Source of the DNA: a halophilic archaeon SHRA6
GTDB lineage: Archaea > Halobacteriota > Halobacteria > Halobacteriales > Haloferacaceae
NCBI GenBank assembly: GCA_005239175.1
Contig: SOPS01000001.1
Location: 558,001 to 622,000, forward strand
Reading direction: 5' to 3'
DNA length: 64,000 bases
The position numbers and the translations under genes were made by a program. Each line of letters opens with the position of its first letter. Position 1 is the stretch's first letter. The notes beneath the pieces were generated by a model. The model did no database searches. It was not told where the DNA came from and saw only the letters and a list, made by a program, of their open reading frames with translations. Below are positions 1 to 64,000 of this stretch, piece by piece.

Positions 1-1
1 A

Positions 2-76
2 ACCTTCGACGTTGACGTTTCGAATCCTGACGCAGACGCGACCGCAACCGGGAGTGCAAATACGGACAGCGAGTAG
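2..76 (+). CDS. C-terminal end of an acidic protein (partial, 5' end outside window)
   Basis: One frame is open from base 2 to a TAG at 74-76 and ends in Asp/Thr/Ala/Ser-rich sequence (reading ...DVSNPDADATATGSANTDSE). Such low-complexity acidic tails are common at the ends of haloarchaeal proteins. Only about 24 codons are visible, so no function can be given, and an accidental open frame is possible. The following MFS gene starts 68 bp downstream on the same strand. Confidence 0.4.
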   Translation, partial: TFDVDVSNPDADATATGSANTDSE

Positions 77-143
77 CCGGATCACATTTCGATCGGTTCG
101 GAGCCGTTAAGGCCCGCTCGGAACCAGTAGCAGATACCCACGA

Positions 144-1454
144 ATGAACGCCGACGATCGCCGTCTCATCTTATTCACGTCCGGCGCTCACGGCTTAGTC
201 CACACGTACGAGCTATCGATCCCGATTTTGATGACCGTCTGGCTGGTGGAGTTTTCGACCACCGCGGCGCTGCTCGGTGGGCTCGTCACGGTCGGATACG
301 GCCTCTTCGGCGTTGGGGCGTTACCCGGCGGCGTGCTGGTCGATCGCTTCGGCTCGAAACCACTCATTATCGCCTGCCTGTTCGGGATGGCCGGATCGTT
401 CGTCGTGATGAGCCTCAGCCCCTCGTTGCTCCTCATCGGCGTCGCCGTCGCGCTGTGGGGTGCGGCCGCCAGCGTCTATCATCCAGCCGGACTGGCGCTG
501 CTGTCGAAGTCGGTCGATCGGCCCGGGATCGCGCTGGGATACCACGGGATGGGCGGCAACGTCGGCATCGCACTCGGACCGCTGGTGACCGCGTTGCTGT
601 TGCTCCGGTTCGACTGGCAACTCGTCGCTGCCGCGTTAGCGATCCCGGCGATCGGTGCGGCGGTGTACGGACTGACCGTCGATCTCAACGAGACCCGTCA
701 CAGTGGGGTGGCTGCCGACGGTGGAGATGATAACACCACAGCAGACACCGAGACGACAGGAGACAGTAACAGCAACAGCGACAGCGAAGACACCAGCAAA
801 GGCGAGGTGTCGCTCACGACGATCGTCTCAGATACCCGAATTCTGTTGACCGGGAGCTTCGTCCTCGTGTTGCTCATCGTGACCCTGAACGGCCTCTACT
901 ACCGTGCCTTCCTGACGTTCCTGCCGGATCTCCTCGGAGACTTTCTCGACGGCCTCGTGACGCTACAGTTGGTCGACCCCGAGAGCCCCTACGCTGAGGA
1001 GTTCGACCTCGCACGGTACCTGTACGTCGGGATCTTGATGGTCGGGATCGGCGGCCAGTACATCGGCGGGCAGGTGGCCGATCGGATCGCCACAGAGCGC
1101 GGGCTCGCGTATGTCCTCGCGACGCTGGCGGTACTCGCGTTGCTGTTCGTCCCGGCGACCGCGAGCGTCTGGACGTTCCTGGCCGTCTCGTTGCTTCTTG
1201 GTGTCGTGCTGTTTTCCGTCCAGCCGTTGTCACAGGCGACCGTTGCGGCCTACTCGAACCCCGAGACCCGAGGGATCTCGTTTGGCTACACCTACCTTGC
1301 GATCTTCGGCGTCGGCGCACTCGGTGCCGGCCTCGCGGGGACGGTGCTGACAGTCGCGAGCGTCCAGGTCCTGTTCATTGTGCTCGCAGCGATCTCTGCA
1401 GTGGCAGCGTCCACCAGCTTCGTCTTGCTTCGCGTTGGGACCCGTGTCTCTTGA
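144..1454 (+). CDS. MFS transporter
   Basis: Major facilitator superfamily membrane transporter of 436 residues with about 12 hydrophobic segments. The conserved loop 2-3 motif is visible as GGVLVDRFGSK near residues 62-72. Between the two six-helix halves (about residues 189-228) lies a very acidic Asp/Ser/Thr/Asn linker, a halophilic insertion expected on the cytoplasmic side. The substrate cannot be read from the sequence. The ATG at 144 places the first helix close to the N terminus as usual. The next gene starts about 80-100 bp downstream on the same strand, so they may be cotranscribed. Confidence 0.88.
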   Translation: MNADDRRLILFTSGAHGLVHTYELSIPILMTVWLVEFSTTAALLGGLVTVGYGLFGVGALPGGVLVDRFGSKPLIIACLFGMAGSFVVMSLSPSLLLIGVAVALWGAAASVYHPAGLALLSKSVDRPGIALGYHGMGGNVGIALGPLVTALLLLRFDWQLVAAALAIPAIGAAVYGLTVDLNETRHSGVAADGGDDNTTADTETTGDSNSNSDSEDTSKGEVSLTTIVSDTRILLTGSFVLVLLIVTLNGLYYRAFLTFLPDLLGDFLDGLVTLQLVDPESPYAEEFDLARYLYVGILMVGIGGQYIGGQVADRIATERGLAYVLATLAVLALLFVPATASVWTFLAVSLLLGVVLFSVQPLSQATVAAYSNPETRGISFGYTYLAIFGVGALGAGLAGTVLTVASVQVLFIVLAAISAVAASTSFVLLRVGTRVS

Positions 1455-1555
1455 ACCGGCAAACAGAGATCGGCGATCGGTGTCACGTCCGGTCTGCCGA
1501 CAGACGACGACAGACGACAAGAGACGTTAACATGCGGGCGATCGACTGTCAAGAC

Positions 1556-2011
1556 ATGCCGCCTTCCGATCGCTCCGCGTCAGCGTCCACACCAGACGAT
1601 CGTCCCTCAGCACCGCAATCACCTACCCAGTCGCGACCAGTCTGGATGAGCGCCGTGTACATCGGTGCAGGGATCGCCCACTTCCTGATGCCGAAGGCGT
1701 TCGCGCGAGCGGTGCCACCCCAGCTCCCGCGGCCGATCGGACTCGTGTACCTCTCTGGGCTTGCCGAGATTGGCCTGGGCCTTGGCGTGCTCTACAACCG
1801 AACCCGCCGGCTGTCGGCATACGGACTCATCGCGCTGTTGATCGCGGTGTTCCCCGCGAACCTGTACATGGCGGTGAGCGATCCGTTCGACGAGGAGATC
1901 CCCGATCGCCTCCAGCCAATCGCAGATGCCGGCGCGTGGCTCCGGCTGCCGCTACAGCTGGTGTTGATCGCGTGGGCATGGAAATACGCCAACGCCACAC
2001 CCGATCGGTGA
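1556..2011 (+). CDS. DoxX-like small membrane protein
   Basis: A short integral membrane protein (151 residues from ATG 1556; ATG 1532 in the same frame gives 159). After a Ser/Pro/Asp-rich N terminus it has four hydrophobic segments resembling the DoxX/YphA four-helix fold. The region starting SAVYIGAGIAHFLMP is typical, with a conserved His-Phe in helix 1. Biochemical role unknown; some DoxX relatives sit in respiratory or redox complexes. A perfect 10-bp tandem repeat at 1498-1517 lies just upstream, which argues against a start further upstream. The gene is convergent with the MFS gene at 2016, separated by 4 bp. Confidence 0.7.
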   Translation: MPPSDRSASASTPDDRPSAPQSPTQSRPVWMSAVYIGAGIAHFLMPKAFARAVPPQLPRPIGLVYLSGLAEIGLGLGVLYNRTRRLSAYGLIALLIAVFPANLYMAVSDPFDEEIPDRLQPIADAGAWLRLPLQLVLIAWAWKYANATPDR

Positions 2012-2015
2012 TCGC

Positions 2016-3260
2016 CTACCGACGCCCGCCAGCGAGCATCGCCGACTCGGGGCGTCGTCGCAGCGCGAACATCGCTGCAACGCCGATCGCCGGCCCGATC
2101 GCAAGGGGCGCAAACGCCCACTGCCAGCCGATCGCCGCGGCGACGATCGGCGTCGCCTGGATCGATCCGAGCGTCAACAGAAACCCCACCGCCGTCTGCA
2201 GCGTGAGCGCTGTGCCGACGTACGCGTCGTCAGCCAGCTCTGAGACCGCCGTCGAGAACTGCGCGGAGTCGGCGACAATGACGAACCCCCATCCCAGAAC
2301 GAACGGCACGACGAGCCACGACGACGCGCCGAAGACGAGCCCCGCAGTCAGACACGCCGCGCCGCTGGCAACCATGCTCGCGATCGTCACCGTCGTCCGC
2401 CCAATTCGATCGGAAACGAGTCCAGCCGCCACCGCACCGGGACCGCCGATCGCGATCGCCCCGAAGGCGACGAGCGCGGCGAATCGATCGCTCCCGGTTG
2501 CGCTGACCTGAAAGCTCTCGGCGAGAAAGACCGGAATCCACGCCCAGACCGCGTACAGCTCCCACATGTGCCCGAAATACCCCAGGTTCGCGAGCATCGT
2601 TCCACGATCGCCCACGATCCGGGCGGTCGCCCGCGGATCGAACGGGGCAGCGGGCGCTTGATACGGCCCCGGTCGAACGAACAACACGAGCACGCCGCCG
2701 AGAAGCGCAAGCGCTGCCGCGCCGAGAAGCACCCACGTAGGATCGCCGACGCCCCCGACACCGCGCAGGAGATGCGGCATCGCCGAGCCGACGGTGAGCG
2801 CCCCGACGAGTACGCCGATCGCAAACCCTCGGCCGGATCGAAACCACCCGGCCATGACCTTCATTCCTGGTGGATACACCCCAGCGAGTGCGACGCCGGT
2901 GACGAACCGCAACAAAGCGGCCGGGAGAAACGAATCGACCGCGAGTGCGATCACGGCCGTCGCGACCGCGCCGATCGCGGCGGATGCGGCGAAGAGGTAC
3001 CGCGGCTTGACGACATCTGCCAGCGTCACCGCCGCCGATCCGAGCGCACCAACCACAAAGCCAAGCTGAACCGCGTTGGTGAGCCAGGCGGTCTGTGCAG
3101 CCGATAACCCCCACAGATCGGCCAACTCCGGACCGACAGCCGAGGCACTGAACCACAGTGCCATCGCCAACAGTTCGGCGATCGCGAGGATCGCAAGCGC
3201 GCCGTACTGCTGTCGACGATCCACAGATCCCTCCTCGATCGAATCGTCGGTTGTTGTCAC
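2016..3260 (-). CDS. MFS transporter (CynX/NarK-like)
   Basis: Second MFS transporter of the window, about 414 residues with 12 predicted membrane helices and short loops. The first half contains AxxxGxxLADLWGLS and the DRxGR-type loop (SDRIGRTT) occurs in the second half. Several in-frame GTG codons could be the start (3314, 3260, 3224). I chose 3260 because the protein then begins with a short acidic cytoplasmic tail. A TATA-like TTATAC lies at 3277-3282, slightly close for a leaderless start at 3260, so 3224 remains possible. Substrate not deducible; the closest impression is anion or drug transporters of the CynX/NimT group. Confidence 0.85.
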   Translation of the reverse strand: MTTTDDSIEEGSVDRRQQYGALAILAIAELLAMALWFSASAVGPELADLWGLSAAQTAWLTNAVQLGFVVGALGSAAVTLADVVKPRYLFAASAAIGAVATAVIALAVDSFLPAALLRFVTGVALAGVYPPGMKVMAGWFRSGRGFAIGVLVGALTVGSAMPHLLRGVGGVGDPTWVLLGAAALALLGGVLVLFVRPGPYQAPAAPFDPRATARIVGDRGTMLANLGYFGHMWELYAVWAWIPVFLAESFQVSATGSDRFAALVAFGAIAIGGPGAVAAGLVSDRIGRTTVTIASMVASGAACLTAGLVFGASSWLVVPFVLGWGFVIVADSAQFSTAVSELADDAYVGTALTLQTAVGFLLTLGSIQATPIVAAAIGWQWAFAPLAIGPAIGVAAMFALRRRPESAMLAGGRR

Positions 3261-3333
3261 AACCCCGATGTAATCCGTATAACCAATCAACGTTGCGGGG
3301 TCGTGCGCCCGCACCGTCGCAGTGTGTCGAAGA

Positions 3334-4425
3334 TTATTCCCACTCGATCGGACGGTGTGTCGTCGTCCACCCGTTATCGACCTCGCTAACCTGATCCGCC
3401 TCGCTAACCTGATCGACCTCGTACAGCTGGATCCGCCGCTCCTGTTTGGTCATCACGGGCGTGTCGTAGTGTTCGGCGTGGTAGCCAAACGCTTCCCCGT
3501 CGGCCTGTCGCTCACGCACAAACTGCTCGTGGGCACGAAGCCGGGACCGGCCGACCTGCCGCGAGAGCGCGTCGACAGACCCGACCCGGTCTGCGAAGGC
3601 ATCCACAAACGCCGATTCGAGCTCGTAGCCGATCGAGTCTCGGGCGGCGACCATCGCCGCGAGCGTCGTCGTGCCCGTCCCCCAGAACGGATCCAACACG
3701 GTGTCGCCGTAGGCGCTGTACATGTTGATGAGCCGGGAGGGAATTTCGAAGGGATACGCGCCCGATCGCTCCCGAAGGTCCTCAGTAGCTGTCGCCTGCT
3801 GGACCCCGCGGACGTCCGTCCAGAGGTCCGAAAACCACTCGTTTCGCTCCTCCCAGAAGTACGCCGCGTTGTAGCGCTCGGCCGCACCGGGTTCGAACGA
3901 TCGCCGCGCAGATCCCTTCCGAAACACCAGAATGTACTCGTGTTCGAGCGTCACGTACGCGTTCGGCGGCACCATCCCCGAGCCCATGAACTTCGTCGCG
4001 GCGTTGGTCGGCTTGCGCCAGACGATCTCCGGCAGCGGCTCGAAGCCCCGCGCACAGAGCCCAGAAACGATGCGCGATCGGTTCGGATACACGCGAAAAC
4101 TCCCGCCGAGGGTTCGCGTCGCATCGCCGATGTTGATACACGCAATTGCCCCGTCGACAAGTACCCGTTCGAGTTCGGCCCAGACCTGATCCAGTTGGTC
4201 GTGCATCCGATCGAACGCGTCCAAACCCGCTCCTGCGTCGAGTAACGACCCGATCGCCGGATCGAGGTCGGCGAACAGTTCGTCCCACATCTCGATCATC
4301 GGGTACGGCGGCGAGGTGACGACAAGTTCGACCGATTCGCGATCGAGCTGCTGCATGTCCCGGGCGTCGCCGACAACGACCCGGTGGTCGGTTTTCATCA
4401 CCGGCACATCAAAGCGACAGGGCAT
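3334..4425 (-). CDS. zim: Orphan beta-class N4-cytosine DNA methyltransferase (CTAG type, Zim)
   Basis: S-adenosylmethionine-dependent DNA methyltransferase, 363 residues. Motif IV reads TSPPY at residues 37-41, the form used by N4-cytosine enzymes, and motif I (DPFWGTGTT) comes near residue 240. The catalytic-before-SAM order defines the beta class. Nearly all haloarchaea carry an orphan enzyme of this kind, zim, which modifies CTAG. No restriction endonuclease is adjacent, in line with an orphan role. CTAG is conspicuously rare in this window. A second start at 4398 (MKTDHRVVV) fits family alignments as well as 4425. The C terminus contains an in-frame 18-bp duplication (DQVSEADQVSEVD). Confidence 0.82.
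   Translation of the reverse strand: MPCRFDVPVMKTDHRVVVGDARDMQQLDRESVELVVTSPPYPMIEMWDELFADLDPAIGSLLDAGAGLDAFDRMHDQLDQVWAELERVLVDGAIACINIGDATRTLGGSFRVYPNRSRIVSGLCARGFEPLPEIVWRKPTNAATKFMGSGMVPPNAYVTLEHEYILVFRKGSARRSFEPGAAERYNAAYFWEERNEWFSDLWTDVRGVQQATATEDLRERSGAYPFEIPSRLINMYSAYGDTVLDPFWGTGTTTLAAMVAARDSIGYELESAFVDAFADRVGSVDALSRQVGRSRLRAHEQFVRERQADGEAFGYHAEHYDTPVMTKQERRIQLYEVDQVSEADQVSEVDNGWTTTHRPIEWE
3381..3421. repeat. 18-bp in-frame tandem duplication in zim 3' end
   Basis: Two copies of CCTCGCTAACCTGATC(C/G)(G/A) lie at 3381-3398 and 3399-3416, followed by a partial third copy. Because 18 is a multiple of three, the reading frame of the methyltransferase is kept and a six-residue unit (DQVSEA/V) is duplicated outside the catalytic core. 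Confidence 0.85.
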
Positions 4426-4473
4426 AACGGTTGGCTTGCAGTCGGGTCGTGCACAGCCTCGATCGACGCGCGC

Positions 4474-6057
4474 TCACGCCGAACACTCCATCTCAATCAG
4501 CGTGAGCTGTCTGAGATCCTCTTCGTACTCGCCGCCAACCGGACTCTCTTCGTACATCCGGTAGACCACGATCCGCTCAACCGAAGACCCGTGAGTGTCT
4601 TTGGCCTCCCTGCAGGCCCACTCGCCGTAGGCGATCGCGATCGTCCCGTACTCCTCGCCGTAGGCGGAATCACGAACGGTTTCGAGGTACTTGCGCTCCC
4701 GGAAGCTGTCGTACTTTTTCGAGGCGTCGGGCGGCCGATCGAAATCCGGCTCGCCACCGTTCAGCGCCTCAGCGGTCGAGCCGTTTGCGAACTCGGCTTC
4801 GATCACGAACCAGCTGTACGATTGGCTGGGGTTCGGCGCGTACAGCCCCCAGCTCTGTTGGTCGAGGTGCGGACTATCGACTTCTGCGGGGACATCGGCT
4901 TCCGTCACGTCGATCGCGGTGAACGCGACGATCCACACAACCAATAGAACCCCAATCACGGTCAACAGCGATTGGCCGTAGGAGACGGCGTAGTCGGCAG
5001 CGTTGCCGTGACCGCGATCGCGAAGCACCGACAGCGCCCGCCGCTCGATCGGCGGCGCTGAGAGACGACTGTCATCTAGCTCCCACTCACTGACGCGATC
5101 GGGAATCCGACGAGAAATCACGTCCCAAAAGCCCGAGCCGAGATACGGAAGCACCGCGGCCGTGAGTACGAGCGGGAACAGCCCGACCATCATCGAGAGC
5201 GCCATCCCAACGAACGCCGAGATGTACGCTAGTGCGGCGATCGTCCGGGGCCAGCCGATCGGGACCAGCAAAAACAGGATCGAGCCGCTCAACAGCACGA
5301 CCCAGCCGTACGTCAGCGCCGTCAGCAGGGTCGGATACTGGGCGATAACGTTGCCGAGGTAGATCGTCATGACGTCGTTTGCCATCGCGATACCCAGCGC
5401 CTCGCCGGCGAACCAGGTACTCCCCTCGTGTTTGAGAACCGCGTTGGCTGAAAATACCGCGAGCGGCTGGAGCAACAGCGCGGCCGTAGCGAAGCTTGCG
5501 ACCGTGTGACGCGCGTGACCCCGTCTGAGCGCGTCGATCGACCATCGCTCGCCGAGCGGGCTCGCAAGCGCAACCAACAGCAGCACGCGAAAGAGCCGAT
5601 CGCCGCCGTTCAACACCGCGGGGTTTCGCGCGTGCAACGAAATCAACAACAGCAGCGAGATGAGCCCGACCGTTCGGGTCCGATATCCCACAATGAAGGC
5701 AATTGCAAAGAGCCCAGCAATGACGAACAGAAGCTGTTGGAGCCACAGATCCCCGGACAGCGCGTGGAATGAAAGTCCCGAATACTGGGTGTACGTGGTC
5801 TCGTAGACGGCGATCGGGTACACGCCTGCGTCGGTGTAAAACAGCTCCAGACTCCCCGCACGGTGGAGCAGATCAATGAGAATGGTACACCCGAGCGCGA
5901 TCCGCACCGCCGCAAGCGCCCGCGTGTCAACGCTAAAGCGTCGGTAGATGGCCCGAAAGACGGCGTTGCCGTACCCGCGGACCGAGCCGTTGTCACGGGC
6001 TGTCTCGACGGGACTCTCGGCCGCACGATCGGAGTCAACGGGTGGCTTCGACGTCAT
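4474..6057 (-). CDS. HTTM (vitamin K-dependent gamma-carboxylase-like) membrane protein
   Basis: Integral membrane protein of about 527 residues with many hydrophobic helices in the first two thirds and a soluble C-terminal third. The N-terminal segment (IDTRAL-type start SVDTRALAAVRIALG, then YTDAGVYP) is the signature of the HTTM family, related to vitamin K-dependent gamma-glutamyl carboxylase. Prokaryotic members have no established reaction. I start at ATG 6057 (MTSKPPVDS) because residues before it are Pro-rich and unlike family N termini; ATG 6108 is the alternative. The gene is divergent from the CPBP cassette. Confidence 0.82.
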   Translation of the reverse strand: MTSKPPVDSDRAAESPVETARDNGSVRGYGNAVFRAIYRRFSVDTRALAAVRIALGCTILIDLLHRAGSLELFYTDAGVYPIAVYETTYTQYSGLSFHALSGDLWLQQLLFVIAGLFAIAFIVGYRTRTVGLISLLLLISLHARNPAVLNGGDRLFRVLLLVALASPLGERWSIDALRRGHARHTVASFATAALLLQPLAVFSANAVLKHEGSTWFAGEALGIAMANDVMTIYLGNVIAQYPTLLTALTYGWVVLLSGSILFLLVPIGWPRTIAALAYISAFVGMALSMMVGLFPLVLTAAVLPYLGSGFWDVISRRIPDRVSEWELDDSRLSAPPIERRALSVLRDRGHGNAADYAVSYGQSLLTVIGVLLVVWIVAFTAIDVTEADVPAEVDSPHLDQQSWGLYAPNPSQSYSWFVIEAEFANGSTAEALNGGEPDFDRPPDASKKYDSFRERKYLETVRDSAYGEEYGTIAIAYGEWACREAKDTHGSSVERIVVYRMYEESPVGGEYEEDLRQLTLIEMECSA

Positions 6058-6377
6058 AGGAGGGGGCCATTGCGCAGGGCCGGGCGGGTCGATCGCCGCG
6101 CGTGGCACCGATTCGATCGCCGTCTCTGGCGGCCCTCGCTGAAGTACTCGTAGGTAGATTCACCGATCGGTGTATATCTTCTGGTCGGTCCCTGGAGCCG
6201 AGAATAATCACAGCACTGACCCAGTCAAATTATCGGCCATCAGAGTTGCGGATACGTCGGTACAATCGAACTCAGTTGTTCGATCACGTGGTGTGCGGTA
6301 TCCTGTCAGTACGAATTTATGATCTCTGCAGCCCATCGTATAACGAGTCATCTGGATATTTCAGGGACAGACAGATC

Positions 6378-7136
6378 ATGTCAACAACAACTACCGAAGT
6401 CATACCCGCGCTTGATTCGACCGAAACCACTCCCGGAGGAACCATACTCGCAGCGATCGCGTTGCTCGCCGCCGCCGCATTCGCGTCTTTGGCCATTCCT
6501 CTGGGATTTAGTTCGCTATACGCCCGCCTCAACATAGCTGAAACGTTCCTCCTGACCAGTCTCGGCGGGGTTGTGGCGACGCTGACCCTGGGCGCCCTTG
6601 CGGTTGCGTACCTCCAGAGACGCGATATTGAGATCCCCATCACCCGACCAGCCGGGCGAGAGTGGAGCTGGATCGTCGGTGGGATCGTCCTCTCGCTGAT
6701 TGGTGCGATCGTGTTCGCAATCCTCGAAAGTCGCTTCGCCACAGAGATGGTGGCTTCCTCGAGTAGCAGCCTCGCAGCCGGAGGGTCCGCGGTTACGATC
6801 GTGCTCGCGGGCGCTTACTTCGTGTTGGTCATCGGCCCCATCGAAGAGTACCTCTATCGAGGCGTTATTCAGGGACGGCTCCGCCAGCACTTTGGACCCG
6901 CGGTGGCGATCGGCCTCACGTCACTCGGCTTCGCTGTCGGTCACGCTCCAAACTTCTGGCTGGCCGGCTCTGACGTCCTCTCAGTGGGTGTCCTCATCGC
7001 ACTGGGCGGCATCGCCGTCGGCTCAGTCATCCTCGGAGCCATCTACGAAAAAACGGCGAACTTGGCAGTTGTTGTACTCGTCCACGGACTCGTCAACACG
7101 ATCCTATTCGGTCTCGTGGTCGCTCTCATGGCGTAG
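6378..7136 (+). CDS. CPBP family intramembrane metalloprotease (first of two)
   Basis: Membrane-embedded protease of the CPBP (CAAX protease and bacteriocin-processing, Abi) family, 252 residues. The catalytic signature is complete: EExxxR at residues 156-161, His189 in the next helix and His236 in the HGLVNT motif. About eight hydrophobic segments surround these. Start ATG 6378 begins with a Thr-rich tail before the first helix; upstream in-frame sequence is AT-rich intergenic DNA. Family members cleave prenylated or leader peptides, or protect against bacteriocins; the substrate here is unknown. It leads a three-gene group with an exported lipoprotein and a second CPBP protease. Confidence 0.88.
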   Translation: MSTTTTEVIPALDSTETTPGGTILAAIALLAAAAFASLAIPLGFSSLYARLNIAETFLLTSLGGVVATLTLGALAVAYLQRRDIEIPITRPAGREWSWIVGGIVLSLIGAIVFAILESRFATEMVASSSSSLAAGGSAVTIVLAGAYFVLVIGPIEEYLYRGVIQGRLRQHFGPAVAIGLTSLGFAVGHAPNFWLAGSDVLSVGVLIALGGIAVGSVILGAIYEKTANLAVVVLVHGLVNTILFGLVVALMA

Positions 7137-7234
7137 GGCATTCGCCCCAGCGCAAGCCACTCTGAATCGGTATTATCATCAGATAAGATGGTTGATTCTC
7201 CCTGTGAGCACAGCCAGCACAGATCGTACTGTCG

Positions 7235-7243
7235 TATTTATTA
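7235..7243 (+). promoter_or_regulatory. Box A (TATA) of the DUF4097 lipoprotein gene
   Basis: TATTTATTA is centred about 30 bp upstream of ATG 7269, the distance expected for a leaderless or nearly leaderless archaeal transcript. Confidence 0.55.
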
Positions 7244-7268
7244 CCTAATCGAGCGTAGTTGTAGCGTT

Positions 7269-8102
7269 ATGAAGCGACGAGCGTTCGTAGGTACTGGAAC
7301 CGCTGTAATCACCGGGGCGTTAGCCGGCTGTCTCGCACGAGCGGAGCCGACTTCCAATGAGGTCACAGAGACTGTGTCGCGCTCTTTTGCCGCGCCTCAG
7401 GTTCAAGCGATACGCGTCCGAAACGACATCGGGAACGTCTTGATTACAGCCCAGGGAACGGGGGATGTTGATGTCCGCGTCCTCAAGCGGTCAGTCCGCG
7501 GCCAGCGCGGCCTCGATGACCTGACCGTCGATATCGACGTCGATGACGGGACGCTCATCGTGGAAACGGCCCTCGATCGCCGGGGGATCATTTCGACCCG
7601 ACGGGCACCGACCGCAGACGTGACGATCACGGTCCCCGAATCCCACGGCCCGGAGATCACCGCGATCGCCTCCGAGATCGGTGACGTAACGCTGCTCGGA
7701 ACCCGTGGCGATACCACTGTTCAGACGGACATCGGGAACGTAGTCGCCTCCAGCGTTGATGGCTACCTCTCGTTGTCGTCGAGAGTTGGCACAATTTTGG
7801 CCGCAGACGTCACCGGCCTTACCGCAGTCAGCACCGAAATTGGCTCGATCAAGGCCGATCTCCTCGACGTCCGGGGCGACACCCAAATTAGCACCGACGT
7901 GGGTGACGTGACGCTTGGTATCGCTGACGATTTGGACCTCGATATCGTCGCAGAGACCACCGGCTCGTTCGACTCGAATCTCCCCGTGGCTGATAGCCGA
8001 AGCGTTGGCACCCGGTTTACCGGGCGACTCAACAATGGAGGCGACCAGTTGCGGGTGATCAGCAACCTCGGTGCCATCTCGCTCCGATCGATTTCGCGCT
8101 GA
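7269..8102 (+). CDS. Exported DUF4097-type beta-strand repeat lipoprotein
   Basis: A 277-residue exported protein. The N terminus MKRRAFVGTGTAVITGALAGC has twin arginines, a hydrophobic stretch and a lipobox ending in Cys21, so it is probably a Tat-exported lipoprotein. The mature part is made of repeated short beta strands with recurring (T/S)DIG(D/N)V-type turns at roughly 20-residue spacing, as in DUF4097/GIN-like beta-helix proteins. Function unknown; such domains often act as surface scaffolds or sensors. It has its own TATA box and lies between two CPBP protease genes, one of which could act on it. Confidence 0.8.
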   Translation: MKRRAFVGTGTAVITGALAGCLARAEPTSNEVTETVSRSFAAPQVQAIRVRNDIGNVLITAQGTGDVDVRVLKRSVRGQRGLDDLTVDIDVDDGTLIVETALDRRGIISTRRAPTADVTITVPESHGPEITAIASEIGDVTLLGTRGDTTVQTDIGNVVASSVDGYLSLSSRVGTILAADVTGLTAVSTEIGSIKADLLDVRGDTQISTDVGDVTLGIADDLDLDIVAETTGSFDSNLPVADSRSVGTRFTGRLNNGGDQLRVISNLGAISLRSISR

Positions 8103-8157
8103 CAGTGAGCCAGCGAACCGGAAAATAACGTGACGTGGAGATTGCTATTACGTGTCA

Positions 8158-8170
8158 ATATACATATATC
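8158..8170 (+). promoter_or_regulatory. Box A (TATA) of second CPBP gene
   Basis: ATATACATATATC ends about 24 bp before ATG 8194 and is centred near -27 to -30, matching an archaeal TATA box for a leaderless mRNA. Confidence 0.6.
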
Positions 8171-8193
8171 TTGCTTCGAGTCCATCAGAGTGC

Positions 8194-9009
8194 ATGCGAA
8201 ATTACTTCGATAACAGACCGTTCCAGCTGTACGCCGCGCTCGTCCTTGGGCTCCTCCTGTTCGGCGTGACAGCCCGTCCAGCAGTGGCGTTTCTCCTTCC
8301 GGAGCTGTCAATGATGGGGCTCCGCGTGACGATCAACTGGGTGTTTGTCAGCTTGGTAGTTGGCCTGGTGGCCCTGCTCGGCTGGTGGGGAAAGATCCGT
8401 CTCACTACACCCATCGCAGAGGATGGCCATCGCTACCTGCTGCTCCTCGCAGCGCTTGTCATCGTTCCGATGCTCGTCACGGTGCTCCTCATCGCAGATC
8501 CGTTTGCCGTTCCCGATTGGACGGTTATTGCGGGACAGGAACTGTCGGCCTTCGGCGTCGCGCTGATGGTCGTGGTTGGTATCGCGCTGGGTGCCGCCAT
8601 CTCCGAAGAACTCCTGTACCGGGGCGTGGTCCTTCGATCGATGGAATCCTACGGCCGCCTCACTGCCGCGCTGGCTTCGAGCTTCCTCTTCGGGGTTGCG
8701 CACCTCTCGTTGCTCGCTCTCGGGGTTTCACTGACCGAGGCCGTCGTCGTCGCTGTGCTGTCGATGATTGGAGCCATTGGGCTGGCAGCAATCACGTTCC
8801 GGATCGGGACGCTGTGGCCGCTGGTCGTCTGGCACTTCCTGCAAGACAGTGGCCCGGCCTTCCTCACCGCGCAGGCCATTGAAGTGTATACAGTTGTCTA
8901 CGCCCTCCTGGCGCTCGGACTTGCCGTTTTCGGCCTGTGGCTCCTCTGGACCGATCACAAAACTGGCCTCGGCCGTGAGTCGGCAGATCGATCGATCGGC
9001 TCAGCGTGA
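8194..9009 (+). CDS. CPBP family intramembrane metalloprotease (second of two)
   Basis: Second CPBP/Abi-type protease, 271 residues and about eight membrane helices. It carries EELLYR at residues 138-143, His170 in FGVAHLS and His214 in VWHFLQD, so all catalytic positions are present. It differs in sequence from the first copy, so the pair is not a recent duplication. ATG 8194 is preferred because a TATA element lies about 27 bp upstream. Together with the DUF4097 lipoprotein it forms a same-strand group with separate promoters. Confidence 0.88.
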   Translation: MRNYFDNRPFQLYAALVLGLLLFGVTARPAVAFLLPELSMMGLRVTINWVFVSLVVGLVALLGWWGKIRLTTPIAEDGHRYLLLLAALVIVPMLVTVLLIADPFAVPDWTVIAGQELSAFGVALMVVVGIALGAAISEELLYRGVVLRSMESYGRLTAALASSFLFGVAHLSLLALGVSLTEAVVVAVLSMIGAIGLAAITFRIGTLWPLVVWHFLQDSGPAFLTAQAIEVYTVVYALLALGLAVFGLWLLWTDHKTGLGRESADRSIGSA

Positions 9010-9066
9010 ACACACGGCCGCACGCCGCTGGCAGATTCTGTTGTCGTTCTCAAAATCAACACACCA

Positions 9067-9573
9067 CTAGTACCGAACGACCGCGTCGACGATCCCGATC
9101 GTCTGGCCGACCCCAACAATCGCTAGCCCGATCGGCATGGCCGCTCCAGCAACACCAAGCAGGCCGATCGTATAGGAGAGTGCCCCGACGATCGACCCGA
9201 TCGCACCCAGAACGTACGGCCACGCGTCCGCGTCCATCGCCAAGGCGGTGTAGCCGTAGCCGATCGCCGGCAAAAGCATCCAGCCGTACAGCGCAACCGC
9301 GAGCAACGCCGCCCCGCCAGCCGACCACAGGCCGACGACGCCCGCGGCAGTGACAACGAAGCCGGCAGTCACAACCAGCCACCACGCCCGAAGCACGCCA
9401 GTGTGCATCTCCGCACGGCCGGTAACCGAAAAGAGCGCGAGCAGCGCTGCCATGATCGCGTGGCCGATGAGCGCAGTTCGATTACTGATCACGCCGAAAT
9501 GAAAGGCGATCGCAAATCCCCACGCTGCTGGGACCAACCCTGCCGGACCGTACTCTCTGAATCGTCTGAACAT
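9067..9573 (-). CDS. Unrecognised membrane protein
   Basis: A 168-residue protein that is almost entirely hydrophobic, with five or six predicted helices after the N terminus MFRRFREYG. No family motif was recognised. It lies 25 bp downstream of the DUF2062 gene on the same strand and probably shares its transcript. Composition (high GC, CGATCG-rich) is like the surrounding chromosome. Confidence 0.7.
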   Translation of the reverse strand: MFRRFREYGPAGLVPAAWGFAIAFHFGVISNRTALIGHAIMAALLALFSVTGRAEMHTGVLRAWWLVVTAGFVVTAAGVVGLWSAGGAALLAVALYGWMLLPAIGYGYTALAMDADAWPYVLGAIGSIVGALSYTIGLLGVAGAAMPIGLAIVGVGQTIGIVDAVVRY

Positions 9574-9598
9574 ACCGAACGTTTCTCACGACACCCAA

Positions 9599-10084
9599 TC
9601 AGTTTCCCGGCTCAGCGCGCTCGGTGTCCGATTGCTCGTCGTTGCGGGCGCGGTAGCCGATCGTTAGCTGCCGAACGATCAGGTAGCTGGCGATAGAGAG
9701 AACCGTCGCGATAATGAGGTTTCCAATGAGTATCCGCCGGACGATATTGACCGCCGCGTCAAGCAACACGATACCGAACGGTTCGATGGTCCGTGGGGAA
9801 AAGAAAAACCCGCTTATCTGGTAGCTCGCCGCGTGGACAAACGGCTTCGTCGCGGGGTTGAGGACGATCGCCGCGGCGATGAGCGCGAGCTTGTTCACCC
9901 AGCTGAAAAAGTACGCGAGGATCACGAAGACCCCGTATCCGAGTCCGAGCGTCGGCAGGGTCGTAATGAAGATCCCGACCGCGAAGCTGAGTCCGATCTC
10001 GTGAGGCGTGTGCGACTCGTTGAACGCCGCCTCAAGTGCCGATCGAACCCGCGAACGATACGCTGCAAGCCGCGCTTTGAGCAT
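9599..10084 (-). CDS. DUF2062 membrane protein
   Basis: A 161-residue membrane protein with the DUF2062 pattern: a charged N-terminal helix, PHEIGLSFAVGIF, a Pro/Gly-rich TLPTLGLG turn, then two long hydrophobic helices with LNPATKP between them. DUF2062 proteins are found alone or fused to glycosyltransferases; their activity is not established. It is probably cotranscribed with the membrane protein downstream. Confidence 0.82.
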   Translation of the reverse strand: MLKARLAAYRSRVRSALEAAFNESHTPHEIGLSFAVGIFITTLPTLGLGYGVFVILAYFFSWVNKLALIAAAIVLNPATKPFVHAASYQISGFFFSPRTIEPFGIVLLDAAVNIVRRILIGNLIIATVLSIASYLIVRQLTIGYRARNDEQSDTERAEPGN

Positions 10085-10142
10085 CTACTGTCCTGCTACG
10101 TGTACGACGGCAAATAGCTGCCGGACACAGCTCAGCCACGAC

Positions 10143-10186
10143 TCGATCGCCGTCTCGATCACCGTCGATCGCCGTCTCGATCACCG
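10143..10186. repeat. Perfect 22-bp tandem duplication across a stop codon
   Basis: TCGATCGCCGTCTCGATCACCG occurs twice back to back (10143-10164 and 10165-10186). The second copy contains the TGA stop of the HalX response regulator gene (10181-10183, minus strand), so the duplication copied the gene's last bases into the downstream gap. Confidence 0.92.
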
Positions 10187-10759
10187 GGTAAACTCGGTGA
10201 CGAGCGACGTCAGCGCCGGACTCGGATCCTCAAGCGACGCCATCGCTTCGGCCGCTTGATCGGAGAGCTCCGCAACCCGCTCTTCGGCGGCCTGGTACGC
10301 CGGATCAGACGCAATGGCTAACGCCGAGGCCTCCGATCGCAGCGTCCGGAGCTTCGCCGAGAGCGCAAAGTACTCTCTGACCGCACAGTCGAATGCCTGT
10401 ACCGCGAGCAGTTGGTCGACGGTTCGATTGACCGTCTCGCGGTCGATCGGCTTGCGCACGTAGGTGTCAAGCGGCATCGAAAGAATATCGATTGAGGGTG
10501 CGTCAGCGGTTATCATCCCAACGGGACAGGACGACTCCGCACGGATCGCCTGAAGTATCTCTGTCCCAGATGCTCCCGGGAGCTGGCGATCGAGCAGCGC
10601 AGCCTGTACCTGATCGTCGAAATACTCGATCGCTTCCGTGCCATTGGCGGCGAGCCGGAGCTCCATACGATCGCCCAGCCAGAGGTCGTACAGCTCACGA
10701 AGCCCTGGCTCGTCTTCGGCTATCAACAGCGGACCACCGTCTGACGTGTCAGTTGACAT
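10181..10759 (-). CDS. HalX-domain response regulator
   Basis: Two-component response regulator of 192 residues. The N-terminal receiver has acidic residues D16/E17, the phospho-acceptor D57 (ALLDRQLPG) and a conserved Lys in YVRKPI near residue 105. The C-terminal 80 residues form the helical HalX domain found in haloarchaea, with coiled-coil character. No DNA-binding domain or histidine kinase is visible nearby, so its partner must be encoded elsewhere. The 3' end has been tandemly duplicated. Confidence 0.87.
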   Translation of the reverse strand: MSTDTSDGGPLLIAEDEPGLRELYDLWLGDRMELRLAANGTEAIEYFDDQVQAALLDRQLPGASGTEILQAIRAESSCPVGMITADAPSIDILSMPLDTYVRKPIDRETVNRTVDQLLAVQAFDCAVREYFALSAKLRTLRSEASALAIASDPAYQAAEERVAELSDQAAEAMASLEDPSPALTSLVTEFTR

Positions 10760-10873
10760 GATGGGCGTGGGCTACGGTACGAATAGACGATTACACCGGA
10801 GTGGTATGTATCTTGTCGGCGATCCCTGACAGATGCATTTGGCTCGACCGGTGGCCAAATAGTATGATCCTGA

Positions 10874-12388
10874 CTACAGGTCGTACAGCTCGCCGTACTT
10901 TTCGGTCACGTACTCGAGGAAGTACGAGGCCGTGAAGTCCTCGCCAGTCGCTTCAACAACGAGATCGTTCGTTCTGTACCGCTGTCCGTGTTGGTGAACG
11001 TTCTCACGGAGCCACTGAGTGAGATCGTCGAACTCGCCGGCACGAATGCGATCGTCAAGTGACCCAAGATCGTCCTCGGCGGCTGCAAAGAGCTGGGCGG
11101 CCATCACGCTGCCGAGCGAGTACGTCGGGAAGTACCCAAAGCTGCCGTGGCTCCAGTGGATGTCCTGCAGACAGCCGACCGAGTCGGTTTCGGGGCGGAT
11201 ACCGAGGTACTCCTCGTAGAGATCGTTCCAGCGATCGGGCACGTCCGCCACGTCGAGTTCGCCCGAAATGAGTTCGCGCTCGATCTCAAAGCGGATGATG
11301 ATGTGCATGTGGTAGGTCAGCTCATCAGCCTCGACGCGGATGAAGTTATCCTCGTACACCTGGTTGGCTGCCTCGTAGGCCTCCTGGGCGGTGAGATCGT
11401 CGACGCCGTCGAAGTGTTCTTTGACCGTCGGGAGGGTGTGCTCCCAGAACGGCTTCGATCGGCCGACGTGATTCTCCCAGAGTCGTGACTGGGATTCGTG
11501 CACCGAGAGGTCCCGTGACGTGCCGAGCGGCGTCCCGAACTCGTCCTTCGGGAGGCCGAGGTTGTACCACGCGTGGCCGAACTCGTGAATCGTCGCGGTG
11601 AGCGCGCCGAGTGGATCAGACTCGTCGAATCGGGTTGTCACGCGTGCGTCGAACTGATTACCCGACGTGAACGGGTGCGAAGAGGTATCGAGACGGCCGT
11701 GATCCCAGTCGTATCCGAGCGTCGAGAGCACGTCCCGCGAGAGTGCCTCCTGGGTCTCTTCAGGGTACGTGCCCGAAAACGCGTCCGTTGCCAGCGACGC
11801 GTCGGACGCGCGGATGTCCTCGATGAGTGGGACGAGCGTCTCACGCAACTCTGTGAGGATGTCCTCAGCCTGATCGAGCGGCAACCACGGCTCGTAGTCC
11901 GCGAACAACACGGCGTAGGGATCGGCGTCGGGGTCGATGTGCTCGGCGTACTCGCGTTTGAGCTCGACCAGCGTTTCGAGGTATGGCGCAAACGCTTCGA
12001 AGTCGTCGTCTGCCTTCGCGGACTCCCACGCGTTCAGCGCCTCACTCGTCGTCTCGGAGATCTTCGCAACGAGTTCTGTTGGAACCCGCTCGGCTCGCTC
12101 GTATTTGCGGCGAACCTCGCGAACGACCGCCGCCTGGTCGTCGGTGAGGTCCGCGTCGTCGAGCTCTTCGAGGAGGTCGCCGACCTCGCCGTCGACGAGC
12201 AGTTCGTGCGACAGCGACGATAGCGTTGACAGCTGCTTCGATCGGGCGGGCGTCCCGCCGGCGGGCATCATCACCTGTTGGTCCCACGAGAGCACCCCCG
12301 AGGCACTCTCGACCGCGGTGATTTGTTCGATCTCCGAGGTGAGTTGCTCGTAGGCGTCTGGCGTTTCTTTTGGAGACTGTGTCGACAT
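10874..12388 (-). CDS. M32 family metallocarboxypeptidase (Taq type)
   Basis: Zinc carboxypeptidase of family M32, 504 residues from ATG 12388 (MSTQSPKET). It contains the zinc-binding HEFGH motif near residues 264-268 and the family-specific HESQSRLWENHVG block about 35 residues later, plus the LSWDQQVMMP segment near the N terminus that is typical of M32. It removes C-terminal residues from peptides in the cytoplasm. In-frame sequence upstream of 12388 is Pro/Arg-rich and unlike the family. It lies about 115 bp downstream of the M20 peptidase gene on the same strand, suggesting a peptide or amino-acid scavenging pair. Confidence 0.92.
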   Translation of the reverse strand: MSTQSPKETPDAYEQLTSEIEQITAVESASGVLSWDQQVMMPAGGTPARSKQLSTLSSLSHELLVDGEVGDLLEELDDADLTDDQAAVVREVRRKYERAERVPTELVAKISETTSEALNAWESAKADDDFEAFAPYLETLVELKREYAEHIDPDADPYAVLFADYEPWLPLDQAEDILTELRETLVPLIEDIRASDASLATDAFSGTYPEETQEALSRDVLSTLGYDWDHGRLDTSSHPFTSGNQFDARVTTRFDESDPLGALTATIHEFGHAWYNLGLPKDEFGTPLGTSRDLSVHESQSRLWENHVGRSKPFWEHTLPTVKEHFDGVDDLTAQEAYEAANQVYEDNFIRVEADELTYHMHIIIRFEIERELISGELDVADVPDRWNDLYEEYLGIRPETDSVGCLQDIHWSHGSFGYFPTYSLGSVMAAQLFAAAEDDLGSLDDRIRAGEFDDLTQWLRENVHQHGQRYRTNDLVVEATGEDFTASYFLEYVTEKYGELYDL

Positions 12389-12502
12389 TGTCCACATATG
12401 TGGGTTCGATCGGTATGAATCCGGCGTATCCGGACGGCTGGGCGGGTGATCGTAGCGCAATCCAACGGCGCGGCCGATCGCTGCTCGCCACAAGAGGACC
12501 GA

Positions 12503-13588
12503 TCAAAACCGTTCGGCGGCCGTCCGGTAGATCCGCTCACAGCGATCGAGAACGTCGATCGCCGCGCTCTCAGATTTCGTGTGCGCCTCGCCGGGTTCAG
12601 AGGCCCCACAGACGACACAGGAGACGCCAGCCTGCACGAGCCAGCCCGCGTCGGTCGCGTGTGGCTTTGTGACGTGCTCGGGAGATCCATCCTGGGCAGC
12701 GACGGCTGCGTCCAACACCAGCTCGGCAAATTCCTCGTCGTCGCAGGCCATCGGTGGGAGATCCTGCTCGACGACGTGTTCGACGCCGTCGATCGCGGCC
12801 GCCTGTTCGAGGTCTGCGTAGCCGCCGGGGACGGTCCGCTCGTCGATCGTCACCGTACACTCCTCGGGGACGACGTTCCAGGCGGTCCCACCGTCGATTT
12901 CGGTCACGACGACGCTCCCCTCGACCTGTGTGCCGAACACCTCAGCGGTCGGCACACTGAGATCACGAACGATGTCGACCGCATCGCAGGCCCGGTAGAT
13001 CGCGTTCGTGCCTGCTTCGGGTTCACTCGCGTGGGCAGCCGAGCCACTGGCGACGAGCGTGGAGGCGCGCCGCCCCCGGTGGGCGACAACCACGTCCGTC
13101 ACGCCGGGCTTCGAGTAGTTCGTCGACCCTTCGGCGACGATCGCACAGTCCGGGGCGAAGCCCGCCTCGATCGCCGCGCGCGCACCAGTCCCGCCGATCT
13201 CTTCGCCGACAAAGCTGGCAAAGACCAACTCCACGTCAGGTGCAATCGCAGCGTCTCGAAACGCCAGCATCGACGCTGCCACCGCCCCCTTCATGTCGGC
13301 GGAGCCGCGGCCGTAGATCCGTCCGTCGCGGGTCTCAACGACGTACCTCTCGCCGTCGAGTTGTTCGGGCGCGGGCGGGACCACGTCGTGGTGGCCGACG
13401 AGCGCGAGCGATCGCTGTGGCTCCGCAGGACCGCTCCGACGCGCGATCACGTTTCCTGTCTCGTCGCGGGTCACCGCGGCGTCAGTTTCGGAGCGAAGCC
13501 ACGACTCGATGCGATCGCCAGCTTCGGTCTCGTCCTCGTGGCTCGGTATCGAAACCAGTTCGACGGTGAGTTCGGCGAGTTCGTTCAC
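12503..13588 (-). CDS. M20 family metallopeptidase (DapE/ArgE-like)
   Basis: Zinc-dependent amidohydrolase of family M20, 361 residues. Visible motifs are GHHDVVP (first metal His and Asp), GRGSADMKGAVA (second metal Asp and catalytic region) and FVGEEIGGTGA with the catalytic Glu. The family includes succinyl-diaminopimelate desuccinylase, acetylornithine deacetylase and carboxypeptidases. No lysine or arginine biosynthesis gene is adjacent, so a peptidase or aminoacylase role is as likely as DapE. A short frame upstream (13585-13788) overlaps its start by an ATGA. Confidence 0.88.
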   Translation of the reverse strand: MNELAELTVELVSIPSHEDETEAGDRIESWLRSETDAAVTRDETGNVIARRSGPAEPQRSLALVGHHDVVPPAPEQLDGERYVVETRDGRIYGRGSADMKGAVAASMLAFRDAAIAPDVELVFASFVGEEIGGTGARAAIEAGFAPDCAIVAEGSTNYSKPGVTDVVVAHRGRRASTLVASGSAAHASEPEAGTNAIYRACDAVDIVRDLSVPTAEVFGTQVEGSVVVTEIDGGTAWNVVPEECTVTIDERTVPGGYADLEQAAAIDGVEHVVEQDLPPMACDDEEFAELVLDAAVAAQDGSPEHVTKPHATDAGWLVQAGVSCVVCGASEPGEAHTKSESAAIDVLDRCERIYRTAAERF

Positions 13589-13788
13589 AGCCGTAGCTCG
13601 TCGCTGTGAGGCAAAACGGTTGTGCCGGCGGCCGAGAGAAGCGATACGTCATCGCGGTAGCCGCGATCGGCTCCGTAGAGATCGAACCGATCGACAAGAT
13701 CCGTCACGTAGGGTGTGACTGTGAGTTCTGCGACCTCGGTGTCGGCGATCCGCTCGCTATCGGGTCGTGCGGTCGAACGGAGCAACAA
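13585..13788 (-). CDS. Possible small protein overlapping the M20 gene start
   Basis: A 67-residue frame ends with TGA overlapping the ATG of the M20 peptidase gene by four bases (13585-13588), the classical arrangement of translationally coupled genes. The predicted product mixes charged and hydrophobic residues (ELTVTPYVTDLVDRF) without a recognisable motif. It fills most of an otherwise empty 280-bp gap. It may be a real small protein or chance; the overlap is the only positive argument. Confidence 0.3.
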   Translation of the reverse strand: MLLRSTARPDSERIADTEVAELTVTPYVTDLVDRFDLYGADRGYRDDVSLLSAAGTTVLPHSDELRL

Positions 13789-13837
13789 GTGCCGCGCGAT
13801 GAGGATGGAAACCGGTCAAAGCATAGGGATTCGAGAG

Positions 13838-13845
13838 ATTTTATT
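13838..13845 (+). promoter_or_regulatory. Box A of katG
   Basis: ATTTTATT is centred 27 bp upstream of the GTG start at 13869, fitting a leaderless katG mRNA. Confidence 0.6.
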
Positions 13846-13859
13846 GAAGGAAAAAGTGA

Positions 13860-16013
<2,154 letters not shown>

Positions 16014-16158
16014 TCGCTCCGCTGTTCGACCCGTTAGCGACTCAAGCGGGTCAGTTCCCCAGACAGAAATCGTGAGATACCGCTGGCCGACACGGTGACG
16101 GTTGACGCCAAAATCGATCGATCGACGTTGCGTCCGGGATCGATCGCAGGTGAACATC

Positions 16159-16164
16159 CTTATT
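16159..16164 (+). promoter_or_regulatory. Box A of the PIN-ATPase gene
   Basis: CTTATT is centred 26-27 bp before ATG 16188, supporting the shorter start and a leaderless transcript. Confidence 0.5.
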
Positions 16165-16187
16165 CGTTCGCCGGCATAAGAACAGTT

Positions 16188-18047
16188 ATGAACGTTGTGC
16201 CGGACACGAGCGCGGTAATTGACGGCCGCGTGTCCGAGCGGATCGCCGATGGTACCTACGAGGGCGCACGGATACTCGTCCCCGAGGCCGTCGTCGGCGA
16301 GTTGGAATCGCAGGCAAACGCGGGCTACGACAGCGGCTGGGACGGTCTCTCGGAGCTGCAGCGGCTCACGAGCCACGCCGAAGACGGAACGATCGAGGTC
16401 GAGTACGTCGGCCGCCGCCCACGGACCGATGAACAAGAGGGCGCAGACGAAGGCGAAATCGACGCGCTCATCCGCGATCTCGCGGTCGAACACGACGCGA
16501 CGCTGCTGACGAGCGACGTGGTTCAATCGGAGGTCGGCAAGGCCAAAGGCCTCGCTGTTGAGTACGTCGAACCGCGAATCCGCGGAGACGAAGAGCTCCC
16601 CATCATCGACTTCTTCACCGACGAGACAATGTCGGTGCACCTGAAAGCTGGGACGAAGCCAAAGGCCAAACGCGGCGCGCTCAGCGACATGCACTACGAG
16701 ACGATCGCCGACGAGATCTCGACAGACGAACAGATGGCCGACTGGGCCGATGGGATCGAGACGCTGGCTCGAAAGAGCCGCGAGGGCTTCATCGAACTCT
16801 CCGAGCCGGGGATGAAGATCGTCCAGTACCGCGACTACCGGATCGCGATCGCCCGCCCGCCGTTCGCCGACGGGATCGAGATCACGGCAGTCCGGCCGAT
16901 CGCAAAGACCACCCTCGATGACTACGAGTTCGCCGACGAACTGCGCGAGCGGTTCCTCGAACGCCAACGCGGCGTGTTGATTTCGGGTGCGCCCGGGGCC
17001 GGCAAGTCGACGTTCGCCCAGTCGGTCGCGGAGTTCCTCAACAACAACGACTACGCGGTCAAGACGATGGAGAAACCCCGAGACCTCCAGGTCGGTCCGG
17101 AGATTACCCAGTACACCGCCCTCGGCGGGGACATGGAGAAGACCGCCGACTCGCTGTTGCTCGTCCGGCCGGATTACACGATCTACGACGAGGTCAGAAA
17201 GACGAAAGACTTCGGCGTCTTCGCGGACATGCGGCTCGCTGGCGTCGGGATGGTCGGCGTCGTCCACGCCACGCGGGCGATCGACGCGCTCCAGCGCCTC
17301 GTCGGCCGGGTCGAACTCGGAATGATCCCACAGGTCGTCGACACCGTTGTCTACATCGAAGCCGGCGAGGTCCACACCGTCTACGACGTGGGCACAGAGG
17401 TGAAGGTCCCGTCGGGACTGACTGCCGAGGATCTCGCACGGCCGGTCATCCAGGTGACGAACTTCGCGACCGGTCGTCCCGAGTACGAGATCTACACGTT
17501 CAACCGCCAGGTCGTTACCGTCCCACTCACTGACGAAGAGCCAGACGATACCGGGGTCGATCGGATCGCGAAAAAAGAGATCGAACGCGAGATCAAATCC
17601 GTCGCCCGCGGCCACGTTGAGGTCGAACTCCAAGGGCAGAACACTGCAGTCGTGTACGTCGATGAAAACGACATCTCCTACGTGATTGGCAAGGGCGGCG
17701 GCCGGATCACCGAGATCGAAAACCGTCTCGGGATCGACATCGACGTTCGCACCCACACTGAAAAGCCGGCTGGCTCCGGCGGCGTTGCCGGCGGAGACGG
17801 CGCTACCGGAGACACAGTCGAGCCGCAGGGACAGATCGTCCAGCCGGAGATCACCTCCAGACACGTCGTGATCCGGATGGACGACCACGTCGGCGAAACC
17901 GTGGAGGTCCGCGCCGACGGCGAGTACCTCTTTACCGCGACGGTCAGCCGTGGCGGCGACATCCAGGTCTCACGAGGCTCTGCGATCGCTGAAGAACTGG
18001 AAGACGCGATCGATCGGAAACGACAGATCACTGTCGTTCCCGCCTGA
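16188..18047 (+). CDS. PIN-domain ATPase with KH domain (PINA-like)
   Basis: A 619-residue archaeal protein with three parts: an N-terminal PIN nuclease-like domain (VVPDTSAVIDGRVSE, with further acidic residues around DEGEIDALIRD and TSDVV); a PilT/VirB11-type ATPase with Walker A GAPGAGKST near residues 267-275 and a Walker B-like TIYDEVR; and a C-terminal KH domain (VIGKGGGRITEIE). Orthologues occur across archaea; in Sulfolobus PINA forms hexamers and takes part in Holliday junction processing. Start ATG 16188 is chosen because the PIN domain begins there and a TATA box sits at -27. Confidence 0.9.
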   Translation: MNVVPDTSAVIDGRVSERIADGTYEGARILVPEAVVGELESQANAGYDSGWDGLSELQRLTSHAEDGTIEVEYVGRRPRTDEQEGADEGEIDALIRDLAVEHDATLLTSDVVQSEVGKAKGLAVEYVEPRIRGDEELPIIDFFTDETMSVHLKAGTKPKAKRGALSDMHYETIADEISTDEQMADWADGIETLARKSREGFIELSEPGMKIVQYRDYRIAIARPPFADGIEITAVRPIAKTTLDDYEFADELRERFLERQRGVLISGAPGAGKSTFAQSVAEFLNNNDYAVKTMEKPRDLQVGPEITQYTALGGDMEKTADSLLLVRPDYTIYDEVRKTKDFGVFADMRLAGVGMVGVVHATRAIDALQRLVGRVELGMIPQVVDTVVYIEAGEVHTVYDVGTEVKVPSGLTAEDLARPVIQVTNFATGRPEYEIYTFNRQVVTVPLTDEEPDDTGVDRIAKKEIEREIKSVARGHVEVELQGQNTAVVYVDENDISYVIGKGGGRITEIENRLGIDIDVRTHTEKPAGSGGVAGGDGATGDTVEPQGQIVQPEITSRHVVIRMDDHVGETVEVRADGEYLFTATVSRGGDIQVSRGSAIAEELEDAIDRKRQITVVPA

Positions 18048-18067
18048 ACAGGAACCAACCTTCGATT

Positions 18068-19267
18068 TTACAGCACGGACAACCGATTCCCTGGAGCCGA
18101 CCGCATCCCGTAGAATCGATCGTCGGCCCGTACGACGAGTACGTCGGCAACGAGGTACAGCTCTGCAGCTCGACCGAGGTCGTCGGGAATTGGAGCATCC
18201 CAGCGCCGATCGCCCTCGGGTGAGATGCTGTACAGCCGCGGCTCAGCGCGGCCCGGAACGGTCCCGTAGCGATAGATGCCGTTCTCATCAGCGACAGTCC
18301 TGGTAACCGAGTCGTAGTCGTCCCCGAGCGTCCAGTATCGATCGCCGCTTTCGAGGCTGTACGCCGACAGGCCATCCGCTCCCGAGAGATACACGCGGTT
18401 GCCGCCAACAATCGGCCGATCGCGTCCTGTGTCGACCGGCACCTCCCACCGAATCGAGCCATCAGCGACGTCGATCGCGTAAACCGTCCCTGCACCAGGT
18501 ACAGAGACGACAATCGACCGATTCGTGACGATCGGGTCGGGAATCGAGACAGCACTGGCGTCTGAGGCGGATCGAGTAACCGTCCACGACTCGGTTCCGT
18601 CCTCCGGATCGACTCGTCGACAGCGCACGTCCTCGCCGTCGATCGTCAGGCACGTGAGTACGTCGTCGGCCGCTGCGATCGCCGGCTGGGTGTCGATCGA
18701 AAGGACCCACTGCCGCTCGCCTGTCTCATCGTCGAGACAGTGGACCGGCCCGCCGTCTTCTGCCGCGAGGACGTATCCGCCCCCGACTGCGATCGACCGA
18801 ACCGCATTTGACTCCGCAAACGTCCACCGAGGCGGATCCCCCTCACGGCCGAAAGCCGCCGTCGCGATTCCACCGTCGACTGTCGGCACGTACACGCGAT
18901 CGCCCACGGCGGCCGGCTCACCCCGAAACTGTGGTTCAAATCGTACTGTCGACGCCGATCCATCGGGCGTGTACCGCGTCACGACCGTCTCGTCGGCGTC
19001 GATCCACTCCTCAGCGTCCCAGTCCATCCGCATCCCGGAGACGTTTCGCGCGGCGAAGACCGCGCTGTCGCTGGCCACGACGGCTACGTCGCCGCTGATC
19101 CGTTGGGGCTCGTCCCACGCGAGTTCACCGCCGGCAGGTTGGTACCCACAGCCTGCGAGTCCGCCGGTGACTGCTGCGGCTACGGCCGCAAGGGCCGATC
19201 GGCGGGAGCACGCAGTCTTGGAGGTCAGCGGTGGCCGTCCGCTTCTATCTGGGGGACGTTCGGTCAT
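18068..19267 (-). CDS. PQQ-like beta-propeller lipoprotein
   Basis: Exported protein of 399 residues. The N terminus contains CSRRSALAAV, a hydrophobic Ala-rich stretch and the lipobox LAGC, indicating Tat export and lipid anchoring. The mature part consists of repeated WxxG-containing blades (GERQWVLS, GTESWTV, GSIRWEVP, GDRYWTLG, GDRRWDAP), typical of PQQ/BamB-like eight-bladed propellers. Such proteins act as extracellular scaffolds or dehydrogenases; no quinone-enzyme partner is nearby. Its start overlaps the end of htpX by four bases, so the two are probably cotranscribed. Confidence 0.85.
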   Translation of the reverse strand: MTERPPDRSGRPPLTSKTACSRRSALAAVAAAVTGGLAGCGYQPAGGELAWDEPQRISGDVAVVASDSAVFAARNVSGMRMDWDAEEWIDADETVVTRYTPDGSASTVRFEPQFRGEPAAVGDRVYVPTVDGGIATAAFGREGDPPRWTFAESNAVRSIAVGGGYVLAAEDGGPVHCLDDETGERQWVLSIDTQPAIAAADDVLTCLTIDGEDVRCRRVDPEDGTESWTVTRSASDASAVSIPDPIVTNRSIVVSVPGAGTVYAIDVADGSIRWEVPVDTGRDRPIVGGNRVYLSGADGLSAYSLESGDRYWTLGDDYDSVTRTVADENGIYRYGTVPGRAEPRLYSISPEGDRRWDAPIPDDLGRAAELYLVADVLVVRADDRFYGMRSAPGNRLSVL

Positions 19268-20292
19268 GCGGTCTCACCCGCGAGCTCGCGGAGTCGGTCA
19301 ATCCGATCGCGAGTCGGTGGGTGTGTCTCCGGGAAGATGTCCGTACTCACGAGTTCGGCCTCGTCGAAGGTCCGCGCTTCGAGCGGAACGATGTACAGCG
19401 CCTCTGTACCGCCGTCGAGCGCCCTGAGATCGCGATCAGGAATTGATTCCATGGTTCCGTCGATCGTCTCGAGCGCAGCAGCGAGCGCGAGCGGATCGCC
19501 GGTGAGCGCGGCCGAAGCCCGGTCGGCAGCGTACTCACGGTACCGCGACAGCACCCGGTGGACGAGCACGCTTGCGGCCCAAAACAGCGCCGAGATGGCG
19601 AGCGTGACGAGCGCCGAGACGGCGATTGCGGCGATCGCAGCGACAATCGCCCGACCATCGCCGTTACTTCGACTCCTGCCGCCGCCGCTGCCAAGCACGC
19701 GAGTAAGTCCGTAGAGGACGTAGCCGGCGGCGATCGCGAGGTAGTAGGTGGCAGTCGGCAACAGCCATGCGACGGTCATGACCGTTGCGTCCCGGTTCCC
19801 GAGGTGCGCGAGTTCGTGTGCGAGGACGGCATCGAGTTCGTCGCCCGACAGTGTCTCGAGCAATCCAGTCGTGACGACCACGCTCCCCGGTCCTGAAAGT
19901 CCCCCAACCGCACAGGCGTTCGGCGCACTGTTCGTCGCAACACAGATCGTTGGGACAGGGAGATCCGCCTGCCATGCGAGCCGCGTAACGCGCGCATGAA
20001 GCTCCGGGTACGTCTCCGGATCGACAGGCCGTGCATTGAGCGAGCCGGCAACGGTTCGCGAGCCGTATCGGAGCTGGATCGCGACACCGACGATGACGAC
20101 GACCGTCAGCGCGATCGGGTCAATGTAGAACTCACCGGGCCACGGGCGTTCTGTCACCCACTCTAACAGCGCGATGCCGATCGTGTTCGCTGCAAAGACG
20201 AACGTGTACGCGAACGCAAACGGAAGCGCGGCGATGAGGAGCGCCGCAAGGGCGATGCGAAGCCGGAGCTCGCGATCGGTGCGCCAGTGCAT
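19264..20292 (-). CDS. htpX: M48 family membrane zinc protease (HtpX-like)
   Basis: Integral membrane metalloprotease of 342 residues. The zinc motif HELAH lies near residues 157-161, preceded by the substrate-binding PNACAVGG segment, with the third ligand Glu in REYAADRAS about 90 residues later. Two hydrophobic helices precede and two follow the HExxH helix. HtpX-type enzymes degrade damaged membrane proteins. The four-base ATGA overlap with the PQQ lipoprotein gene suggests one transcript. Sequence matches the usual haloarchaeal HtpX length. Confidence 0.9.
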   Translation of the reverse strand: MHWRTDRELRLRIALAALLIAALPFAFAYTFVFAANTIGIALLEWVTERPWPGEFYIDPIALTVVVIVGVAIQLRYGSRTVAGSLNARPVDPETYPELHARVTRLAWQADLPVPTICVATNSAPNACAVGGLSGPGSVVVTTGLLETLSGDELDAVLAHELAHLGNRDATVMTVAWLLPTATYYLAIAAGYVLYGLTRVLGSGGGRSRSNGDGRAIVAAIAAIAVSALVTLAISALFWAASVLVHRVLSRYREYAADRASAALTGDPLALAAALETIDGTMESIPDRDLRALDGGTEALYIVPLEARTFDEAELVSTDIFPETHPPTRDRIDRLRELAGETA

Positions 20293-20464
20293 CGACGCTC
20301 ACCGGATCAATCGCGTGATCCGTCTGTTCGACTGGAGGGACATACAGCTAACTGAACCGGCTCATCGTCGATAAATATGTCGGGCAACTTCCAGCATGGA
20401 AACCCCAAGACACCGCCGCAACGACATTCACGCGGCAGAGATGGTAACCTTCCTGAAAGATAAC

Positions 20465-20474
20465 GCTTTTTTGA
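20465..20474 (+). promoter_or_regulatory. Box A of citrate synthase gene
   Basis: CTTTTTTGAG is centred 27 bp upstream of ATG 20497, consistent with a leaderless mRNA. A second T/A-rich TTATAG lies at about -10. Confidence 0.5.
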
Positions 20475-20496
20475 GTGCCCAAGGAACGCTTATAGC

Positions 20497-21633
20497 ATGT
20501 CAGACGAGCTGAAGCGTGGACTGGAAGGCGTCCTTGTCTCGGAGTCCGATCTTAGCTACATCGACGGGGATGTTGGTAAGCTCGTGTACCGGGGCTACGC
20601 GATCGAAGACCTCGCGCGTGACGCCAGCTACGAGGAGACCCTGTATCTATTGTGGCACGACGAACTCCCCAACCGGGCACAGTTGGCGGAGTTCTCCGAG
20701 GCCATGGCAGCCGAGCGATCGCTGTCAGATGGCGTCTTGTCGGTGATTCGTGAACTCGCCGCTGCAGACGAAGAGCCGATGGCGGCGGTTCGGACGATCG
20801 TCTCCTCGTTTTCGGCGTACGATGAGGACGCGGGAACCTCGACCGACGACCAGGACGCGAACGTGCGCAAGGCGCGACGGATCACCGCCAAAACGGCAAC
20901 CGCGGTCGCAGCGTACAATCGGCTCCGGAACGGCGAGGAACCTGTTGAGCCCCGCGAGGACCTGAGCCACGCGGCGAACTTCCTCTATATGCTCAACGAC
21001 GAGGAACCCGACGACGTGCTCGCAGATACCTTCGACATGGCGCTCGTGTTGCACGCCGACCACGGGCTCAACGCGTCGACGTTCTCGGCGATGGTCACCG
21101 CCTCAACGCTCGCGGATCTGCATGCCTCGGTGACGGCGGCGATCGGCACCCTCTCGGGGAGCCTCCACGGGGGCGCGAACGCGAACGTCATGCGGATGCT
21201 CAAAGAGATCGATGACAGCGAAATGGACCCGATCGACTGGGTCGAAGATGCCCTCGATTCGGGCCGGCGGGTCGCTGGGTTCGGCCACCGCGTCTACAAC
21301 GTCAAGGATCCGCGGGCGAAGATTCTCGGCGAAAAAAGCGAGGCACTCGGGAAGGCCGCCGGCCAGACAAAGTGGTACGAGATGTCCGTCGAGATCGAAG
21401 ACTACATTATCGACGAGAAGGGCATCGCGCCAAACGTCGACTTCTACTCGGCGTCAATGTACTACGTGATGGGCATCCCGATCGATCTGTATACCCCGAT
21501 TTTCGCCGTCAGCCGCGTCGGCGGTTGGATCGCACACGTGCTCGAACAGTGGGAAGACAACCGCCTCATCCGACCACGGGCCCGATACACCGGGGAGATG
21601 GACGCCGAGTTCGTCCCGCTGGACGATCGGTAG
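20497..21633 (+). CDS. citZ: Citrate synthase
   Basis: Type II-like short citrate synthase of 378 residues, condensing acetyl-CoA and oxaloacetate at the entry to the TCA cycle. Catalytic residues are in place: His224 (HGGANANVM), His264 (GFGHRVYN) and Asp315 (PNVDFYSA). An acidic insertion around residues 108-120 (DEDAGTSTDDQDAN) is a halophilic feature. The stop codon lies inside an 8-bp perfect tandem duplication (ATCGGTAG twice, 21626-21641). Convergent with the transducer gene. Confidence 0.96.
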   Translation: MSDELKRGLEGVLVSESDLSYIDGDVGKLVYRGYAIEDLARDASYEETLYLLWHDELPNRAQLAEFSEAMAAERSLSDGVLSVIRELAAADEEPMAAVRTIVSSFSAYDEDAGTSTDDQDANVRKARRITAKTATAVAAYNRLRNGEEPVEPREDLSHAANFLYMLNDEEPDDVLADTFDMALVLHADHGLNASTFSAMVTASTLADLHASVTAAIGTLSGSLHGGANANVMRMLKEIDDSEMDPIDWVEDALDSGRRVAGFGHRVYNVKDPRAKILGEKSEALGKAAGQTKWYEMSVEIEDYIIDEKGIAPNVDFYSASMYYVMGIPIDLYTPIFAVSRVGGWIAHVLEQWEDNRLIRPRARYTGEMDAEFVPLDDR

Positions 21634-21641
21634 ATCGGTAG
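21626..21641. repeat. 8-bp tandem duplication across the citZ stop codon
   Basis: ATCGGTAG is repeated perfectly at 21626-21633 and 21634-21641; the first copy ends in the citZ TAG stop codon. Confidence 0.7.
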
Positions 21642-21835
21642 CGACACCCAGGTGAGAGTGAGTGGTTGCTGTTGACATTTCATCCCGCTCGATCGCGTAA
21701 AATCGGTCTGCGTAATCTGGACTGCTGGCAGCAGCAGCACGATACGCCGTTGTGTCTGACCTTACCGTCTGTTGTGAGTGGATACCGATCGACGACGAAA
21801 CCAAGTGATCGATGCGGTATCCACACTCATTGACA

Positions 21836-23365
21836 TTATGACTCGACGAGTTCACCGACCGTCGATTCGATCGATTCGACCTGCTGGACCTGTTGTTCGT
21901 TCGCGGCGGCGACGCTTTGGATCTCAGCGGCAACCGTCTCGGATTCGTCGACAAGTTCGTCGATCATTGTCGAGACTTCCTCGGTCGACGCGGCTTGATC
22001 GTCAGTTGCGTTCGATACTTCACGAATCCCATTTGACGCCTCTTTGACGGCGTCTTCGATTTGCGTGAGTGTATCCATTGCCGCTTCGACCTGATCAATT
22101 CCTTCGTCGACTTCCCGAGTCGTTTCTGCGAGGCTCATCACGGTTTCGTCGGCATCAGTTTTTATTCTGCCAATCAGGCGCTCGATCTCTGTGGCGTGCT
22201 CTTGGGAATCGCCAGCGAGAGATTTGACCTCGTCTGCGACGACCGCAAAGCCGCTTCCGGCCTCGCCGGCGCGGGCAGCCTCGATAGACGCGTTGAGCGC
22301 GAGAATGTTTGTCTGATCTGCAATACTGTTGATCACTTCGACGATTTCGTCGATTTTTTCGATTCGGTCCTGAAGGGAATCGACGTCAGTCGTGACCTCC
22401 CGAGCCGCCGTTTCGATTCGATTCATGACTTCGATGGCATCGATTGCGGCTTCGTTACCATCCTGGGCGAGAGTCTCGGCTTCCTGGCTCATCATGGCGA
22501 CCTCCTCGGAGGTCGAGGCGATCTCTTCTACCACTGCCGACATATCCGCCGTCTCTTTGCTGACCTCGTTCATCGAGTCCGACGATCGGTGCGCATGAGC
22601 GGCGATTTCCTCGGCGCTTTCTGCCACGTCGTCAGCCGTTTGTTTGGCCTCTGTGACGCCTGTTTTCACCTCGGCGGCAACCGCACGCTGGCGATCGAGT
22701 TCGGTTTCAATCTGCTGTTGTTTTTCCGACTGGTTGCGGTAGTTGGCGATAAACGAAATGAGTGTCTCCATCAATTCGTGTTCTTCGTTGAGCCAGGGAC
22801 CGTCGTCCTCTTCGGGACGAACTTCGGTATAGATGATTTCGACGACGATCTGCGTGCCGTGGTCGGTTCGCGTTTCGTGACGCAGCGGATGGGCTGCCTG
22901 CTTGAACCCGGCTGATTCGACGCTATCGTCGGCCACAGTTATTTTCGCTTCCGTTACGTCTGGATACTGGAACCACTGTGGAAGTTCATTGACGTAGATT
23001 TCGATGAGTTCGTGGAGTTGGGTATCAACACGACCGAACAGCTCGTTCGCACGGGTGATCGCTTCTAGTTCTTTGGTGCGTTCCTGTAGTAAGACGCGCG
23101 CTGTTGTCGGTGTGAGTTCTCTGTACGTTTCGGCTAATTCGAAGTGCTCGGACGGTAGCTCGTCGTCGTTGTGGTTCGTCGACATATCAGGTTCCCCATC
23201 GCTCGGGGAGTGGGGCGGATCAGATGGATCATGCCAGCCAGGCGTCCCCGCGGTTTGTGACTCGGCTCGTTTTGGGTCGGCACTGTGAGACTGTGTCCCT
23301 GCGGATGCCGTTTGAGCCGTTTCGCTGCTTGCGCTGAGCAACAAACCATTGAATATGCGTTTCAT
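21836..23365 (-). CDS. Soluble methyl-accepting chemotaxis transducer
   Basis: Haloarchaeal transducer (Htr type), 509 residues from ATG 23365, or 449 from ATG 23185 (MSTNHNDDE). No membrane helix is visible, so it is cytoplasmic. An N-terminal sensor region of about 150 residues (around [19 protein letters not shown]) precedes a long coiled-coil signalling domain with the hairpin-tip block [20 protein letters not shown] and flanking methylation-helix repeats. The signal sensed is unknown. No che genes are adjacent, so it must feed a CheA encoded elsewhere. Upstream DNA (23366-23503) is very AT-rich. Confidence 0.9.
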
Positions 23366-23503
23366 GTAAATACCTTGACCACAGCATATATTATCCTAGC
23401 TGGTTATTTATCAAGTATGATAGCCTCCTAGTTATATAATAAATTCAGCATACGCAACGATATATACACATACGTATATTTTTCGCCGTATTCTTATACA
23501 GTT
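23366..23503. other. AT-rich intergenic spacer with TATA elements
   Basis: This spacer between the transducer start and the MATE gene stop is far richer in A+T than its surroundings. It contains several TATA-like runs, among them ATAATATATGC (minus strand, about 16-26 bp before ATG 23365) and TATATAATAAATT at 23432-23444. The first is a plausible box A for the transducer gene. I see no frame worth calling a gene. Confidence 0.55.
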
Positions 23504-24880
23504 TCAGTCGTTCGCGCCGGCACTCCCGCGCTCGTGCATCATCTCGGCAGCGCGGGTTGCCCAGTTTCCGTATCCAAACGCGACGACCACGAACAGCGCC
23601 ATCCAGACGTACGCGAGAAAGATCCCAACGTACGCGCCGAGTATCCCCCATCCAAGGACGTGAACCGCGAGGTACGAGAAGCCGACAAAAAAGCCGAACA
23701 TCCCGGTGAGCCGCGCGAGAAATGGCGCTCTGGTTTCGCTCGCGCCCTGCAAAGAGCCCGAGACGCCAATGAAAAGCGCAAGTGCCGGTGCAGAGAGTCC
23801 GTAGACGATCGCAAAGCGCGTCGCGTAGAACAGCTCTTCACCCTCGCCGCTGCCGAGCAGTCGGACGATAGGGTCGGCTTGCCAGGCCAACACGAACCCG
23901 ATCACGCCAACGGTACAGACCGACAGCGCAGCGACGGCCCAGCCGTTGAACCGTGCGGTCCGATCGTCACCGTCGCCCAACGCCTGTCCGACAAGAATGC
24001 TCGCGGCGACGTTGTAGCCGCGGCCGAGCGGTCCGGTCACCTGCTGGTAGACGCGCCGGCCGATCTGAAAGCCGGCGTTGGCGGCATCGCCAAATCCCAA
24101 AAGCAGCGCGTTGAACGGAAATTCCGCGAGTTCAGCGACGAACCCCTCGGCCATTCGCGGTGCGGAGATGACGACGAGCTGTTTCGCGATCGTGAGGTCG
24201 CGCGGGCGAACAGCATCAATCCCAGACGCCGGTCGGTAGATCGCGACGAGCAACAACCCAGCAGTAACAACGTTCGCCGTCGTCGTCGCAAGCCCGACAC
24301 CGATTACGCCCAGGTCAGGAGCACCGAACAAGCCCAGTCCGAGGATCGCCGAGCCGGCGATATTAACCGAGTTCGCGAACACGTTGATGTACATCGGCGT
24401 CATCGTGTCGCCGGTCCCTTGCAGCGCCCTGGCACCAATCAGTGCGACGTGTCGCGCGGGGGCAGTCGCAAAGATGATCGCGAGATACACTGCGCCGGCC
24501 TGAACAGCCGCCTCGCTCGCAGGAAACAGCCCGATCGCGAACTCTCCAAACACGAATCCGAAGGCGACAAACGGGATTCCCAGGAGGAAGCCCAGCGTAA
24601 GCGCCTGAGTAATCGCCTCGCTGCGATTTGCCGTTGCACCACTCGCGGTGTCTTGACTCGACAGCGCGATTGCGCCACCGCCGAGTCCCAGCCCGATCCG
24701 GAGCGGAAACCGCGCGTAGAGGTCCGCAAGACCGATCGCGACGACCGCTGCCGGAGAGATAAGCGCGGTAACGATGATGTCGACCGTCCGCATCAGGGTC
24801 CGGAACGTCTGCTCGGCCATCACCGGCCACGCAAGCGCAAAGATCCGTCGCCAAACCCGGCGCACCCTCGAGAACTCCAT
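23504..24880 (-). CDS. MATE family efflux transporter
   Basis: Multidrug/toxic compound exporter of the MATE (MatE) family, 458 residues with 12 predicted helices. The N-terminal segment (FALAWPVMAEQTFRTLMRTVDIIVT) and the repeated half later in the protein are typical. Export is usually driven by Na+ or H+; the substrate is not readable. ATG 24880 gives the standard start, with the first helix beginning about 12 residues in; an upstream start at 24937 adds a basic, non-conserved stretch. Confidence 0.9.
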   Translation of the reverse strand: MEFSRVRRVWRRIFALAWPVMAEQTFRTLMRTVDIIVTALISPAAVVAIGLADLYARFPLRIGLGLGGGAIALSSQDTASGATANRSEAITQALTLGFLLGIPFVAFGFVFGEFAIGLFPASEAAVQAGAVYLAIIFATAPARHVALIGARALQGTGDTMTPMYINVFANSVNIAGSAILGLGLFGAPDLGVIGVGLATTTANVVTAGLLLVAIYRPASGIDAVRPRDLTIAKQLVVISAPRMAEGFVAELAEFPFNALLLGFGDAANAGFQIGRRVYQQVTGPLGRGYNVAASILVGQALGDGDDRTARFNGWAVAALSVCTVGVIGFVLAWQADPIVRLLGSGEGEELFYATRFAIVYGLSAPALALFIGVSGSLQGASETRAPFLARLTGMFGFFVGFSYLAVHVLGWGILGAYVGIFLAYVWMALFVVVAFGYGNWATRAAEMMHERGSAGAND

Positions 24881-25292
24881 GTAACCGTGATTCGGTATCC
24901 TGCCGTTTGATCGTATCGACCGACTCGCTGCGCACACGATCGCGCGCCGGGCGTGACGATCTTCGATCGGTACGATCGGTGGGTTATGTACTGATATTTC
25001 TTCTCACAGACAGACGGCTGACAGCCGTCATACGAAAAGAAAAACGCCGCTACGTCACTCGGTTTTTACTTTCACTCCGCGTTCCTCATCTTTATATAGG
25101 TGCCCGTCTTCAGTGCAACTGCACGTCACACGCGTGCATTCCCCCTTTCCCTTGCTTTTCGCGGACAACCCAGCCACCGAACAGCCGTTAGAGCAGACTC
25201 TACGGAAAAGTTGTTGGCGTAAGCTCTACCGAAAAGTCGTTAGTGTAGGCTTCACCGAAAGCGATTAGCAATAGCCGACGGCATCCCCGGGT
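24881..25292. promoter_or_regulatory. 412-bp regulatory gap upstream of ilvA
   Basis: No gene is supported here. The gap holds a 17-bp perfect palindrome with a one-base centre (GACGGCTG-A-CAGCCGTC, 25013-25029), a strong TATA-like CTTTATATAGG near 25090-25100, a short inverted repeat GTGCA-AC-TGCA C at about 25114-25126, and three degenerate 26-bp repeats ending just before the ilvA start. Transcription from the TATA would start near 25120 and give a leader of about 170 nt containing the repeats. Confidence 0.5.
25198..25274. repeat. Three imperfect 26-bp tandem repeats before ilvA
   Basis: Units begin at 25198 (CTCTACGGAAAAGTTGTTGG), 25224 (CTCTACCGAAAAGTCGTTAG) and 25250 (CTTCACCGAAAGCGATTAG). 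Units 1 and 2 are the same length; unit 3 is shorter and more diverged. The array ends about 19 bp before the ilvA ATG. Confidence 0.8.
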
Positions 25293-26510
25293 ATGCTTTC
25301 GCTTTCGCTTTCGGATATCGAGGCCGCTCGGGGTCGGATCAACGAGGTCGTCCGGCGCACGCCGTTGGAGTACTCGTACACCTTCTCGGAATGGACCGGC
25401 GCGGACGTCCACCTCAAGTTGGAGAACTTCCAGCGAACGGGCGCGTTCAAGATCCGAGGCGCGATGAACCGGATTACAACGCTGACAGACGAGCAGCGAT
25501 CGGCCGGCGTCGTGACTGCAAGCGCTGGCAACCACGCCCAGGGCGTCGCGCTGGCGGCGACGCGGGCGGGCGTCGACTCAAAGATCGTCATGCCCGAACA
25601 CGCCCCGATCTCGAAGGTCAAAGCCACCCGGCGGTATGGCGGTGAGGTCGTCCTGTACGGCGCAGACTACGACGAGGCGCAGGCGAAAGCCCACGAGATC
25701 GAAGCCGAGGAGGGCCGGACGTACGTCCACGCCTTCGACGACGAGTACGTGATGGCCGGCCAGGGCACGATCGGCCTCGAGATCATAGAGGACTGCCCGG
25801 AGGTTGAGACGGTCATCGTCCCGATCGGCGGCGGCGGCCTCATCTCGGGGATCGCAACGGCGATCAAAGCGATCGAGCCCGACGTCCGGGTGATTGGCGT
25901 GCAGGCCGAGGGCGCCTCAAGCGTCGTTGAGTCGCTGCGCAAGGGCGAGATTCATCAGATCGAAGCGGTCGACACGGTTGCTGATGGAATCGCGACGCGA
26001 TCGGTCGGCGAGAAACCCTTCGAAATCATTCGCGAACGCGTCGACGAGGTCGTCACCGTCTCCGACGCCGAGATCGCACTCGCGCTTACGGTGCTGCTCG
26101 AACGGGAGAAGGCCCTCGTCGAGGGGGCCGGGGCGGTTGCGTTGGCGGCGCTGTTGTCTGGTGCGATCGACTACGAGCCAGACGAGACAATTGTCCCGGC
26201 GCTCTGTGGGGGCAACATCGATCTCAACGTGCTCACGACAGTGCTCGTCCGCGGACTGGTCCAGCTGGGGCGCTATCTCAAGATTCGGACCGTGTTGAAA
26301 GATCGCCCGGGCGCACTGCAAGGACTGATCGACATCATCGCCGAACAACAGGCGAACATCTACGCGATTCACCACGATCGCACCTCCAAACGGATCGGCG
26401 TCAGCGACACCGAGGTCGAGATCGAACTGGAAACTCGCGGCGACGAGCACGTCGCCGAACTCGTCGCCACGCTCGAAGCAGAGGGCTATATCGTCGACAT
26501 TCTTGAGTGA
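25293..26510 (+). CDS. ilvA: Threonine ammonia-lyase with ACT domain
   Basis: PLP-dependent threonine deaminase, 405 residues, converting threonine to 2-oxobutanoate for isoleucine synthesis. The PLP lysine is Lys53 in TGAFKIRGAMN, and the glycine-rich phosphate loop is GGGGLISG. The last 75 residues form one ACT-type regulatory domain (VLKDRPGALQGLIDIIAE), as in the short allosteric or catabolic form. The reaction releases a reactive enamine intermediate that RidA proteins hydrolyse, and a ridA gene lies about 500 bp downstream. An array of three 26-bp repeats immediately upstream may be regulatory. Confidence 0.95.
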   Translation: MLSLSLSDIEAARGRINEVVRRTPLEYSYTFSEWTGADVHLKLENFQRTGAFKIRGAMNRITTLTDEQRSAGVVTASAGNHAQGVALAATRAGVDSKIVMPEHAPISKVKATRRYGGEVVLYGADYDEAQAKAHEIEAEEGRTYVHAFDDEYVMAGQGTIGLEIIEDCPEVETVIVPIGGGGLISGIATAIKAIEPDVRVIGVQAEGASSVVESLRKGEIHQIEAVDTVADGIATRSVGEKPFEIIRERVDEVVTVSDAEIALALTVLLEREKALVEGAGAVALAALLSGAIDYEPDETIVPALCGGNIDLNVLTTVLVRGLVQLGRYLKIRTVLKDRPGALQGLIDIIAEQQANIYAIHHDRTSKRIGVSDTEVEIELETRGDEHVAELVATLEAEGYIVDILE

Positions 26511-26641
26511 ACGATCTTCGACTACATGGCCCACAAATACGAGCACGAACGCGCCTGATCACGACCGAAACGCTACATGCCGGGGGAGTTGGCCGATCGC
26601 AGTCAGTAATGGCGGGATGCCCGGTGATCGTTACGCCTGTC

Positions 26642-26899
26642 TCATTCCCAGTCCGGAATGTCGCCAAGACACGCATCTGCCTCTTTCGAAACGCCGTCCA
26701 TCGTGTCGTGGAGTTTTTGAATGCGATCGGCTTGTCCGTGATATCCAGCTGCCAAATCCGCTTGCGTGATCGGCGGTTCGACAATGATTTTCCCCGATTT
26801 GGTGTAGATTTCCACGTCGTCGCCGCAGCTGCTATCGAGCTCCTCACGCAGTTGCTTTGGAAGCGTGATCTGTCCAGAATCACTGACGCGTCGTTTCAT
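26642..26899 (-). CDS. AbrB/MazE-type antitoxin-like DNA-binding protein (orphan)
   Basis: An 85-residue protein whose first 45 residues form the swapped-hairpin AbrB/SpoVT fold: VSDSGQITLPKQLREEL then DDVEIYTKSGKIIVEPP. The tail resembles antitoxin C termini that bind a toxin. Antitoxins of this type normally precede a PIN or MazF toxin gene; here only 131 bp separate its stop from the end of ilvA, with no toxin frame. It could be an orphan regulator or the remnant of a module. Promoter DNA lies between it and the divergent ridA. Confidence 0.8.
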   Translation of the reverse strand: MKRRVSDSGQITLPKQLREELDSSCGDDVEIYTKSGKIIVEPPITQADLAAGYHGQADRIQKLHDTMDGVSKEADACLGDIPDWE

Positions 26900-26973
26900 T
26901 ATGTCGATCGTACGTCGTCATACCACATCAATATTCAGACAAATATCGGATGGGACAAGAAGGGATACAACGA

Positions 26974-26980
26974 TTTTAAT
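26974..26980 (+). promoter_or_regulatory. Box A of ridA
   Basis: TTTTAAT is centred exactly 27 bp before ATG 27004, indicating a leaderless ridA transcript and supporting that start over a TTG at 26998. Confidence 0.55.
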
Positions 26981-27003
26981 CACTCCCAATCGAACGCTTG
27001 AGC

Positions 27004-27384
27004 ATGAAACGAACGATCAGCACAGACGCCGCGCCGGATGCGGTCGGCGCGTACAGCCAGGCAACGACGAACGGCGATCTGCTTTTCACTGCGGGACAGA
27101 TCGCACTCACCCCAGACGGTGAATTACTCGCAGACGCCGACGTCGCGACACAGACCGAGCAGGCGCTCGAGAACGTGATGGCGATCCTCGATTCGGAGGG
27201 ACTCGACGCGGGATCGGTCCTGAAAATGACCGTATTCCTTGACGATATCGAGGATTTCGAGGCGATGAACGAGGTGTACGCGACGTACTTCGACGACGAG
27301 CCGCCGGCGCGCAGCGCGATCGAGGTCGGCGCACTCCCGAAGGGTGCGGCCGTCGAGATTGAAGCGATCGCAACGATCGAGTAG
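27004..27384 (+). CDS. ridA: RidA family enamine/imine deaminase
   Basis: A 126-residue Rid (YjgF/YER057c/UK114) protein. It has the N-terminal PDAVGAYSQA and GDLLFTAGQI blocks and the C-terminal signature region PPARSAIEVGALPKGAAVEIEAIA with the conserved Arg. RidA trimers hydrolyse the reactive enamine released by threonine or serine dehydratases, so its place next to ilvA is functionally sensible. ATG 27004 has a box A at -27. A small membrane protein gene follows after two bases. Confidence 0.93.
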   Translation: MKRTISTDAAPDAVGAYSQATTNGDLLFTAGQIALTPDGELLADADVATQTEQALENVMAILDSEGLDAGSVLKMTVFLDDIEDFEAMNEVYATYFDDEPPARSAIEVGALPKGAAVEIEAIATIE

Positions 27385-27386
27385 CC

Positions 27387-27593
27387 GTGGATCCCCGACA
27401 GAAATCGGCGGTCCTGTGGGGGCTCGTCGGTGCGATGGCCGTCGTCGTGGCCGCACAGGGGTATCTGGTGGTTGGTGAATCGCTGCCGATCGGCATCGCT
27501 GCAGTTGTCGGGCTTGCGATCGCGGTTGGAGCCCTGACGGCGATCGTGACGTATGCTGTCGAATACCGTCTGCTCACGAAAGGAAGGACTTAA
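27387..27593 (+). CDS. Small two-helix membrane protein
   Basis: A 68-residue product read from GTG 27387, two bases after the ridA stop, so almost certainly cotranscribed. It has two hydrophobic helices (AVLWGLVGAMAVVVAAQGYLV and GIAAVVGLAIAVGALTAIV) separated by a short loop, and a charged C terminus. No family was recognised. The tight spacing and clean amphipathic layout support it being real. Confidence 0.65.
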   Translation: MDPRQKSAVLWGLVGAMAVVVAAQGYLVVGESLPIGIAAVVGLAIAVGALTAIVTYAVEYRLLTKGRT

Positions 27594-27621
27594 AATCCGC
27601 AAGGGGGTATCCACGGATAGA

Positions 27622-27702
27622 GCCAGGATGGCCGAGTGGTAAGGCGCACGCCTGGAAAGCGTGTTCCCTCTGGGATCCAGGGTTCAAATCCCTGTCCTGG
27701 CG
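27622..27702 (+). tRNA. tRNA-Ser (GGA anticodon)
   Basis: A complete class II cloverleaf can be folded. Acceptor GCCAGGA pairs with TCCTGGC at 27695-27701, with G as discriminator. Anticodon stem CACGC/GCGTG encloses the loop CTGGAAA with anticodon GGA. A long variable arm (TCCC-TCT-GGGA) marks a serine tRNA. The T arm is CAGGG-TTCAAAT-CCCTG. CCA is not encoded. A run of five T follows at once, an archaeal terminator signal. The 3' end is part of a 68-bp direct repeat. Confidence 0.97.
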
Positions 27703-27942
27703 CTTTTTCCCGGATCAGCAACACCCAGCGACGCGTTTGATCGCGTCGTGAACACTGCTGATCCGTGAAGCGGTAACTGACAGGGATTTGAATCAGGGAG
27801 CGGTGCGTGGCGCGTAGCGCCACGCTAGCGAACGGGTGCTTCGCACCCGTGAGCGAACGAATGTGAGCGATCGTGGTTCAAATCCCTGTCCTGGCGCTTT
27901 CTTTCGGATCAGCAACACCCAGCGACGCGTTTGATCGCGTCG
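27681..27942. mobile_element. tRNA-tail duplication: attachment-site scar or miniature element
   Basis: The last 22 bases of tRNA-Ser and the next 46 bases (27681-27748) recur at 27875-27942 with three mismatches. Between them lie: an outer inverted repeat CGGATCAGC/GCTGATCCG (27711-27719 and 27757-27765) enclosing CGACGCG/CGCGTCG; an inverted copy of the T arm (27779-27794); and two perfect hairpins (GCGTGGCG/CGCCACGC, 27805-27825; ACGGGTGC/GCACCCGT, 27832-27850). Duplicated tRNA 3' ends are the hallmark of integrase attachment sites. No integrase gene is present, so this is either a deletion scar or a small non-coding element. It fills the 27703-28026 gap with no gene. Confidence 0.75.
27703..27710 (+). 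terminator. T-rich terminator after tRNA-Ser
   Basis: CTTTTTCC directly follows the discriminator base; runs of T are the usual archaeal intrinsic stop signal. Confidence 0.5.
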
Positions 27943-28026
27943 CACGAACAACACTGCGAGCACCGCCTTGCGTGCACACAATCCATTAAATCCTCACACC
28001 AGATATTCAAACCACAAACCAGACGA

Positions 28027-28470
28027 TTACAGCGTTTTTTTCATACAGGTGGCTGTCGTGGGGCACAATTCGGTGAATTCAGTCGTCTGCTGAATCGCCT
28101 CTGGCACCGCACTCCGCTCGATTGTAACGTAGTCGAGGGTTGCAAAGAATTCAGATGCAGTCGTGGTGAGCAAATATAGTGTTTCGACGCCGTCAACGGA
28201 GGCTTCTCGTTCCAGTGCTTCACAAAGCGCCGTGCCGAATCCGTGCTCTCGTGCTATTTGTTCGATAACGACTGATCGGAGTAATCCATCACGGCCGTAG
28301 ATTTCGATTCCTCCGATTCCGACTCGTTCGCGATCGTCGTATCCGATATAAAAACAATCGGGCTTTGCTGCCACATCATCCGACGGCAGCCCGTTCTGCT
28401 CCAGCAGCCTTTCAACGTACGCGATCGTCTTCTCATCAGCCCGCTGGAGCGAAATGGAGACACCACCCAT
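28027..28470 (-). CDS. GNAT acetyltransferase, ArsN2-like
   Basis: A 147-residue N-acetyltransferase of the GNAT fold. The core RSVVIEQIAREHGFGTALCEALEREA is the acetyl-CoA binding region, although the usual R/Q-x-x-G-x-G/A loop is loosened to EHGFGTA. The downstream stretch ETLYLLTTTASEFFATLDY, then SAVPEAIQQTTEF and ELCPTTATCM, is the hallmark of ArsN2 proteins, some of which confer resistance to organoarsenicals such as arsinothricin. No ars operon is adjacent, so the substrate remains inferred. Upstream is a 186-bp gap with no gene. Confidence 0.82.
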   Translation of the reverse strand: MGGVSISLQRADEKTIAYVERLLEQNGLPSDDVAAKPDCFYIGYDDRERVGIGGIEIYGRDGLLRSVVIEQIAREHGFGTALCEALEREASVDGVETLYLLTTTASEFFATLDYVTIERSAVPEAIQQTTEFTELCPTTATCMKKTL

Positions 28471-28630
28471 ATCGGGCTTTGCTATTGGAAATGGCTTAAT
28501 GCTTCCTTCGGACTGTCTGCGTGTCCGGTGCGCATCGTATGTCCAGCAAGCCGGTTATATCAACGACTGAAAATGTCAACAGGACCACTGAAACACAATC
28601 CCCGTTCTATTACAGAAATGTGAGGAGAAA

Positions 28631-28652
28631 CTCAACGACTTGAGTCGTGGAG
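28631..28652. terminator. 10-bp hairpin just past the usp stop
   Basis: CTCAACGACT-TG-AGTCGTGGAG forms a stem with one mismatch four bases beyond the UspA stop codon (minus strand). It could stabilise or end the transcript. It also resembles the ACGACTnnAGTCGTGG hairpins at ends of haloarchaeal IS200/IS605-type elements. Confidence 0.4.
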
Positions 28653-28656
28653 AGAC

Positions 28657-29118
28657 TCACTCGCTGACAGAGACCGTCACGTACCCGTCGAAGGTGAGAA
28701 TGACCTGTTGGGCTGTATCGCCGAAGATCGCTTTGCCGGCTGGTGATCGACGCTTCCCGTGGAGGAAGACGTGATCGCAGTTGTGCGCCTCAGTTGCGTC
28801 CAGAATTGTCTCTGCATGATCATCGTCATCTGTGACGTATCCTTCGATCGTGTACTCGAAATCGGCGTCGGTGAGGACATCCCCGACGAGCGACTGGGTT
28901 GCTCGTTGGGCGTATTCTTCCGGTGTTTCGCTGCTGAAATCCGCGTTTTCCGCCGATTCGATCGCCTCGATGACTTCCTGGTCGTTCTCGTACGCTGATT
29001 CGGTCACGATTCCCAGAACCAGCATGTCAGCAGTGGTCCCAGTGACGCACGCGGCGGCTTCTTCGAGAAGTCCACGGTCGTCTGCTGATCCGTCGATAAC
29101 AACGGCTACTCGTTTCAT
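28657..29118 (-). CDS. Universal stress protein UspA family
   Basis: A 153-residue single-domain Usp. It starts with the beta strand KRVAVVIDGSADDRGLLEEA and ends with the ATP-binding type region VFLHGKRRSPAGKAIFGDTAQQVIL, in which the G-2x-G-9x-G(S/T) loop is recognisable but altered. ATG 29118 is preferred; a GTG nine bases upstream is possible. Usp proteins bind ATP and respond to starvation or stress; haloarchaea have many copies. No partner gene is adjacent. Confidence 0.88.
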   Translation of the reverse strand: MKRVAVVIDGSADDRGLLEEAAACVTGTTADMLVLGIVTESAYENDQEVIEAIESAENADFSSETPEEYAQRATQSLVGDVLTDADFEYTIEGYVTDDDDHAETILDATEAHNCDHVFLHGKRRSPAGKAIFGDTAQQVILTFDGYVTVSVSE

Positions 29119-29581
29119 ATGCGACACCTCACGCGGCGGATGGAAATAGATAGTGGAAACACGGACAATAGGGTCATATACCTGACTTTATGGGAAACTG
29201 AACGATATACGCCGATCGTCAGTAGTTTGTGCTCTGGTGTTACTGAAACAGTTTGAGAAATAGGAATCTCTGCATGTATCTCTCAAACAGCCCATTGGAC
29301 ACTGTTCTGAGTATCATGCTTTCGTATCTGAAGCCCCGTGTTTCTCGCGGAGTTCAGAACTCATCGACATCCGGACATGCTGCTCGCGGGCGTCACATGC
29401 CTGTTGGGCAGCTCTGTCGTCACGTCCGACGGTTGATTTGAGCGTGTCGTTGGGTTCAGGATCGAAACCCATTGAGAAATGAATTACCGATCACAAAACA
29501 GAGTCACAGGCAGGTGCAGTAGTCCTGTTATCCGTGGCCGCAACTGTCGTGTTTTTGTACCAAACGCTAGTGGTATGTAGT
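29119..29581. other. 463-bp gap without a supported gene
   Basis: A low-GC stretch between the divergent usp and cupin genes. It holds a 62-codon frame at 29253-29441 with Arg/His-rich, non-globular composition and no motif, which I do not accept as a gene. The segment 29270-29440 has the look of decayed coding sequence, possibly an insertion-element remnant, but I could not match it. Box A elements for the flanking genes must lie here (TTTTTGTA at 29552-29559 for the cupin gene). Confidence 0.4.
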
Positions 29582-30076
29582 ATGAAACGGATCGATATCG
29601 ACGAGATCGAAAACAGCGTCCAGCCCGCGGCGGTGATGCGGAAGCTCACGAAGCCGCTCGGACTCACGGACGTCGCGATCAACTACTACGAGCTCGAACC
29701 GGGAGATAGCTTCGCGTTCGCGTACCACAACCACGAAATCCAAGAGGAGGTGTTCTTCGTTTGGGAGGGAACCGCCACGTTCGACACCGAGGAGGGGACA
29801 ATCGAGATCGGCCCCGGAGAGGCCGTCAGATTCGATCGCGAGGAGTTCCAGCGGGGATGGAATCGCGGCGACGAACGGGTTCGCGCGCTGGCGATCGGGG
29901 CACCGCTCGAGTACGGTAAACAGATGAAACTGCGCTACTGTCAAGCCTGCGAGGAAGAGACGGCCGCACAGCTAACACGCGCAGAAGACGAAGCGGCAGT
30001 GATCGCCAGCTGTGTGGTCTGTGGATCCGAAACTGGGAGATGGTACGAAGGATCCATGGAGGGAGAAGTCCCATAG
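29582..30076 (+). CDS. Cupin-domain protein with C-terminal zinc ribbon
   Basis: A 164-residue protein. Residues 30-110 form a cupin barrel: YHNHEIQEEVFFVWEGTATF supplies the metal-binding His/His/Glu motif 1, followed by IGPGEAVRFDREEFQRGWN as motif 2. The C terminus carries two Cys pairs (YCQACEEE and ASCVVCGSE) that would bind zinc. Cupins range from sensors to isomerases; the role here is unknown. ATG 29582 has a box A-like TTTTTGTA at -27. The fusion with a zinc ribbon suggests a protein or nucleic-acid contact. Confidence 0.85.
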   Translation: MKRIDIDEIENSVQPAAVMRKLTKPLGLTDVAINYYELEPGDSFAFAYHNHEIQEEVFFVWEGTATFDTEEGTIEIGPGEAVRFDREEFQRGWNRGDERVRALAIGAPLEYGKQMKLRYCQACEEETAAQLTRAEDEAAVIASCVVCGSETGRWYEGSMEGEVP

Positions 30077-30145
30077 TGGACCTCAGATGGTAAATATTGC
30101 TCGTACAAAGCTTCTTTACCATGGGAAGAGCTATCATATACTGCG

Positions 30146-30316
30146 ATGCCAGACACCAAATCCGGTCGGGAACGAAAGGGACGCAACAAGCGCGCACAGC
30201 TCGAACGCCAGCTCAACAAACAGGAGTTGCGGGCGCTCGACGGCGAGGAAGAGCCCCCCGAACCGGCAGAACCTGACTCAGAGTTCCTCACCGATCCCGA
30301 CGAACTCGACGAGTAG
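30146..30316 (+). CDS. Small conserved haloarchaeal protein (56 aa)
   Basis: ATG 30146 opens a 56-residue frame that starts MPDTKSGRERKGRNKRAQLE and ends in an acidic tail (PDSEFLTDPDELDE). The basic N-terminal half followed by an acidic tail recalls small conserved proteins I associate with haloarchaeal genomes, but I name no family. The role is unknown; a nucleic-acid or ribosome contact is possible from the charge pattern. It lies 69 bp after the cupin gene and 55 bp before the next frame, all on the same strand. Confidence 0.72.
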   Translation: MPDTKSGRERKGRNKRAQLERQLNKQELRALDGEEEPPEPAEPDSEFLTDPDELDE

Positions 30317-30371
30317 CCGACCGATCGCGACATCCCACGGTCTTATTCTGTCTGCAGCCGTACCACGAGCC

Positions 30372-30761
30372 GTGCAACCACGAGCGACCTACGAAACGGT
30401 ATTTATCGGCGAACAGCTCGGTCCCGAGGACATCCGCCTCGCCCTCGAGTGGGCGGAGTATGTTGGCGATGAGACTCGGGAAGTGACGATCGACATCGAC
30501 GGCGAGCCCACTGATGGACTGTTCGGCCTCCAAGCGTTCGAAGTAGGGACATACGGCCACGAGGTCGTGATCAACGGCGAGCCGCTGTCGGGGTTCGACA
30601 TCCCCCCGAACGACGGCTGGCAGTACTGGATGGATGCGCTCACAGGCGCAACACTTCAGTCGGGCGAAAACACGATCAAAATCGTTCGTGATCCGGGAAG
30701 CGACGATGCCTTTGCGATCGGGACAATGGTCCTCCAGTGGAAAGATGGCGCCGACAAGTGA
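30372..30761 (+). CDS. Conserved haloarchaeal beta-rich protein (DUF7383-like)
   Basis: A 129-residue soluble protein read from GTG 30372. It has beta-strand-rich sequence with GPEDIRLALEWAEYVG near the start, then AFEVGTYGHEVVINGEPLSGFDIPPNDGWQYWMD and a final IGTMVLQW strand, resembling a jelly-roll carbohydrate-binding type fold. I believe it belongs to a haloarchaeal domain of unknown function (DUF7383), from memory only. A longer upstream in-frame extension is rejected because it overlaps the 56-residue gene. Confidence 0.75.
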   Translation: MQPRATYETVFIGEQLGPEDIRLALEWAEYVGDETREVTIDIDGEPTDGLFGLQAFEVGTYGHEVVINGEPLSGFDIPPNDGWQYWMDALTGATLQSGENTIKIVRDPGSDDAFAIGTMVLQWKDGADK

Positions 30762-30834
30762 CCACAGTAGCCACACGTTGCTGATCGGTGACCGTGACGA
30801 CCGGCGAGCGGCGATCGCCGGCTCGATCTGTGGG

Positions 30835-30844
30835 TATATAAATA
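30835..30844 (+). promoter_or_regulatory. Strong TATA box 160 bp upstream of the thermosome gene
   Basis: TATATAAATA is the best match to an archaeal box A in the window. A start about 27 bp downstream (near 30867) would give the thermosome gene a leader of about 135 nt, or a separate small RNA. A second, closer box A also exists. Confidence 0.45.
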
Positions 30845-30973
30845 ACCGATAATCCCAGACGAAGATTCTTGCTAACAATTCTCACGAAAATCACATAATC
30901 AGCAGACGGTATCCGTATTATCAGCAGAGATTGAGCCCGTAGATCGAGACCGTGATCACCGCATACCGATGTG

Positions 30974-30981
30974 TTTTTATA
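30974..30981 (+). promoter_or_regulatory. Proximal box A of the thermosome gene
   Basis: TTTTTATA is centred about 26 bp before ATG 31003, fitting a leaderless transcript. Confidence 0.6.
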
Positions 30982-31002
30982 GAATCACAAACAATCATTG
31001 TG

Positions 31003-32676
31003 ATGACTATGAGTCAGCGAATGCAGGGACAACCGATGATCATTCTCGGAGAGGATTCCCAGCGCGTCAAGGACAAAGACGCACAGGAGTACAACATTTC
31101 TGCGGCACGGGCGGTCGCGGATGCAGTTCGCTCCACGCTGGGGCCGAAAGGGATGGACAAGATGCTCGTCGATTCGACGGGCGACGTAACGATCACCAAC
31201 GACGGCGTCACCATCCTGACCGAGATGGACATCGACAACCCGACAGCGGAGATGATTATCGAGGTCGCCGAGACCCAAGAGGACGAGGCCGGTGATGGGA
31301 CGACGACCGCGGTCGCGATCGCGGGCGAACTCCTCAAAAACGCGGAGGATCTCCTCGAACAGGACATTCACCCAACAGCGGTCATCAAGGGCTACCACAT
31401 GGCCGCCGACAGAGCCCGCGAAGAGATCGACGATATCGCCGAGACCGTCGACTCCGACGACACGGACATCCTCAAGAAGGTCGCCGAGACCTCGATGACC
31501 GGCAAGAGCGCCGACCTCGATCGTGAGGTCCTCGCCGAGCTCGTCGTCGGTGCGGTCCAGCAGATCTCTGTCGACGCTGACGACGGCTCGACGGTCGTTG
31601 ACCTCGAGAACCTCAAGATCGAGACCCAGACCGGTCGCTCGGCACGTGAATCTGAGCTTCTGAAGGGCGCGGTCATCAACAAAGACCCCGTCCACGACGA
31701 CATGCCGACCAACTTCGAGGCCGCAGACATCATGCTCCTCAACGAGCCGGTCGAAGTCGAGGAGGCCGACGCGGACACGCAGGTCTCGATCGAGAGCCCC
31801 GACCAGCTTCAGCAGTTCCTCGACCAGGAAGAGGCGCAGCTCAAAGAGAAGGTCCAGCAGATCGTCGACACTGGCGCGGACGTCGTCTTCTGTCAGAAGG
31901 GCATCGACGACCTCGCTCAGCACTACCTCGCTAAAGAGGGCATTCTCGCGGTCCGCCGAACGAAGAAGTCCGACATCAAGTTCCTCAAGAACGTCGTTGG
32001 CGGCCAGATCGTTTCGGATCTCGACAGTGCGAGTGCCGAGCATCTCGGCCACGGTTCGATCACCCGCGACGAGGAGGGCGAACTGTTCTACGTCGAGGGT
32101 GACGGCGACGAGGTCCACGGCGTGACACTCCTGATCCGCGGCTCGACCGACCACGTGGTCGACGAGCTCGAACGCGGTATCGAGGACGCGATCGACGTCG
32201 TCGCCTCCACGGTTGCTGACGGCCGCGTGCTCGCCGGTGGCGGCGCGATCGAGGTCGAACTCGCCTCCCGACTCCGCGACTACGCAGACTCGGTTTCGGG
32301 TCGCGAACAGTTGGCTGTCGAGGCGTTCGCCGACGCCGTCGAACTCGTTCCGCGCGTCCTCGCAGAGAACGCTGGACTCGATTCGATCGACCTGCTCGTC
32401 GACCTGCGTGCCGAACACGAGGCAGGCAACGCCCGTGCAGGCCTGAACGCCTTCACCGGCGATGTCGAGGATACCTTCGAGGCAGGTATCGTCGAACCCG
32501 CACACGCCAAAGAGCAGGCTGTCTCCTCGGCTGCAGAGGCCGCGAACCTCGTCCTCAAGATTGACGACATCATCGCCGCGGGCGATCTGTCGACCGAAGG
32601 CGACGGTGACGAGGCCGGCGGTGCTGGCGGCATGGGCGGCATGGGCGGTATGGGTGGCATGGGCGGCGCGATGTAA
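31003..32676 (+). CDS. Thermosome subunit (group II chaperonin)
   Basis: Group II chaperonin subunit of about 557 residues, forming the two-ring ATP-dependent folding machine of archaea. Key motifs are [11 protein letters not shown], the nucleotide loop GDGTTTAV and the intermediate-domain GGGAIE. The C terminus ends in the repetitive GGMGGMGGM tail that projects into the central cavity. ATG 31003 is chosen because a TATA box lies at -26; ATG 31009 (MSQRMQG) is equally compatible with relatives. Haloarchaea carry two or three such subunits; which paralogue this is cannot be told. Two possible promoters suggest stress control. Confidence 0.96.
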
Positions 32677-32759
32677 GCCCGCTCGACTGCCAACATCCAT
32701 TCAATACCGTCGCGCTGCATCGCCGATCGAACTCACGTCCTATTTGTTTCGATCGGTAA

Positions 32760-33104
32760 TCAGAGCCACTCGGAAGTAATGTACGTCACTGTCTCCATCG
32801 CCTCTCGATTGGGGAACGCTTGGATAACCCGCTGGATAATGTGGAAGAGTTCGTGCGGGGGAAGTGACTGGTCGGGAACGTAAAACACGCCGCTGTGTGA
32901 GTCCGCTGGCATCTGGACGAAGTCGTCGTCGCTGGTGACGATGAGACGATCCTCTTGAACGGCGTACAGACGAATCGTTGTGTCGTCGATACCTTCGCCC
33001 AACTCACCCACATCAACGACGCGCTCTACATCGTGGCCTGCTTTGGTGAGTTTGTCAGCAAGTGGAGCTGCGATGTTTTCGTCAAGAAGAAACGACACGT
33101 CCAT
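32760..33104 (-). CDS. DUF5615-type PIN-like toxin
   Basis: A 114-residue protein with a PIN-like fold of the DUF5615 family. It begins with VSFLLDENIAAPLADKL, where Asp and Glu would form the acidic site, and continues with RLIVTSDDDFVQMP, the second acidic cluster. Such proteins are predicted RNases in toxin-antitoxin pairs. The start lies two bases after the stop of the DUF433 gene, giving the antitoxin-toxin order typical of these modules. CGATCG is absent from the pair, unlike the surrounding genes. Confidence 0.83.
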   Translation of the reverse strand: MDVSFLLDENIAAPLADKLTKAGHDVERVVDVGELGEGIDDTTIRLYAVQEDRLIVTSDDDFVQMPADSHSGVFYVPDQSLPPHELFHIIQRVIQAFPNREAMETVTYITSEWL

Positions 33105-33106
33105 GG

Positions 33107-33412
33107 CTACGATTCCGGTAGGTCTTCGGGCCCGGTGATGATTTTTGCGTCTTCTTCAGCGGCTTCGTGAAGCGCTTTACGGCGTTCTTCGACCGCCCGC
33201 ATCTCTTCTGGGTGGTCGTGATAGTACGCCAGTGCGTGGTAGACGTCCGAGGCGGTGAGATCAAAGCGGTCCGCAACGGTCTGAGCGTCAAGACCGCGCT
33301 CTTCAACCAGCGCATGGATATGGCTCACGGTGATCCGCCGGCCCCGAATGTGGGGCTCGTCATGAATTTCTGACTCGTTACCTGAGACGACGGTGTTCAT
33401 TTGCTTCGACAT
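33107..33412 (-). CDS. DUF433 antitoxin
   Basis: A 101-residue DUF433 protein with a winged or homeodomain-like HTH: PHIRGRRITVSHIHALVEERGLDAQTVADRFDLTASDVYHALAYYHDHP is diagnostic. DUF433 antitoxins bind their promoter and neutralise the DUF5615 partner encoded immediately downstream. ATG 33412 (MSKQMNTVV) is used; ATG 33400 is possible. The acidic C-terminal tail (DAKIITGPEDLPES) probably wraps the toxin. Confidence 0.85.
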   Translation of the reverse strand: MSKQMNTVVSGNESEIHDEPHIRGRRITVSHIHALVEERGLDAQTVADRFDLTASDVYHALAYYHDHPEEMRAVEERRKALHEAAEEDAKIITGPEDLPES

Positions 33413-33650
33413 ACTGTAGACAACTAGTGCAGTAGTCTTCAGTCTTTGCCGGTATCGGCGGTTGCCTCCCACACAACGTTTGCTGTGTGAACTACTCTCA
33501 GTTCCTGGCACTTCGCGCCATTCACATGGTCAGCAGGACTGCCGATCCAGTTCGATCAAAAAGGTGATAGATTGCAACATACGCAACCACGCAGGTATCG
33601 CCGGCTAGAGAATCGACAGACACTAAGTTCGATCCCGTAAATGTTGCCGT

Positions 33651-34643
33651 ATGGAGACGTTGCTTCTCAACAGCGACGACGTGAACGAGAACGCCCAGAT
33701 GGGAGAACTCATCCCCGTGATCGAGGATGCGTTCGCCGCCTACGAGCGCGGTGACGCCCAGATGCCGCCGAAGTCCTACATCGATCTGCCGCAGTACAAC
33801 GGCGACTTCCGATCGATGCCCGCGTACCTCGATGCCGGCGAGTGGGACGCTGCAGGGATCAAGTGGGTGAACGTCCACACCGACAACAACGAAAAATACG
33901 ATCTGCCGACAGTGCTCGGGACAATGATCTACTCGGACCCAAAAAACGCCTTCCCGCTCGCAGTGATGGACGGGACGTCGCTAACGCAGCTTCGGACGGG
34001 TGCAGCGGCTGCAGTCGCGACTGACCATCTCGCTGTCGAGGACGCGACGTCGATGGGAATCGTCGGCGCCGGCGTCCAGTCGTACACCCAACTTGAGGCG
34101 ATCGCGACGATCCGGCCGATCGAAGAAGTCGTGATCTCCGACCTCGACGAGGAGCGGGTCGCAAAGTTCATCGACGCGTTCGAGGATCGCTTTGAGGTCC
34201 GGGCAGGATCGATCGCCGACGCAGCCGCCTGCGACATTCTCTCGACGGTAACACCTGTCGAGTCACCGATCGTCTCCCGCGAGGACGTCGGCGAGCATAC
34301 CCACATCAACGCGATGGGCGCGGACGCTGAGGGCAAACACGAACTGGCTGACGAGATCCTCCTCGACGCAAAGCTCGTCATCGATGACTACGAGCAGACG
34401 ACCCACTCCGGAGAGATCAACGTCCCCTGGGGCGAGGAAGTTCTCACCGACGAGGACATCTACGGAGCGATCGGCGAGATCGTCGTTGGGGAGGTACCCG
34501 GCCGAACCGACGCAGACGGGATCACCGTCTTTGATTCGACCGGGCTTGCGATCCAGGACGTGGCAGCTGCTCGCGTCGTCTACGAACACGCCGACGAGAA
34601 CGACAACGGGTATCCGTTCGATCTGGTTGGGCTCCACAGCTGA
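33651..34643 (+). CDS. Ornithine cyclodeaminase / archaeal alanine dehydrogenase family
   Basis: NAD(P)-dependent enzyme of the OCD/mu-crystallin family, 330 residues. The substrate side shows KWVNVHTDNNEKYDLPTVLGT and the Lys/Arg-containing QLRTGAAAAVATDHLA; the Rossmann loop is GIVGAGVQS. The archaeal alanine dehydrogenase of this family interconverts alanine and pyruvate; ornithine cyclodeaminase makes proline from ornithine. The two cannot be separated by eye; alanine dehydrogenase is the commoner haloarchaeal annotation. It stands alone, divergent from the toxin-antitoxin pair. Confidence 0.88.
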   Translation: METLLLNSDDVNENAQMGELIPVIEDAFAAYERGDAQMPPKSYIDLPQYNGDFRSMPAYLDAGEWDAAGIKWVNVHTDNNEKYDLPTVLGTMIYSDPKNAFPLAVMDGTSLTQLRTGAAAAVATDHLAVEDATSMGIVGAGVQSYTQLEAIATIRPIEEVVISDLDEERVAKFIDAFEDRFEVRAGSIADAAACDILSTVTPVESPIVSREDVGEHTHINAMGADAEGKHELADEILLDAKLVIDDYEQTTHSGEINVPWGEEVLTDEDIYGAIGEIVVGEVPGRTDADGITVFDSTGLAIQDVAAARVVYEHADENDNGYPFDLVGLHS

Positions 34644-34696
34644 GTTCTGCCCGGCGACACCGCAGCGTCCCGATCGGTTTTAAAAGGAGAAGTAAA

Positions 34697-34912
34697 TTAG
34701 CGTACGTTCTGCCCGCGGATACTTTTGCCCAGCCACAACAGACCCCACACGGCAGCGATAACCGGCAGCATCGGGAGGATGAGGATCAAGAGCAGCCCGA
34801 TCAAAACGAGACCAATGAGGTCCATTTCACGGTCCGGACGATCGCCACGGCGGGTGCTCACCGATCGGTACAGCTTCGAGGCGTACGGTTTGATTTCAGT
34901 GCTTTGCGCCAT
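34697..34912 (-). CDS. Small membrane protein (DUF7535-like)
   Basis: A 71-residue protein with a polar N-terminal 28 residues and one long hydrophobic region (IGLVLIGLLLILILPMLPVIAAVWGLLWLGK) broken by a Pro. Similar small proteins occur in many haloarchaea; I associate it with DUF7535 from memory. Function unknown. It is convergent with the alanine dehydrogenase-type gene. Confidence 0.65.
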   Translation of the reverse strand: MAQSTEIKPYASKLYRSVSTRRGDRPDREMDLIGLVLIGLLLILILPMLPVIAAVWGLLWLGKSIRGQNVR

Positions 34913-34979
34913 ACCATTCCTAGGAGCTCTGGATGGTTAAACACGGACATGCTTGATCGAGAACGTCCTCCTCGATCGG

Positions 34980-35402
34980 CTACTGGCTACACCCGTCGAA
35001 GGTTGAGTCAGATGGCATGTCTCTGAGTGTCCCATCAGGGCCGATCCGTACTGTCACTGAGTAACACTCGCCTCCATCAGAGGGGTAGGTCCGATCGATC
35101 GAATCGTCAGACTGCAGCGTTGCTACGACCGTGTACTCGGCTGGGTCGGTTGGAATTCCGTCTGCACTCGTGAGTACCGGCTGGGGCTCGTCGGCCGGTG
35201 GCACCTCGCGATCGATCTCGAACACCGTTTCCCCGCCAGTCTCGATCTCGACGCGGAGCGAATGGGGCTGGTTGTCTGCGTTCAACAATACGAGTTCGCC
35301 AATACGGGTCCGGGATGGCCGTAGCGTCCCAGCACACCCAGCAAGGGCCGAAAGGAGACCACAGCCGAGCCACGCGATCGTCGTTCGACGGGGAACCGAC
35401 AT
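34980..35402 (-). CDS. Putative Tat lipoprotein
   Basis: A 140-residue exported protein. The N terminus MSVPRRTTIAWLGCGLLSALAGC has a twin arginine, a hydrophobic core and a lipobox (LAGC). The mature part is a single small beta-rich domain (LVLLNADNQPHSLRVEIETGGETVFEID) with two further Cys. Such Ig-like lipoproteins are common in haloarchaea and have no assigned function. The next gene diverges from it about 100 bp away. Confidence 0.75.
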   Translation of the reverse strand: MSVPRRTTIAWLGCGLLSALAGCAGTLRPSRTRIGELVLLNADNQPHSLRVEIETGGETVFEIDREVPPADEPQPVLTSADGIPTDPAEYTVVATLQSDDSIDRTYPSDGGECYSVTVRIGPDGTLRDMPSDSTFDGCSQ

Positions 35403-35500
35403 ACCTGAAGATTGGCCACGAGATGGATTAATACGCTGTGGATCTGCTGAGTCTGAGACTCGACAAAACAGCTATGTCGATTTGGCCGTGTTATAGTGGT

Positions 35501-35962
35501 ATGGTCCTCGATGCGCTCATATCCCTCCCGAGCAAGCTTCGATCGGCCGTCCGAAACCGCGTCTTTTCCTCGGCGATCGAGCGCCGCGAGTGGTACGCGA
35601 TGGTAGCCGACGACTGTCAACTCGTCATCTGGACCTGCGAGCGGAGCCAGTCGGGACATGCAGACGTCCGATACCTCCGTGGGGCGTGTTTCGAACTACT
35701 CGCTCGGCTCGACAGTCGCCTCGCCACTGTCCCGCCGACGGTTGACGAGGATGTCGAATCGACCGTCAAGGAGCTCCGCGATCGCACGCGCAGACGGGCG
35801 AACGCCGGGCGGCTCCATCACGCTGATCCGGCAGCGTTCGAACCCGTCATCTCAGAGCTCCACTCACTGGAGGCGCGGTGTCGGCTTCGCGCAGAGGGGT
35901 TGGCGTCGGCCGACGAGGAGGGATCCATCGCTGCCACTCCGCAAAGTGAGGTTGACGCGTAG
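35501..35962 (+). CDS. Hypothetical soluble protein
   Basis: A 153-residue soluble, helix-rich protein from ATG 35501 (MVLDALISLP); ATG 35474 is an alternative. It contains Arg/Glu-rich helices (VKELRDRTRRRANAG, SELHSLEARCRLRAEG). No family was recognised. It is located 92 bp before leuS on the same strand and might be cotranscribed. Confidence 0.6.
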   Translation: MVLDALISLPSKLRSAVRNRVFSSAIERREWYAMVADDCQLVIWTCERSQSGHADVRYLRGACFELLARLDSRLATVPPTVDEDVESTVKELRDRTRRRANAGRLHHADPAAFEPVISELHSLEARCRLRAEGLASADEEGSIAATPQSEVDA

Positions 35963-36054
35963 CGACTCCTGGTCGTTTCTGCTGCGGCCATGTCAGGCCG
36001 TCCCGTCGGATGGAAAGGTATAGGACGCAAACGCGACCACGTTGGTATAAACAG

Positions 36055-38691
36055 ATGAACGACGACGGCTACGACCACCGATCGGTCGAACGACGCTATC
36101 AGGAGGCGTGGGACGAGGCTGACGTCTACCGGACCCCCGACGACGTGTCGGATCCGACCTACGTCCTCGGGATGTACCCGTACCCGTCAGGGGAACTCCA
36201 CATGGGTCACGTCCGAAACTACACGATCACCGACGCGTACGCGCGATTCAACCGAATGCGCGGCGAGGACGTGCTCCACCCGATGGGGTGGGATGCATTT
36301 GGGCTGCCCGCTGAAAACGCGGCCAAAGAGCGCGACACCAACCCCCGCGACTGGACGTTCGACTGCATCGACACCATGCGCGGGCAGATGGAGTCGATGG
36401 GATTTGGCTACGACTGGGATCGCGAGATCACCACCTGCACGCCCAAGTACTACCGCTGGAACCAGTGGCTGTTTCGCCGGCTCCACGAGGAAGGACTGGT
36501 CGAACAGCGCGACGCCGAGGTGAACTGGTGTCCCGACTGTGAGACCGTCCTCGCGGACGAGCAAGTCGAAGGCGAGGCCGAACTGTGCTGGCGGTGTGAC
36601 ACCCCCGTCGAACAGCGTGAGCTCGAACAGTGGTTCCTGAAGATCACCGAGTATGCCAACGAGTTGATCGACGCGCTCGATGAACTGGAGGGATGGCCAG
36701 ATTCAGTCAGACAGATGCAGCGCAACTGGATCGGCCGCCAGTACGGGACGACGCTGCCGTTCGAGATCGACGGCCACGGCACCGTCGAGGCATTCACGAC
36801 CCGCGCAGACACCGTCTACGGCGCGACTTTCTTCGCGCTTGCCCCGGACCACCCGATCAGCCAGGAGTTGATCAAAACAGACGACGAGGTCCACGAGTTC
36901 GTCCACCACGAGACCGATCCCGAGGGCGACGAGCCCAACGGCGTTCGGACGGATCTGACAGCGACGAATCCCGTGACCGGTGAGGAACTGCCGGTGTTCG
37001 TCGCCGACTTTGTCCTCTCAGACGTAGGAACCGGCGCCCTGATGGGCGTGCCCGGCCACGACGATCGCGACCACGTCTTTGCGACGAAGATGGGCGTCGA
37101 TATTGTTCCCGTGATCGCCCCGAGCGACGAGGACGATGTCGACGTGAGCGAGTCAGCATTTACCGACGACGGCGTGTTGATCAACTCCGGAGAGTACAGC
37201 GGGCTGGACAGCGAGACCGCCCGCAAGGAGATCACCGAAGACACCGAAGGCGCGGAGCTGACCACCCAGTACCGCCTGCGTGACTGGGGAATCTCCAGAC
37301 AGCGCTACTGGGGGACGCCGATCCCGGTTGTCCGGTGTTCGGAGTGCGGTCCCGTGCTCGTGCCCAAGTCTGAACTCCCCGTCGAGTTGCCCGAGTTCGT
37401 CAACACGACCGGCAATCCGCTGGACGCAGCGACTGACTGGAAGGAGACGACCTGTCCGAAGTGCGGTGGTGAGGCCGTCCGCGAGACCGACACGATGGAC
37501 ACGTTCGTCGACTCCTCGTGGTACTTCCTGAGATACGTCTCCCCGGAGTTGACGGACGCGCCGTTCGACCTCGATCGCGCCAACGACTGGATGCCGGTCG
37601 ATCAGTATGTCGGCGGAATCGAACACGCCGTGATGCACCTGTTGTACAGTCGCTTTATCACCAAATTCTTCGCCGACGCCGAGGGGCTCGAACACCGCGA
37701 GCCGTTCACCAACTTGCTCGCACAGGGCATGGTGCAGTTGGACGGCTCGAAGATGTCCAAATCGAAGGGCAACGTCGTCTCTCCCCAAGAGATCGTCGAA
37801 GACTACGGCGCAGACACCGCCCGACTGTTCATGATGCAGGCTGCCCAGCCCGAGCGGGCCTTCGACTGGACCGAAGAGGGCGTTCGATCAACCTACGCGT
37901 TCTTGACACGGCTGTACGACCTCGTCGAGTCGTTCGATCCCGAGACCGCCACGGGCGAACACGACGCGGTCGCCGCCTACGTCGAAAGCGAGATCGACGC
38001 GACGATCGCCGTCGCGACCGAAGAGTACGAGTCGTTGACCTTCAATATCGCCCTGCGGGAGGCACAGGGACTCGTTCGGACGCTGCGGCAGTACGCCGAC
38101 TACACCGAACCGCACGCGGCGACGTTCCAACGCGGCCTGGAGACGGCCGTGTTGTTGCTCTCGCCGGTCGCCCCGCACATCGCGGAGTCGCTGTACGACG
38201 AACTGGGCGGTGAGGGATTCGTCGTCAACGCGGCGTGGCCAGAGAGCGACGCCGATCGATCGACCGCCGAGGATCGCCGTCGACTCGTCGAGAACACCCG
38301 CGAAGACGTCCGGCAGATCATCGAGGTAGCTGGGATCGACGATCCCGAACGGATCGATGTCGTCGTTGCGCCCGAATGGAAATATCGGGCGCTCGAGGTT
38401 GCCGTCGAGAGCGACGCGCCGAACGTGATCGGCGAACTCATGCAGATTCCGGAGATCAAAAAACAGGGCCAAGCGGCTGCCGACTACGGCAAAGACCTCC
38501 AGGCCGAGCGCGAAGCGCTGTCAGTTGGACTTGCGGTGGACGAAGAGTACGAGGCGCTGTCAGCAGCGGCGTGGCTGATAGAACGGGAGTTCGACGCGCC
38601 AGTCCGCGTGGTCCATGCGGCCGACGCCGACGAGTCGACAGTCGCGAAGGCGACACCCGGTCGACCAGCGATCGATATCCTCGAACCGTAG
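36055..38691 (+). CDS. leuS: Leucyl-tRNA synthetase
   Basis: Class I aminoacyl-tRNA synthetase, 878 residues. It has the signature HMGH at residues 49-52 (YPSGELHMGHVRNY) and KMSKS at about 566-570, with a zinc-binding Cys cluster (CPDCE and CWRCDTP) and an editing (CP1) domain of bacterial layout. The length and CP1 position match the bacterial-type LeuRS that haloarchaea use. ATG 36055 (MNDDGYDHRSVERRYQ) matches family N termini; the in-frame ATG at 36010 adds an unrelated basic stretch. CGATCG is less frequent in the first kilobase than in less expressed genes. Confidence 0.97.
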   Translation: MNDDGYDHRSVERRYQEAWDEADVYRTPDDVSDPTYVLGMYPYPSGELHMGHVRNYTITDAYARFNRMRGEDVLHPMGWDAFGLPAENAAKERDTNPRDWTFDCIDTMRGQMESMGFGYDWDREITTCTPKYYRWNQWLFRRLHEEGLVEQRDAEVNWCPDCETVLADEQVEGEAELCWRCDTPVEQRELEQWFLKITEYANELIDALDELEGWPDSVRQMQRNWIGRQYGTTLPFEIDGHGTVEAFTTRADTVYGATFFALAPDHPISQELIKTDDEVHEFVHHETDPEGDEPNGVRTDLTATNPVTGEELPVFVADFVLSDVGTGALMGVPGHDDRDHVFATKMGVDIVPVIAPSDEDDVDVSESAFTDDGVLINSGEYSGLDSETARKEITEDTEGAELTTQYRLRDWGISRQRYWGTPIPVVRCSECGPVLVPKSELPVELPEFVNTTGNPLDAATDWKETTCPKCGGEAVRETDTMDTFVDSSWYFLRYVSPELTDAPFDLDRANDWMPVDQYVGGIEHAVMHLLYSRFITKFFADAEGLEHREPFTNLLAQGMVQLDGSKMSKSKGNVVSPQEIVEDYGADTARLFMMQAAQPERAFDWTEEGVRSTYAFLTRLYDLVESFDPETATGEHDAVAAYVESEIDATIAVATEEYESLTFNIALREAQGLVRTLRQYADYTEPHAATFQRGLETAVLLLSPVAPHIAESLYDELGGEGFVVNAAWPESDADRSTAEDRRRLVENTREDVRQIIEVAGIDDPERIDVVVAPEWKYRALEVAVESDAPNVIGELMQIPEIKKQGQAAADYGKDLQAEREALSVGLAVDEEYEALSAAAWLIEREFDAPVRVVHAADADESTVAKATPGRPAIDILEP

Positions 38692-38715
38692 CACAAAAAC
38701 AGTCGGCGGGTGAGA

Positions 38716-39141
38716 CTAGTCGATGTCGATCCGGTGGCCGCCCTCGTCCTCGGTGGGTTCGAGTTTGGGAACCGTGACGGTGAGGACGCCGTTCGTGTAA
38801 GTCGCAGTGGAGCCGTCGACGTCGATCGCCTCTGGGAGACGAACGCGGCGGCTCAGCGTCTCGCTGCGTCGTTCGCGCTGGAGGTAGGCGCCGGAATCTT
38901 CGTCGGTCTCGTGGTGGCGCTCGGCGCGGATTGTCAACAGGTCCTCGTCGAGTCGAAGGTCGATGTGTTCGCGATCGAAACCGGGGAGATCGGCCATGAC
39001 GACGTACTCGGTGTCGTAGTTGGCCACGTCAATGTCGATCCCGCCCCAGTTGCCCGCAGGCAGGCGCATCTCCTCGAAGCCCTGGCTCATTCTGTCAAAG
39101 AACGATTCGATGTCGTCGAACGGTGTTGATCGTCGCACCAT
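38716..39141 (-). CDS. Hsp20/alpha-crystallin small heat-shock protein (1)
   Basis: A 141-residue small heat-shock protein. The alpha-crystallin domain runs from about residue 40 (VANYDTEYVVMADLPGFDREHIDLRLDEDLLTIRAE) to the GVLTVTVPK strand; the usual C-terminal IxI motif appears as IDID at the end. ATG 39141 (MVRRSTPFDD) is preferred over a TTG at 39156. A TATA-like TTTAATAT lies 35-40 bp upstream on the minus strand. It prevents aggregation of unfolded proteins. It is the first of two Hsp20 genes bracketing two regulators. Confidence 0.92.
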   Translation of the reverse strand: MVRRSTPFDDIESFFDRMSQGFEEMRLPAGNWGGIDIDVANYDTEYVVMADLPGFDREHIDLRLDEDLLTIRAERHHETDEDSGAYLQRERRSETLSRRVRLPEAIDVDGSTATYTNGVLTVTVPKLEPTEDEGGHRIDID

Positions 39142-39236
39142 ATTGTGTTTCACCAAAGGACAGAATAGGCGGCAGTGATATTAAACAGTGTAGGACCATG
39201 TATAGCAGATCACACAGCATTGAGCTATGGACAGCT

Positions 39237-39256
39237 ACCCGCAACTGAAGTCGTGG
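39237..39256. other. Hairpin resembling an IS200/IS605-type end
   Basis: CCCGCAAC-TGAA-GTCGTGGG is an imperfect 8-bp stem in the 283-bp gap before the winged-helix gene. Hairpins of this kind mark the ends of haloarchaeal IS200/IS605 (TnpB) elements. No transposase sequence remains, so this is at most a scar. Confidence 0.35.
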
Positions 39257-39424
39257 GCGTTCTGCTTGACTGTCGGTTATCCGATGCGCTCGACCGATGT
39301 CAATAGGTAAACAAATGAGAATGTGAGAGTCTGGGTCAACGCCACAGATATCAGGACGGAGGATAACACTCCATATCCATGGCCCTGCGAGCGAGCGCAC
39401 CATCTGAACATGGTGAGGACATTA

Positions 39425-39760
39425 ATGACTACAAAAAAACAGGTCGTCTCGACCGAAACCCTGCTTGACATCGTTGCCAACCCGCGGCGGCGAACGATAC
39501 TGCACTACCTGAGTACCAATGGAGATGAGACGGTCAGATTGGACGAGCTGACTCGATCGATCGCTGCCGATGGAAGACACACCGCAAGCTCTCACAGCGG
39601 AGATTCCACAGCCACAGATATCGAACTCCACCATACGCATCTTCCAAAGCTAGCGGCCGCCGGCATCATCGAATACGACGCACAGCGTGGGATAGTAACA
39701 TATCACTCCACGGGCCGAGTCGAGAAGCTTCTCGAGTTTATTTCGACAGAAATAGACTAG
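39425..39760 (+). CDS. Winged-helix transcription regulator (DUF7344/ArsR-like)
   Basis: A 111-residue protein with a winged helix: TLLDIVANPRRRTILHYLSTNG is the canonical N-terminal helix pair seen in DUF7344 and ArsR-like haloarchaeal regulators, followed by LDELTRSIA, the recognition region HHTHLPKLAAAGIIEYD and the wing RGIVTYHSTG. A Ser/Thr/His-rich insertion (HTASSHSGDSTAT) interrupts the fold in the middle. ATG 39425 is chosen; ATG 39410 is possible. It is convergent with the HalOD1 gene, 26 bp away. Confidence 0.83.
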   Translation: MTTKKQVVSTETLLDIVANPRRRTILHYLSTNGDETVRLDELTRSIAADGRHTASSHSGDSTATDIELHHTHLPKLAAAGIIEYDAQRGIVTYHSTGRVEKLLEFISTEID

Positions 39761-39786
39761 TTGGTTCGCTGGACACTGTTTTGCGC

Positions 39787-40107
39787 TTATTCGTAGGTGA
39801 CGCCGTCCAACTGAACCTCAACCCAGCCGCGGCTATCGACCTGAACGGCAACACCGTCGTACATGAACGACACAGAGACAGCATTCGTTGTACCGTCTCG
39901 CCGTGATTGCATGAGCCGATCGAGTGCATCAGGGTCAACGTGATCGTACAGCGGAGACGTGGCAATTGGATCCTGGTTTGTCGCGGCAGCGACGGCTTCG
40001 ACCACAACGGTACTCGGCCTGTCTGAGTCAGCCCACTCGTGACGGATTCGTCCGGTTGGCGATACGGCAGAGTCGTTCTGTCCTGACGAAGTATCACTAT
40101 TAGTCAT
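39787..40107 (-). CDS. HalOD1 output-domain protein
   Basis: A 106-residue stand-alone HalOD1 domain. Recognisable blocks are VVVEAVAAATNQDPIATSPLYDHVDPDALDRLM and VSFMYDGVAVQVDSRGWVEV. HalOD1 is a haloarchaea-specific output or signalling module often coupled to response regulators or bacteriorhodopsin-type circuits. Here it stands alone between a winged-helix gene and a second hsp20 gene, so it could modulate a stress response. The start follows an AT-rich region (TTATAATTTTT, 40109-40120). Confidence 0.85.
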   Translation of the reverse strand: MTNSDTSSGQNDSAVSPTGRIRHEWADSDRPSTVVVEAVAAATNQDPIATSPLYDHVDPDALDRLMQSRRDGTTNAVSVSFMYDGVAVQVDSRGWVEVQLDGVTYE

Positions 40108-40428
40108 TGCTTATAATTTTTTGAGTAACAGAATATAGAGGTGCTTTCAACATCAATAGGAAACGCGAATTGATATACCGTTTCATATAGGTACCTACGA
40201 AATGCCCACATAATATACTTTTGTGAGAAACAGGGTGAAACAATGTATCGTTGGCATTTGATGCCAACTAATTGAAAATCGCGTGATCGCCGTTGTGGTC
40301 ATCAGGGGACACAGCAAGCAAAAAATACTCAGACCGGGCCAAGAGAACTGACAGGCGGTCACTGACAGTCACGATCGCTCTCTGTCGTCGATCGAATTGA
40401 GAGCCGCCCACACGGGGTGACGGGCGGC
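40108..40428. promoter_or_regulatory. 321-bp AT-rich gap with a 7-bp inverted repeat
   Basis: No gene is supported. The gap is markedly AT-rich and contains several TATA-like runs (TATAATTTTTTGAG near 40112, CATATAGG near 40185, ATAATATACTTTTG near 40210). A perfect inverted repeat TTGGCAT-TTG-ATGCCAA lies at 40251-40267, the size and symmetry of a dimeric regulator's operator. The hsp20 gene to the right ends here, so these signals face the HalOD1 gene. Confidence 0.55.
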
Positions 40429-40869
40429 CTATGAGATTTCGATCCGCTTGCCGCCGGCATCGTCAGGCGACTGTTTTGGCAGGGTAACTGTCAGGACTCC
40501 GTTTGCGTACGTCGCGTTCGTCTCTTCTGCGAGGACCTCTGCAGGAAGAGAGATCCGCCGGCTGACCGATCGCTGCTGTCGCTCACGGCGGTGGTAGGTG
40601 ACACCGGCCTCTTCACCCTCGTCGGTTGCTTCGGATTCGGTGGTCGCATCGAGGACGAGCGAGCCGTCGTCAAGACGAACCTCGATCGAATCGCGATCGA
40701 AGCCGGGCAGATCGGCAGTCACGACGATCTCGTCGCCGTGATCAGCCACATCCACGCGGATTTCCTGTCGGAGCCCCGGCTCGAGCGACCGGCCGATGCC
40801 GCCGAACTGTTCGTTCATGCGTTCGAGGAACTCATCCAGCTCGCGGAAGGGATCTCGTTTGTCGGGCAT
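40429..40869 (-). CDS. Hsp20/alpha-crystallin small heat-shock protein (2)
   Basis: A 146-residue Hsp20 with the alpha-crystallin core beginning IRVDVADHGDEIVVTADLPGFDRDSIEVRL and the strand GVLTVTLPKQ; it ends in RIEIS, an IxI-type anchor. It is clearly homologous to the copy at 38716 but diverged in the N-terminal arm (GIGRSLEPGLRQE). Its acidic loop (TTESEATDEGEEAG) is halophilic. Both hsp20 genes point the same way and bracket the DUF7344/HalOD1 pair. Confidence 0.93.
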   Translation of the reverse strand: MPDKRDPFRELDEFLERMNEQFGGIGRSLEPGLRQEIRVDVADHGDEIVVTADLPGFDRDSIEVRLDDGSLVLDATTESEATDEGEEAGVTYHRRERQQRSVSRRISLPAEVLAEETNATYANGVLTVTLPKQSPDDAGGKRIEIS

Positions 40870-40941
40870 ACATCTAGTCGTTCGGCCGGCAGCCTAATCA
40901 ATCTTGTCGCCGAAAAAAGAACAGTATTCGAGGTCGCGAAA

Positions 40942-41754
40942 TCAGTACATCACGTGCCGGGTATCGTAGGAGCCGAGCACGCGAACCCAGCCCTCGCTGG
41001 CGATTTCTTCGATCTCTTCGACGGCGGCCTGGGTTCGATCCTCGTAGAGACCCCCTTCCGCGTCGAGGTGGAACAGGTAATCCCCAAGGCGCTCGCCGCT
41101 GGGGCGAGACTCGATCCGCGAGAGGTTGATGTTTCGATCGGCGAACGCTTCGAGCAACTCAAGCAGCAGTCCGGGATAGTTGACGTTCGGGTAGACGATC
41201 AGCGTGGTCTTGCCGCCGGCGTCCGATCGTTCCGACAGCGGGGCGATCACGAGGAAGCGAGTCACGTTCGAAGTTCGGTCCTGAATCCCCGTCGCGAGGA
41301 CCTGCAGCTCGGTGCCGTTCGTCGCGTTGTCGGGGTGGCCGATCGCTGCAACGGTCGGGTCGTTGCGGGCGCGTTCGACCCCGCGAGCGGTGCTCGCGAC
41401 TGCCTCTTGGGCAATCTCCGGATACTCGGCTTCGAGGTAGCCACGGCACTGCGCGAGTGCCTGCGAGTGACTTGCGATAATGTCGAAGTTGCCCGACTGG
41501 GCCAACAACGCGTGTCGGATCGGCGTGACGACCTCGGAAACAACGCTCACGTCGTGTTCTGAGAGCGCGTCAAGGCTTTCCGTGACACTGCCTTCGATCG
41601 AGTTCTCGATCGGGACCACGCCGCGTTCGAACGTGCCGTCGGCGACGGCTTCGACGATCGCGGTCACTGATTCGCGAAACGAGACCGACTCTGCAACGGC
41701 GCTGGCCGCGCGGTGCGAGTAGGTGCCCGCGGGCCCAAGAGTAACGGCATCCAT
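40942..41754 (-). CDS. pheA: Prephenate dehydratase
   Basis: A 270-residue prephenate dehydratase of phenylalanine synthesis. The periplasmic-binding-like catalytic part starts MDAVTLGPAGTYSHRAA, contains VPIENSIEGSV and the catalytic TRF region (TSNVTRFLVIA). A C-terminal ACT domain (NYPGLLLELLEAFADRNINLSRIESRP) with the ESRP motif gives phenylalanine feedback. Start ATG 41754 is certain by homology; the upstream open frame is intergenic. hisE lies upstream on the same strand. Confidence 0.96.
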   Translation of the reverse strand: MDAVTLGPAGTYSHRAASAVAESVSFRESVTAIVEAVADGTFERGVVPIENSIEGSVTESLDALSEHDVSVVSEVVTPIRHALLAQSGNFDIIASHSQALAQCRGYLEAEYPEIAQEAVASTARGVERARNDPTVAAIGHPDNATNGTELQVLATGIQDRTSNVTRFLVIAPLSERSDAGGKTTLIVYPNVNYPGLLLELLEAFADRNINLSRIESRPSGERLGDYLFHLDAEGGLYEDRTQAAVEEIEEIASEGWVRVLGSYDTRHVMY

Positions 41755-41847
41755 TGCCGGAACGGTTGTCGGGTCGCCGAAATAAGTCCGTCGGCTTCCT
41801 GCCAGTGAGCCACGCGATCGACCCGGCAAATGCTGGCGGTCGGCCGA

Positions 41848-42198
41848 TCAGTGAAACCGCGATCGCAGTTCGTCACGTAACTCATCCACAGTGAGTCCCT
41901 TCATCGAGAGCAACACGAGAAGGTGATAGACGAGATCCGCGGATTCGTACTGGAGCTCTGCGGCATCGTCGTCTTTCGCCGCGAGGATGACCTCCGTGAG
42001 CTCCTCGCCGAGCTTTTCGAGCACGTAGTTTTCGCCTTTCTCGTGGGTAAACAGCGTCGTCGTGTACGAGCCCTCCGGGAGGTTTGCTTTGCGGGATTCG
42101 ATCGTCTCGAACAGTTCGTCAAGGACCGCTTCAGGATCTGCGTTTTCGGCGCTCACTGCAGATTCGGTTGTGTCTTCGATCGACTCGTCGTCGCTCAT
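41848..42198 (-). CDS. hisE: Phosphoribosyl-ATP pyrophosphatase
   Basis: HisE, 116 residues, removing pyrophosphate from PR-ATP in the second step of histidine synthesis. The MazG-like all-helical core shows EKLGEELTEVILAAKDDD and ESADLVYHLLVLLS, carrying the Mg-binding EExxE/ExxD acidic residues. An acidic 25-residue N-terminal extension is halophilic. Its start overlaps the pdxT stop by four bases, so the two are translationally coupled despite belonging to different pathways. hisH is found 10 kb away. Confidence 0.95.
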   Translation of the reverse strand: MSDDESIEDTTESAVSAENADPEAVLDELFETIESRKANLPEGSYTTTLFTHEKGENYVLEKLGEELTEVILAAKDDDAAELQYESADLVYHLLVLLSMKGLTVDELRDELRSRFH

Positions 42199-42848
42199 AC
42201 GTCCATCTCAGCCGGTTGCGCCGTCGAAAGCGTGTCGATCGCGTCCGAAAGCACCAACCGGTGCAGCCGATCGTCGTTGGTCAACTCCGGGTGGAACGAG
42301 GTCGCAACGACCGGCCCGTCCCGCACTGCGACCGGATCGTCGTCCCAGCGCGCCAGGACCTCGACGTCCTCGCCCACCTCGTCGATGACGGGTGCGCGGA
42401 TGAACACCGCCGGGAACGGCGTTTCGGGATCGGCGATTCCGTCGATCGACAGCGGTGCCTCGAAGCTGTCGACCTGCCGACCGAACGCGTTTCGATTGAC
42501 GCTCACGTCGAGGACGTCGAGCGACTGGACGCGGTCGTCCTGTGGGTCTGCCGCGGCGACGATCAGTCCTGCACACGTCGCGAGAACGGGTTTCCCGCTG
42601 GCGACGTGTTCGATGATCTCCGCGTCGATACCTTCGCGATCGAGAAGCTGTGAAATGGCTGTTGACTCCCCACCCGGCAGACAGAGGACGTCACAGTCTG
42701 GGACGGTTCCGGCCTGTCTGATCCGCTCAACTGCGACGGACAGGCCACGACGCTCGCCCGCGCGCTCGATCGCCGCGGCGTGTTCGGCGACGTTGCCCTG
42801 CACGGCGATCACGCCCACTCGGATGTCCGGCTCGCTCGCTTCGGTCAT
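42195..42848 (-). CDS. pdxT: PLP synthase glutaminase subunit PdxT
   Basis: Class I glutamine amidotransferase subunit of pyridoxal 5'-phosphate synthase, 217 residues. GVIAVQGNVAEH near the N terminus and LPGGESTAI are PdxT-specific; the nucleophile is Cys92 (LATCAGLI) and the His-Glu pair is in SFHPELTND. It delivers ammonia to PdxS, which is not in this window. It overlaps hisE by four bases. PLP is the cofactor of IlvA and of the threonine synthase-like protein in this window. Confidence 0.95.
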   Translation of the reverse strand: MTEASEPDIRVGVIAVQGNVAEHAAAIERAGERRGLSVAVERIRQAGTVPDCDVLCLPGGESTAISQLLDREGIDAEIIEHVASGKPVLATCAGLIVAAADPQDDRVQSLDVLDVSVNRNAFGRQVDSFEAPLSIDGIADPETPFPAVFIRAPVIDEVGEDVEVLARWDDDPVAVRDGPVVATSFHPELTNDDRLHRLVLSDAIDTLSTAQPAEMDV

Positions 42849-42924
42849 AGCTGTATGTGGTGATTGTGACGCAAAAAGGGCGCGCTCGACGCCGCTCGGC
42901 GGGTGGTTGATTTGCGCTCTTCGT

Positions 42925-43089
42925 TCAGGCGACCGTCAGCGTCAAGAGCTGCACGAAGACGCCAAAGAGGATACAGAATGCCATCACCGTCTTGGGGTCG
43001 ATTCGAATGGCGTTTCTGTCCTCGGAGTCGAAGTACCGAACTAGCCCCGCACTCGACATCAGGCCGCCGGAGTTTTGCCCGCTGCTCAT
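42925..43089 (-). CDS. secG: Preprotein translocase subunit Sec61-beta (SecG)
   Basis: A 54-residue tail-anchored protein, [20 protein letters not shown] followed by [16 protein letters not shown] and one hydrophobic C-terminal helix ([15 protein letters not shown]). The Gly/Ser-rich N terminus, the AGLVRYFD block and DPKTV motif identify archaeal Sec61-beta, a component of the SecYE-beta channel. It is 76 bp upstream (on the minus strand) of pdxT's start region and divergent from the thioredoxin gene. Confidence 0.93.
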
Positions 43090-43195
43090 ACCCTCTCTGT
43101 GTTCGTCGGGATGCTAAACGTTTCGTTCTCCGCAAGCCGCCGCCATCCCCCATGAGCAACTCTTATGATTGCGGATGAGAAACAACCCGTAGCAC

Positions 43196-43477
43196 ATGAC
43201 TGTTCGACTCAAAGATTTCTATGCTGACTGGTGCGGCCCGTGTAAGACCCAGGATCCGATCCTCGACGACCTCGAGGAAGACTACGGCGATGTCGTCTTC
43301 GAGAAGGTCGACGTCGACCAAGAACAGGACGTCGCGAACCAGTACCAGGTTCGATCGCTCCCAACACTCATCGTCGAAAACGACGACGGCGTCGTCGATC
43401 GATTCGTCGGCGTCACCCAGCGTGAAGACATCGAAGAGGCACTCGTCGCAGCGGGCGCACAGGCCGCAAGCGCCTGA
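43196..43477 (+). CDS. Thioredoxin
   Basis: A compact 93-residue thioredoxin-fold protein with the redox centre WCGPC at residues 12-16 and the cis-proline loop SLPTLIV near residue 54. It lacks the first strand of longer thioredoxins, as in small archaeal glutaredoxin-like thioredoxins. A TATA-like TCTTATGATT lies about 30 bp before the ATG. It reduces protein disulfides; the disulfide reductase of the nearby redox group is at 44.9-46.4 kb. Confidence 0.92.
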
Positions 43478-43518
43478 AACGTTCAGCGACCGGCCAGCGC
43501 GAACGCTTCTCGCAACTG

Positions 43519-43524
43519 TTATAC
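43519..43524 (+). promoter_or_regulatory. Box A of rpl40e
   Basis: TTATAC is centred 26-27 bp before ATG 43548. The sequence GGGAGGT that touches the ATG would then lie upstream of, or at, the transcript start and probably does not act as a ribosome-binding site. Confidence 0.5.
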
Positions 43525-43547
43525 GGAAACCCCTGTTACCGGGAGGT

Positions 43548-43697
43548 ATGCCGAGCAACCCACACGCCGAAAAGCGGATGTTGGACCGACAGATCTGTAT
43601 GCGCTGTAACGCTCGAAACGCGATGCGAGCGACCCGCTGTCGCAAATGCGGCTACAAGCGTCTTCGCCCGAAAGCCAAAGAACGCCGCGCAGTCTAA
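43548..43697 (+). CDS. rpl40e: 50S ribosomal protein L40e
   Basis: A 49-residue zinc-binding ribosomal protein. It contains [22 protein letters not shown], the CxxC-x10-CxxC zinc finger of L40e, and ends in the basic [12 protein letters not shown]. The gene begins 70 bp after thioredoxin and carries its own TATA box. Confidence 0.95.
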
Positions 43698-43706
43698 GAC
43701 GGACGA

Positions 43707-44330
43707 TTACTCGGGGTATTTTGGCTCACGACGCTCAGCCCGCGTGAGTGCCCGCTCAATTACCGCTCGAACCGAGTCTCCGGCCGGATCGGCGGTGAAC
43801 ACGTCGCCGTGGCCGGCACACATCGTTGTCACCGAGTCAGGAAGCCGATCGAGCAGCGTCCGCAGGCTTTCGATCAACCGCTGGCGGGACTGCCCGGGCA
43901 TATCTGTTCTGCCGAAGCTGCCGTTTTCGAACGCGCCGTCGTTGTAGACGACCACGTCACCGCTGAACAGCGTTGTCTCGCCCACAAAGGAAACGTGATC
44001 GCTGGCATGGCCGGGCGTATAGACGACCTCGAACGACTCGTCACCGATCGTCACCGTGTCCCCGTCGTCGATCGCGTGTGTCCGGAGCGGGTGCTCGCTA
44101 TAGGCGTACACCATGGGGTCGAACGCGTCGACGACCGCGTCGAGTTCTTGAATGTGATCGCCGTGTTGGTGGGTCAACACGACTCGGTCGATCGCGTCGA
44201 CGTGCGCTGTGATCTCGTCAACGACACCAGCCATTGTCCCGGCGTCGACGAGGGTTACCTCGCCGTCGGGGACGAGAAACGCGTTACAGGTGAACGTCTC
44301 CGCGTCAGCGGTTACGTTGATCGGTGTCAT
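43707..44330 (-). CDS. Metallo-beta-lactamase fold hydrolase
   Basis: A 207-residue MBL-fold enzyme. The metal motif HxHxDH is LTHQHGDHIQ; further ligands are the His in TPGHASDHVSF and the Asp in LFSGDVV, then a final His (CAGHGD). It resembles glyoxalase II-like thioester hydrolases and unassigned MBL proteins; the substrate is unknown. ATG 44330 (MTPINVTAD) is preferred to an upstream codon at 44357. It is convergent with rpl40e and 64 bp from the DsrE gene. Confidence 0.88.
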   Translation of the reverse strand: MTPINVTADAETFTCNAFLVPDGEVTLVDAGTMAGVVDEITAHVDAIDRVVLTHQHGDHIQELDAVVDAFDPMVYAYSEHPLRTHAIDDGDTVTIGDESFEVVYTPGHASDHVSFVGETTLFSGDVVVYNDGAFENGSFGRTDMPGQSRQRLIESLRTLLDRLPDSVTTMCAGHGDVFTADPAGDSVRAVIERALTRAERREPKYPE

Positions 44331-44421
44331 ATCCGGACAGTCAATCCGGAGCGGCAAAAACGTACGCGGACCGGCAAGCCGACGAGAGGATTAGTTGTCG
44401 ATCAAACTGCAGTACTCAGGC

Positions 44422-44778
44422 TCAGAACGTAATGACTTCGTAGCCATCTTCGACGAGCGATCGGACGCTCGGGTGGCCGTCGTTCTCGTTGAGGGTGACG
44501 ACGCCCGCGTCGGCGATCGCCTTGTCGACGCCGAACGCACCGGCACAGTACTCACACGCCGACGTCTGCTCGCGGAGCGATTGATAGAGTTCGTGGTAGT
44601 CGTGGCCGTCGTCCTCCAGTTCTGGAATCCATTGTGTGCCCGCGCCGTCGAAGATGAGCTCCAGCTCGTCCCCGTCGGATTCGGCGAACTCCCGGGCGGT
44701 TTCGAGTCCGTTTACGAGTCGGCCGAGGTCACCGTGCGATTCCGTATCGGCGAGAATGATAACTGCTGCTTTCGTCAT
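44422..44778 (-). CDS. DsrE family protein
   Basis: A 118-residue DsrE/DsrF-like protein starting MTKAAVIILADTESHGDLGRLVNGLETARE, with an internal Cys pair CEYCAGAFG near residue 74 that could carry sulfur or a thiol. DsrE-like proteins act in sulfur transfer and thiol chemistry. It lies between the MBL hydrolase and the disulfide reductase, all on the minus strand, supporting a shared thiol-related role. ATG 44778 gives the standard N terminus. Confidence 0.83.
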   Translation of the reverse strand: MTKAAVIILADTESHGDLGRLVNGLETAREFAESDGDELELIFDGAGTQWIPELEDDGHDYHELYQSLREQTSACEYCAGAFGVDKAIADAGVVTLNENDGHPSVRSLVEDGYEVITF

Positions 44779-44876
44779 GTATCCACGTGTACGGCGGTAG
44801 GACACAAAAGGTCGCGCGGAGGAGTTGGTAACCGGGTAACACTGTTGTCACCCGATCGGCGTCAATCAGTTGTCGA

Positions 44877-46358
44877 TTAGTCGTGTGAGTGATCGTGATC
44901 GTGCCCATGATCGTGATCGTGGTCGTGTCCATGATCGTGATCGTGGTTCCCGCCGCGTTCGAACCGCCCGGAAAACGCTCGCTGGACGACTTCCGGCAGC
45001 GCAGGATGGATGTGAACTGCCTCGCGGATGTCCCGAACTGTCCCGCTTCCTGCCTTCATCGCAACGACGACTTCCTGAATGAGCGTCGACGCGTCCGGGC
45101 CGATGATATGACAGCCCAAGATCGTTCCCTCGAGATCGATGAGCACCTTCACGAATCCCTCGGCGTGCATTGCGCCCCCGCGAGCAGTGTTCTCGTAGCG
45201 GTAGGTGTTTTTTGCGTACTCGCGATCGGCGTCGAGCAACTCGCCTTCCGTCTTGCCGACGCCAGCGACCTCAGGGGAGCCAAATACGGCTGCAGGCATC
45301 GCACTGTAGTCAACCGGTTCGGGCTCGCGGCCGAAAATATTTCGAGCAACAGCCTGTGCTTCGTGGTTCGCACTGTGTTTCAGGAGGTACTCACCAACGA
45401 TGTCGCCGAGTGCCCAGACGCCGTCGGCGTCAGTGCTGAGGTACTCGTCGGTTTGGACAAACCCTCGATCGTCCGTCTCGACGCTCGTCGCTTCGAGGTT
45501 CAGCGTGTCCGTGTTCGGTCGTCGCCCAGCCGCGATAAGCAGTTCATCGCCCGTCGCAGTCACACGATCGCCATCGACAATCCCGGTTCCGTACTCGTAG
45601 GGCGCGGCCTCGAGCGTCACCTCGCCATCGGCAGTCTGCACGCTCGTCGCCTCGTATCCGGTGTGGACCGTGATGTTCTCACGGGCACCGTAGCGATCGG
45701 TGAACGCCTCGGCAACCTCCTCGTCGGCATCCGGGAGGAGGTTCGGGCGGCGGCCGACGATCGTTACCTCGGTCCCGAACGTCCCAAAGAAGTGGCCCAA
45801 CTCGGCGGCGATGTAGCCGCCGCCGACGATCACGAGCCGATCGGGCCGATTCTCCAGCTGTAACGCCTCGGTGCTCGTCAAGTAGGAGACGTCGTCGAGT
45901 CCGTCGATCGGCGGGATGGCGGGTCGAGTCCCGGCAGCGATGAGGATCGTTTCCGCGCGAAACTGTTCGCCGTCGTCTGCGCCGCCGTTGATCTCGATTG
46001 TGTGATCGTCGACGAACCGTCCTTCTCCCTCGTAGAGTTCGTGATCCGAGGAGGATCGCAACCCCCGGCGGATCGATTCGGAGTCCTCGTGGACGTCTTC
46101 GGTCACCCCGCGGACGATCTCGCCGAAGGCAACGTCTTCGACGGTCGCGTCAATACCGAACTCGTCGGCTCGTTCGATCGTCTCCAACACGTCGGCGTGG
46201 TACAACAACAGTTTCGAGGGGATACAGCCGCGGTTGAGACACGTGCCGCCGATTCGCCCTTTTTCGACGATCGCCACGGATTGGCCCTGATTAACTGCGA
46301 CGTTCGCCACGTCGAGCCCAGAGCCAGTTCCGATGACCGCGAAATCAAATTCCTGCAT
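44877..46358 (-). CDS. FAD-dependent disulfide oxidoreductase with His/Asp-rich tail
   Basis: Pyridine nucleotide-disulfide oxidoreductase of 493 residues. FAD binding is FDFAVIGTGSGLDVAN; the redox cysteines are Cys40 and Cys45 (GGTCLNRGC); NAD(P) binding is IVGGGYIAAELGHFFG; the C-terminal base is in HIHPALPEVVQ. It resembles dihydrolipoamide dehydrogenase, mycothione reductase and the mercuric-reductase-like bis-gamma-glutamylcystine reductase of haloarchaea. No 2-oxoacid dehydrogenase genes are nearby, so a thiol-disulfide role seems likelier. The last 23 residues hold 11 His and 8 Asp, a probable metal-binding tail. Confidence 0.87.
   Translation of the reverse strand: MQEFDFAVIGTGSGLDVANVAVNQGQSVAIVEKGRIGGTCLNRGCIPSKLLLYHADVLETIERADEFGIDATVEDVAFGEIVRGVTEDVHEDSESIRRGLRSSSDHELYEGEGRFVDDHTIEINGGADDGEQFRAETILIAAGTRPAIPPIDGLDDVSYLTSTEALQLENRPDRLVIVGGGYIAAELGHFFGTFGTEVTIVGRRPNLLPDADEEVAEAFTDRYGARENITVHTGYEATSVQTADGEVTLEAAPYEYGTGIVDGDRVTATGDELLIAAGRRPNTDTLNLEATSVETDDRGFVQTDEYLSTDADGVWALGDIVGEYLLKHSANHEAQAVARNIFGREPEPVDYSAMPAAVFGSPEVAGVGKTEGELLDADREYAKNTYRYENTARGGAMHAEGFVKVLIDLEGTILGCHIIGPDASTLIQEVVVAMKAGSGTVRDIREAVHIHPALPEVVQRAFSGRFERGGNHDHDHGHDHDHDHGHDHDHSHD
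44880..44950. repeat. Codon repeat encoding the His/Asp tail
   Basis: Imperfect repeats of GTGATCGTGATC/GTGGTCGTGTCC (minus strand CAC/GAT/CAT codons) encode alternating His and Asp at the end of the disulfide reductase gene. The 6-bp period makes it prone to length change by slippage. Confidence 0.85.
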
Positions 46359-46465
46359 GCGACCACACAGACGCTCACGCGTAATGAATCACGTACCTAC
46401 GTGTAAGTAACCATGATTGAGATAGCAGCGTCGGGATGGATTTTTGTAGTCGATCGGCGTCGGTG

Positions 46466-47146
46466 ATGCATATGACACGCGAGGATCCCCGGGCGACTGG
46501 CGACTCGGTGGAGCACTCGGGCGCAACAGACGGCGTCGAAGTTAGCGACGTCCTCGAACAGTTGGAGGAACTCGAAGAGACGGTGACAACAGCCGAAGGG
46601 AGAACACACCTACTGGAGACCAAACGGCTGCTCGAACGGCTCCCCGGCGGCGACGAGTTCGAAGAACAGATCGGCAAGTACACCTCCCGAGATGTCGGCG
46701 AGGCGTTCGTCGGCAGTGTGCTCTTTGCGCTGCCGCTGCTCGTCGAGGACGGCGTGTTCGTCATCGCCGATCACTTCCTCGAAGCGGCCGTTCGGGGAGT
46801 GCCAGTCTTTCTCGCGGCGAACATCGCCTTCGTCATCACCCTGACCGCTGGGCTGTTGTACGCCGTCGATATCAAGGAAGTCCAGATCACGAATCCACTC
46901 TTTGGATTGATCCCCCGGCGACTCGTTGGCGTCCTGTCGGTCTCGTTTTTGACCGCTGCGGGCATGATGGTTATGTGGGGGCGGCTCTTCCTCGATGATC
47001 CGACGAACACAGCGGCGTTCGCCCGGATTACCGTCGTCTGGGCGGCCGCTGCACTCGGCGCATCGCTCGGTGACATCCTCCCCGGTGAGAGCAAAGGGAC
47101 CGACCTGACGATCGGCAATCTCGACGACATCATCTACTCCGAGTGA
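46466..47146 (+). CDS. Integral membrane protein (DUF2391-like)
   Basis: A 226-residue protein. Residues 1-70 form an acidic coiled-coil region (DVLEQLEELEETVTTAEGRTHLLETKRLLERL), followed by five or six hydrophobic helices. The pattern matches the DUF2391 membrane family; function unknown. ATG 46466 or 46472 may be the start. It diverges from the disulfide reductase gene across a 107-bp gap. Confidence 0.75.
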   Translation: MHMTREDPRATGDSVEHSGATDGVEVSDVLEQLEELEETVTTAEGRTHLLETKRLLERLPGGDEFEEQIGKYTSRDVGEAFVGSVLFALPLLVEDGVFVIADHFLEAAVRGVPVFLAANIAFVITLTAGLLYAVDIKEVQITNPLFGLIPRRLVGVLSVSFLTAAGMMVMWGRLFLDDPTNTAAFARITVVWAAAALGASLGDILPGESKGTDLTIGNLDDIIYSE

Positions 47147-47207
47147 TTGTCTGAGCGTCCAGGCCGGGCAACAGACTGGTGAAAACCGTGTCAATTGACC
47201 GTCACAG

Positions 47208-47217
47208 TGTTTTTTAC
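47208..47217 (+). promoter_or_regulatory. Box A of the DUF5786-DUF99 pair
   Basis: TGTTTTTTAC is centred about 26 bp before ATG 47238, consistent with a leaderless transcript covering both following genes. Confidence 0.5.
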
Positions 47218-47237
47218 GCTGCGAATCGAACATTCAT

Positions 47238-47417
47238 ATGTATATGGGATTCGGTAGCTACGACGAATCCGAACAGGAGAATCAAGAGTTCGACACAGAC
47301 TTCGAGGATGAAGACGGCGTGTCGACCAGCGAGAGCACCCACGACGGTGACGTGGAATTCGAAATCGGGGCATCGAACGACGAGCTGCTCGATCGCCTCG
47401 AGGACATGAAGAAGTAG
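47238..47417 (+). CDS. DUF5786-type small acidic protein
   Basis: A 59-residue acidic protein, MYMGFGSYDESEQENQEF, a central Glu/Asp/Ser/Thr region with DGDVEFEIG and a C-terminal amphipathic segment DELLDRLEDMKK. This layout is that of the haloarchaeal DUF5786 family, function unknown. The stop TAG overlaps the GTG start of the DUF99 gene by one base, so they are translationally coupled. Confidence 0.85.
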   Translation: MYMGFGSYDESEQENQEFDTDFEDEDGVSTSESTHDGDVEFEIGASNDELLDRLEDMKK

Positions 47418-47983
47418 TGACGGATCCAAAGGGGGGAAGTCGCGCGCTGGGCATTGCGTTCTCAGACGGGGCCAATCAGAGTGCCCTCGGTTGTGTTGTC
47501 GTCCGCGCCGATCGAGTCGTTGACGGCTTCGTGTTTTCGACGTGTACAGTCGGTGGGCTCGACGCAACAGCGGCTGTGATCGAGGCAATCGAGCGGCTCG
47601 ACCGCCCGGATATCCAGTGGGTGATGCTCGCTGGTGTTGCCCCGGCGTGGTTCAATATCCTCGATCTCGAAGCGATCGAAACGGCGGCAGATCGCCCTGT
47701 ACTCTCGGTTTCTTTCGAGGAGAGCGAGGGATTAGCTGCCGCGATCGATCGGGAGTTCACTGGCGTCGAGCAGACCGAGCGCCGGCAGCGGTACGATCGG
47801 CTGCCACCACGGCAGGAACTGGTCGTCTCTGGAGAGACGGTATTCGTCCGATCGGTTGGCCTCGACGAGGAGGCGGCCGCACGGGTCATTCGCGCCTACA
47901 CGCCTGAAGGGGGTCGTCCGGAGCCGCTCAGAGTTGCTCGATCGGCGGCCAGGGCGTATCGGCGCGACTGTGACAGCCCGTAG
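47417..47983 (+). CDS. DUF99 family protein
   Basis: A 188-residue member of the archaeal DUF99 family (endonuclease V-like fold) read from GTG 47417. It begins GGSRALGIAFSDG, has a central DIQWVMLAGVAPAWFNILDL block and a C-terminal RVARSAARAYR. The family is structurally related to endonuclease V, but nuclease activity has not been established for it. It is coupled to the DUF5786 gene and convergent with the VOC dioxygenase gene. Confidence 0.88.
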   Translation: MTDPKGGSRALGIAFSDGANQSALGCVVVRADRVVDGFVFSTCTVGGLDATAAVIEAIERLDRPDIQWVMLAGVAPAWFNILDLEAIETAADRPVLSVSFEESEGLAAAIDREFTGVEQTERRQRYDRLPPRQELVVSGETVFVRSVGLDEEAAARVIRAYTPEGGRPEPLRVARSAARAYRRDCDSP

Positions 47984-48018
47984 CGCGCTGAGGCCGGCGA
48001 GACGACAGAGGCGATTGA

Positions 48019-48873
48019 TCACTTCGATCGAAAGTGGATCGCGATCCCGTCGGGATCGATCGCGTTGGTCCCCGCAGCGTCGTGGGCGACGATCACGTCG
48101 GCTTCCGAGAGCCGCGATTCGAGCGCGTCCATCGCCGGTTCGGGGACACACAGTTCGTACCACGCCAAGCCACGGCCGTCGCCAGCCGGGGCAGTGCGTC
48201 GGTTCCACGTGTTGATCCCGACGTGATGGTGGTACGTTCCGGCGGCGAGAAACGCCGCATCAGCCCCAAACCGCTGGCGGAGCCGCAAGCCGACGGTGTC
48301 GGCATAAAACTCGGTCGATCGTTCGAGATCCGTTACCTCCAGATGGACGTGACCGATGTCCGTCTCGTCGGGAACACGATCGCGGGTGACTCCCGACGAG
48401 TCGATGTTGAAAGCCGAGCGGACGCCGTCGAGATCCAGCGCCAGCGTGTCCATGTTGACGCGTCCGTCGGGGGCGTCAGGCCACTCATCCTGAGGATAAT
48501 CACGGTATATTTCGACGCCGTTACCCGCCGGATCGCGGGCGTACAGCGCCTCGCTCACGCGATGATCCGACGCACCGGTCAGCTCCCACTGCGATTCGAG
48601 CCGCTTGAGGGCTGCACCGAGCGCCGCCCGACTCGGCACTCTGAATGCCACATGGAACAGCCCAGCTGCGGTGGAATCCCGTTCGGGAGCATCAGAATCG
48701 CTCAAGAGTGTGACGAGCGGGCGATCGCCTGCGCCGAGAACTACCATGTCGTCGTCACGGTCGATCGCCTGCAATCCGACGATATCAGTGTAGAACGCAG
48801 CCAGCCTGTCGAGGTCACCCACGCGCAGTCCGACGCATCCGAGTGTCGTTTCTGACGGAAGCGTCCGTTTCAT
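48019..48873 (-). CDS. VOC family (catechol 2,3-dioxygenase-like) protein
   Basis: A 284-residue protein with two glyoxalase/VOC modules, resembling CatE-type extradiol dioxygenases. The first module begins GCVGLRVGDLDRLAAFYTDIVG; the second begins GHVHLEVTDLERSTEFYADTVG and supplies metal ligands in HVHLEV, HHHVGINTW and the Glu of YELCVPEP. It may cleave aromatic diols, but no aromatic degradation genes surround it. ATG 48873 is clear; longer upstream frames overlap UDG. Confidence 0.88.
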   Translation of the reverse strand: MKRTLPSETTLGCVGLRVGDLDRLAAFYTDIVGLQAIDRDDDMVVLGAGDRPLVTLLSDSDAPERDSTAAGLFHVAFRVPSRAALGAALKRLESQWELTGASDHRVSEALYARDPAGNGVEIYRDYPQDEWPDAPDGRVNMDTLALDLDGVRSAFNIDSSGVTRDRVPDETDIGHVHLEVTDLERSTEFYADTVGLRLRQRFGADAAFLAAGTYHHHVGINTWNRRTAPAGDGRGLAWYELCVPEPAMDALESRLSEADVIVAHDAAGTNAIDPDGIAIHFRSK

Positions 48874-48985
48874 GCGTGTCCCGTTCCGGCGCGATCGGAT
48901 AGCTCTGTTGGCGGCCGAGTGTGACAACGACAGGTCGCGGGATCGATCCCAACAACGGTTTGTCGACGGCGGCCGTCGATCGGGC

Positions 48986-49606
48986 ATGGACACAGCAGAC
49001 GATGGTGACGGCTTCGATGGCCTGCGCGTGTGTGACTGTACGCGCTGTCCGGCGCTGGTCGAGTCGCGGAGCCAGATCGTCAACGGCGTGGGTCCCTCGG
49101 ACGCGTCGTTGCTATTTTTGGGGGAGGGCCCGGGTGCGACCGAAGACGAACAGGGAGAGCCGTTCGTCGGTCGATCCGGTGACGTACTGGCGGAGGCGCT
49201 GTCTGCGGCTGGCGTGTCGCGCGAAGCGATCCGAATCACAAACTGCGTTCGGTGTCGTCCCCCTGAGAACCGTGACCCGAAAGCCGAAGAGCTTGACAAC
49301 TGCCGTGGGTATCTCGAAACAGAGATCGACACAGTCGACCCAGACATGGTTGTGACGCTCGGGAAGGTGCCGAGCCAACACCTGCTCGATCGATCGGTGG
49401 CGATCACCAAAGAAGCGGGCTCGATCGTCGAAACCCGTCTTGGCGGCACACCGCGACGAGTACTCCTCTCGATGCATCCGGCGGCGACGCTGTACGACCG
49501 CAGCCAGCGCGAGCCCTTCTTCGAGACGATCGCCGAGGCGGCGGCGATCGCTGGGCTGGCCGACGATAGCGGCGGGGATGGGCAGTCGCGACTCGGCGAA
49601 TTCTGA
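48986..49606 (+). CDS. Family 4 uracil-DNA glycosylase
   Basis: A 206-residue [4Fe-4S] uracil-DNA glycosylase of the type found in archaea and thermophilic bacteria. Cysteines at CDCTRCPAL (residues 16-21) and NCVRCRPP hold the cluster; motif A is GEGPGATEDEQGEPFVGRSG and motif B is SMHPAAT. It removes uracil from DNA after cytosine deamination. ATG 48986 gives the standard N terminus. It diverges from the VOC gene with 112 bp between starts. Confidence 0.93.
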   Translation: MDTADDGDGFDGLRVCDCTRCPALVESRSQIVNGVGPSDASLLFLGEGPGATEDEQGEPFVGRSGDVLAEALSAAGVSREAIRITNCVRCRPPENRDPKAEELDNCRGYLETEIDTVDPDMVVTLGKVPSQHLLDRSVAITKEAGSIVETRLGGTPRRVLLSMHPAATLYDRSQREPFFETIAEAAAIAGLADDSGGDGQSRLGEF

Positions 49607-49734
49607 TCAATATGTGCCGGCAGCTGCAGCTAGATATCGGCACCAACACGTTTTTACTGGGCTGGTGGCGGAATATTGTATCTATATAGTAAACATATAG
49701 AAAATAATAAAAGACACCACACGGACAACCAAAC

Positions 49735-50928
49735 ATGTCCCACGAGACACGGTGGTCAGCGAATCGACGGACATTCATCAAATCGACAGGCGTCGCAGGT
49801 GTGGTCGGACTCGCCGGCTGCACTGGTGGAGGCGGAAATGGAAACGGCGGGAACGGAAACGGTGACGGAAACGGAGACGGCAACGGTGATGGCAACGGAG
49901 ACGGCAACGGCGACACGACAGGCAACGGCGACGACTCGCCGACAGAAGTCACCTGGGTCATGAACCCGGCCGAAGAGGAGATCGACATCCAGGTACAGTA
50001 TCAACCGCTCTTCGAGTATCTCGAATCGGAAGCGGACGTCGTCATCAACGGACAGCCGACCGCAAGCTACTCTGGGACTGTCCAGGAGCTTCGACGTGCT
50101 GGAGAGGACGATCGGGTCTTCGCGGACACCTCTCCCGGCGCAGTCGCACAGATTCCAGACGAGATCGACGTAACTGGGATGCGCGTCGCGTACGGTGCTG
50201 AACAGTACTTCTCGTTGATTACCACGACGGCCGACAGTGACATCGAGGAGTTGGCCGATCTCGAGGGAGAGGTAGTCGCGTCGGCCGCGCCGACCTCGGT
50301 TTCGGGCACCTTGTTCCCGCTTTTGATGCTGAAAAACGCCGGGCTCGACATCGGCAGCGCCCCAGGCGGATCGCCGAACGACTTCGAGCTGCGAACCTCC
50401 GATCACAGCACAGCACGCGAACAGCTCCTCGCAGACGACCGAATCGCCGCAGCGGGTACCGGCGCGTTCTCGACGGCCGCGCTCGTCCCCCAAGAGCAGT
50501 TTGACGAGATGTCCCAGGACTTCGTTGATATCTCTGCGGAGTACGAGGGTGCAGGTGAGAACATCGACGACGACGGCAGCAACGAACTGCAACTGCTCGC
50601 CGTCTCGGATCCGATCCCGCGCGCGCCGATCGTGAGCAACGGGGCGTGGGACGAGCCGCTAAAAGAGGAGCTTCGACAGCTGATGATCGACGCCCCACAG
50701 GAAGCGCTCGAACACGAATCGCAGGCCGCGATCGCCGAAGCGCTGGGCATCGATCCAGAGCTGCTCGAGATGGACGAAGACGAGCTCAGTGACGACGAAC
50801 AGGATGATGTCGAGTTGGTCGAGGCCCACGAACTGTGGTTCAGCGGAGTCGAATCCGCGACCGTCGAGGACTACGATCCAGTCGCCGAACTCGGACAGGA
50901 ACTCGGTCTCGACTGGGCAGACCTGTAA
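49735..50928 (+). CDS. phnD: Phosphonate/phosphate ABC transporter substrate-binding protein PhnD
   Basis: Exported binding protein of 397 residues. The signal is Tat-type (NRRTFIKSTGVAGVVG) with lipobox LAGC, followed by a flexible Gly/Asn/Asp linker (repeated NGDG units, residues about 33-65) that lifts the binding domain off the membrane. The mature domain shows the PhnD periplasmic-binding pattern: VTWVMNPAEEEIDIQVQYQPLFEYLE and SVSGTLFPLLMLKNAGLD. It binds phosphonate, phosphite or phosphate. It heads a phnD-phnC-phnE operon, with 28 bp to phnC. Confidence 0.93.
   Translation: MSHETRWSANRRTFIKSTGVAGVVGLAGCTGGGGNGNGGNGNGDGNGDGNGDGNGDGNGDTTGNGDDSPTEVTWVMNPAEEEIDIQVQYQPLFEYLESEADVVINGQPTASYSGTVQELRRAGEDDRVFADTSPGAVAQIPDEIDVTGMRVAYGAEQYFSLITTTADSDIEELADLEGEVVASAAPTSVSGTLFPLLMLKNAGLDIGSAPGGSPNDFELRTSDHSTAREQLLADDRIAAAGTGAFSTAALVPQEQFDEMSQDFVDISAEYEGAGENIDDDGSNELQLLAVSDPIPRAPIVSNGAWDEPLKEELRQLMIDAPQEALEHESQAAIAEALGIDPELLEMDEDELSDDEQDDVELVEAHELWFSGVESATVEDYDPVAELGQELGLDWADL
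49832..49932. repeat. Hexanucleotide repeat encoding the PhnD linker
   Basis: Imperfect GGAAACGGNGAC-type 6-bp and 12-bp units encode repeated Gly-Asn/Gly-Asp. The 6-bp period keeps frame, so linker length could vary between strains. Confidence 0.75.
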
Positions 50929-50956
50929 GCCGATACGAATCGAAACCACGTACCAT

Positions 50957-51742
50957 ATGACCCATATCGAAGTCGAGGGCCTCACAAAGACGTTCGGAGA
51001 GACCGTCGCGTTAGAAGACGTCTCCTTCGAGGTCCCCGAAGGGGAGTTTGTTATCGTCCTCGGCGTGTCGGGCTCGGGCAAATCGACGCTTTTGCGATCG
51101 ATGAGTGGGCTGCTCGCACCGAGTGAGGGGGAGATCCGCATCGACGGTGAACCGATGCGCGAACCCCGTCCGGAGATCGCGATGATCTTCCAACAGCACA
51201 ACATCATCGGCGACATGACGGCGTACTCGAACGCGCTTTCGGGCGGTGTACACCGCTCGGGATTTCTGTCGAGTGTCCTGCAGCTCCAAGACGAAGACGA
51301 AAAATACCGGGCGCTCGAGGCGCTCGAGACGGTCGGCTTGCTCGAAGAATCAAAACAGAAAGCGCGTCGGATGAGCGGCGGCCAGCAACAACGCGTCGGG
51401 ATCGCCCGCGCGCTGGTACAACGGCCGAATGTGTTGCTCGCCGACGAGCCGGTCGCGAGCCTCGATCCCGGTAGCGCACAGGACGTGATGAAGTACCTCC
51501 GAGAGGCCTCAAAGGATCGCGGACTGACGACCTTCTGTAGCCTTCATCAGGTGAACATCGCCCGAAAGTTCGGCCAGCGGTTCATCGGGCTCAGGGACGG
51601 CCACAAGGTGTTCGATGGCTACCGCGAGGAGCTCACGATCGACGCGATCGACGAAATTTACGGAGACATCGACACTGAGGGGATGTTCGTCGGCGCGAAC
51701 GACGCCAGCGAGAGAGCCGAAGAGGAGGTTGCGAAACCGTGA
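50957..51742 (+). CDS. phnC: Phosphonate ABC transporter ATP-binding protein PhnC
   Basis: ABC ATPase of 261 residues. Walker A GVSGSGKST is at residues 36-44, the signature MSGGQQQR near 139, Walker B VLLADEP near 157 and the switch His in CSLHQVN. The overall sequence and the RSGFLSSVL segment after the Q-loop are PhnC-like. It powers the transporter with PhnD and PhnE, and its gene is followed by phnE after 22 bp. Confidence 0.95.
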   Translation: MTHIEVEGLTKTFGETVALEDVSFEVPEGEFVIVLGVSGSGKSTLLRSMSGLLAPSEGEIRIDGEPMREPRPEIAMIFQQHNIIGDMTAYSNALSGGVHRSGFLSSVLQLQDEDEKYRALEALETVGLLEESKQKARRMSGGQQQRVGIARALVQRPNVLLADEPVASLDPGSAQDVMKYLREASKDRGLTTFCSLHQVNIARKFGQRFIGLRDGHKVFDGYREELTIDAIDEIYGDIDTEGMFVGANDASERAEEEVAKP

Positions 51743-51764
51743 GCACTCTGGAGATGATGACTCC

Positions 51765-52889
51765 GTGACACCAAACGATCGAGACAAAGACCCAGACGGA
51801 GACCGCACGGCATCGAACAACACCCAGACAGTGAGTGATGGAGGCGTTGCGCAGTCCGAATCGGTCGATCGGACACCGCCGTTGACAGAGCAGTTCCAGA
51901 GCATCAAACGGAGCCGCAAACGGCGGGCTGTCGGTTGGGCTGCACTCGTCACGTTTCTCGCGTTTACGACCCTGCAGGCGTTCGCTGCCACAGAGCTGTT
52001 AGATCCCGACGCGCGGATCGGGACGTTCGTTGAATCGTTGAGCGAGTTCTTCCCGATCACGCTGTACGGCGGCGTCATCCCGTTCCTCGATGTCGGCGAG
52101 TACATCGGGTTCATGCGGCAAGAGAACCTGTTGTACGACCCCGAAATCGGCGGGATGTTGTTCCAGTGGCCGCCGAATCCCGTGGATATCTACGCGTTTT
52201 TCTTCCAGGAACTCGGCATTTTCCAGATCTTCGGGGAGGCGGGGATCACCCTCGCGATGGGCTTTGTCGGCACCATCATCGGCTTTCCGTTCGCATTGGT
52301 GTTCGGCACGCTCGGCTCCGAGCGGGTCACGCCGTTCCCGTTTAATTTCATCTTCCGCGGCACGATGTCGTTCATTCGGGCAATCCCGGCAATCATCTGG
52401 ACGCTCATCTTCATTCCGTTCTTGGGGCTCGGTCCCGCATCGGCGGCGATCGCGATCGCCTTCGACACGATCGGCAACCTCGGACGACTCTTTGTTGACG
52501 AGCTAGAGGAGATCGAAGACGGACCGATCGAGGCGATGCGAACCACCGGTGCCAGCAAGCCACAGATCGTGTTCTTCGGCATGTTGAGCCAAGTACGGAC
52601 GGCCTTCATCGCGTGGACGCTGTACATCTTCGAGATTAACGTCCGGATCGGCGTCACGGTCGGCGTCCTCGGCGCAGGCGGGTTGGGGTACATCGTCACC
52701 GCCCAGCAGAACCTCCTGCAGTTTACGAATATGATGGCGAGCCTGCTCGCGATCTTCATCCTCATCATCTCTGTCGAGCTGTTCAGCCAGCGGCTTCGAT
52801 CGCGGCTGCGCTCAGATGAGGTCCAGATGAGTATCTGGGAGCTGATTCTCGGCTTCCCGCGACGGATGGCCGAATCGGCGTTGAAATAA
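51765..52889 (+). CDS. phnE: Phosphonate ABC transporter permease PhnE
   Basis: Membrane permease read from GTG 51765, 374 residues with six or so helices and the EAA-like loop EAMRTTGASKPQIVFFGMLSQ that contacts the ATPase. It is longer than typical PhnE (about 270) owing to an acidic N-terminal tail and an extended region between helix 1 and the transport core (FMRQENLLYDPEIGGMLFQW). No C-P lyase or phosphite dehydrogenase gene follows, so phosphonate breakdown is encoded elsewhere or the substrate is phosphate-like. Confidence 0.92.
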   Translation: MTPNDRDKDPDGDRTASNNTQTVSDGGVAQSESVDRTPPLTEQFQSIKRSRKRRAVGWAALVTFLAFTTLQAFAATELLDPDARIGTFVESLSEFFPITLYGGVIPFLDVGEYIGFMRQENLLYDPEIGGMLFQWPPNPVDIYAFFFQELGIFQIFGEAGITLAMGFVGTIIGFPFALVFGTLGSERVTPFPFNFIFRGTMSFIRAIPAIIWTLIFIPFLGLGPASAAIAIAFDTIGNLGRLFVDELEEIEDGPIEAMRTTGASKPQIVFFGMLSQVRTAFIAWTLYIFEINVRIGVTVGVLGAGGLGYIVTAQQNLLQFTNMMASLLAIFILIISVELFSQRLRSRLRSDEVQMSIWELILGFPRRMAESALK

Positions 52890-52893
52890 CGGC

Positions 52894-52947
52894 CTGCTCG
52901 AAGAATAACCTCTTTTCACACTGCTCGAAGGACAACCTCTTTTCACA
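52894..52947. repeat. 27-bp tandem duplication containing the hisH promoter
   Basis: CTGCTCGAAGAATAACCTCT... (52894-52920) is repeated at 52921-52947 with two mismatches. The second unit's CTCTTTTCACA is centred 27 bp upstream of the hisH ATG, the position of box A, so the duplicated unit carries the promoter element. Confidence 0.9.
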
Positions 52948-52967
52948 CCGCCCGCGTATCGGCGAGT

Positions 52968-53639
52968 ATGAGCCAATCCACAGCCGAGTCGGCGTCCGAG
53001 ACGGCCGATCGCGCGTCGGTCGTCGTCGTCGACTACGGCCTCGGCAACCTCAGAAGTGTCACCCGTGGCCTCGAACGCGCGGGTGCAGGCGTCGAGATCA
53101 CCGACGATCCGGACACGTTTGCAGACGCCGACGGCATCGTGTTGCCGGGCGTCGGCGCGTTCAAAGAGGGCATGGACAACGCTGGGCCGTATCGGGAACC
53201 ACTCGCGGCTGCGGCCGATCGCGGCCAGCCAATCTTCGGGATCTGTCTGGGGATGCAGATGCTTCTCGGCTCCAGCGAGGAGGCCGCCCACGCTGGCGAG
53301 GGCGATGTCGAAGGGCTGAATTTTGTCCCCGGAACGAACGTCCGCTTCGGCGACGACGTGAAGGTCCCACACATGGGCTGGAACGAACTCACCGTCGAGA
53401 ACGACCACCCGATCGCGGCGGGAGTCGACGGCGAGTACGCGTACTTCGTCCACTCATACTACGCAGTCCCCGACGACGCCGACGCGATCGTCGCGACGAG
53501 CGACTACGGCGATCGGTTCCCGGCGATCGTCGCAAACGAGTCAGGAACAGTCTTTGGGACCCAGTTTCACCCCGAAAAGAGCGGCGAGACCGGACTCAGA
53601 ATTCTTCGGAACTTCGTCGATCTCTGCGTGAACGACTGA
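52968..53639 (+). CDS. hisH: Imidazole glycerol phosphate synthase subunit HisH
   Basis: Glutaminase subunit of IGP synthase, 223 residues. It begins with VVVVDYGLGNLRSVTRGLE, has the oxyanion-strand Cys93 nucleophile (IFGICLGMQ) and the C-terminal His-Glu (QFHPEKSG). It supplies ammonia to HisF in the fifth step of histidine synthesis. hisF is not in the window. Its last five codons and stop are the first unit of a five-copy 22-bp tandem array, and its promoter lies in a 27-bp duplication. Confidence 0.97.
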   Translation: MSQSTAESASETADRASVVVVDYGLGNLRSVTRGLERAGAGVEITDDPDTFADADGIVLPGVGAFKEGMDNAGPYREPLAAAADRGQPIFGICLGMQMLLGSSEEAAHAGEGDVEGLNFVPGTNVRFGDDVKVPHMGWNELTVENDHPIAAGVDGEYAYFVHSYYAVPDDADAIVATSDYGDRFPAIVANESGTVFGTQFHPEKSGETGLRILRNFVDLCVND

Positions 53640-53731
53640 ACCCCCTCTGCGTGAAGCCTGAGCTTCTGTGCGTGAATGACTGAGCATCTCTACGTGAACC
53701 GCTGTACCTCTCTGCGTAAACGACTGAACCT
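53622..53731. repeat. Five-copy 22-bp tandem repeat between hisH and npdG
   Basis: Units start at 53622, 53644, 53666, 53688 and 53710, an exact 22-bp period (CTCTGCGTGAACGACTGAACCC-type with small changes). The first unit is the 3' end of hisH including its TGA; the last unit reaches the stop codon of the convergent npdG gene, so the array fills the whole gap. Confidence 0.95.
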
Positions 53732-54399
53732 CAGTCGAACCGCACACCGAGATCGTGGAGGCCGCTGTTGTTCATCGCGACGTTGATCAAAAGCGGCGTC
53801 ACCGACTCAACCTCGGCGGCGTTGGCGAGCCCGCCCGCATCCAGCGCGCGCAGGCCGTCGATCCCTTCAGCCAGCCGGGAAACGGTGTCTTTTGCGTCCT
53901 CGTCGTCGCCGATGACGAGCGTGTCGATCCCGAGTTCGGCGTCAAGGTTCGCGAGCCGACCGGCCGCGAGGTTGTGGAACGCACCGACGACAGGGATGTT
54001 GGCTGGCGCGGCCTCCGCAGCCAGAGCAGTGACGCTACCTGCACCGGGTCGGTGGTAGTGAAAGCCGTCTTCGTCGCGTTTCATGCCTGACGCCGGCGAG
54101 ACGAGCACGTCGCCCGCCGAGAGGGAGTCGGTAACGGACTCGACGGTGTCACTTACGTGGTACGGCGGGATCGCGAGGACGATAATGCTCGCGCGATCGG
54201 CCGCCATTGCGTTTTCGAAGCCGTTGATTTTCACATCGACGCCACGGCTGTCGAGTTCTGCCTCGTACTCTTGGGCTTTCGTCCGGGCTTTCTCTGGATC
54301 CCGCGAGCCGATGATCACCTCGTGGTTGGTGTGATACGCCCACCGCAGCGCCAATCCTTCGCCAATATCACCGGTGCCGCCAAGCAGTGCAATTCGCAT
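53731..54399 (-). CDS. npdG: F420H2:NADP oxidoreductase
   Basis: NADPH-dependent F420 reductase, 222 residues. The N-terminal MRIALLGGTGDIGEGLALRWA is the NADP-binding Rossmann loop, and IVLAIPPYHV, VVGAFHNLAAGRL and the C-terminal VTPLLINVAMNN are Fno-type blocks. It moves hydride between F420 and NADP. Its stop codon lies within the last 22-bp repeat unit. Convergent with hisH. Confidence 0.93.
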   Translation of the reverse strand: MRIALLGGTGDIGEGLALRWAYHTNHEVIIGSRDPEKARTKAQEYEAELDSRGVDVKINGFENAMAADRASIIVLAIPPYHVSDTVESVTDSLSAGDVLVSPASGMKRDEDGFHYHRPGAGSVTALAAEAAPANIPVVGAFHNLAAGRLANLDAELGIDTLVIGDDEDAKDTVSRLAEGIDGLRALDAGGLANAAEVESVTPLLINVAMNNSGLHDLGVRFD

Positions 54400-54514
54400 A
54401 CCAGTACTGAGGCCGGATCGATCCTAAGACTTGCGCGACCGGCGACGGTTCCCGGTATCGAAGCCCGATCGCAAACGAACGCGGCCACGGTGCGATCGAA
54501 AGCGTTCTCGACCG

Positions 54515-54712
54515 TCAGCGATCGAACGCGTTCTCGATCGCACTCGGATCCGCGCCGTACACCGCGTAGAACGCGACGAACGGCGAGAGCAGGAGCGTTG
54601 CCCCGATGATGTACAGCCGGATCGTCTGGTCGGCAGTCAACACGCCCGCAGCCCCAAACCCGAGCAGGTCGATACCCAGCATCAACAACAGAAAGCGCAA
54701 AAATGGGCTCAT
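54515..54712 (-). CDS. Small two-helix membrane protein
   Basis: A 65-residue product whose start overlaps the stop of the HAD phosphatase gene by four bases, so it is coupled to it. It has two hydrophobic helices ([22 protein letters not shown] and [22 protein letters not shown]) and a short acidic C-terminal tail. No family recognised. Confidence 0.7.
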
Positions 54713-55575
54713 CGTGGATCACAGACCGTCGGGAGGTCGTTGATCGATTCGATGACTGCAGCGGCACCAGCTGCCTCGAATGCCGATCGGCCCTCCTCGC
54801 CTGTCAGCCCACCGGTCAGCGCGCCGATTCCAGCGTAGGTGCGATCGGGGTCTGCCTCGTCGGCGTTCACCGCAGTCTCGATGTCGTCGAGCGTGTCGCC
54901 GACGAAGACCACAGACTCCGACTCGAACCGATCGGCCAGCCGGACTAACGCAGCGGGATGTGGCTTACCGTGCTCCCAGTCGTCCATGGTAAAGCGGTGC
55001 GCTGGGGGGATCTCTAGCCCGACGCGATCGAGCGCAATCTCGGCTTCTGCGCGCGGCCGACCGGTGACGACGCCGACGTTGTAGTCCTCGGTGAGTTCGT
55101 CTTGAACTGCAGCGGAGAGAAGCACCGGCTCGTCGTGAATGTAGCCCGGCGCGTCGAACGGCGCGTCACCGCCTTCGAGTTCGGCGTACAGTTCGGTGCC
55201 GAGGTACAGCGCCTGGAACGTCTCGTGGAGGCGATCGCGATCCCACCGATCGAAGAGGGCGGCGTCGATTCCATCGAGGGCTTTGGTCACCGCTTCGGCG
55301 GCTTCGAGCCCGCCACCCGCCGCGGCGATTCGATCGGTAAACGACTCGACGGAGACCGTCGCTCCCGTCTCGCGGGCGAGCACGAGGAGTGCGGCGGCGT
55401 AGGTCAGCTCCCAGTCGTTGTTGAAGCCGCCGGCATTTTTGAACGCCTGGATGGCTTCCGGGTCGATCGTCGCTCCGTAGACGCGCTCGATCGACTCGAC
55501 GATCGCGCGCCGGTACGAGCCCGAAACGTCGACTAACACGCCGTCAATGTCGAGGACTACGGTGTCCGCCTGCAT
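54709..55575 (-). CDS. HAD-IA superfamily phosphatase
   Basis: A 288-residue HAD hydrolase starting [19 protein letters not shown]. The first Asp pair (DIDGV) is the nucleophile and acid/base, Thr is in VVTGRPRAE, the Lys in GKPHP and the final acidic pair in [10 protein letters not shown]. It resembles the archaeal HAD-SF-IA-hyp1 group, sometimes placed near histidine genes, so it could be a histidinol-phosphatase candidate given hisH upstream; this is inference. Start ATG 55575 is clear. It is followed by a coupled small membrane protein. Confidence 0.85.
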
Positions 55576-55614
55576 GGCTGTGCGATCGCAGCGGCAGGTC
55601 AAAACAGTTGTTCC

Positions 55615-56043
55615 TCATCGATGATCGGCCGGCCTGTCGGCGTCCACACAGTACAACGGTTCAGAGAGCCCGTCAACAGAGAGTCGATCGACCGGCACCA
55701 CGGGCTCTTCAAACCCCAGCGTAGTGAACAGACAGTCGGCGTCGACTCGTGAGGCGACGGTTGCAGCCGGGCGCTGGAGTTCGGCCGGGAGGTTGAGCCC
55801 GTATATCGCGTCGACCTCGTAGGCGTCCGGGATCGTGGCGGTCTCGCTTCGCTCGACGAGGTCATCTCGAACGAACGAGACGCCCTCAGGGACAGTCTGG
55901 CCGTGGACATCCACGGCGGTTACGTCGCAGCCACGATCGGCGAGATCTGCAGCGACTTCTGGGCGGCGACCGATGCCGACCTCAACCAGCCGGTTGTACT
56001 GGGCGAGATACCGTACAATCGGACGACGCGATCGGTATGCCAC
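55615..56043 (-). CDS. UPF0146 family (methyltransferase-like fold) protein
   Basis: A 142-residue protein of the archaeal UPF0146 family, read from GTG 56043. It starts VAYRSRRPIVRYLAQYNRLVEVGIGRRPEVA, a Rossmann-like SAM-type glycine loop, then DRGCDVTAVDVHG and AIYGLNLPAELQ. The fold is methyltransferase-like; no activity is established. It diverges from the archaemetzincin gene over 39 bp, so the two share a compact promoter region. Confidence 0.83.
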   Translation of the reverse strand: MAYRSRRPIVRYLAQYNRLVEVGIGRRPEVAADLADRGCDVTAVDVHGQTVPEGVSFVRDDLVERSETATIPDAYEVDAIYGLNLPAELQRPAATVASRVDADCLFTTLGFEEPVVPVDRLSVDGLSEPLYCVDADRPADHR

Positions 56044-56082
56044 GGCGGGAAACTTAAGAACCGCCCGAACATAACCGTTTGT

Positions 56083-56604
56083 ATGCTTGTCGACATCGTA
56101 CCGATCGGGGATGTGCCCGCACAGGTCAAGCGGGAGTCCTCTGCAGCGCTGCGCTCGGTCTACGACGTGAACGTGAGCGTCCACGAGACCCAGTCAATCC
56201 CCGACGGTGCGTTCGATCGCAGTCGCAACCAATACCGCGCCGAGGAGTTTATCGACCTCGTCAGCCGCGTCGGCGCAGGCGAAAAGAACATCGGAATCAC
56301 CACACAGGACCTCTTCTATCGCCGGCGCAACTACGTGTTCGGGCTCGCGTATCTCAACGGCAACGGCTCAGTCATCTCGACACACCGGCTGCAGACATCC
56401 TCGGACGGCGGCATTACGACAAAGTCCGCAACCGACGTCTTCGCCGATCGGGTCCGCAAGGAGATCGTCCACGAGATCGGCCACACCTTCGGGCTCGAAC
56501 ACTGCGACAACACCAAGTGCGTCATGTCGTTTTCGCCCACGGTTCGAGAGGTCGACGTCAAAGAAGAGAACCTCTGTGGGAGTTGTAGCCGGCTCGTGCG
56601 TTGA
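56083..56604 (+). CDS. amzA: Archaemetzincin
   Basis: Zinc metalloprotease of 173 residues. The signature HEIGHTFGLEHCDNTKCVM contains the metzincin HExxHxxGxxH zinc site plus the archaemetzincin Cys residues, and the CGSC near the end completes the second zinc site. Substrates of archaeal enzymes are unknown. ATG 56083 is preceded by TTAAG near -27. Divergent from the UPF0146 gene. Confidence 0.95.
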   Translation: MLVDIVPIGDVPAQVKRESSAALRSVYDVNVSVHETQSIPDGAFDRSRNQYRAEEFIDLVSRVGAGEKNIGITTQDLFYRRRNYVFGLAYLNGNGSVISTHRLQTSSDGGITTKSATDVFADRVRKEIVHEIGHTFGLEHCDNTKCVMSFSPTVREVDVKEENLCGSCSRLVR

Positions 56605-56726
56605 GCAGTCGCCAACGCCCCGTACATTTCTGCCGTCGATAACGCGCAACACCGGCCGAATAAACTCGTTACGAACAGATTTGGCGTTCACGTAGCTCTT
56701 TTGCCGTGTGACTCGATGACGAGGAC

Positions 56727-58538
56727 ATGTCACGAGAGCCCGATCGCAGTCGCCGAAACTACTGGACGGCCGATTCGACGCTGCAGCGGGTCGTTCGGCG
56801 GGCGTATGAACGCGCCGATTCCGCGAACAGTGGGGCCGACGAACGGCGATCGGGTGGTTCCGCAGCGGACAGCACCCGTGAGTCCGATCGGTTCTCGATC
56901 GCCGAACCGTACCTCCGCCATTACGGTCGAGTCGTGGCCGAAACGATCGCCGACAACGCAGATCTGATCGACGATCGCGGCCCGACGCTTCACACCTACG
57001 ACCGAGACGGCGAGGTTCGCAACCACGTCGAGTACCATCCCGCACAGTTCGAAAACGAGCAGCTAACATACGGCCCGGATGCGGGCGTCGTTGCCTACGC
57101 GTTCCACGCCCCGCCCGATGGCGAGGAGCCGCTCGGGCTGTTGCACACGCTGTCGATGGGGGCGCTGCTGTCGTACGCCGACCCCGGATTGTACTGTCCG
57201 GTGTCGATGACTGCGGGGGTTGCGCTCGTGCTCGATCGCTTCGATGACGGCCGCCTGGGGGAGCCGTTCGAACGGCTCACGACGACCGAGTACGACGAGC
57301 TCGTGGAGGGCGCAATGTTTCTCACCGAAAAGCAAGGTGGCAGCGACGTGGGCGCAAACGAGACGATCGCGCGGCCAATCGACCGCGAAAACGGGATCTA
57401 CGCGCTGGAAGGCGAGAAGTGGTTCTGCTCGAACATTGACGCGGAGGGAGCACTCGTACTTGCGCGGCGGCCGGATGCGCCGGCGGGCACCGCCGGACTG
57501 TCGCTGTTTCTCGTCGGACGAACCACGGCAGATGGAGAACTGAACGACATGCTGTACCGTCGGCTGAAGGACAAACTCGGGACAATCAGCGTCCCGACCG
57601 GCGAGATCGAACTCCGCGGGGCCCGCGGTGTCCTTGTCGGTGAGGCCGAAAACGGCTTCAAGCAGATGGCGACGATGCTGAACTTCGAACGGCTCGCGAA
57701 CGCCGCCGCCGCTGTTGGGATCATCGGCCGATGTCTGCTCGAGTCGACCGCCCACGCGAGCGAACGCGAGGCGTTTGGCGAGACACTCGACAGTTTCCCC
57801 CTGATGAAACGCGACCTCGTCGAGATGGCCGTCGATCACGAGGCCGCGGCGACGTACACCTTCGAGGCGGCAACGTGGCTCGATCGCGTCCACCGCGACG
57901 CAGACGACGAGCACGCGTTCAAACTCATGCGGCTACTCGTGCCGATCGCCAAGCTCAAAACCGCCCGCATGGCCGTTGACACCGCCTCCTATGCCATGGA
58001 AATCCACGGCGGCAACGGCTACGTAAACGACTTTGTCACCCACCGGATGCTCCGAGATGCGCAGGTGCTGCCGATCTGGGAGGGTTCGACGAACGTGCTC
58101 GCACTCGACGTGTTACGCGCGCTCGATCGCGAATCCGCCCACGAGGCATTCATCCCAGAGATAGACGATCGGCTCGCGGTGATCGAGACGCAAGCGAAAC
58201 CTGATGGAGAGCTCACCGAACTTGCGACGGTTGTTCGCGAGGCGTTCGTCGACCTCCAGGGATTCCTCGGATCGCTCGCCGCCGAAGAGCCCGAACGAGC
58301 ACAGCTTCGCGCGAAGGAACTCGCCGAAGACGTGTTCGCGGTCGTCACCGCGACCTGTCTGCTCGAAGCGGCACTCGAGGCGACCGCCAGCGGCGGGCAC
58401 AGCCCCTCGCGGGAGCTCCTTGTCGCCTCGCGGTTCGTTCGATCGACATTCGACGCCGCGGGAGCAGTCGGTAATGCGCAGGATCGCTCCGCGCTCGACA
58501 CCTTCGATTCGATCGTCCAATACGGTCAATCCCAATGA
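56727..58538 (+). CDS. Acyl-CoA dehydrogenase family protein (AidB-like)
   Basis: FAD-dependent acyl-CoA dehydrogenase-like enzyme, 603 residues, longer than classical members (about 380). It has FLTEKQGGSDVGANET, LEGEKWFCSN, the FKQMATMLNFERLANA block and the C-terminal MEIHGGNGYVND...LPIWEGSTNVLALD that is typical of AidB-like and long acyl-CoA dehydrogenases. An acidic, variable stretch of 30 residues near the N terminus (about 36-53) is probably a linker. No beta-oxidation partner genes are adjacent. The role is either fatty-acid oxidation or an AidB-type stress function. Confidence 0.88.
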   Translation: MSREPDRSRRNYWTADSTLQRVVRRAYERADSANSGADERRSGGSAADSTRESDRFSIAEPYLRHYGRVVAETIADNADLIDDRGPTLHTYDRDGEVRNHVEYHPAQFENEQLTYGPDAGVVAYAFHAPPDGEEPLGLLHTLSMGALLSYADPGLYCPVSMTAGVALVLDRFDDGRLGEPFERLTTTEYDELVEGAMFLTEKQGGSDVGANETIARPIDRENGIYALEGEKWFCSNIDAEGALVLARRPDAPAGTAGLSLFLVGRTTADGELNDMLYRRLKDKLGTISVPTGEIELRGARGVLVGEAENGFKQMATMLNFERLANAAAAVGIIGRCLLESTAHASEREAFGETLDSFPLMKRDLVEMAVDHEAAATYTFEAATWLDRVHRDADDEHAFKLMRLLVPIAKLKTARMAVDTASYAMEIHGGNGYVNDFVTHRMLRDAQVLPIWEGSTNVLALDVLRALDRESAHEAFIPEIDDRLAVIETQAKPDGELTELATVVREAFVDLQGFLGSLAAEEPERAQLRAKELAEDVFAVVTATCLLEAALEATASGGHSPSRELLVASRFVRSTFDAAGAVGNAQDRSALDTFDSIVQYGQSQ

Positions 58539-58633
58539 CCGTCAAGCAAGACAGAATGTAACAAAACCTATGCCGACGGCGACAGACCTTCGGGTATGAG
58601 ACGAACCAATCGACATGGCAGCGGTGATCGGCG

Positions 58634-59281
58634 ATGATCGATCCCGTTTCAATCGCGCTTGTGCTCGCTGGCGTCGTATTGCTGTTCGGCGGGGCAGCGC
58701 TGTCGAGCTACGGCGTCGGATTAGCCGGAGCGATCGTCGGCGGTGCCGGCGGCTACCTCGTCGTGCCGGGGATCGCGGCTGCAGCCGGGCTTTCGGGCCC
58801 TATCGGACTCGCCGCTGGGATCCTCCTCGGTGCAGGTGTCGGCGTCCTCTTGACGTACCTGCTGTTTTCGATTGCCGTCGCGGGAGTCTCCTTCGCCGCG
58901 GGCACGCTTCTCGGCTGGTCAGTGATCGCGCCGGCGTTTGTCAGTGGCGCGTGGTACATCGAGATCCTCGCAGCGATCGGAATCGGTGTCCTCGCGGCGG
59001 CGTTCGGGACGTTCATGACGAAAACCGCCATGGTGTTCATCACCTCGTACCTCGGGGCAGTGTTCGCCTCGCGATCGATCACGTTCGCAAATCTCGACGC
59101 TGCACGCGAGGCGGTTAGTCCCGATCCATTGCTGTTCGATCCGACTGACCCAATTCTCCTTGGGCTCTTTGTACTCGGTGTCCTCACGCAGATTGGACTG
59201 GTCAAACTCGGCTACGTGACCAAGCTGCTCGGCGTGTTGCCCGGCGCGCGGGCATTGCGAAACCGCGGCGACGAGGACTGA
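58634..59281 (+). CDS. Multi-pass membrane protein (DUF4203/TMEM198-like)
   Basis: A 215-residue protein made of six or seven Gly/Ala-rich hydrophobic helices. Each of the first ones has the pattern LxGxxLxxxGxxxxGxxxGxxGG, as in DUF4203/TMEM198-like proteins, which I offer as a weak resemblance. The C terminus is charged (RALRNRGDED). It lies 95 bp after the acyl-CoA dehydrogenase gene and is convergent with rli1. Function unknown. Confidence 0.72.
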   Translation: MIDPVSIALVLAGVVLLFGGAALSSYGVGLAGAIVGGAGGYLVVPGIAAAAGLSGPIGLAAGILLGAGVGVLLTYLLFSIAVAGVSFAAGTLLGWSVIAPAFVSGAWYIEILAAIGIGVLAAAFGTFMTKTAMVFITSYLGAVFASRSITFANLDAAREAVSPDPLLFDPTDPILLGLFVLGVLTQIGLVKLGYVTKLLGVLPGARALRNRGDED

Positions 59282-59298
59282 CAGAATAGCAGGACAGA

Positions 59299-61134
59299 TC
59301 AGACTGAGTAGTAGTACTCGCCCGATCGCTTCTGTGCTTGATCCTTCTGGCTCTCTGGCTTGTTGATCCGCGGGCGACCCGTCCGCTCGTCGCGGCGGAA
59401 CGTGATATTCAGGTCCGCGAGGAAGTCGTTCATCCCCTCGCGCATGCCTTTCGGTGGCGCGGCCTGCCCGTGGTTGGCCGGCTCGCCGTCGAAGACCATG
59501 AGTCGATCGGCGATCAGGTCGATCATGTAAATGTCGTGGTCGATCACGACAACCGTTGCGTCGTGGTTTTCAGCGTACCGGCGGATCGCGGTCGTCGCCC
59601 GGACACGCTGTTCGACGTCAAGGTGTGCAGAGGGCTCGTCGAGCAGGTACAGGTCGGCCTCGTCGGACAGGCACGCGGCGATTGCGACACGCTGGCGCTC
59701 TCCACCGGAGAGGTCGTTGAGGTTCTGTTCCATGATCCGGTTCAACTGCAGCGGATTTGCGACCTCGGTGTTCCAGTAGGAACTGCCGAACTGGTCGGTG
59801 ATCGACGAGAGGAACGTGTCGACGCGCATCGGCTGGTCGATCTCGATGTATTGGGGCTTATAGGAGATGTCGAGCCGGAAGTCGAGCGATCCTTCGTCGG
59901 GCTCTAATGCGCCGGTGAACAGTTTCGCGAGCGTCGATTTCCCGATTCCGTTGGGACCAACGATCCCGAGCACTTCACTCTCGTAGATCGTTCCACCCTC
60001 GACGTCCAGGCTGAACTCGCCCTCGCCATAGGATTTGTGCAGATCTGGGTATTCGACGAGCGGCTGTCCCGTGGTTGATTCACGTGGCGCGTGCTCTTCG
60101 AAGGTGATCGACTCCGGGCGGATCCGCATGTTCTCGTTGGTCAAAAAGCCCTTGAGATACTCGTTGATCCCGTTTCTGACCGACTTGGGATCGGTGATGA
60201 CACCGAACGCGCCCGGCTCACCGTAGGCCACGTGGAGGGTATCCGCGAGCAGATCGAGGATCGCGAGGTCGTGTTCGACGACAAGCATCGATCGATCGGC
60301 TGTCTCGTCGGCCGCCAGCTCCTGAATGAGCCGCGCGGCAGTCATCCGCTGGCCGATATCGAGGTACGGCGTGATCTCGTCGAGGAAATAGAAGTCTGCA
60401 TCCCGGGCCAGACACGCGGCGATCGCGACACGCTGGAGCTCTCCGCCGGAGATCGAATCAATGTCCTGATCCATGACGGGAGCGATACCGAGGCGATCGA
60501 TGAGCGAGTCCAACGCGCCGCGCTCGTCGGTGTGTTCCAGCAGCTCACGGGTGTTGCCGTCGAACTGCTTCGGGATCTGATCGACGTACTGCGGCTTGCG
60601 CGCGACGGTGATGTCGTCGGCCATCAGCCGCTTGATGTAGTTTTGCAGCTCTGTCCCACGGAAGCGATCGAGGACAGTCTCCCAGTCGGGGTCGATGTCG
60701 AACGCACCGAGGTTCGGGACGATCTCGCCGGCCAGCGCTTTGACCGCTGTCGACTTTCCGATTCCGTTGGGGCCGAGGATTCCCGTGACTGTACCCGGCT
60801 CGGGGACCGGCAAGCCGTACAGCGAAAAGGCGTTGTCGCCGTAGCGGTGCACCGGATCCTCATCAAGCTCCTGTGGGAGGTTGATGATCTCGATCGCGTC
60901 GAAAGGACACTTCTCGACGCAGATGCCGCAGGTTTCGCCCAGACAGATCTCCTCGGAGATGCGGATCTGCTCTGGACCGCCCTCGTATGGTTCGTCCTCG
61001 TCGAAGTGATCGCCGCGGGTGACGATGCAGTCTTTGCCCGTGCGGTTCGGCGGGCAGTAGTTCGCACACTCGTAGTTGCATCGATCGGGTTGACAGCGAT
61101 CTAAATCGACGACGGCGATACTGTCGTCGGCCAT
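59299..61134 (-). CDS. rli1: Ribosome-recycling ATPase ABCE1 (Rli1)
   Basis: ABC-type ATPase of 611 residues that splits ribosomes after termination and is universal in archaea and eukaryotes. The N-terminal ferredoxin-like region binds two [4Fe-4S] clusters (CQPDRCNYECANYCPPNR and CLGETCGICVEKCPF). Two nucleotide-binding domains follow, each with GPNGIGKST and a signature (SGGELQR, SGGERQR); the hinge is present between them. A single start codon at 61134 fits. The EMC6-like gene lies 1 bp upstream of the start, suggesting cotranscription. Confidence 0.97.
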   Translation of the reverse strand: MADDSIAVVDLDRCQPDRCNYECANYCPPNRTGKDCIVTRGDHFDEDEPYEGGPEQIRISEEICLGETCGICVEKCPFDAIEIINLPQELDEDPVHRYGDNAFSLYGLPVPEPGTVTGILGPNGIGKSTAVKALAGEIVPNLGAFDIDPDWETVLDRFRGTELQNYIKRLMADDITVARKPQYVDQIPKQFDGNTRELLEHTDERGALDSLIDRLGIAPVMDQDIDSISGGELQRVAIAACLARDADFYFLDEITPYLDIGQRMTAARLIQELAADETADRSMLVVEHDLAILDLLADTLHVAYGEPGAFGVITDPKSVRNGINEYLKGFLTNENMRIRPESITFEEHAPRESTTGQPLVEYPDLHKSYGEGEFSLDVEGGTIYESEVLGIVGPNGIGKSTLAKLFTGALEPDEGSLDFRLDISYKPQYIEIDQPMRVDTFLSSITDQFGSSYWNTEVANPLQLNRIMEQNLNDLSGGERQRVAIAACLSDEADLYLLDEPSAHLDVEQRVRATTAIRRYAENHDATVVVIDHDIYMIDLIADRLMVFDGEPANHGQAAPPKGMREGMNDFLADLNITFRRDERTGRPRINKPESQKDQAQKRSGEYYYSV

Positions 61135-61135
61135 C

Positions 61136-61453
61136 TTACAGCTGGACCTCCGACGTGAGGAGGATTGCGAACGTGATGAACCAAAGCGAGAACGTCATAA
61201 ACGACACGTAGAGGTTGTCTTTGATGCCAAACTCCTCGAGGTTGACGCCGATCACTTTGTAGATCGGATACTGCACGAAAATGAACGCGGCCATGATCAC
61301 CACTGCAAGCGTGTTGTTCGCAGCCGCGGGGTCAGTCCCGACGACCACCGCGGACGCGACACCCGAAATGATACCTGCGAGGCAGGCGATCGTGGTGACG
61401 GTCACTCCGCGGACGTGATCAGAGAGACCTGAGGCTGTCGTTTCTGTCGCCAT
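61136..61453 (-). CDS. EMC6-like membrane protein
   Basis: A 105-residue protein with three hydrophobic helices (TTIACLAGIISGVASAVVV, TLAVVIMAAFIFVQYPIYKV and YVSFMTFSLWFITFAILL), resembling archaeal relatives of EMC6, part of the membrane-protein insertase complex of eukaryotes. ATG 61453 (MATETTASG) is preferred over longer in-frame starts. Its stop is one base before the ABCE1 start, so it probably shares a transcript with the ribosome-recycling factor, suggesting a link between translation and membrane insertion. Confidence 0.8.
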   Translation of the reverse strand: MATETTASGLSDHVRGVTVTTIACLAGIISGVASAVVVGTDPAAANNTLAVVIMAAFIFVQYPIYKVIGVNLEEFGIKDNLYVSFMTFSLWFITFAILLTSEVQL

Positions 61454-61590
61454 ACGGCTATCTCCGAGAGCCGCCATCAAAAGCCGTTCGGCTTGGATAC
61501 GGCACAACTCTCTCCAGAAGCGACCCCAGATGCCACCGGAGTGCGACACGGTTCCTCAAGCTTTATGCAGTTGCACCGTTTCGATTCGTA

Positions 61591-61869
61591 ATGATGGCTG
61601 GAACCTCAAAGGAGAGCTTAGACGATCTCCCACCGAGTGCAAAGCTCGTGTTCAAAGTGCTGGAGTACAACGGGCCACTGACCCAAAAGGGGATTGTCGA
61701 GGAGTCGATGCTCTCCGCGCGGACGGTGCGATACGCGCTCGAACGGCTGGAAGGGATCGGGATTGTTGACGAGGACGTCTACTTTGCAGACGCCAGACAG
61801 AACCTCTATCAGCTCACGCCGGCGGCTGATACGGTCTCCGGTGACGGCGAACCCTGCACGGCCGACTGA
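61591..61869 (+). CDS. Small winged-helix (MarR-like) regulator
   Basis: A 92-residue protein with a winged helix: PPSAKLVFKVLEYNGPLTQKGIVEESMLSARTVRYALERLEGIGIVDEDVY, where the recognition helix is SARTVRYALERLE. It has a conserved wing (ARQNLYQLT) and a polar tail with one Cys. Small proteins of this type are conserved in haloarchaea and annotated as MarR-family regulators; targets unknown. ATG 61591 or 61594 may be used. Confidence 0.85.
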   Translation: MMAGTSKESLDDLPPSAKLVFKVLEYNGPLTQKGIVEESMLSARTVRYALERLEGIGIVDEDVYFADARQNLYQLTPAADTVSGDGEPCTAD

Positions 61870-61884
61870 GCTACTTGCGTACGA

Positions 61885-62181
61885 TTATTCGTCACTTGTC
61901 CGCGTGAGTCGATACGCCGTCACAATCGTGAGGACGATCGTCACGAGAAGCGTCACGGCGACAGCTAACACGAACGCCAACAGCAGGAACCAGCCTTCCG
62001 GACCGAACACGGGATACTGACGAGTCCCCGCAACCGGACCCAGGAGCTCAAAAACTCGCACGAGGTACAGGGCGGCGGCAACGGCTATCCCGACGATCGC
62101 CCCGATGGTCGCGTTTCGCGGGACCGCTAGCTCGTCGATCAGGATCGCCGTCGGTGGGCGATCGGGTACGTTTTGGCTCAC
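61885..62181 (-). CDS. Two-helix membrane protein
   Basis: A 98-residue protein. A polar N-terminal 25 residues with a Pro-rich start is followed by two hydrophobic helices (AIVGIAVAAALYLVRVFELLG and WFLLLAFVLAVAVTLLVTIVLTIVTAY). No family recognised with confidence. It is convergent with the winged-helix gene (15 bp) and divergent from the deacylase gene. Confidence 0.65.
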   Translation of the reverse strand: MSQNVPDRPPTAILIDELAVPRNATIGAIVGIAVAAALYLVRVFELLGPVAGTRQYPVFGPEGWFLLLAFVLAVAVTLLVTIVLTIVTAYRLTRTSDE

Positions 62182-62256
62182 AGTTGCCGTTGGATCCGGA
62201 TCGTCAAATCGGCACCGATCGAACCGCCTAAGGTCAGCCCGACCGATATCGAAGCA

Positions 62257-63216
62257 ATGACTCTCACGGTCGGAACCGCGAGTGCGCCCCCCGGCGAAAC
62301 CGACACGGGGCGGCTGCAGGTCGGTGAGACACGCGATGGCAGCCCGGCGGCATTACCCGTCGCAGTGATAAACGGTGCGGCCGACGGCAAACGACTCTAC
62401 ATCCAGGCAGTCAGCGACGGCGACGAACTCAACGGGCTTGGCGTGGTGAGCCGGCTGGTCCCACAGCTCGAGCCTGCGGAGCTCTCCGGAGAGCTCGTCG
62501 TCGTCGGGATCGTCAACTATCACGGCTTTCAGGTCGCAGAGCATCGGAACCCGATCGACGATCGGAAGACGAACCGAACCTATCCGGGCAACGAGAACGG
62601 CTCGACCTCCGAGCGCATCGCCGCAGCGACCTACGAGGTCGCCCGCGAGGCAGATCTCATTTTGGACCTCCACCAGGGATCGACAAGCCAGATGCTCACA
62701 GAAGCGCGGATTCGCTGTGGACAGCGCCACAGGCTCCACGGAGAGTGTCTCAAGCTCGCGAAGGTGTTCGGCACCGGCTACGTGATCGACCAGAAGGGCC
62801 CGGACGGACAACTCGCCCGCGTCGCGCCGGACAACGGCATCCCGACGATCGACCCCGAACTCGGTGGCTGTGTCGGCTGGGATCAAGAGAGCATCTCAAC
62901 CGGGCTGACCGGCATCTACAACGTCCTCAAATACTACGGCTTTCTCGACGGCGAAGTCGAACTCGAAACGCAGACCCGCGCGAAGGGATTCGATCAGTAC
63001 GGCTCCCCGTCCGGGGGACTCGTGACGTTCAAGTGCGAACTCGGCGAGCGGGTACGGCCGCGCCAGACGCTGTTCGAGGTGACAGATATGTTCGGCGAGC
63101 TCAAAGCCCGCGTGACCGCGGACAACAGCGGGATCTTCTGGCGATCGCGCCGGCTGCCACAGGTCGCGACCGGCGAATACGTCTGTTCGGTCGCGACAAA
63201 TATCGACACCTACTGA
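62257..63216 (+). CDS. Succinylglutamate desuccinylase/aspartoacylase family deacylase
   Basis: Zinc-dependent carboxypeptidase-like enzyme, 319 residues. Motifs include NGAADGKRLYIQAVSDGDELNG (the zinc-binding G-D/N-E type region), the segment HRNPIDDRKTNRTYPG with substrate-binding Arg, LDLHQGSTSQ with the third zinc ligand, and PTIDPELGG with the catalytic Glu. The C terminus has a lipoyl-like beta domain. Family members deacylate amino acids. Start ATG 62257. A threonine synthase-like gene follows after 7 bp. Confidence 0.9.
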   Translation: MTLTVGTASAPPGETDTGRLQVGETRDGSPAALPVAVINGAADGKRLYIQAVSDGDELNGLGVVSRLVPQLEPAELSGELVVVGIVNYHGFQVAEHRNPIDDRKTNRTYPGNENGSTSERIAAATYEVAREADLILDLHQGSTSQMLTEARIRCGQRHRLHGECLKLAKVFGTGYVIDQKGPDGQLARVAPDNGIPTIDPELGGCVGWDQESISTGLTGIYNVLKYYGFLDGEVELETQTRAKGFDQYGSPSGGLVTFKCELGERVRPRQTLFEVTDMFGELKARVTADNSGIFWRSRRLPQVATGEYVCSVATNIDTY

Positions 63217-63223
63217 GCGGACG

Positions 63224-64000
63224 ATGACCATAGATAATTCCTCCCGTAACCCCGACGTGGCCCACCTCCGCTGTCTCGACTGTGCGAGCACCCACCGCGA
63301 TCGCTGGCGCTGTACGTGCGGCGGCGTGCTGACCTACGACGGGTGGCCGATCGCAGACGGGCCGGCGCCCGATCCGGCGACGTTCGACGGCAGAGACGGG
63401 CTGTGGGCGTTTGATGCGTTCATTCCCGAACAGCCACACGTTACCCTCGGCGAGGGGATGACACCACTCGTCGACGCCCCCAACTGGAATGCATCGTTCA
63501 AACTGGAGTACGTCTTTCCGACAGCCAGCTTCAAAGATCGCGGTGCAACGACGATCCTCTCGCGAGCGACCGCGGTCGGTGTCGACACTGTTGTCGAGGA
63601 CTCCTCGGGGAACGCGGGCGCAGCGATCGCCACCTACGCCGCCCGTGCGGGGATCGACGCCAAAATATACGTGCCGGCGGCGGCGAAAGCCTCGAAGCTC
63701 CGGGCGATCGAACGCGCCGGCGCGACGCCCGTTCGCGTCGAGGGCACGAGACAGGCAGTCACCGACGCGTGTCTCCGGGCGGTCGAGTCAGGTGAGGCGT
63801 GGTACGCGAGCCACGCGTGGAATCCTGCGTTCCTCGCGGGCACGGCGACGATCGCCTACGAGATCGCCCTCCAGCGCGACTGGGACGCACCCGACGCCGT
63901 CGTGTTGCCACTGGGCCACGGGACGCTGTTTTTGGGTGCCTATCGAGGGTTTCACGCACTCGAACGCGCCGGGTGGATCGACGAGATGCCGAGACTGTTG
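63224..64000 (+). CDS. Threonine synthase-like PLP enzyme (partial, cut by window end)
   Basis: A PLP-dependent enzyme of fold type II, 259 codons visible with no stop before the window end. The N terminus carries an atypical Cys-rich segment (LRCLDCASTHRDRWRCTCGG), a likely zinc ribbon seen in some archaeal threonine synthases. The PLP lysine is in TASFKDRGATT and a further loop is DSSGNAGAAIATYAARAG. It lies 7 bp after the deacylase gene and is probably cotranscribed. Most likely threonine synthase; the missing C terminus prevents a firm call. Confidence 0.85.
   Translation, partial: MTIDNSSRNPDVAHLRCLDCASTHRDRWRCTCGGVLTYDGWPIADGPAPDPATFDGRDGLWAFDAFIPEQPHVTLGEGMTPLVDAPNWNASFKLEYVFPTASFKDRGATTILSRATAVGVDTVVEDSSGNAGAAIATYAARAGIDAKIYVPAAAKASKLRAIERAGATPVRVEGTRQAVTDACLRAVESGEAWYASHAWNPAFLAGTATIAYEIALQRDWDAPDAVVLPLGHGTLFLGAYRGFHALERAGWIDEMPRLL

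Follow-up and report, generated by a model that had tools for sequence, protein, structure and literature searches.

What is the repeat-rich block that follows the tRNA-Ser(GGA) gene of the halophilic archaeon SHRA6, and does it represent the trace of a lost element or a unit of its own? The block lies in a 64,000-nucleotide stretch of the genome (hereafter the window). A sequence-only reading of this DNA had described a tRNA-tail repeat of 68 bp, an inverted T-arm copy between both repeats, and nested inverted repeats with inner hairpins. All of these are present (Table 1). The first copy of the direct repeat recurs at 27875–27942 with 96% identity and a spacing of 194 bp, the inverted copy (T′) is complementary to 27874–27890 at 16 of 17 positions, HP1 is part of an inverted repeat (27707–27720/27756–27769), and the inner stems measure 9 and 8 bp. 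The inverted copy comprises more than a T-arm, since it spans 27756–27799 and reaches back through the trailer and the 3′ arm of HP1. As a consequence, the tRNA tail T and its inverse T′ alternate in the order T-HP1-T′-core-T. The unit of 194 bp is made of T, HP1, T′, a hairpin core, and a T copy.

Table 1. Features of the block behind tRNA-Ser(GGA), in window coordinates
Feature	Position	Strand	Remarks
tRNA-Ser(GGA), host of the array	27622–27703	+	ARAGORN and Rfam
Tail T of tRNA-Ser(GGA), from GTTC to the 3′ end; source of the copies	27682–27703	+	
68-bp direct repeat, copy 1: tRNA tail and 5′ part of HP1	27681–27748	+	
HP1	27711–27765	+	outer stem 27711–27720/27756–27765; inner stem 27729–27735/27742–27748
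T′, inverted T-arm copy, GACAGGGATTTGAATCA	27779–27795	-	
Core, type A ends CAGGGAGCG ... GAGCGATCGTG, with nested two-hairpin insert	27796–27874	+	
Nested hairpin 1: GCGTGGCGC-GTA-GCGCCACGC, 9-bp stem, GNA-type triloop	27805–27825	+	read directly
Nested hairpin 2: ACGGGTGC-TTC-GCACCCGT, 8-bp stem, GA...GA flanks	27832–27850	+	read directly
T copy GGTTCAAATCCCTGTCCTGGCGC, an exact match to the tRNA tail	27875–27897	+	
Terminal trailer, second HP1 5′ half TTTCTTTCGGATCAGCAACACCCAGCGACGCGTTTGATCGCGTCGC	27898–27948	+	

The block folds as a single long hairpin (-128.7 kcal/mol as RNA; z -7.6 against 200 dinucleotide shuffles), and HP2 of the unit reaches z -7.5 as DNA. No ORF of at least 80 aa lies inside the unit, and of the listed ORFs only one, starting at 27931, overlaps its region. 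From their translations, we take the upstream neighbors to be a RidA-like protein and a small membrane protein; the downstream neighbor is presumably a GNAT-type acetyltransferase. The two-hairpin module of the core (GTGGCGC-TAGCGCCAC plus CGGGTGCTTCGCACCCG; 27805–27850) also occurs at L008:2384–2430, in L080, and in L089, and sits in the core or in the HP1 loops of different tRNAs and genera as small hairpins nested in hairpin loops.

After confirming the architecture of the block, we turned to the question as to whether it is peculiar to this tRNA. With the block as query, the same layout was found in the window's genome behind tRNA-Leu(CAA), Gly(CCC), Lys(TTT), and Leu(TAA), with a copy of the respective tRNA tail in every case. 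Counted in the tRNA neighborhoods of each genome, 20 of 44 tRNAs in the window's genome are followed within 600 bp by one to three copies of their own tail. The corresponding figures are 19 of 43 in a second haloarchaeal family (G193) and 27 of 44 in a third (G213). In the control with tails of other isotypes, about one match is expected per genome. The copies are specific to their tRNA and lie downstream only: none was found upstream of tRNAs in the three haloarchaeal genomes, and none of the 23 tRNAs of a non-halobacterial relative (G298) has an own-tail copy. The spacers between T copies have a median length of 98 bp (5–95% range 63–179 bp; 90 units from the three genomes). We are confident that the window block is one unit of a class-wide haloarchaeal family of tRNA-tail cassettes. 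The possibility that it is an ordinary tRNA trailer without connection to other tRNAs is contradicted by a layout that recurs at about half of the tRNAs, each time with the respective tail, and by a number of units that varies between relatives.

The same family emerges from a search that does not start from tRNA genes. A core pattern with no tRNA-specific bases beyond GGTTCRA, scanned across 84,980 species, identified 96 stretches, and among the matches listed 80 of 80 are from Halobacteria. Units re-found in the listed stretches have a same-strand tRNA less than 1 kb upstream in 79 of 85 cases, covering 22 isoacceptor labels, and most of those behind tRNAs carry a perfect own tail. In a survey of Halobacteria, the core pattern was present in 86 of 116 genomes and 42 of 46 genera; in the rest of the phylum, it appeared in a handful of genomes at chance-like sites. 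Within the genomes sampled, the family is restricted to Halobacteria. No published description of it was found in the open-access literature.

Alignment of 66 first copies locates the boundary of the copied segment. Identity to the tRNA stays at the random level (about 0.26) until two bases before GTTC, jumps to 0.91–1.00 at GTTC, and amounts to 0.89–1.00 in the T-arm and 0.69–0.95 in the acceptor end, followed by decay past the tRNA end. Recombination at a specific site in the T-loop would leave just such a block, extending exactly from the T-loop to the 3′ end; tRNA loops as well as 3′ ends are known targets of archaeal integrases (PMC8371274). Furthermore, T evolves in concert with its own tRNA. 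For isoacceptors whose tails vary from genome to genome, the copy matches its own tRNA in 1251 informative comparisons and that of the other genome in 43, these comparisons being pairwise and hence non-independent. At the Leu(CAA) loci of 12 Halorubrum species, divergence is 0.000 in T, 0.200 in T′, and 0.238 in the following flank, where the pattern used to pick the loci holds GGTTCRA and some of the core constant and the comparison is unbiased only for the rest of T. The specificity of T′ for its own tRNA is weak beyond the universal T-loop (3.47 versus 2.80 of 7 pairs in an anchored test; 0 of 2000 permutations), and by ungapped complementarity own and other tRNAs are indistinguishable because the T-loop is common to all.

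Close relatives differ by complete units. A congener (G001; 900-bp match L183, Halalkalirubrum salinum) contains three cassettes with other HP1 sequences at tRNA-Ser(GGA), and this array ends in the terminal trailer also present in the window, including the array-terminal sequence GGATCAGCAACACCCAGCGAYGCG. In Halorubrum, the syntenic tRNA-Ser(UGA)-SOD locus of L175 includes an additional type-B cassette, and the other species shown are without it. Five core types (A–E) recur behind different isoacceptors and in different families, mosaic arrays mix these types (for example A, C, and D), and other arrays contain identical tandem copies (L211, G213 tRNA-Phe). Together, the T-bounded differences between relatives and the mosaic arrays indicate that whole units come and go precisely at the T boundaries. 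The Leu(CAA) cassettes persist across many Halorubrum species, and exchange therefore cannot be frequent everywhere.

Could such arrays arise by mutation, with no dedicated recombinase at all? At GNA mini-hairpins, the adjacent tRNA tail might be recopied by fold-back synthesis or by quasipalindrome correction, which would account for the alternating order T-X-T′-Y-T, for arms that are local copies around conserved loops, and for identical tandem copies where these occur. We consider this origin quite improbable, since palindrome correction should produce the reverse of the observed divergence, in which the direct T is conserved and the palindromic T′ drifts. Five core types conserved across loci and families also speak against it, and the fixed GTTC boundary demands sequence specificity.

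The sequence-only reading had considered the two tail copies as attL and attR left after the loss of an element. A related scenario sees the T copies as attR remnants of successive classical elements that had integrated at the tRNA 3′ end and were since deleted. This scenario draws on the identity block from T-loop to 3′ end, which is a classical att signature, and on the role of tRNA genes as the customary sites of integration in archaea (PMC8371274). It fails on compact units and on the absence of distant copies: the HP1-T′-core content is alike in 90 units from three genomes, and in 336 kb of sequence behind 86 tRNAs no T copy lies more than 1.5 kb downstream. We judge it very unlikely. The attL/attR interpretation is equally at odds with this lack of distant copies and, with a compact unit behind about half of the tRNAs in three families, is unsupported as a general account. 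Relatives with a multi-kilobase element between two T copies were likewise absent from the 336 kb sampled. Phage, plasmid, and viral records also speak against scars of such elements: the core pattern and the sequence of the window unit gave no match in plasmid and phage collections. Virus-borne units were considered separately and rejected, as none of 27 IMG/VR matches to the core pattern is followed by a tRNA tail.

One locus allows a direct comparison with what appears to be an integrated island (L174, Halorubrum sp. GN11_10-6_MGM; reverse orientation, about 0–5.86 kb, with the left end and the tRNA outside the locus). The island contains a 1119-aa ORF that, by its look, we take to be a protein with an HsdR-type N-terminus. 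It ends in a different and longer att, namely a tRNA-Gly(TCC) fragment that reaches the anticodon loop, and directly beyond stands an intact hairpin array. Because this array is intact, it seems to reside in the tRNA flank and to be spared by real elements. The same locus bears on the idea that the host retains T copies as decoys or landing pads, so that tRNA-targeting integrases take the copy and spare the tRNA. In favor of a decoy, the T copies hold the att block from T-loop to end nearly perfectly and are always found downstream. However, the apparent insertion in L174 used the tRNA itself, no element was found integrated at a T copy in the sampled downstream sequence, and the conservation of T′, HP1, and core would be left unexplained, all of which makes a decoy function highly improbable.

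Conserved hairpins are a further feature of the units. The loop motif CGAnCGnAGnGAG has 107 matches on the tRNA strand versus 13 on the other strand in 98 kb of downstream flank, compared with 7 upstream and 7 on both strands of 538 kb of more distant sequence; the flanks derive partly from loci selected by the core pattern, which inflates the density but not the pairing. The n-n pair of this motif is A-T in 47 cases, G-C in 42, C-G in 7, G-T in 7, and unpaired in 4. The pair is therefore standard in 103 of 107 motifs, and GNA is unconstrained at its central base. GNA and GNNA loops on G-C stems are known as exceptionally stable DNA mini-hairpins (PMC4686876). HP1 of the window has orthologues in other genera with compensatory changes. 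Between genera, HP1 stems covary, with 11 of 17 pairs altered on both sides and a covariation score of 0.349 versus 0.125 ± 0.022 for shuffled alignments, in an alignment of sequences picked out by eye. Folded as DNA, the tRNA strand is the better one in 68 of 90 units. Generic haloarchaeal intergenic hairpins were rejected as an identity for these structures: 13 of 27 loop-motif matches in the genome, as counted from match coordinates, lie just downstream of tRNAs, and a reversed-pattern control gave 8 matches.

These structures also form the basis of the strongest rival to cassette exchange, a structured RNA co-transcribed with the tRNA. Its hairpins (the T′/T stem followed by a T-run) would serve in termination, 3′ processing, or the production of small RNAs, and T copies would be kept to mimic or pair with the tRNA. 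The bias to the tRNA strand and the covarying stems are consistent with such an RNA, as is the tolerance of the loop motif for G-T (7) over A-C (1); strand-biased folding and G-T tolerance fit an RNA as well as they fit cassette exchange. T copies often precede a pyrimidine- or T-rich stretch, but units commonly start past a T-rich stretch right behind the tRNA that may already be a terminator. A GNA triloop with a free N is of the DNA mini-hairpin type (PMC4686876), about half of the tRNAs have no unit in genomes where the others do, and mosaic core types with exact gain and loss of units are unexpected for a dedicated RNA. Rfam at its gathering score returns tRNA alone in the window block. 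On balance, we regard an RNA function as the main explanation as unlikely.

The reading that we favor, though with somewhat less than even confidence, sees the units as non-autonomous cassettes. A tyrosine recombinase acting in trans would insert and exchange them at the T-loop, perhaps via folded single strands. We favor this reading because it would cover the boundary, the exact gain and loss, the constraint on T but not on T′, and the hairpin design together. A cassette measures 60–180 bp, is gene-less, and combines HP1, T′, and a structured core with a copy of the tRNA 3′ tail T. The candidate recombinase would excise and insert cassettes by crossing over at GTTC in the T-loop. The T′/T stem with its GNA-type loop may be the site contributed by the element, which would fold from the tRNA-sense single strand in the manner of integron attC and the folded CTXphi attP. 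Each exchange would trade the tRNA 3′ end for that of the cassette. If 3′ ends are swapped in this manner, both T copies must stay functional, and T would never decay while T′ and the flanks do. The mechanism would require that T′ and core match at least 20 different tRNAs. The weak tRNA specificity of T′, the persistent Leu(CAA) cassettes, and the phage, plasmid, and viral collections without a unit count against it, as does the fact that neither circles or free cassettes nor a transfer or an enzyme linked to them came to light.

Much of the other suggestion of the sequence-only reading, a small element without coding capacity that uses tRNA ends to move, is retained in this proposal: T-bounded gain and loss, the T-loop boundary, and mosaic arrays agree with it, and movement itself is the predicted part. 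Tyrosine recombinases are encoded in all three genomes examined. The 64-kb window is free of Phage_integrase domains, the nearest being located about 84 kb past its end on C1. A Halobacteria-specific Xer-like recombinase type, Arch1, has been described (PMC8138268).

Individual parts of the units are reminiscent of attC in integrons, of attP in CTXphi, and of att sites in tRNA genes. The core of integron attC, GTTRRRY, begins with GTT, as does the GTTC of tRNA-tail units. Integron attC is a hairpin folded from a single strand; its structure is conserved although its sequence varies, and one strand is preferred (PMC6393395). The tRNA-tail units likewise form arrays of short cassettes with gain and loss at a fixed boundary and a predicted folded palindromic site, the T′/T stem plus core, which agrees with attC at the level of structure (fold z about -7.5 for the window unit; 103 of 107 loop pairs standard). 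In contrast to integrons, there is no IntI in cis, no integrase gene stands beside the array, and the cassettes carry no genes. They anchor at the T-loop of a tRNA instead of attI, each with its own tRNA tail, and occur in archaea, where their recombination is so far a prediction from sequence. In IMEX phages such as CTXphi, the att site arises when two inverted recombination sites that flank a short hairpin pair with each other in single-stranded DNA, and host Xer recombinases are used. The likeness to our units lies in the inverted sites around a short hairpin; the units measure about 100 bp, contain no phage genes, and target tRNA instead of dif.

Small mobile or palindromic repeats offer another comparison. 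REP and BIME sequences are small non-coding palindromes in alternating orientation. PATE and SMR of Haloquadratum are small mobile haloarchaeal repeats (PMC3119063). Both groups share with tRNA-tail units the small non-coding palindromes but, unlike these, are not limited to tRNA 3′ flanks and have no locus-specific tRNA tails. Archaeal integrases of the SSV, pNOB8, pT26-2, and SNJ2 types use a tRNA 3′-end att block with a possible T-loop crossover (PMC8371274). This block is shared with the units, but the corresponding elements encode an integrase, span several kilobases, have att sites of variable length, and lack a conserved HP1-T′-core. Family 2 casposons insert at archaeal tRNA genes, recognize the T-loop/T-stem sequence TCAAATC, and generate a 14-bp target duplication that starts 8 bp past it (PMC6614799). 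Casposase-type insertion was rejected, since the duplicated block of the units starts at GTTC, before TCAAATC, and measures about 22 bp and more; the units also lack cas1-solo, PolB, and TIRs. As they lack testable defining features of the known families, we assign the tRNA-tail cassettes to none of them.

As a class-wide feature, the family looks like an undescribed recombination system that may parasitize or guard tRNA genes. A further-reaching version, which we find rather doubtful, is that Halobacteria possess an integron-like system in which every tRNA gene is a possible anchor, cassettes fold as tRNA-sense strands, a class-specific Xer-like recombinase acts on them, and exchange replaces the tRNA 3′ end. 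If true, haloarchaeal tRNA genes would be surrounded by a dynamic cassette system that affects about half of the tRNA set, archaea would gain an integron-like recombination system based on recognition of structure, and the reason why tRNA genes are integration hotspots would become directly testable. Such a cassette system would have escaped annotation because it contains no genes. Even with a mechanism based on RNA, structured elements that follow half of the tRNA genes across the class would be new biology.

Some annotation noise is explained by the same arrays. Spurious ORFs such as L008:2180–2722 and the like, with CEGRDLNPRT and GFEP motifs, are translated inverted tRNA tails and are prone to annotation as proteins. 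At L008:2550–2722 (G000:C2, about 151.55–151.72 kb), a pseudo-tRNA-Leu(CAA) with a perfect tail at its end lies downstream of the intact gene. Two hairpins of the GAGCGA type interrupt it close to the variable arm, and it represents a whole-tRNA duplicate within the array. In L174 and L180, a T copy is immediately followed by acceptor-end palindromes, GGCGCA-CTCACTTCGTTCG-TGCGCC, another copy type with a complementary loop.
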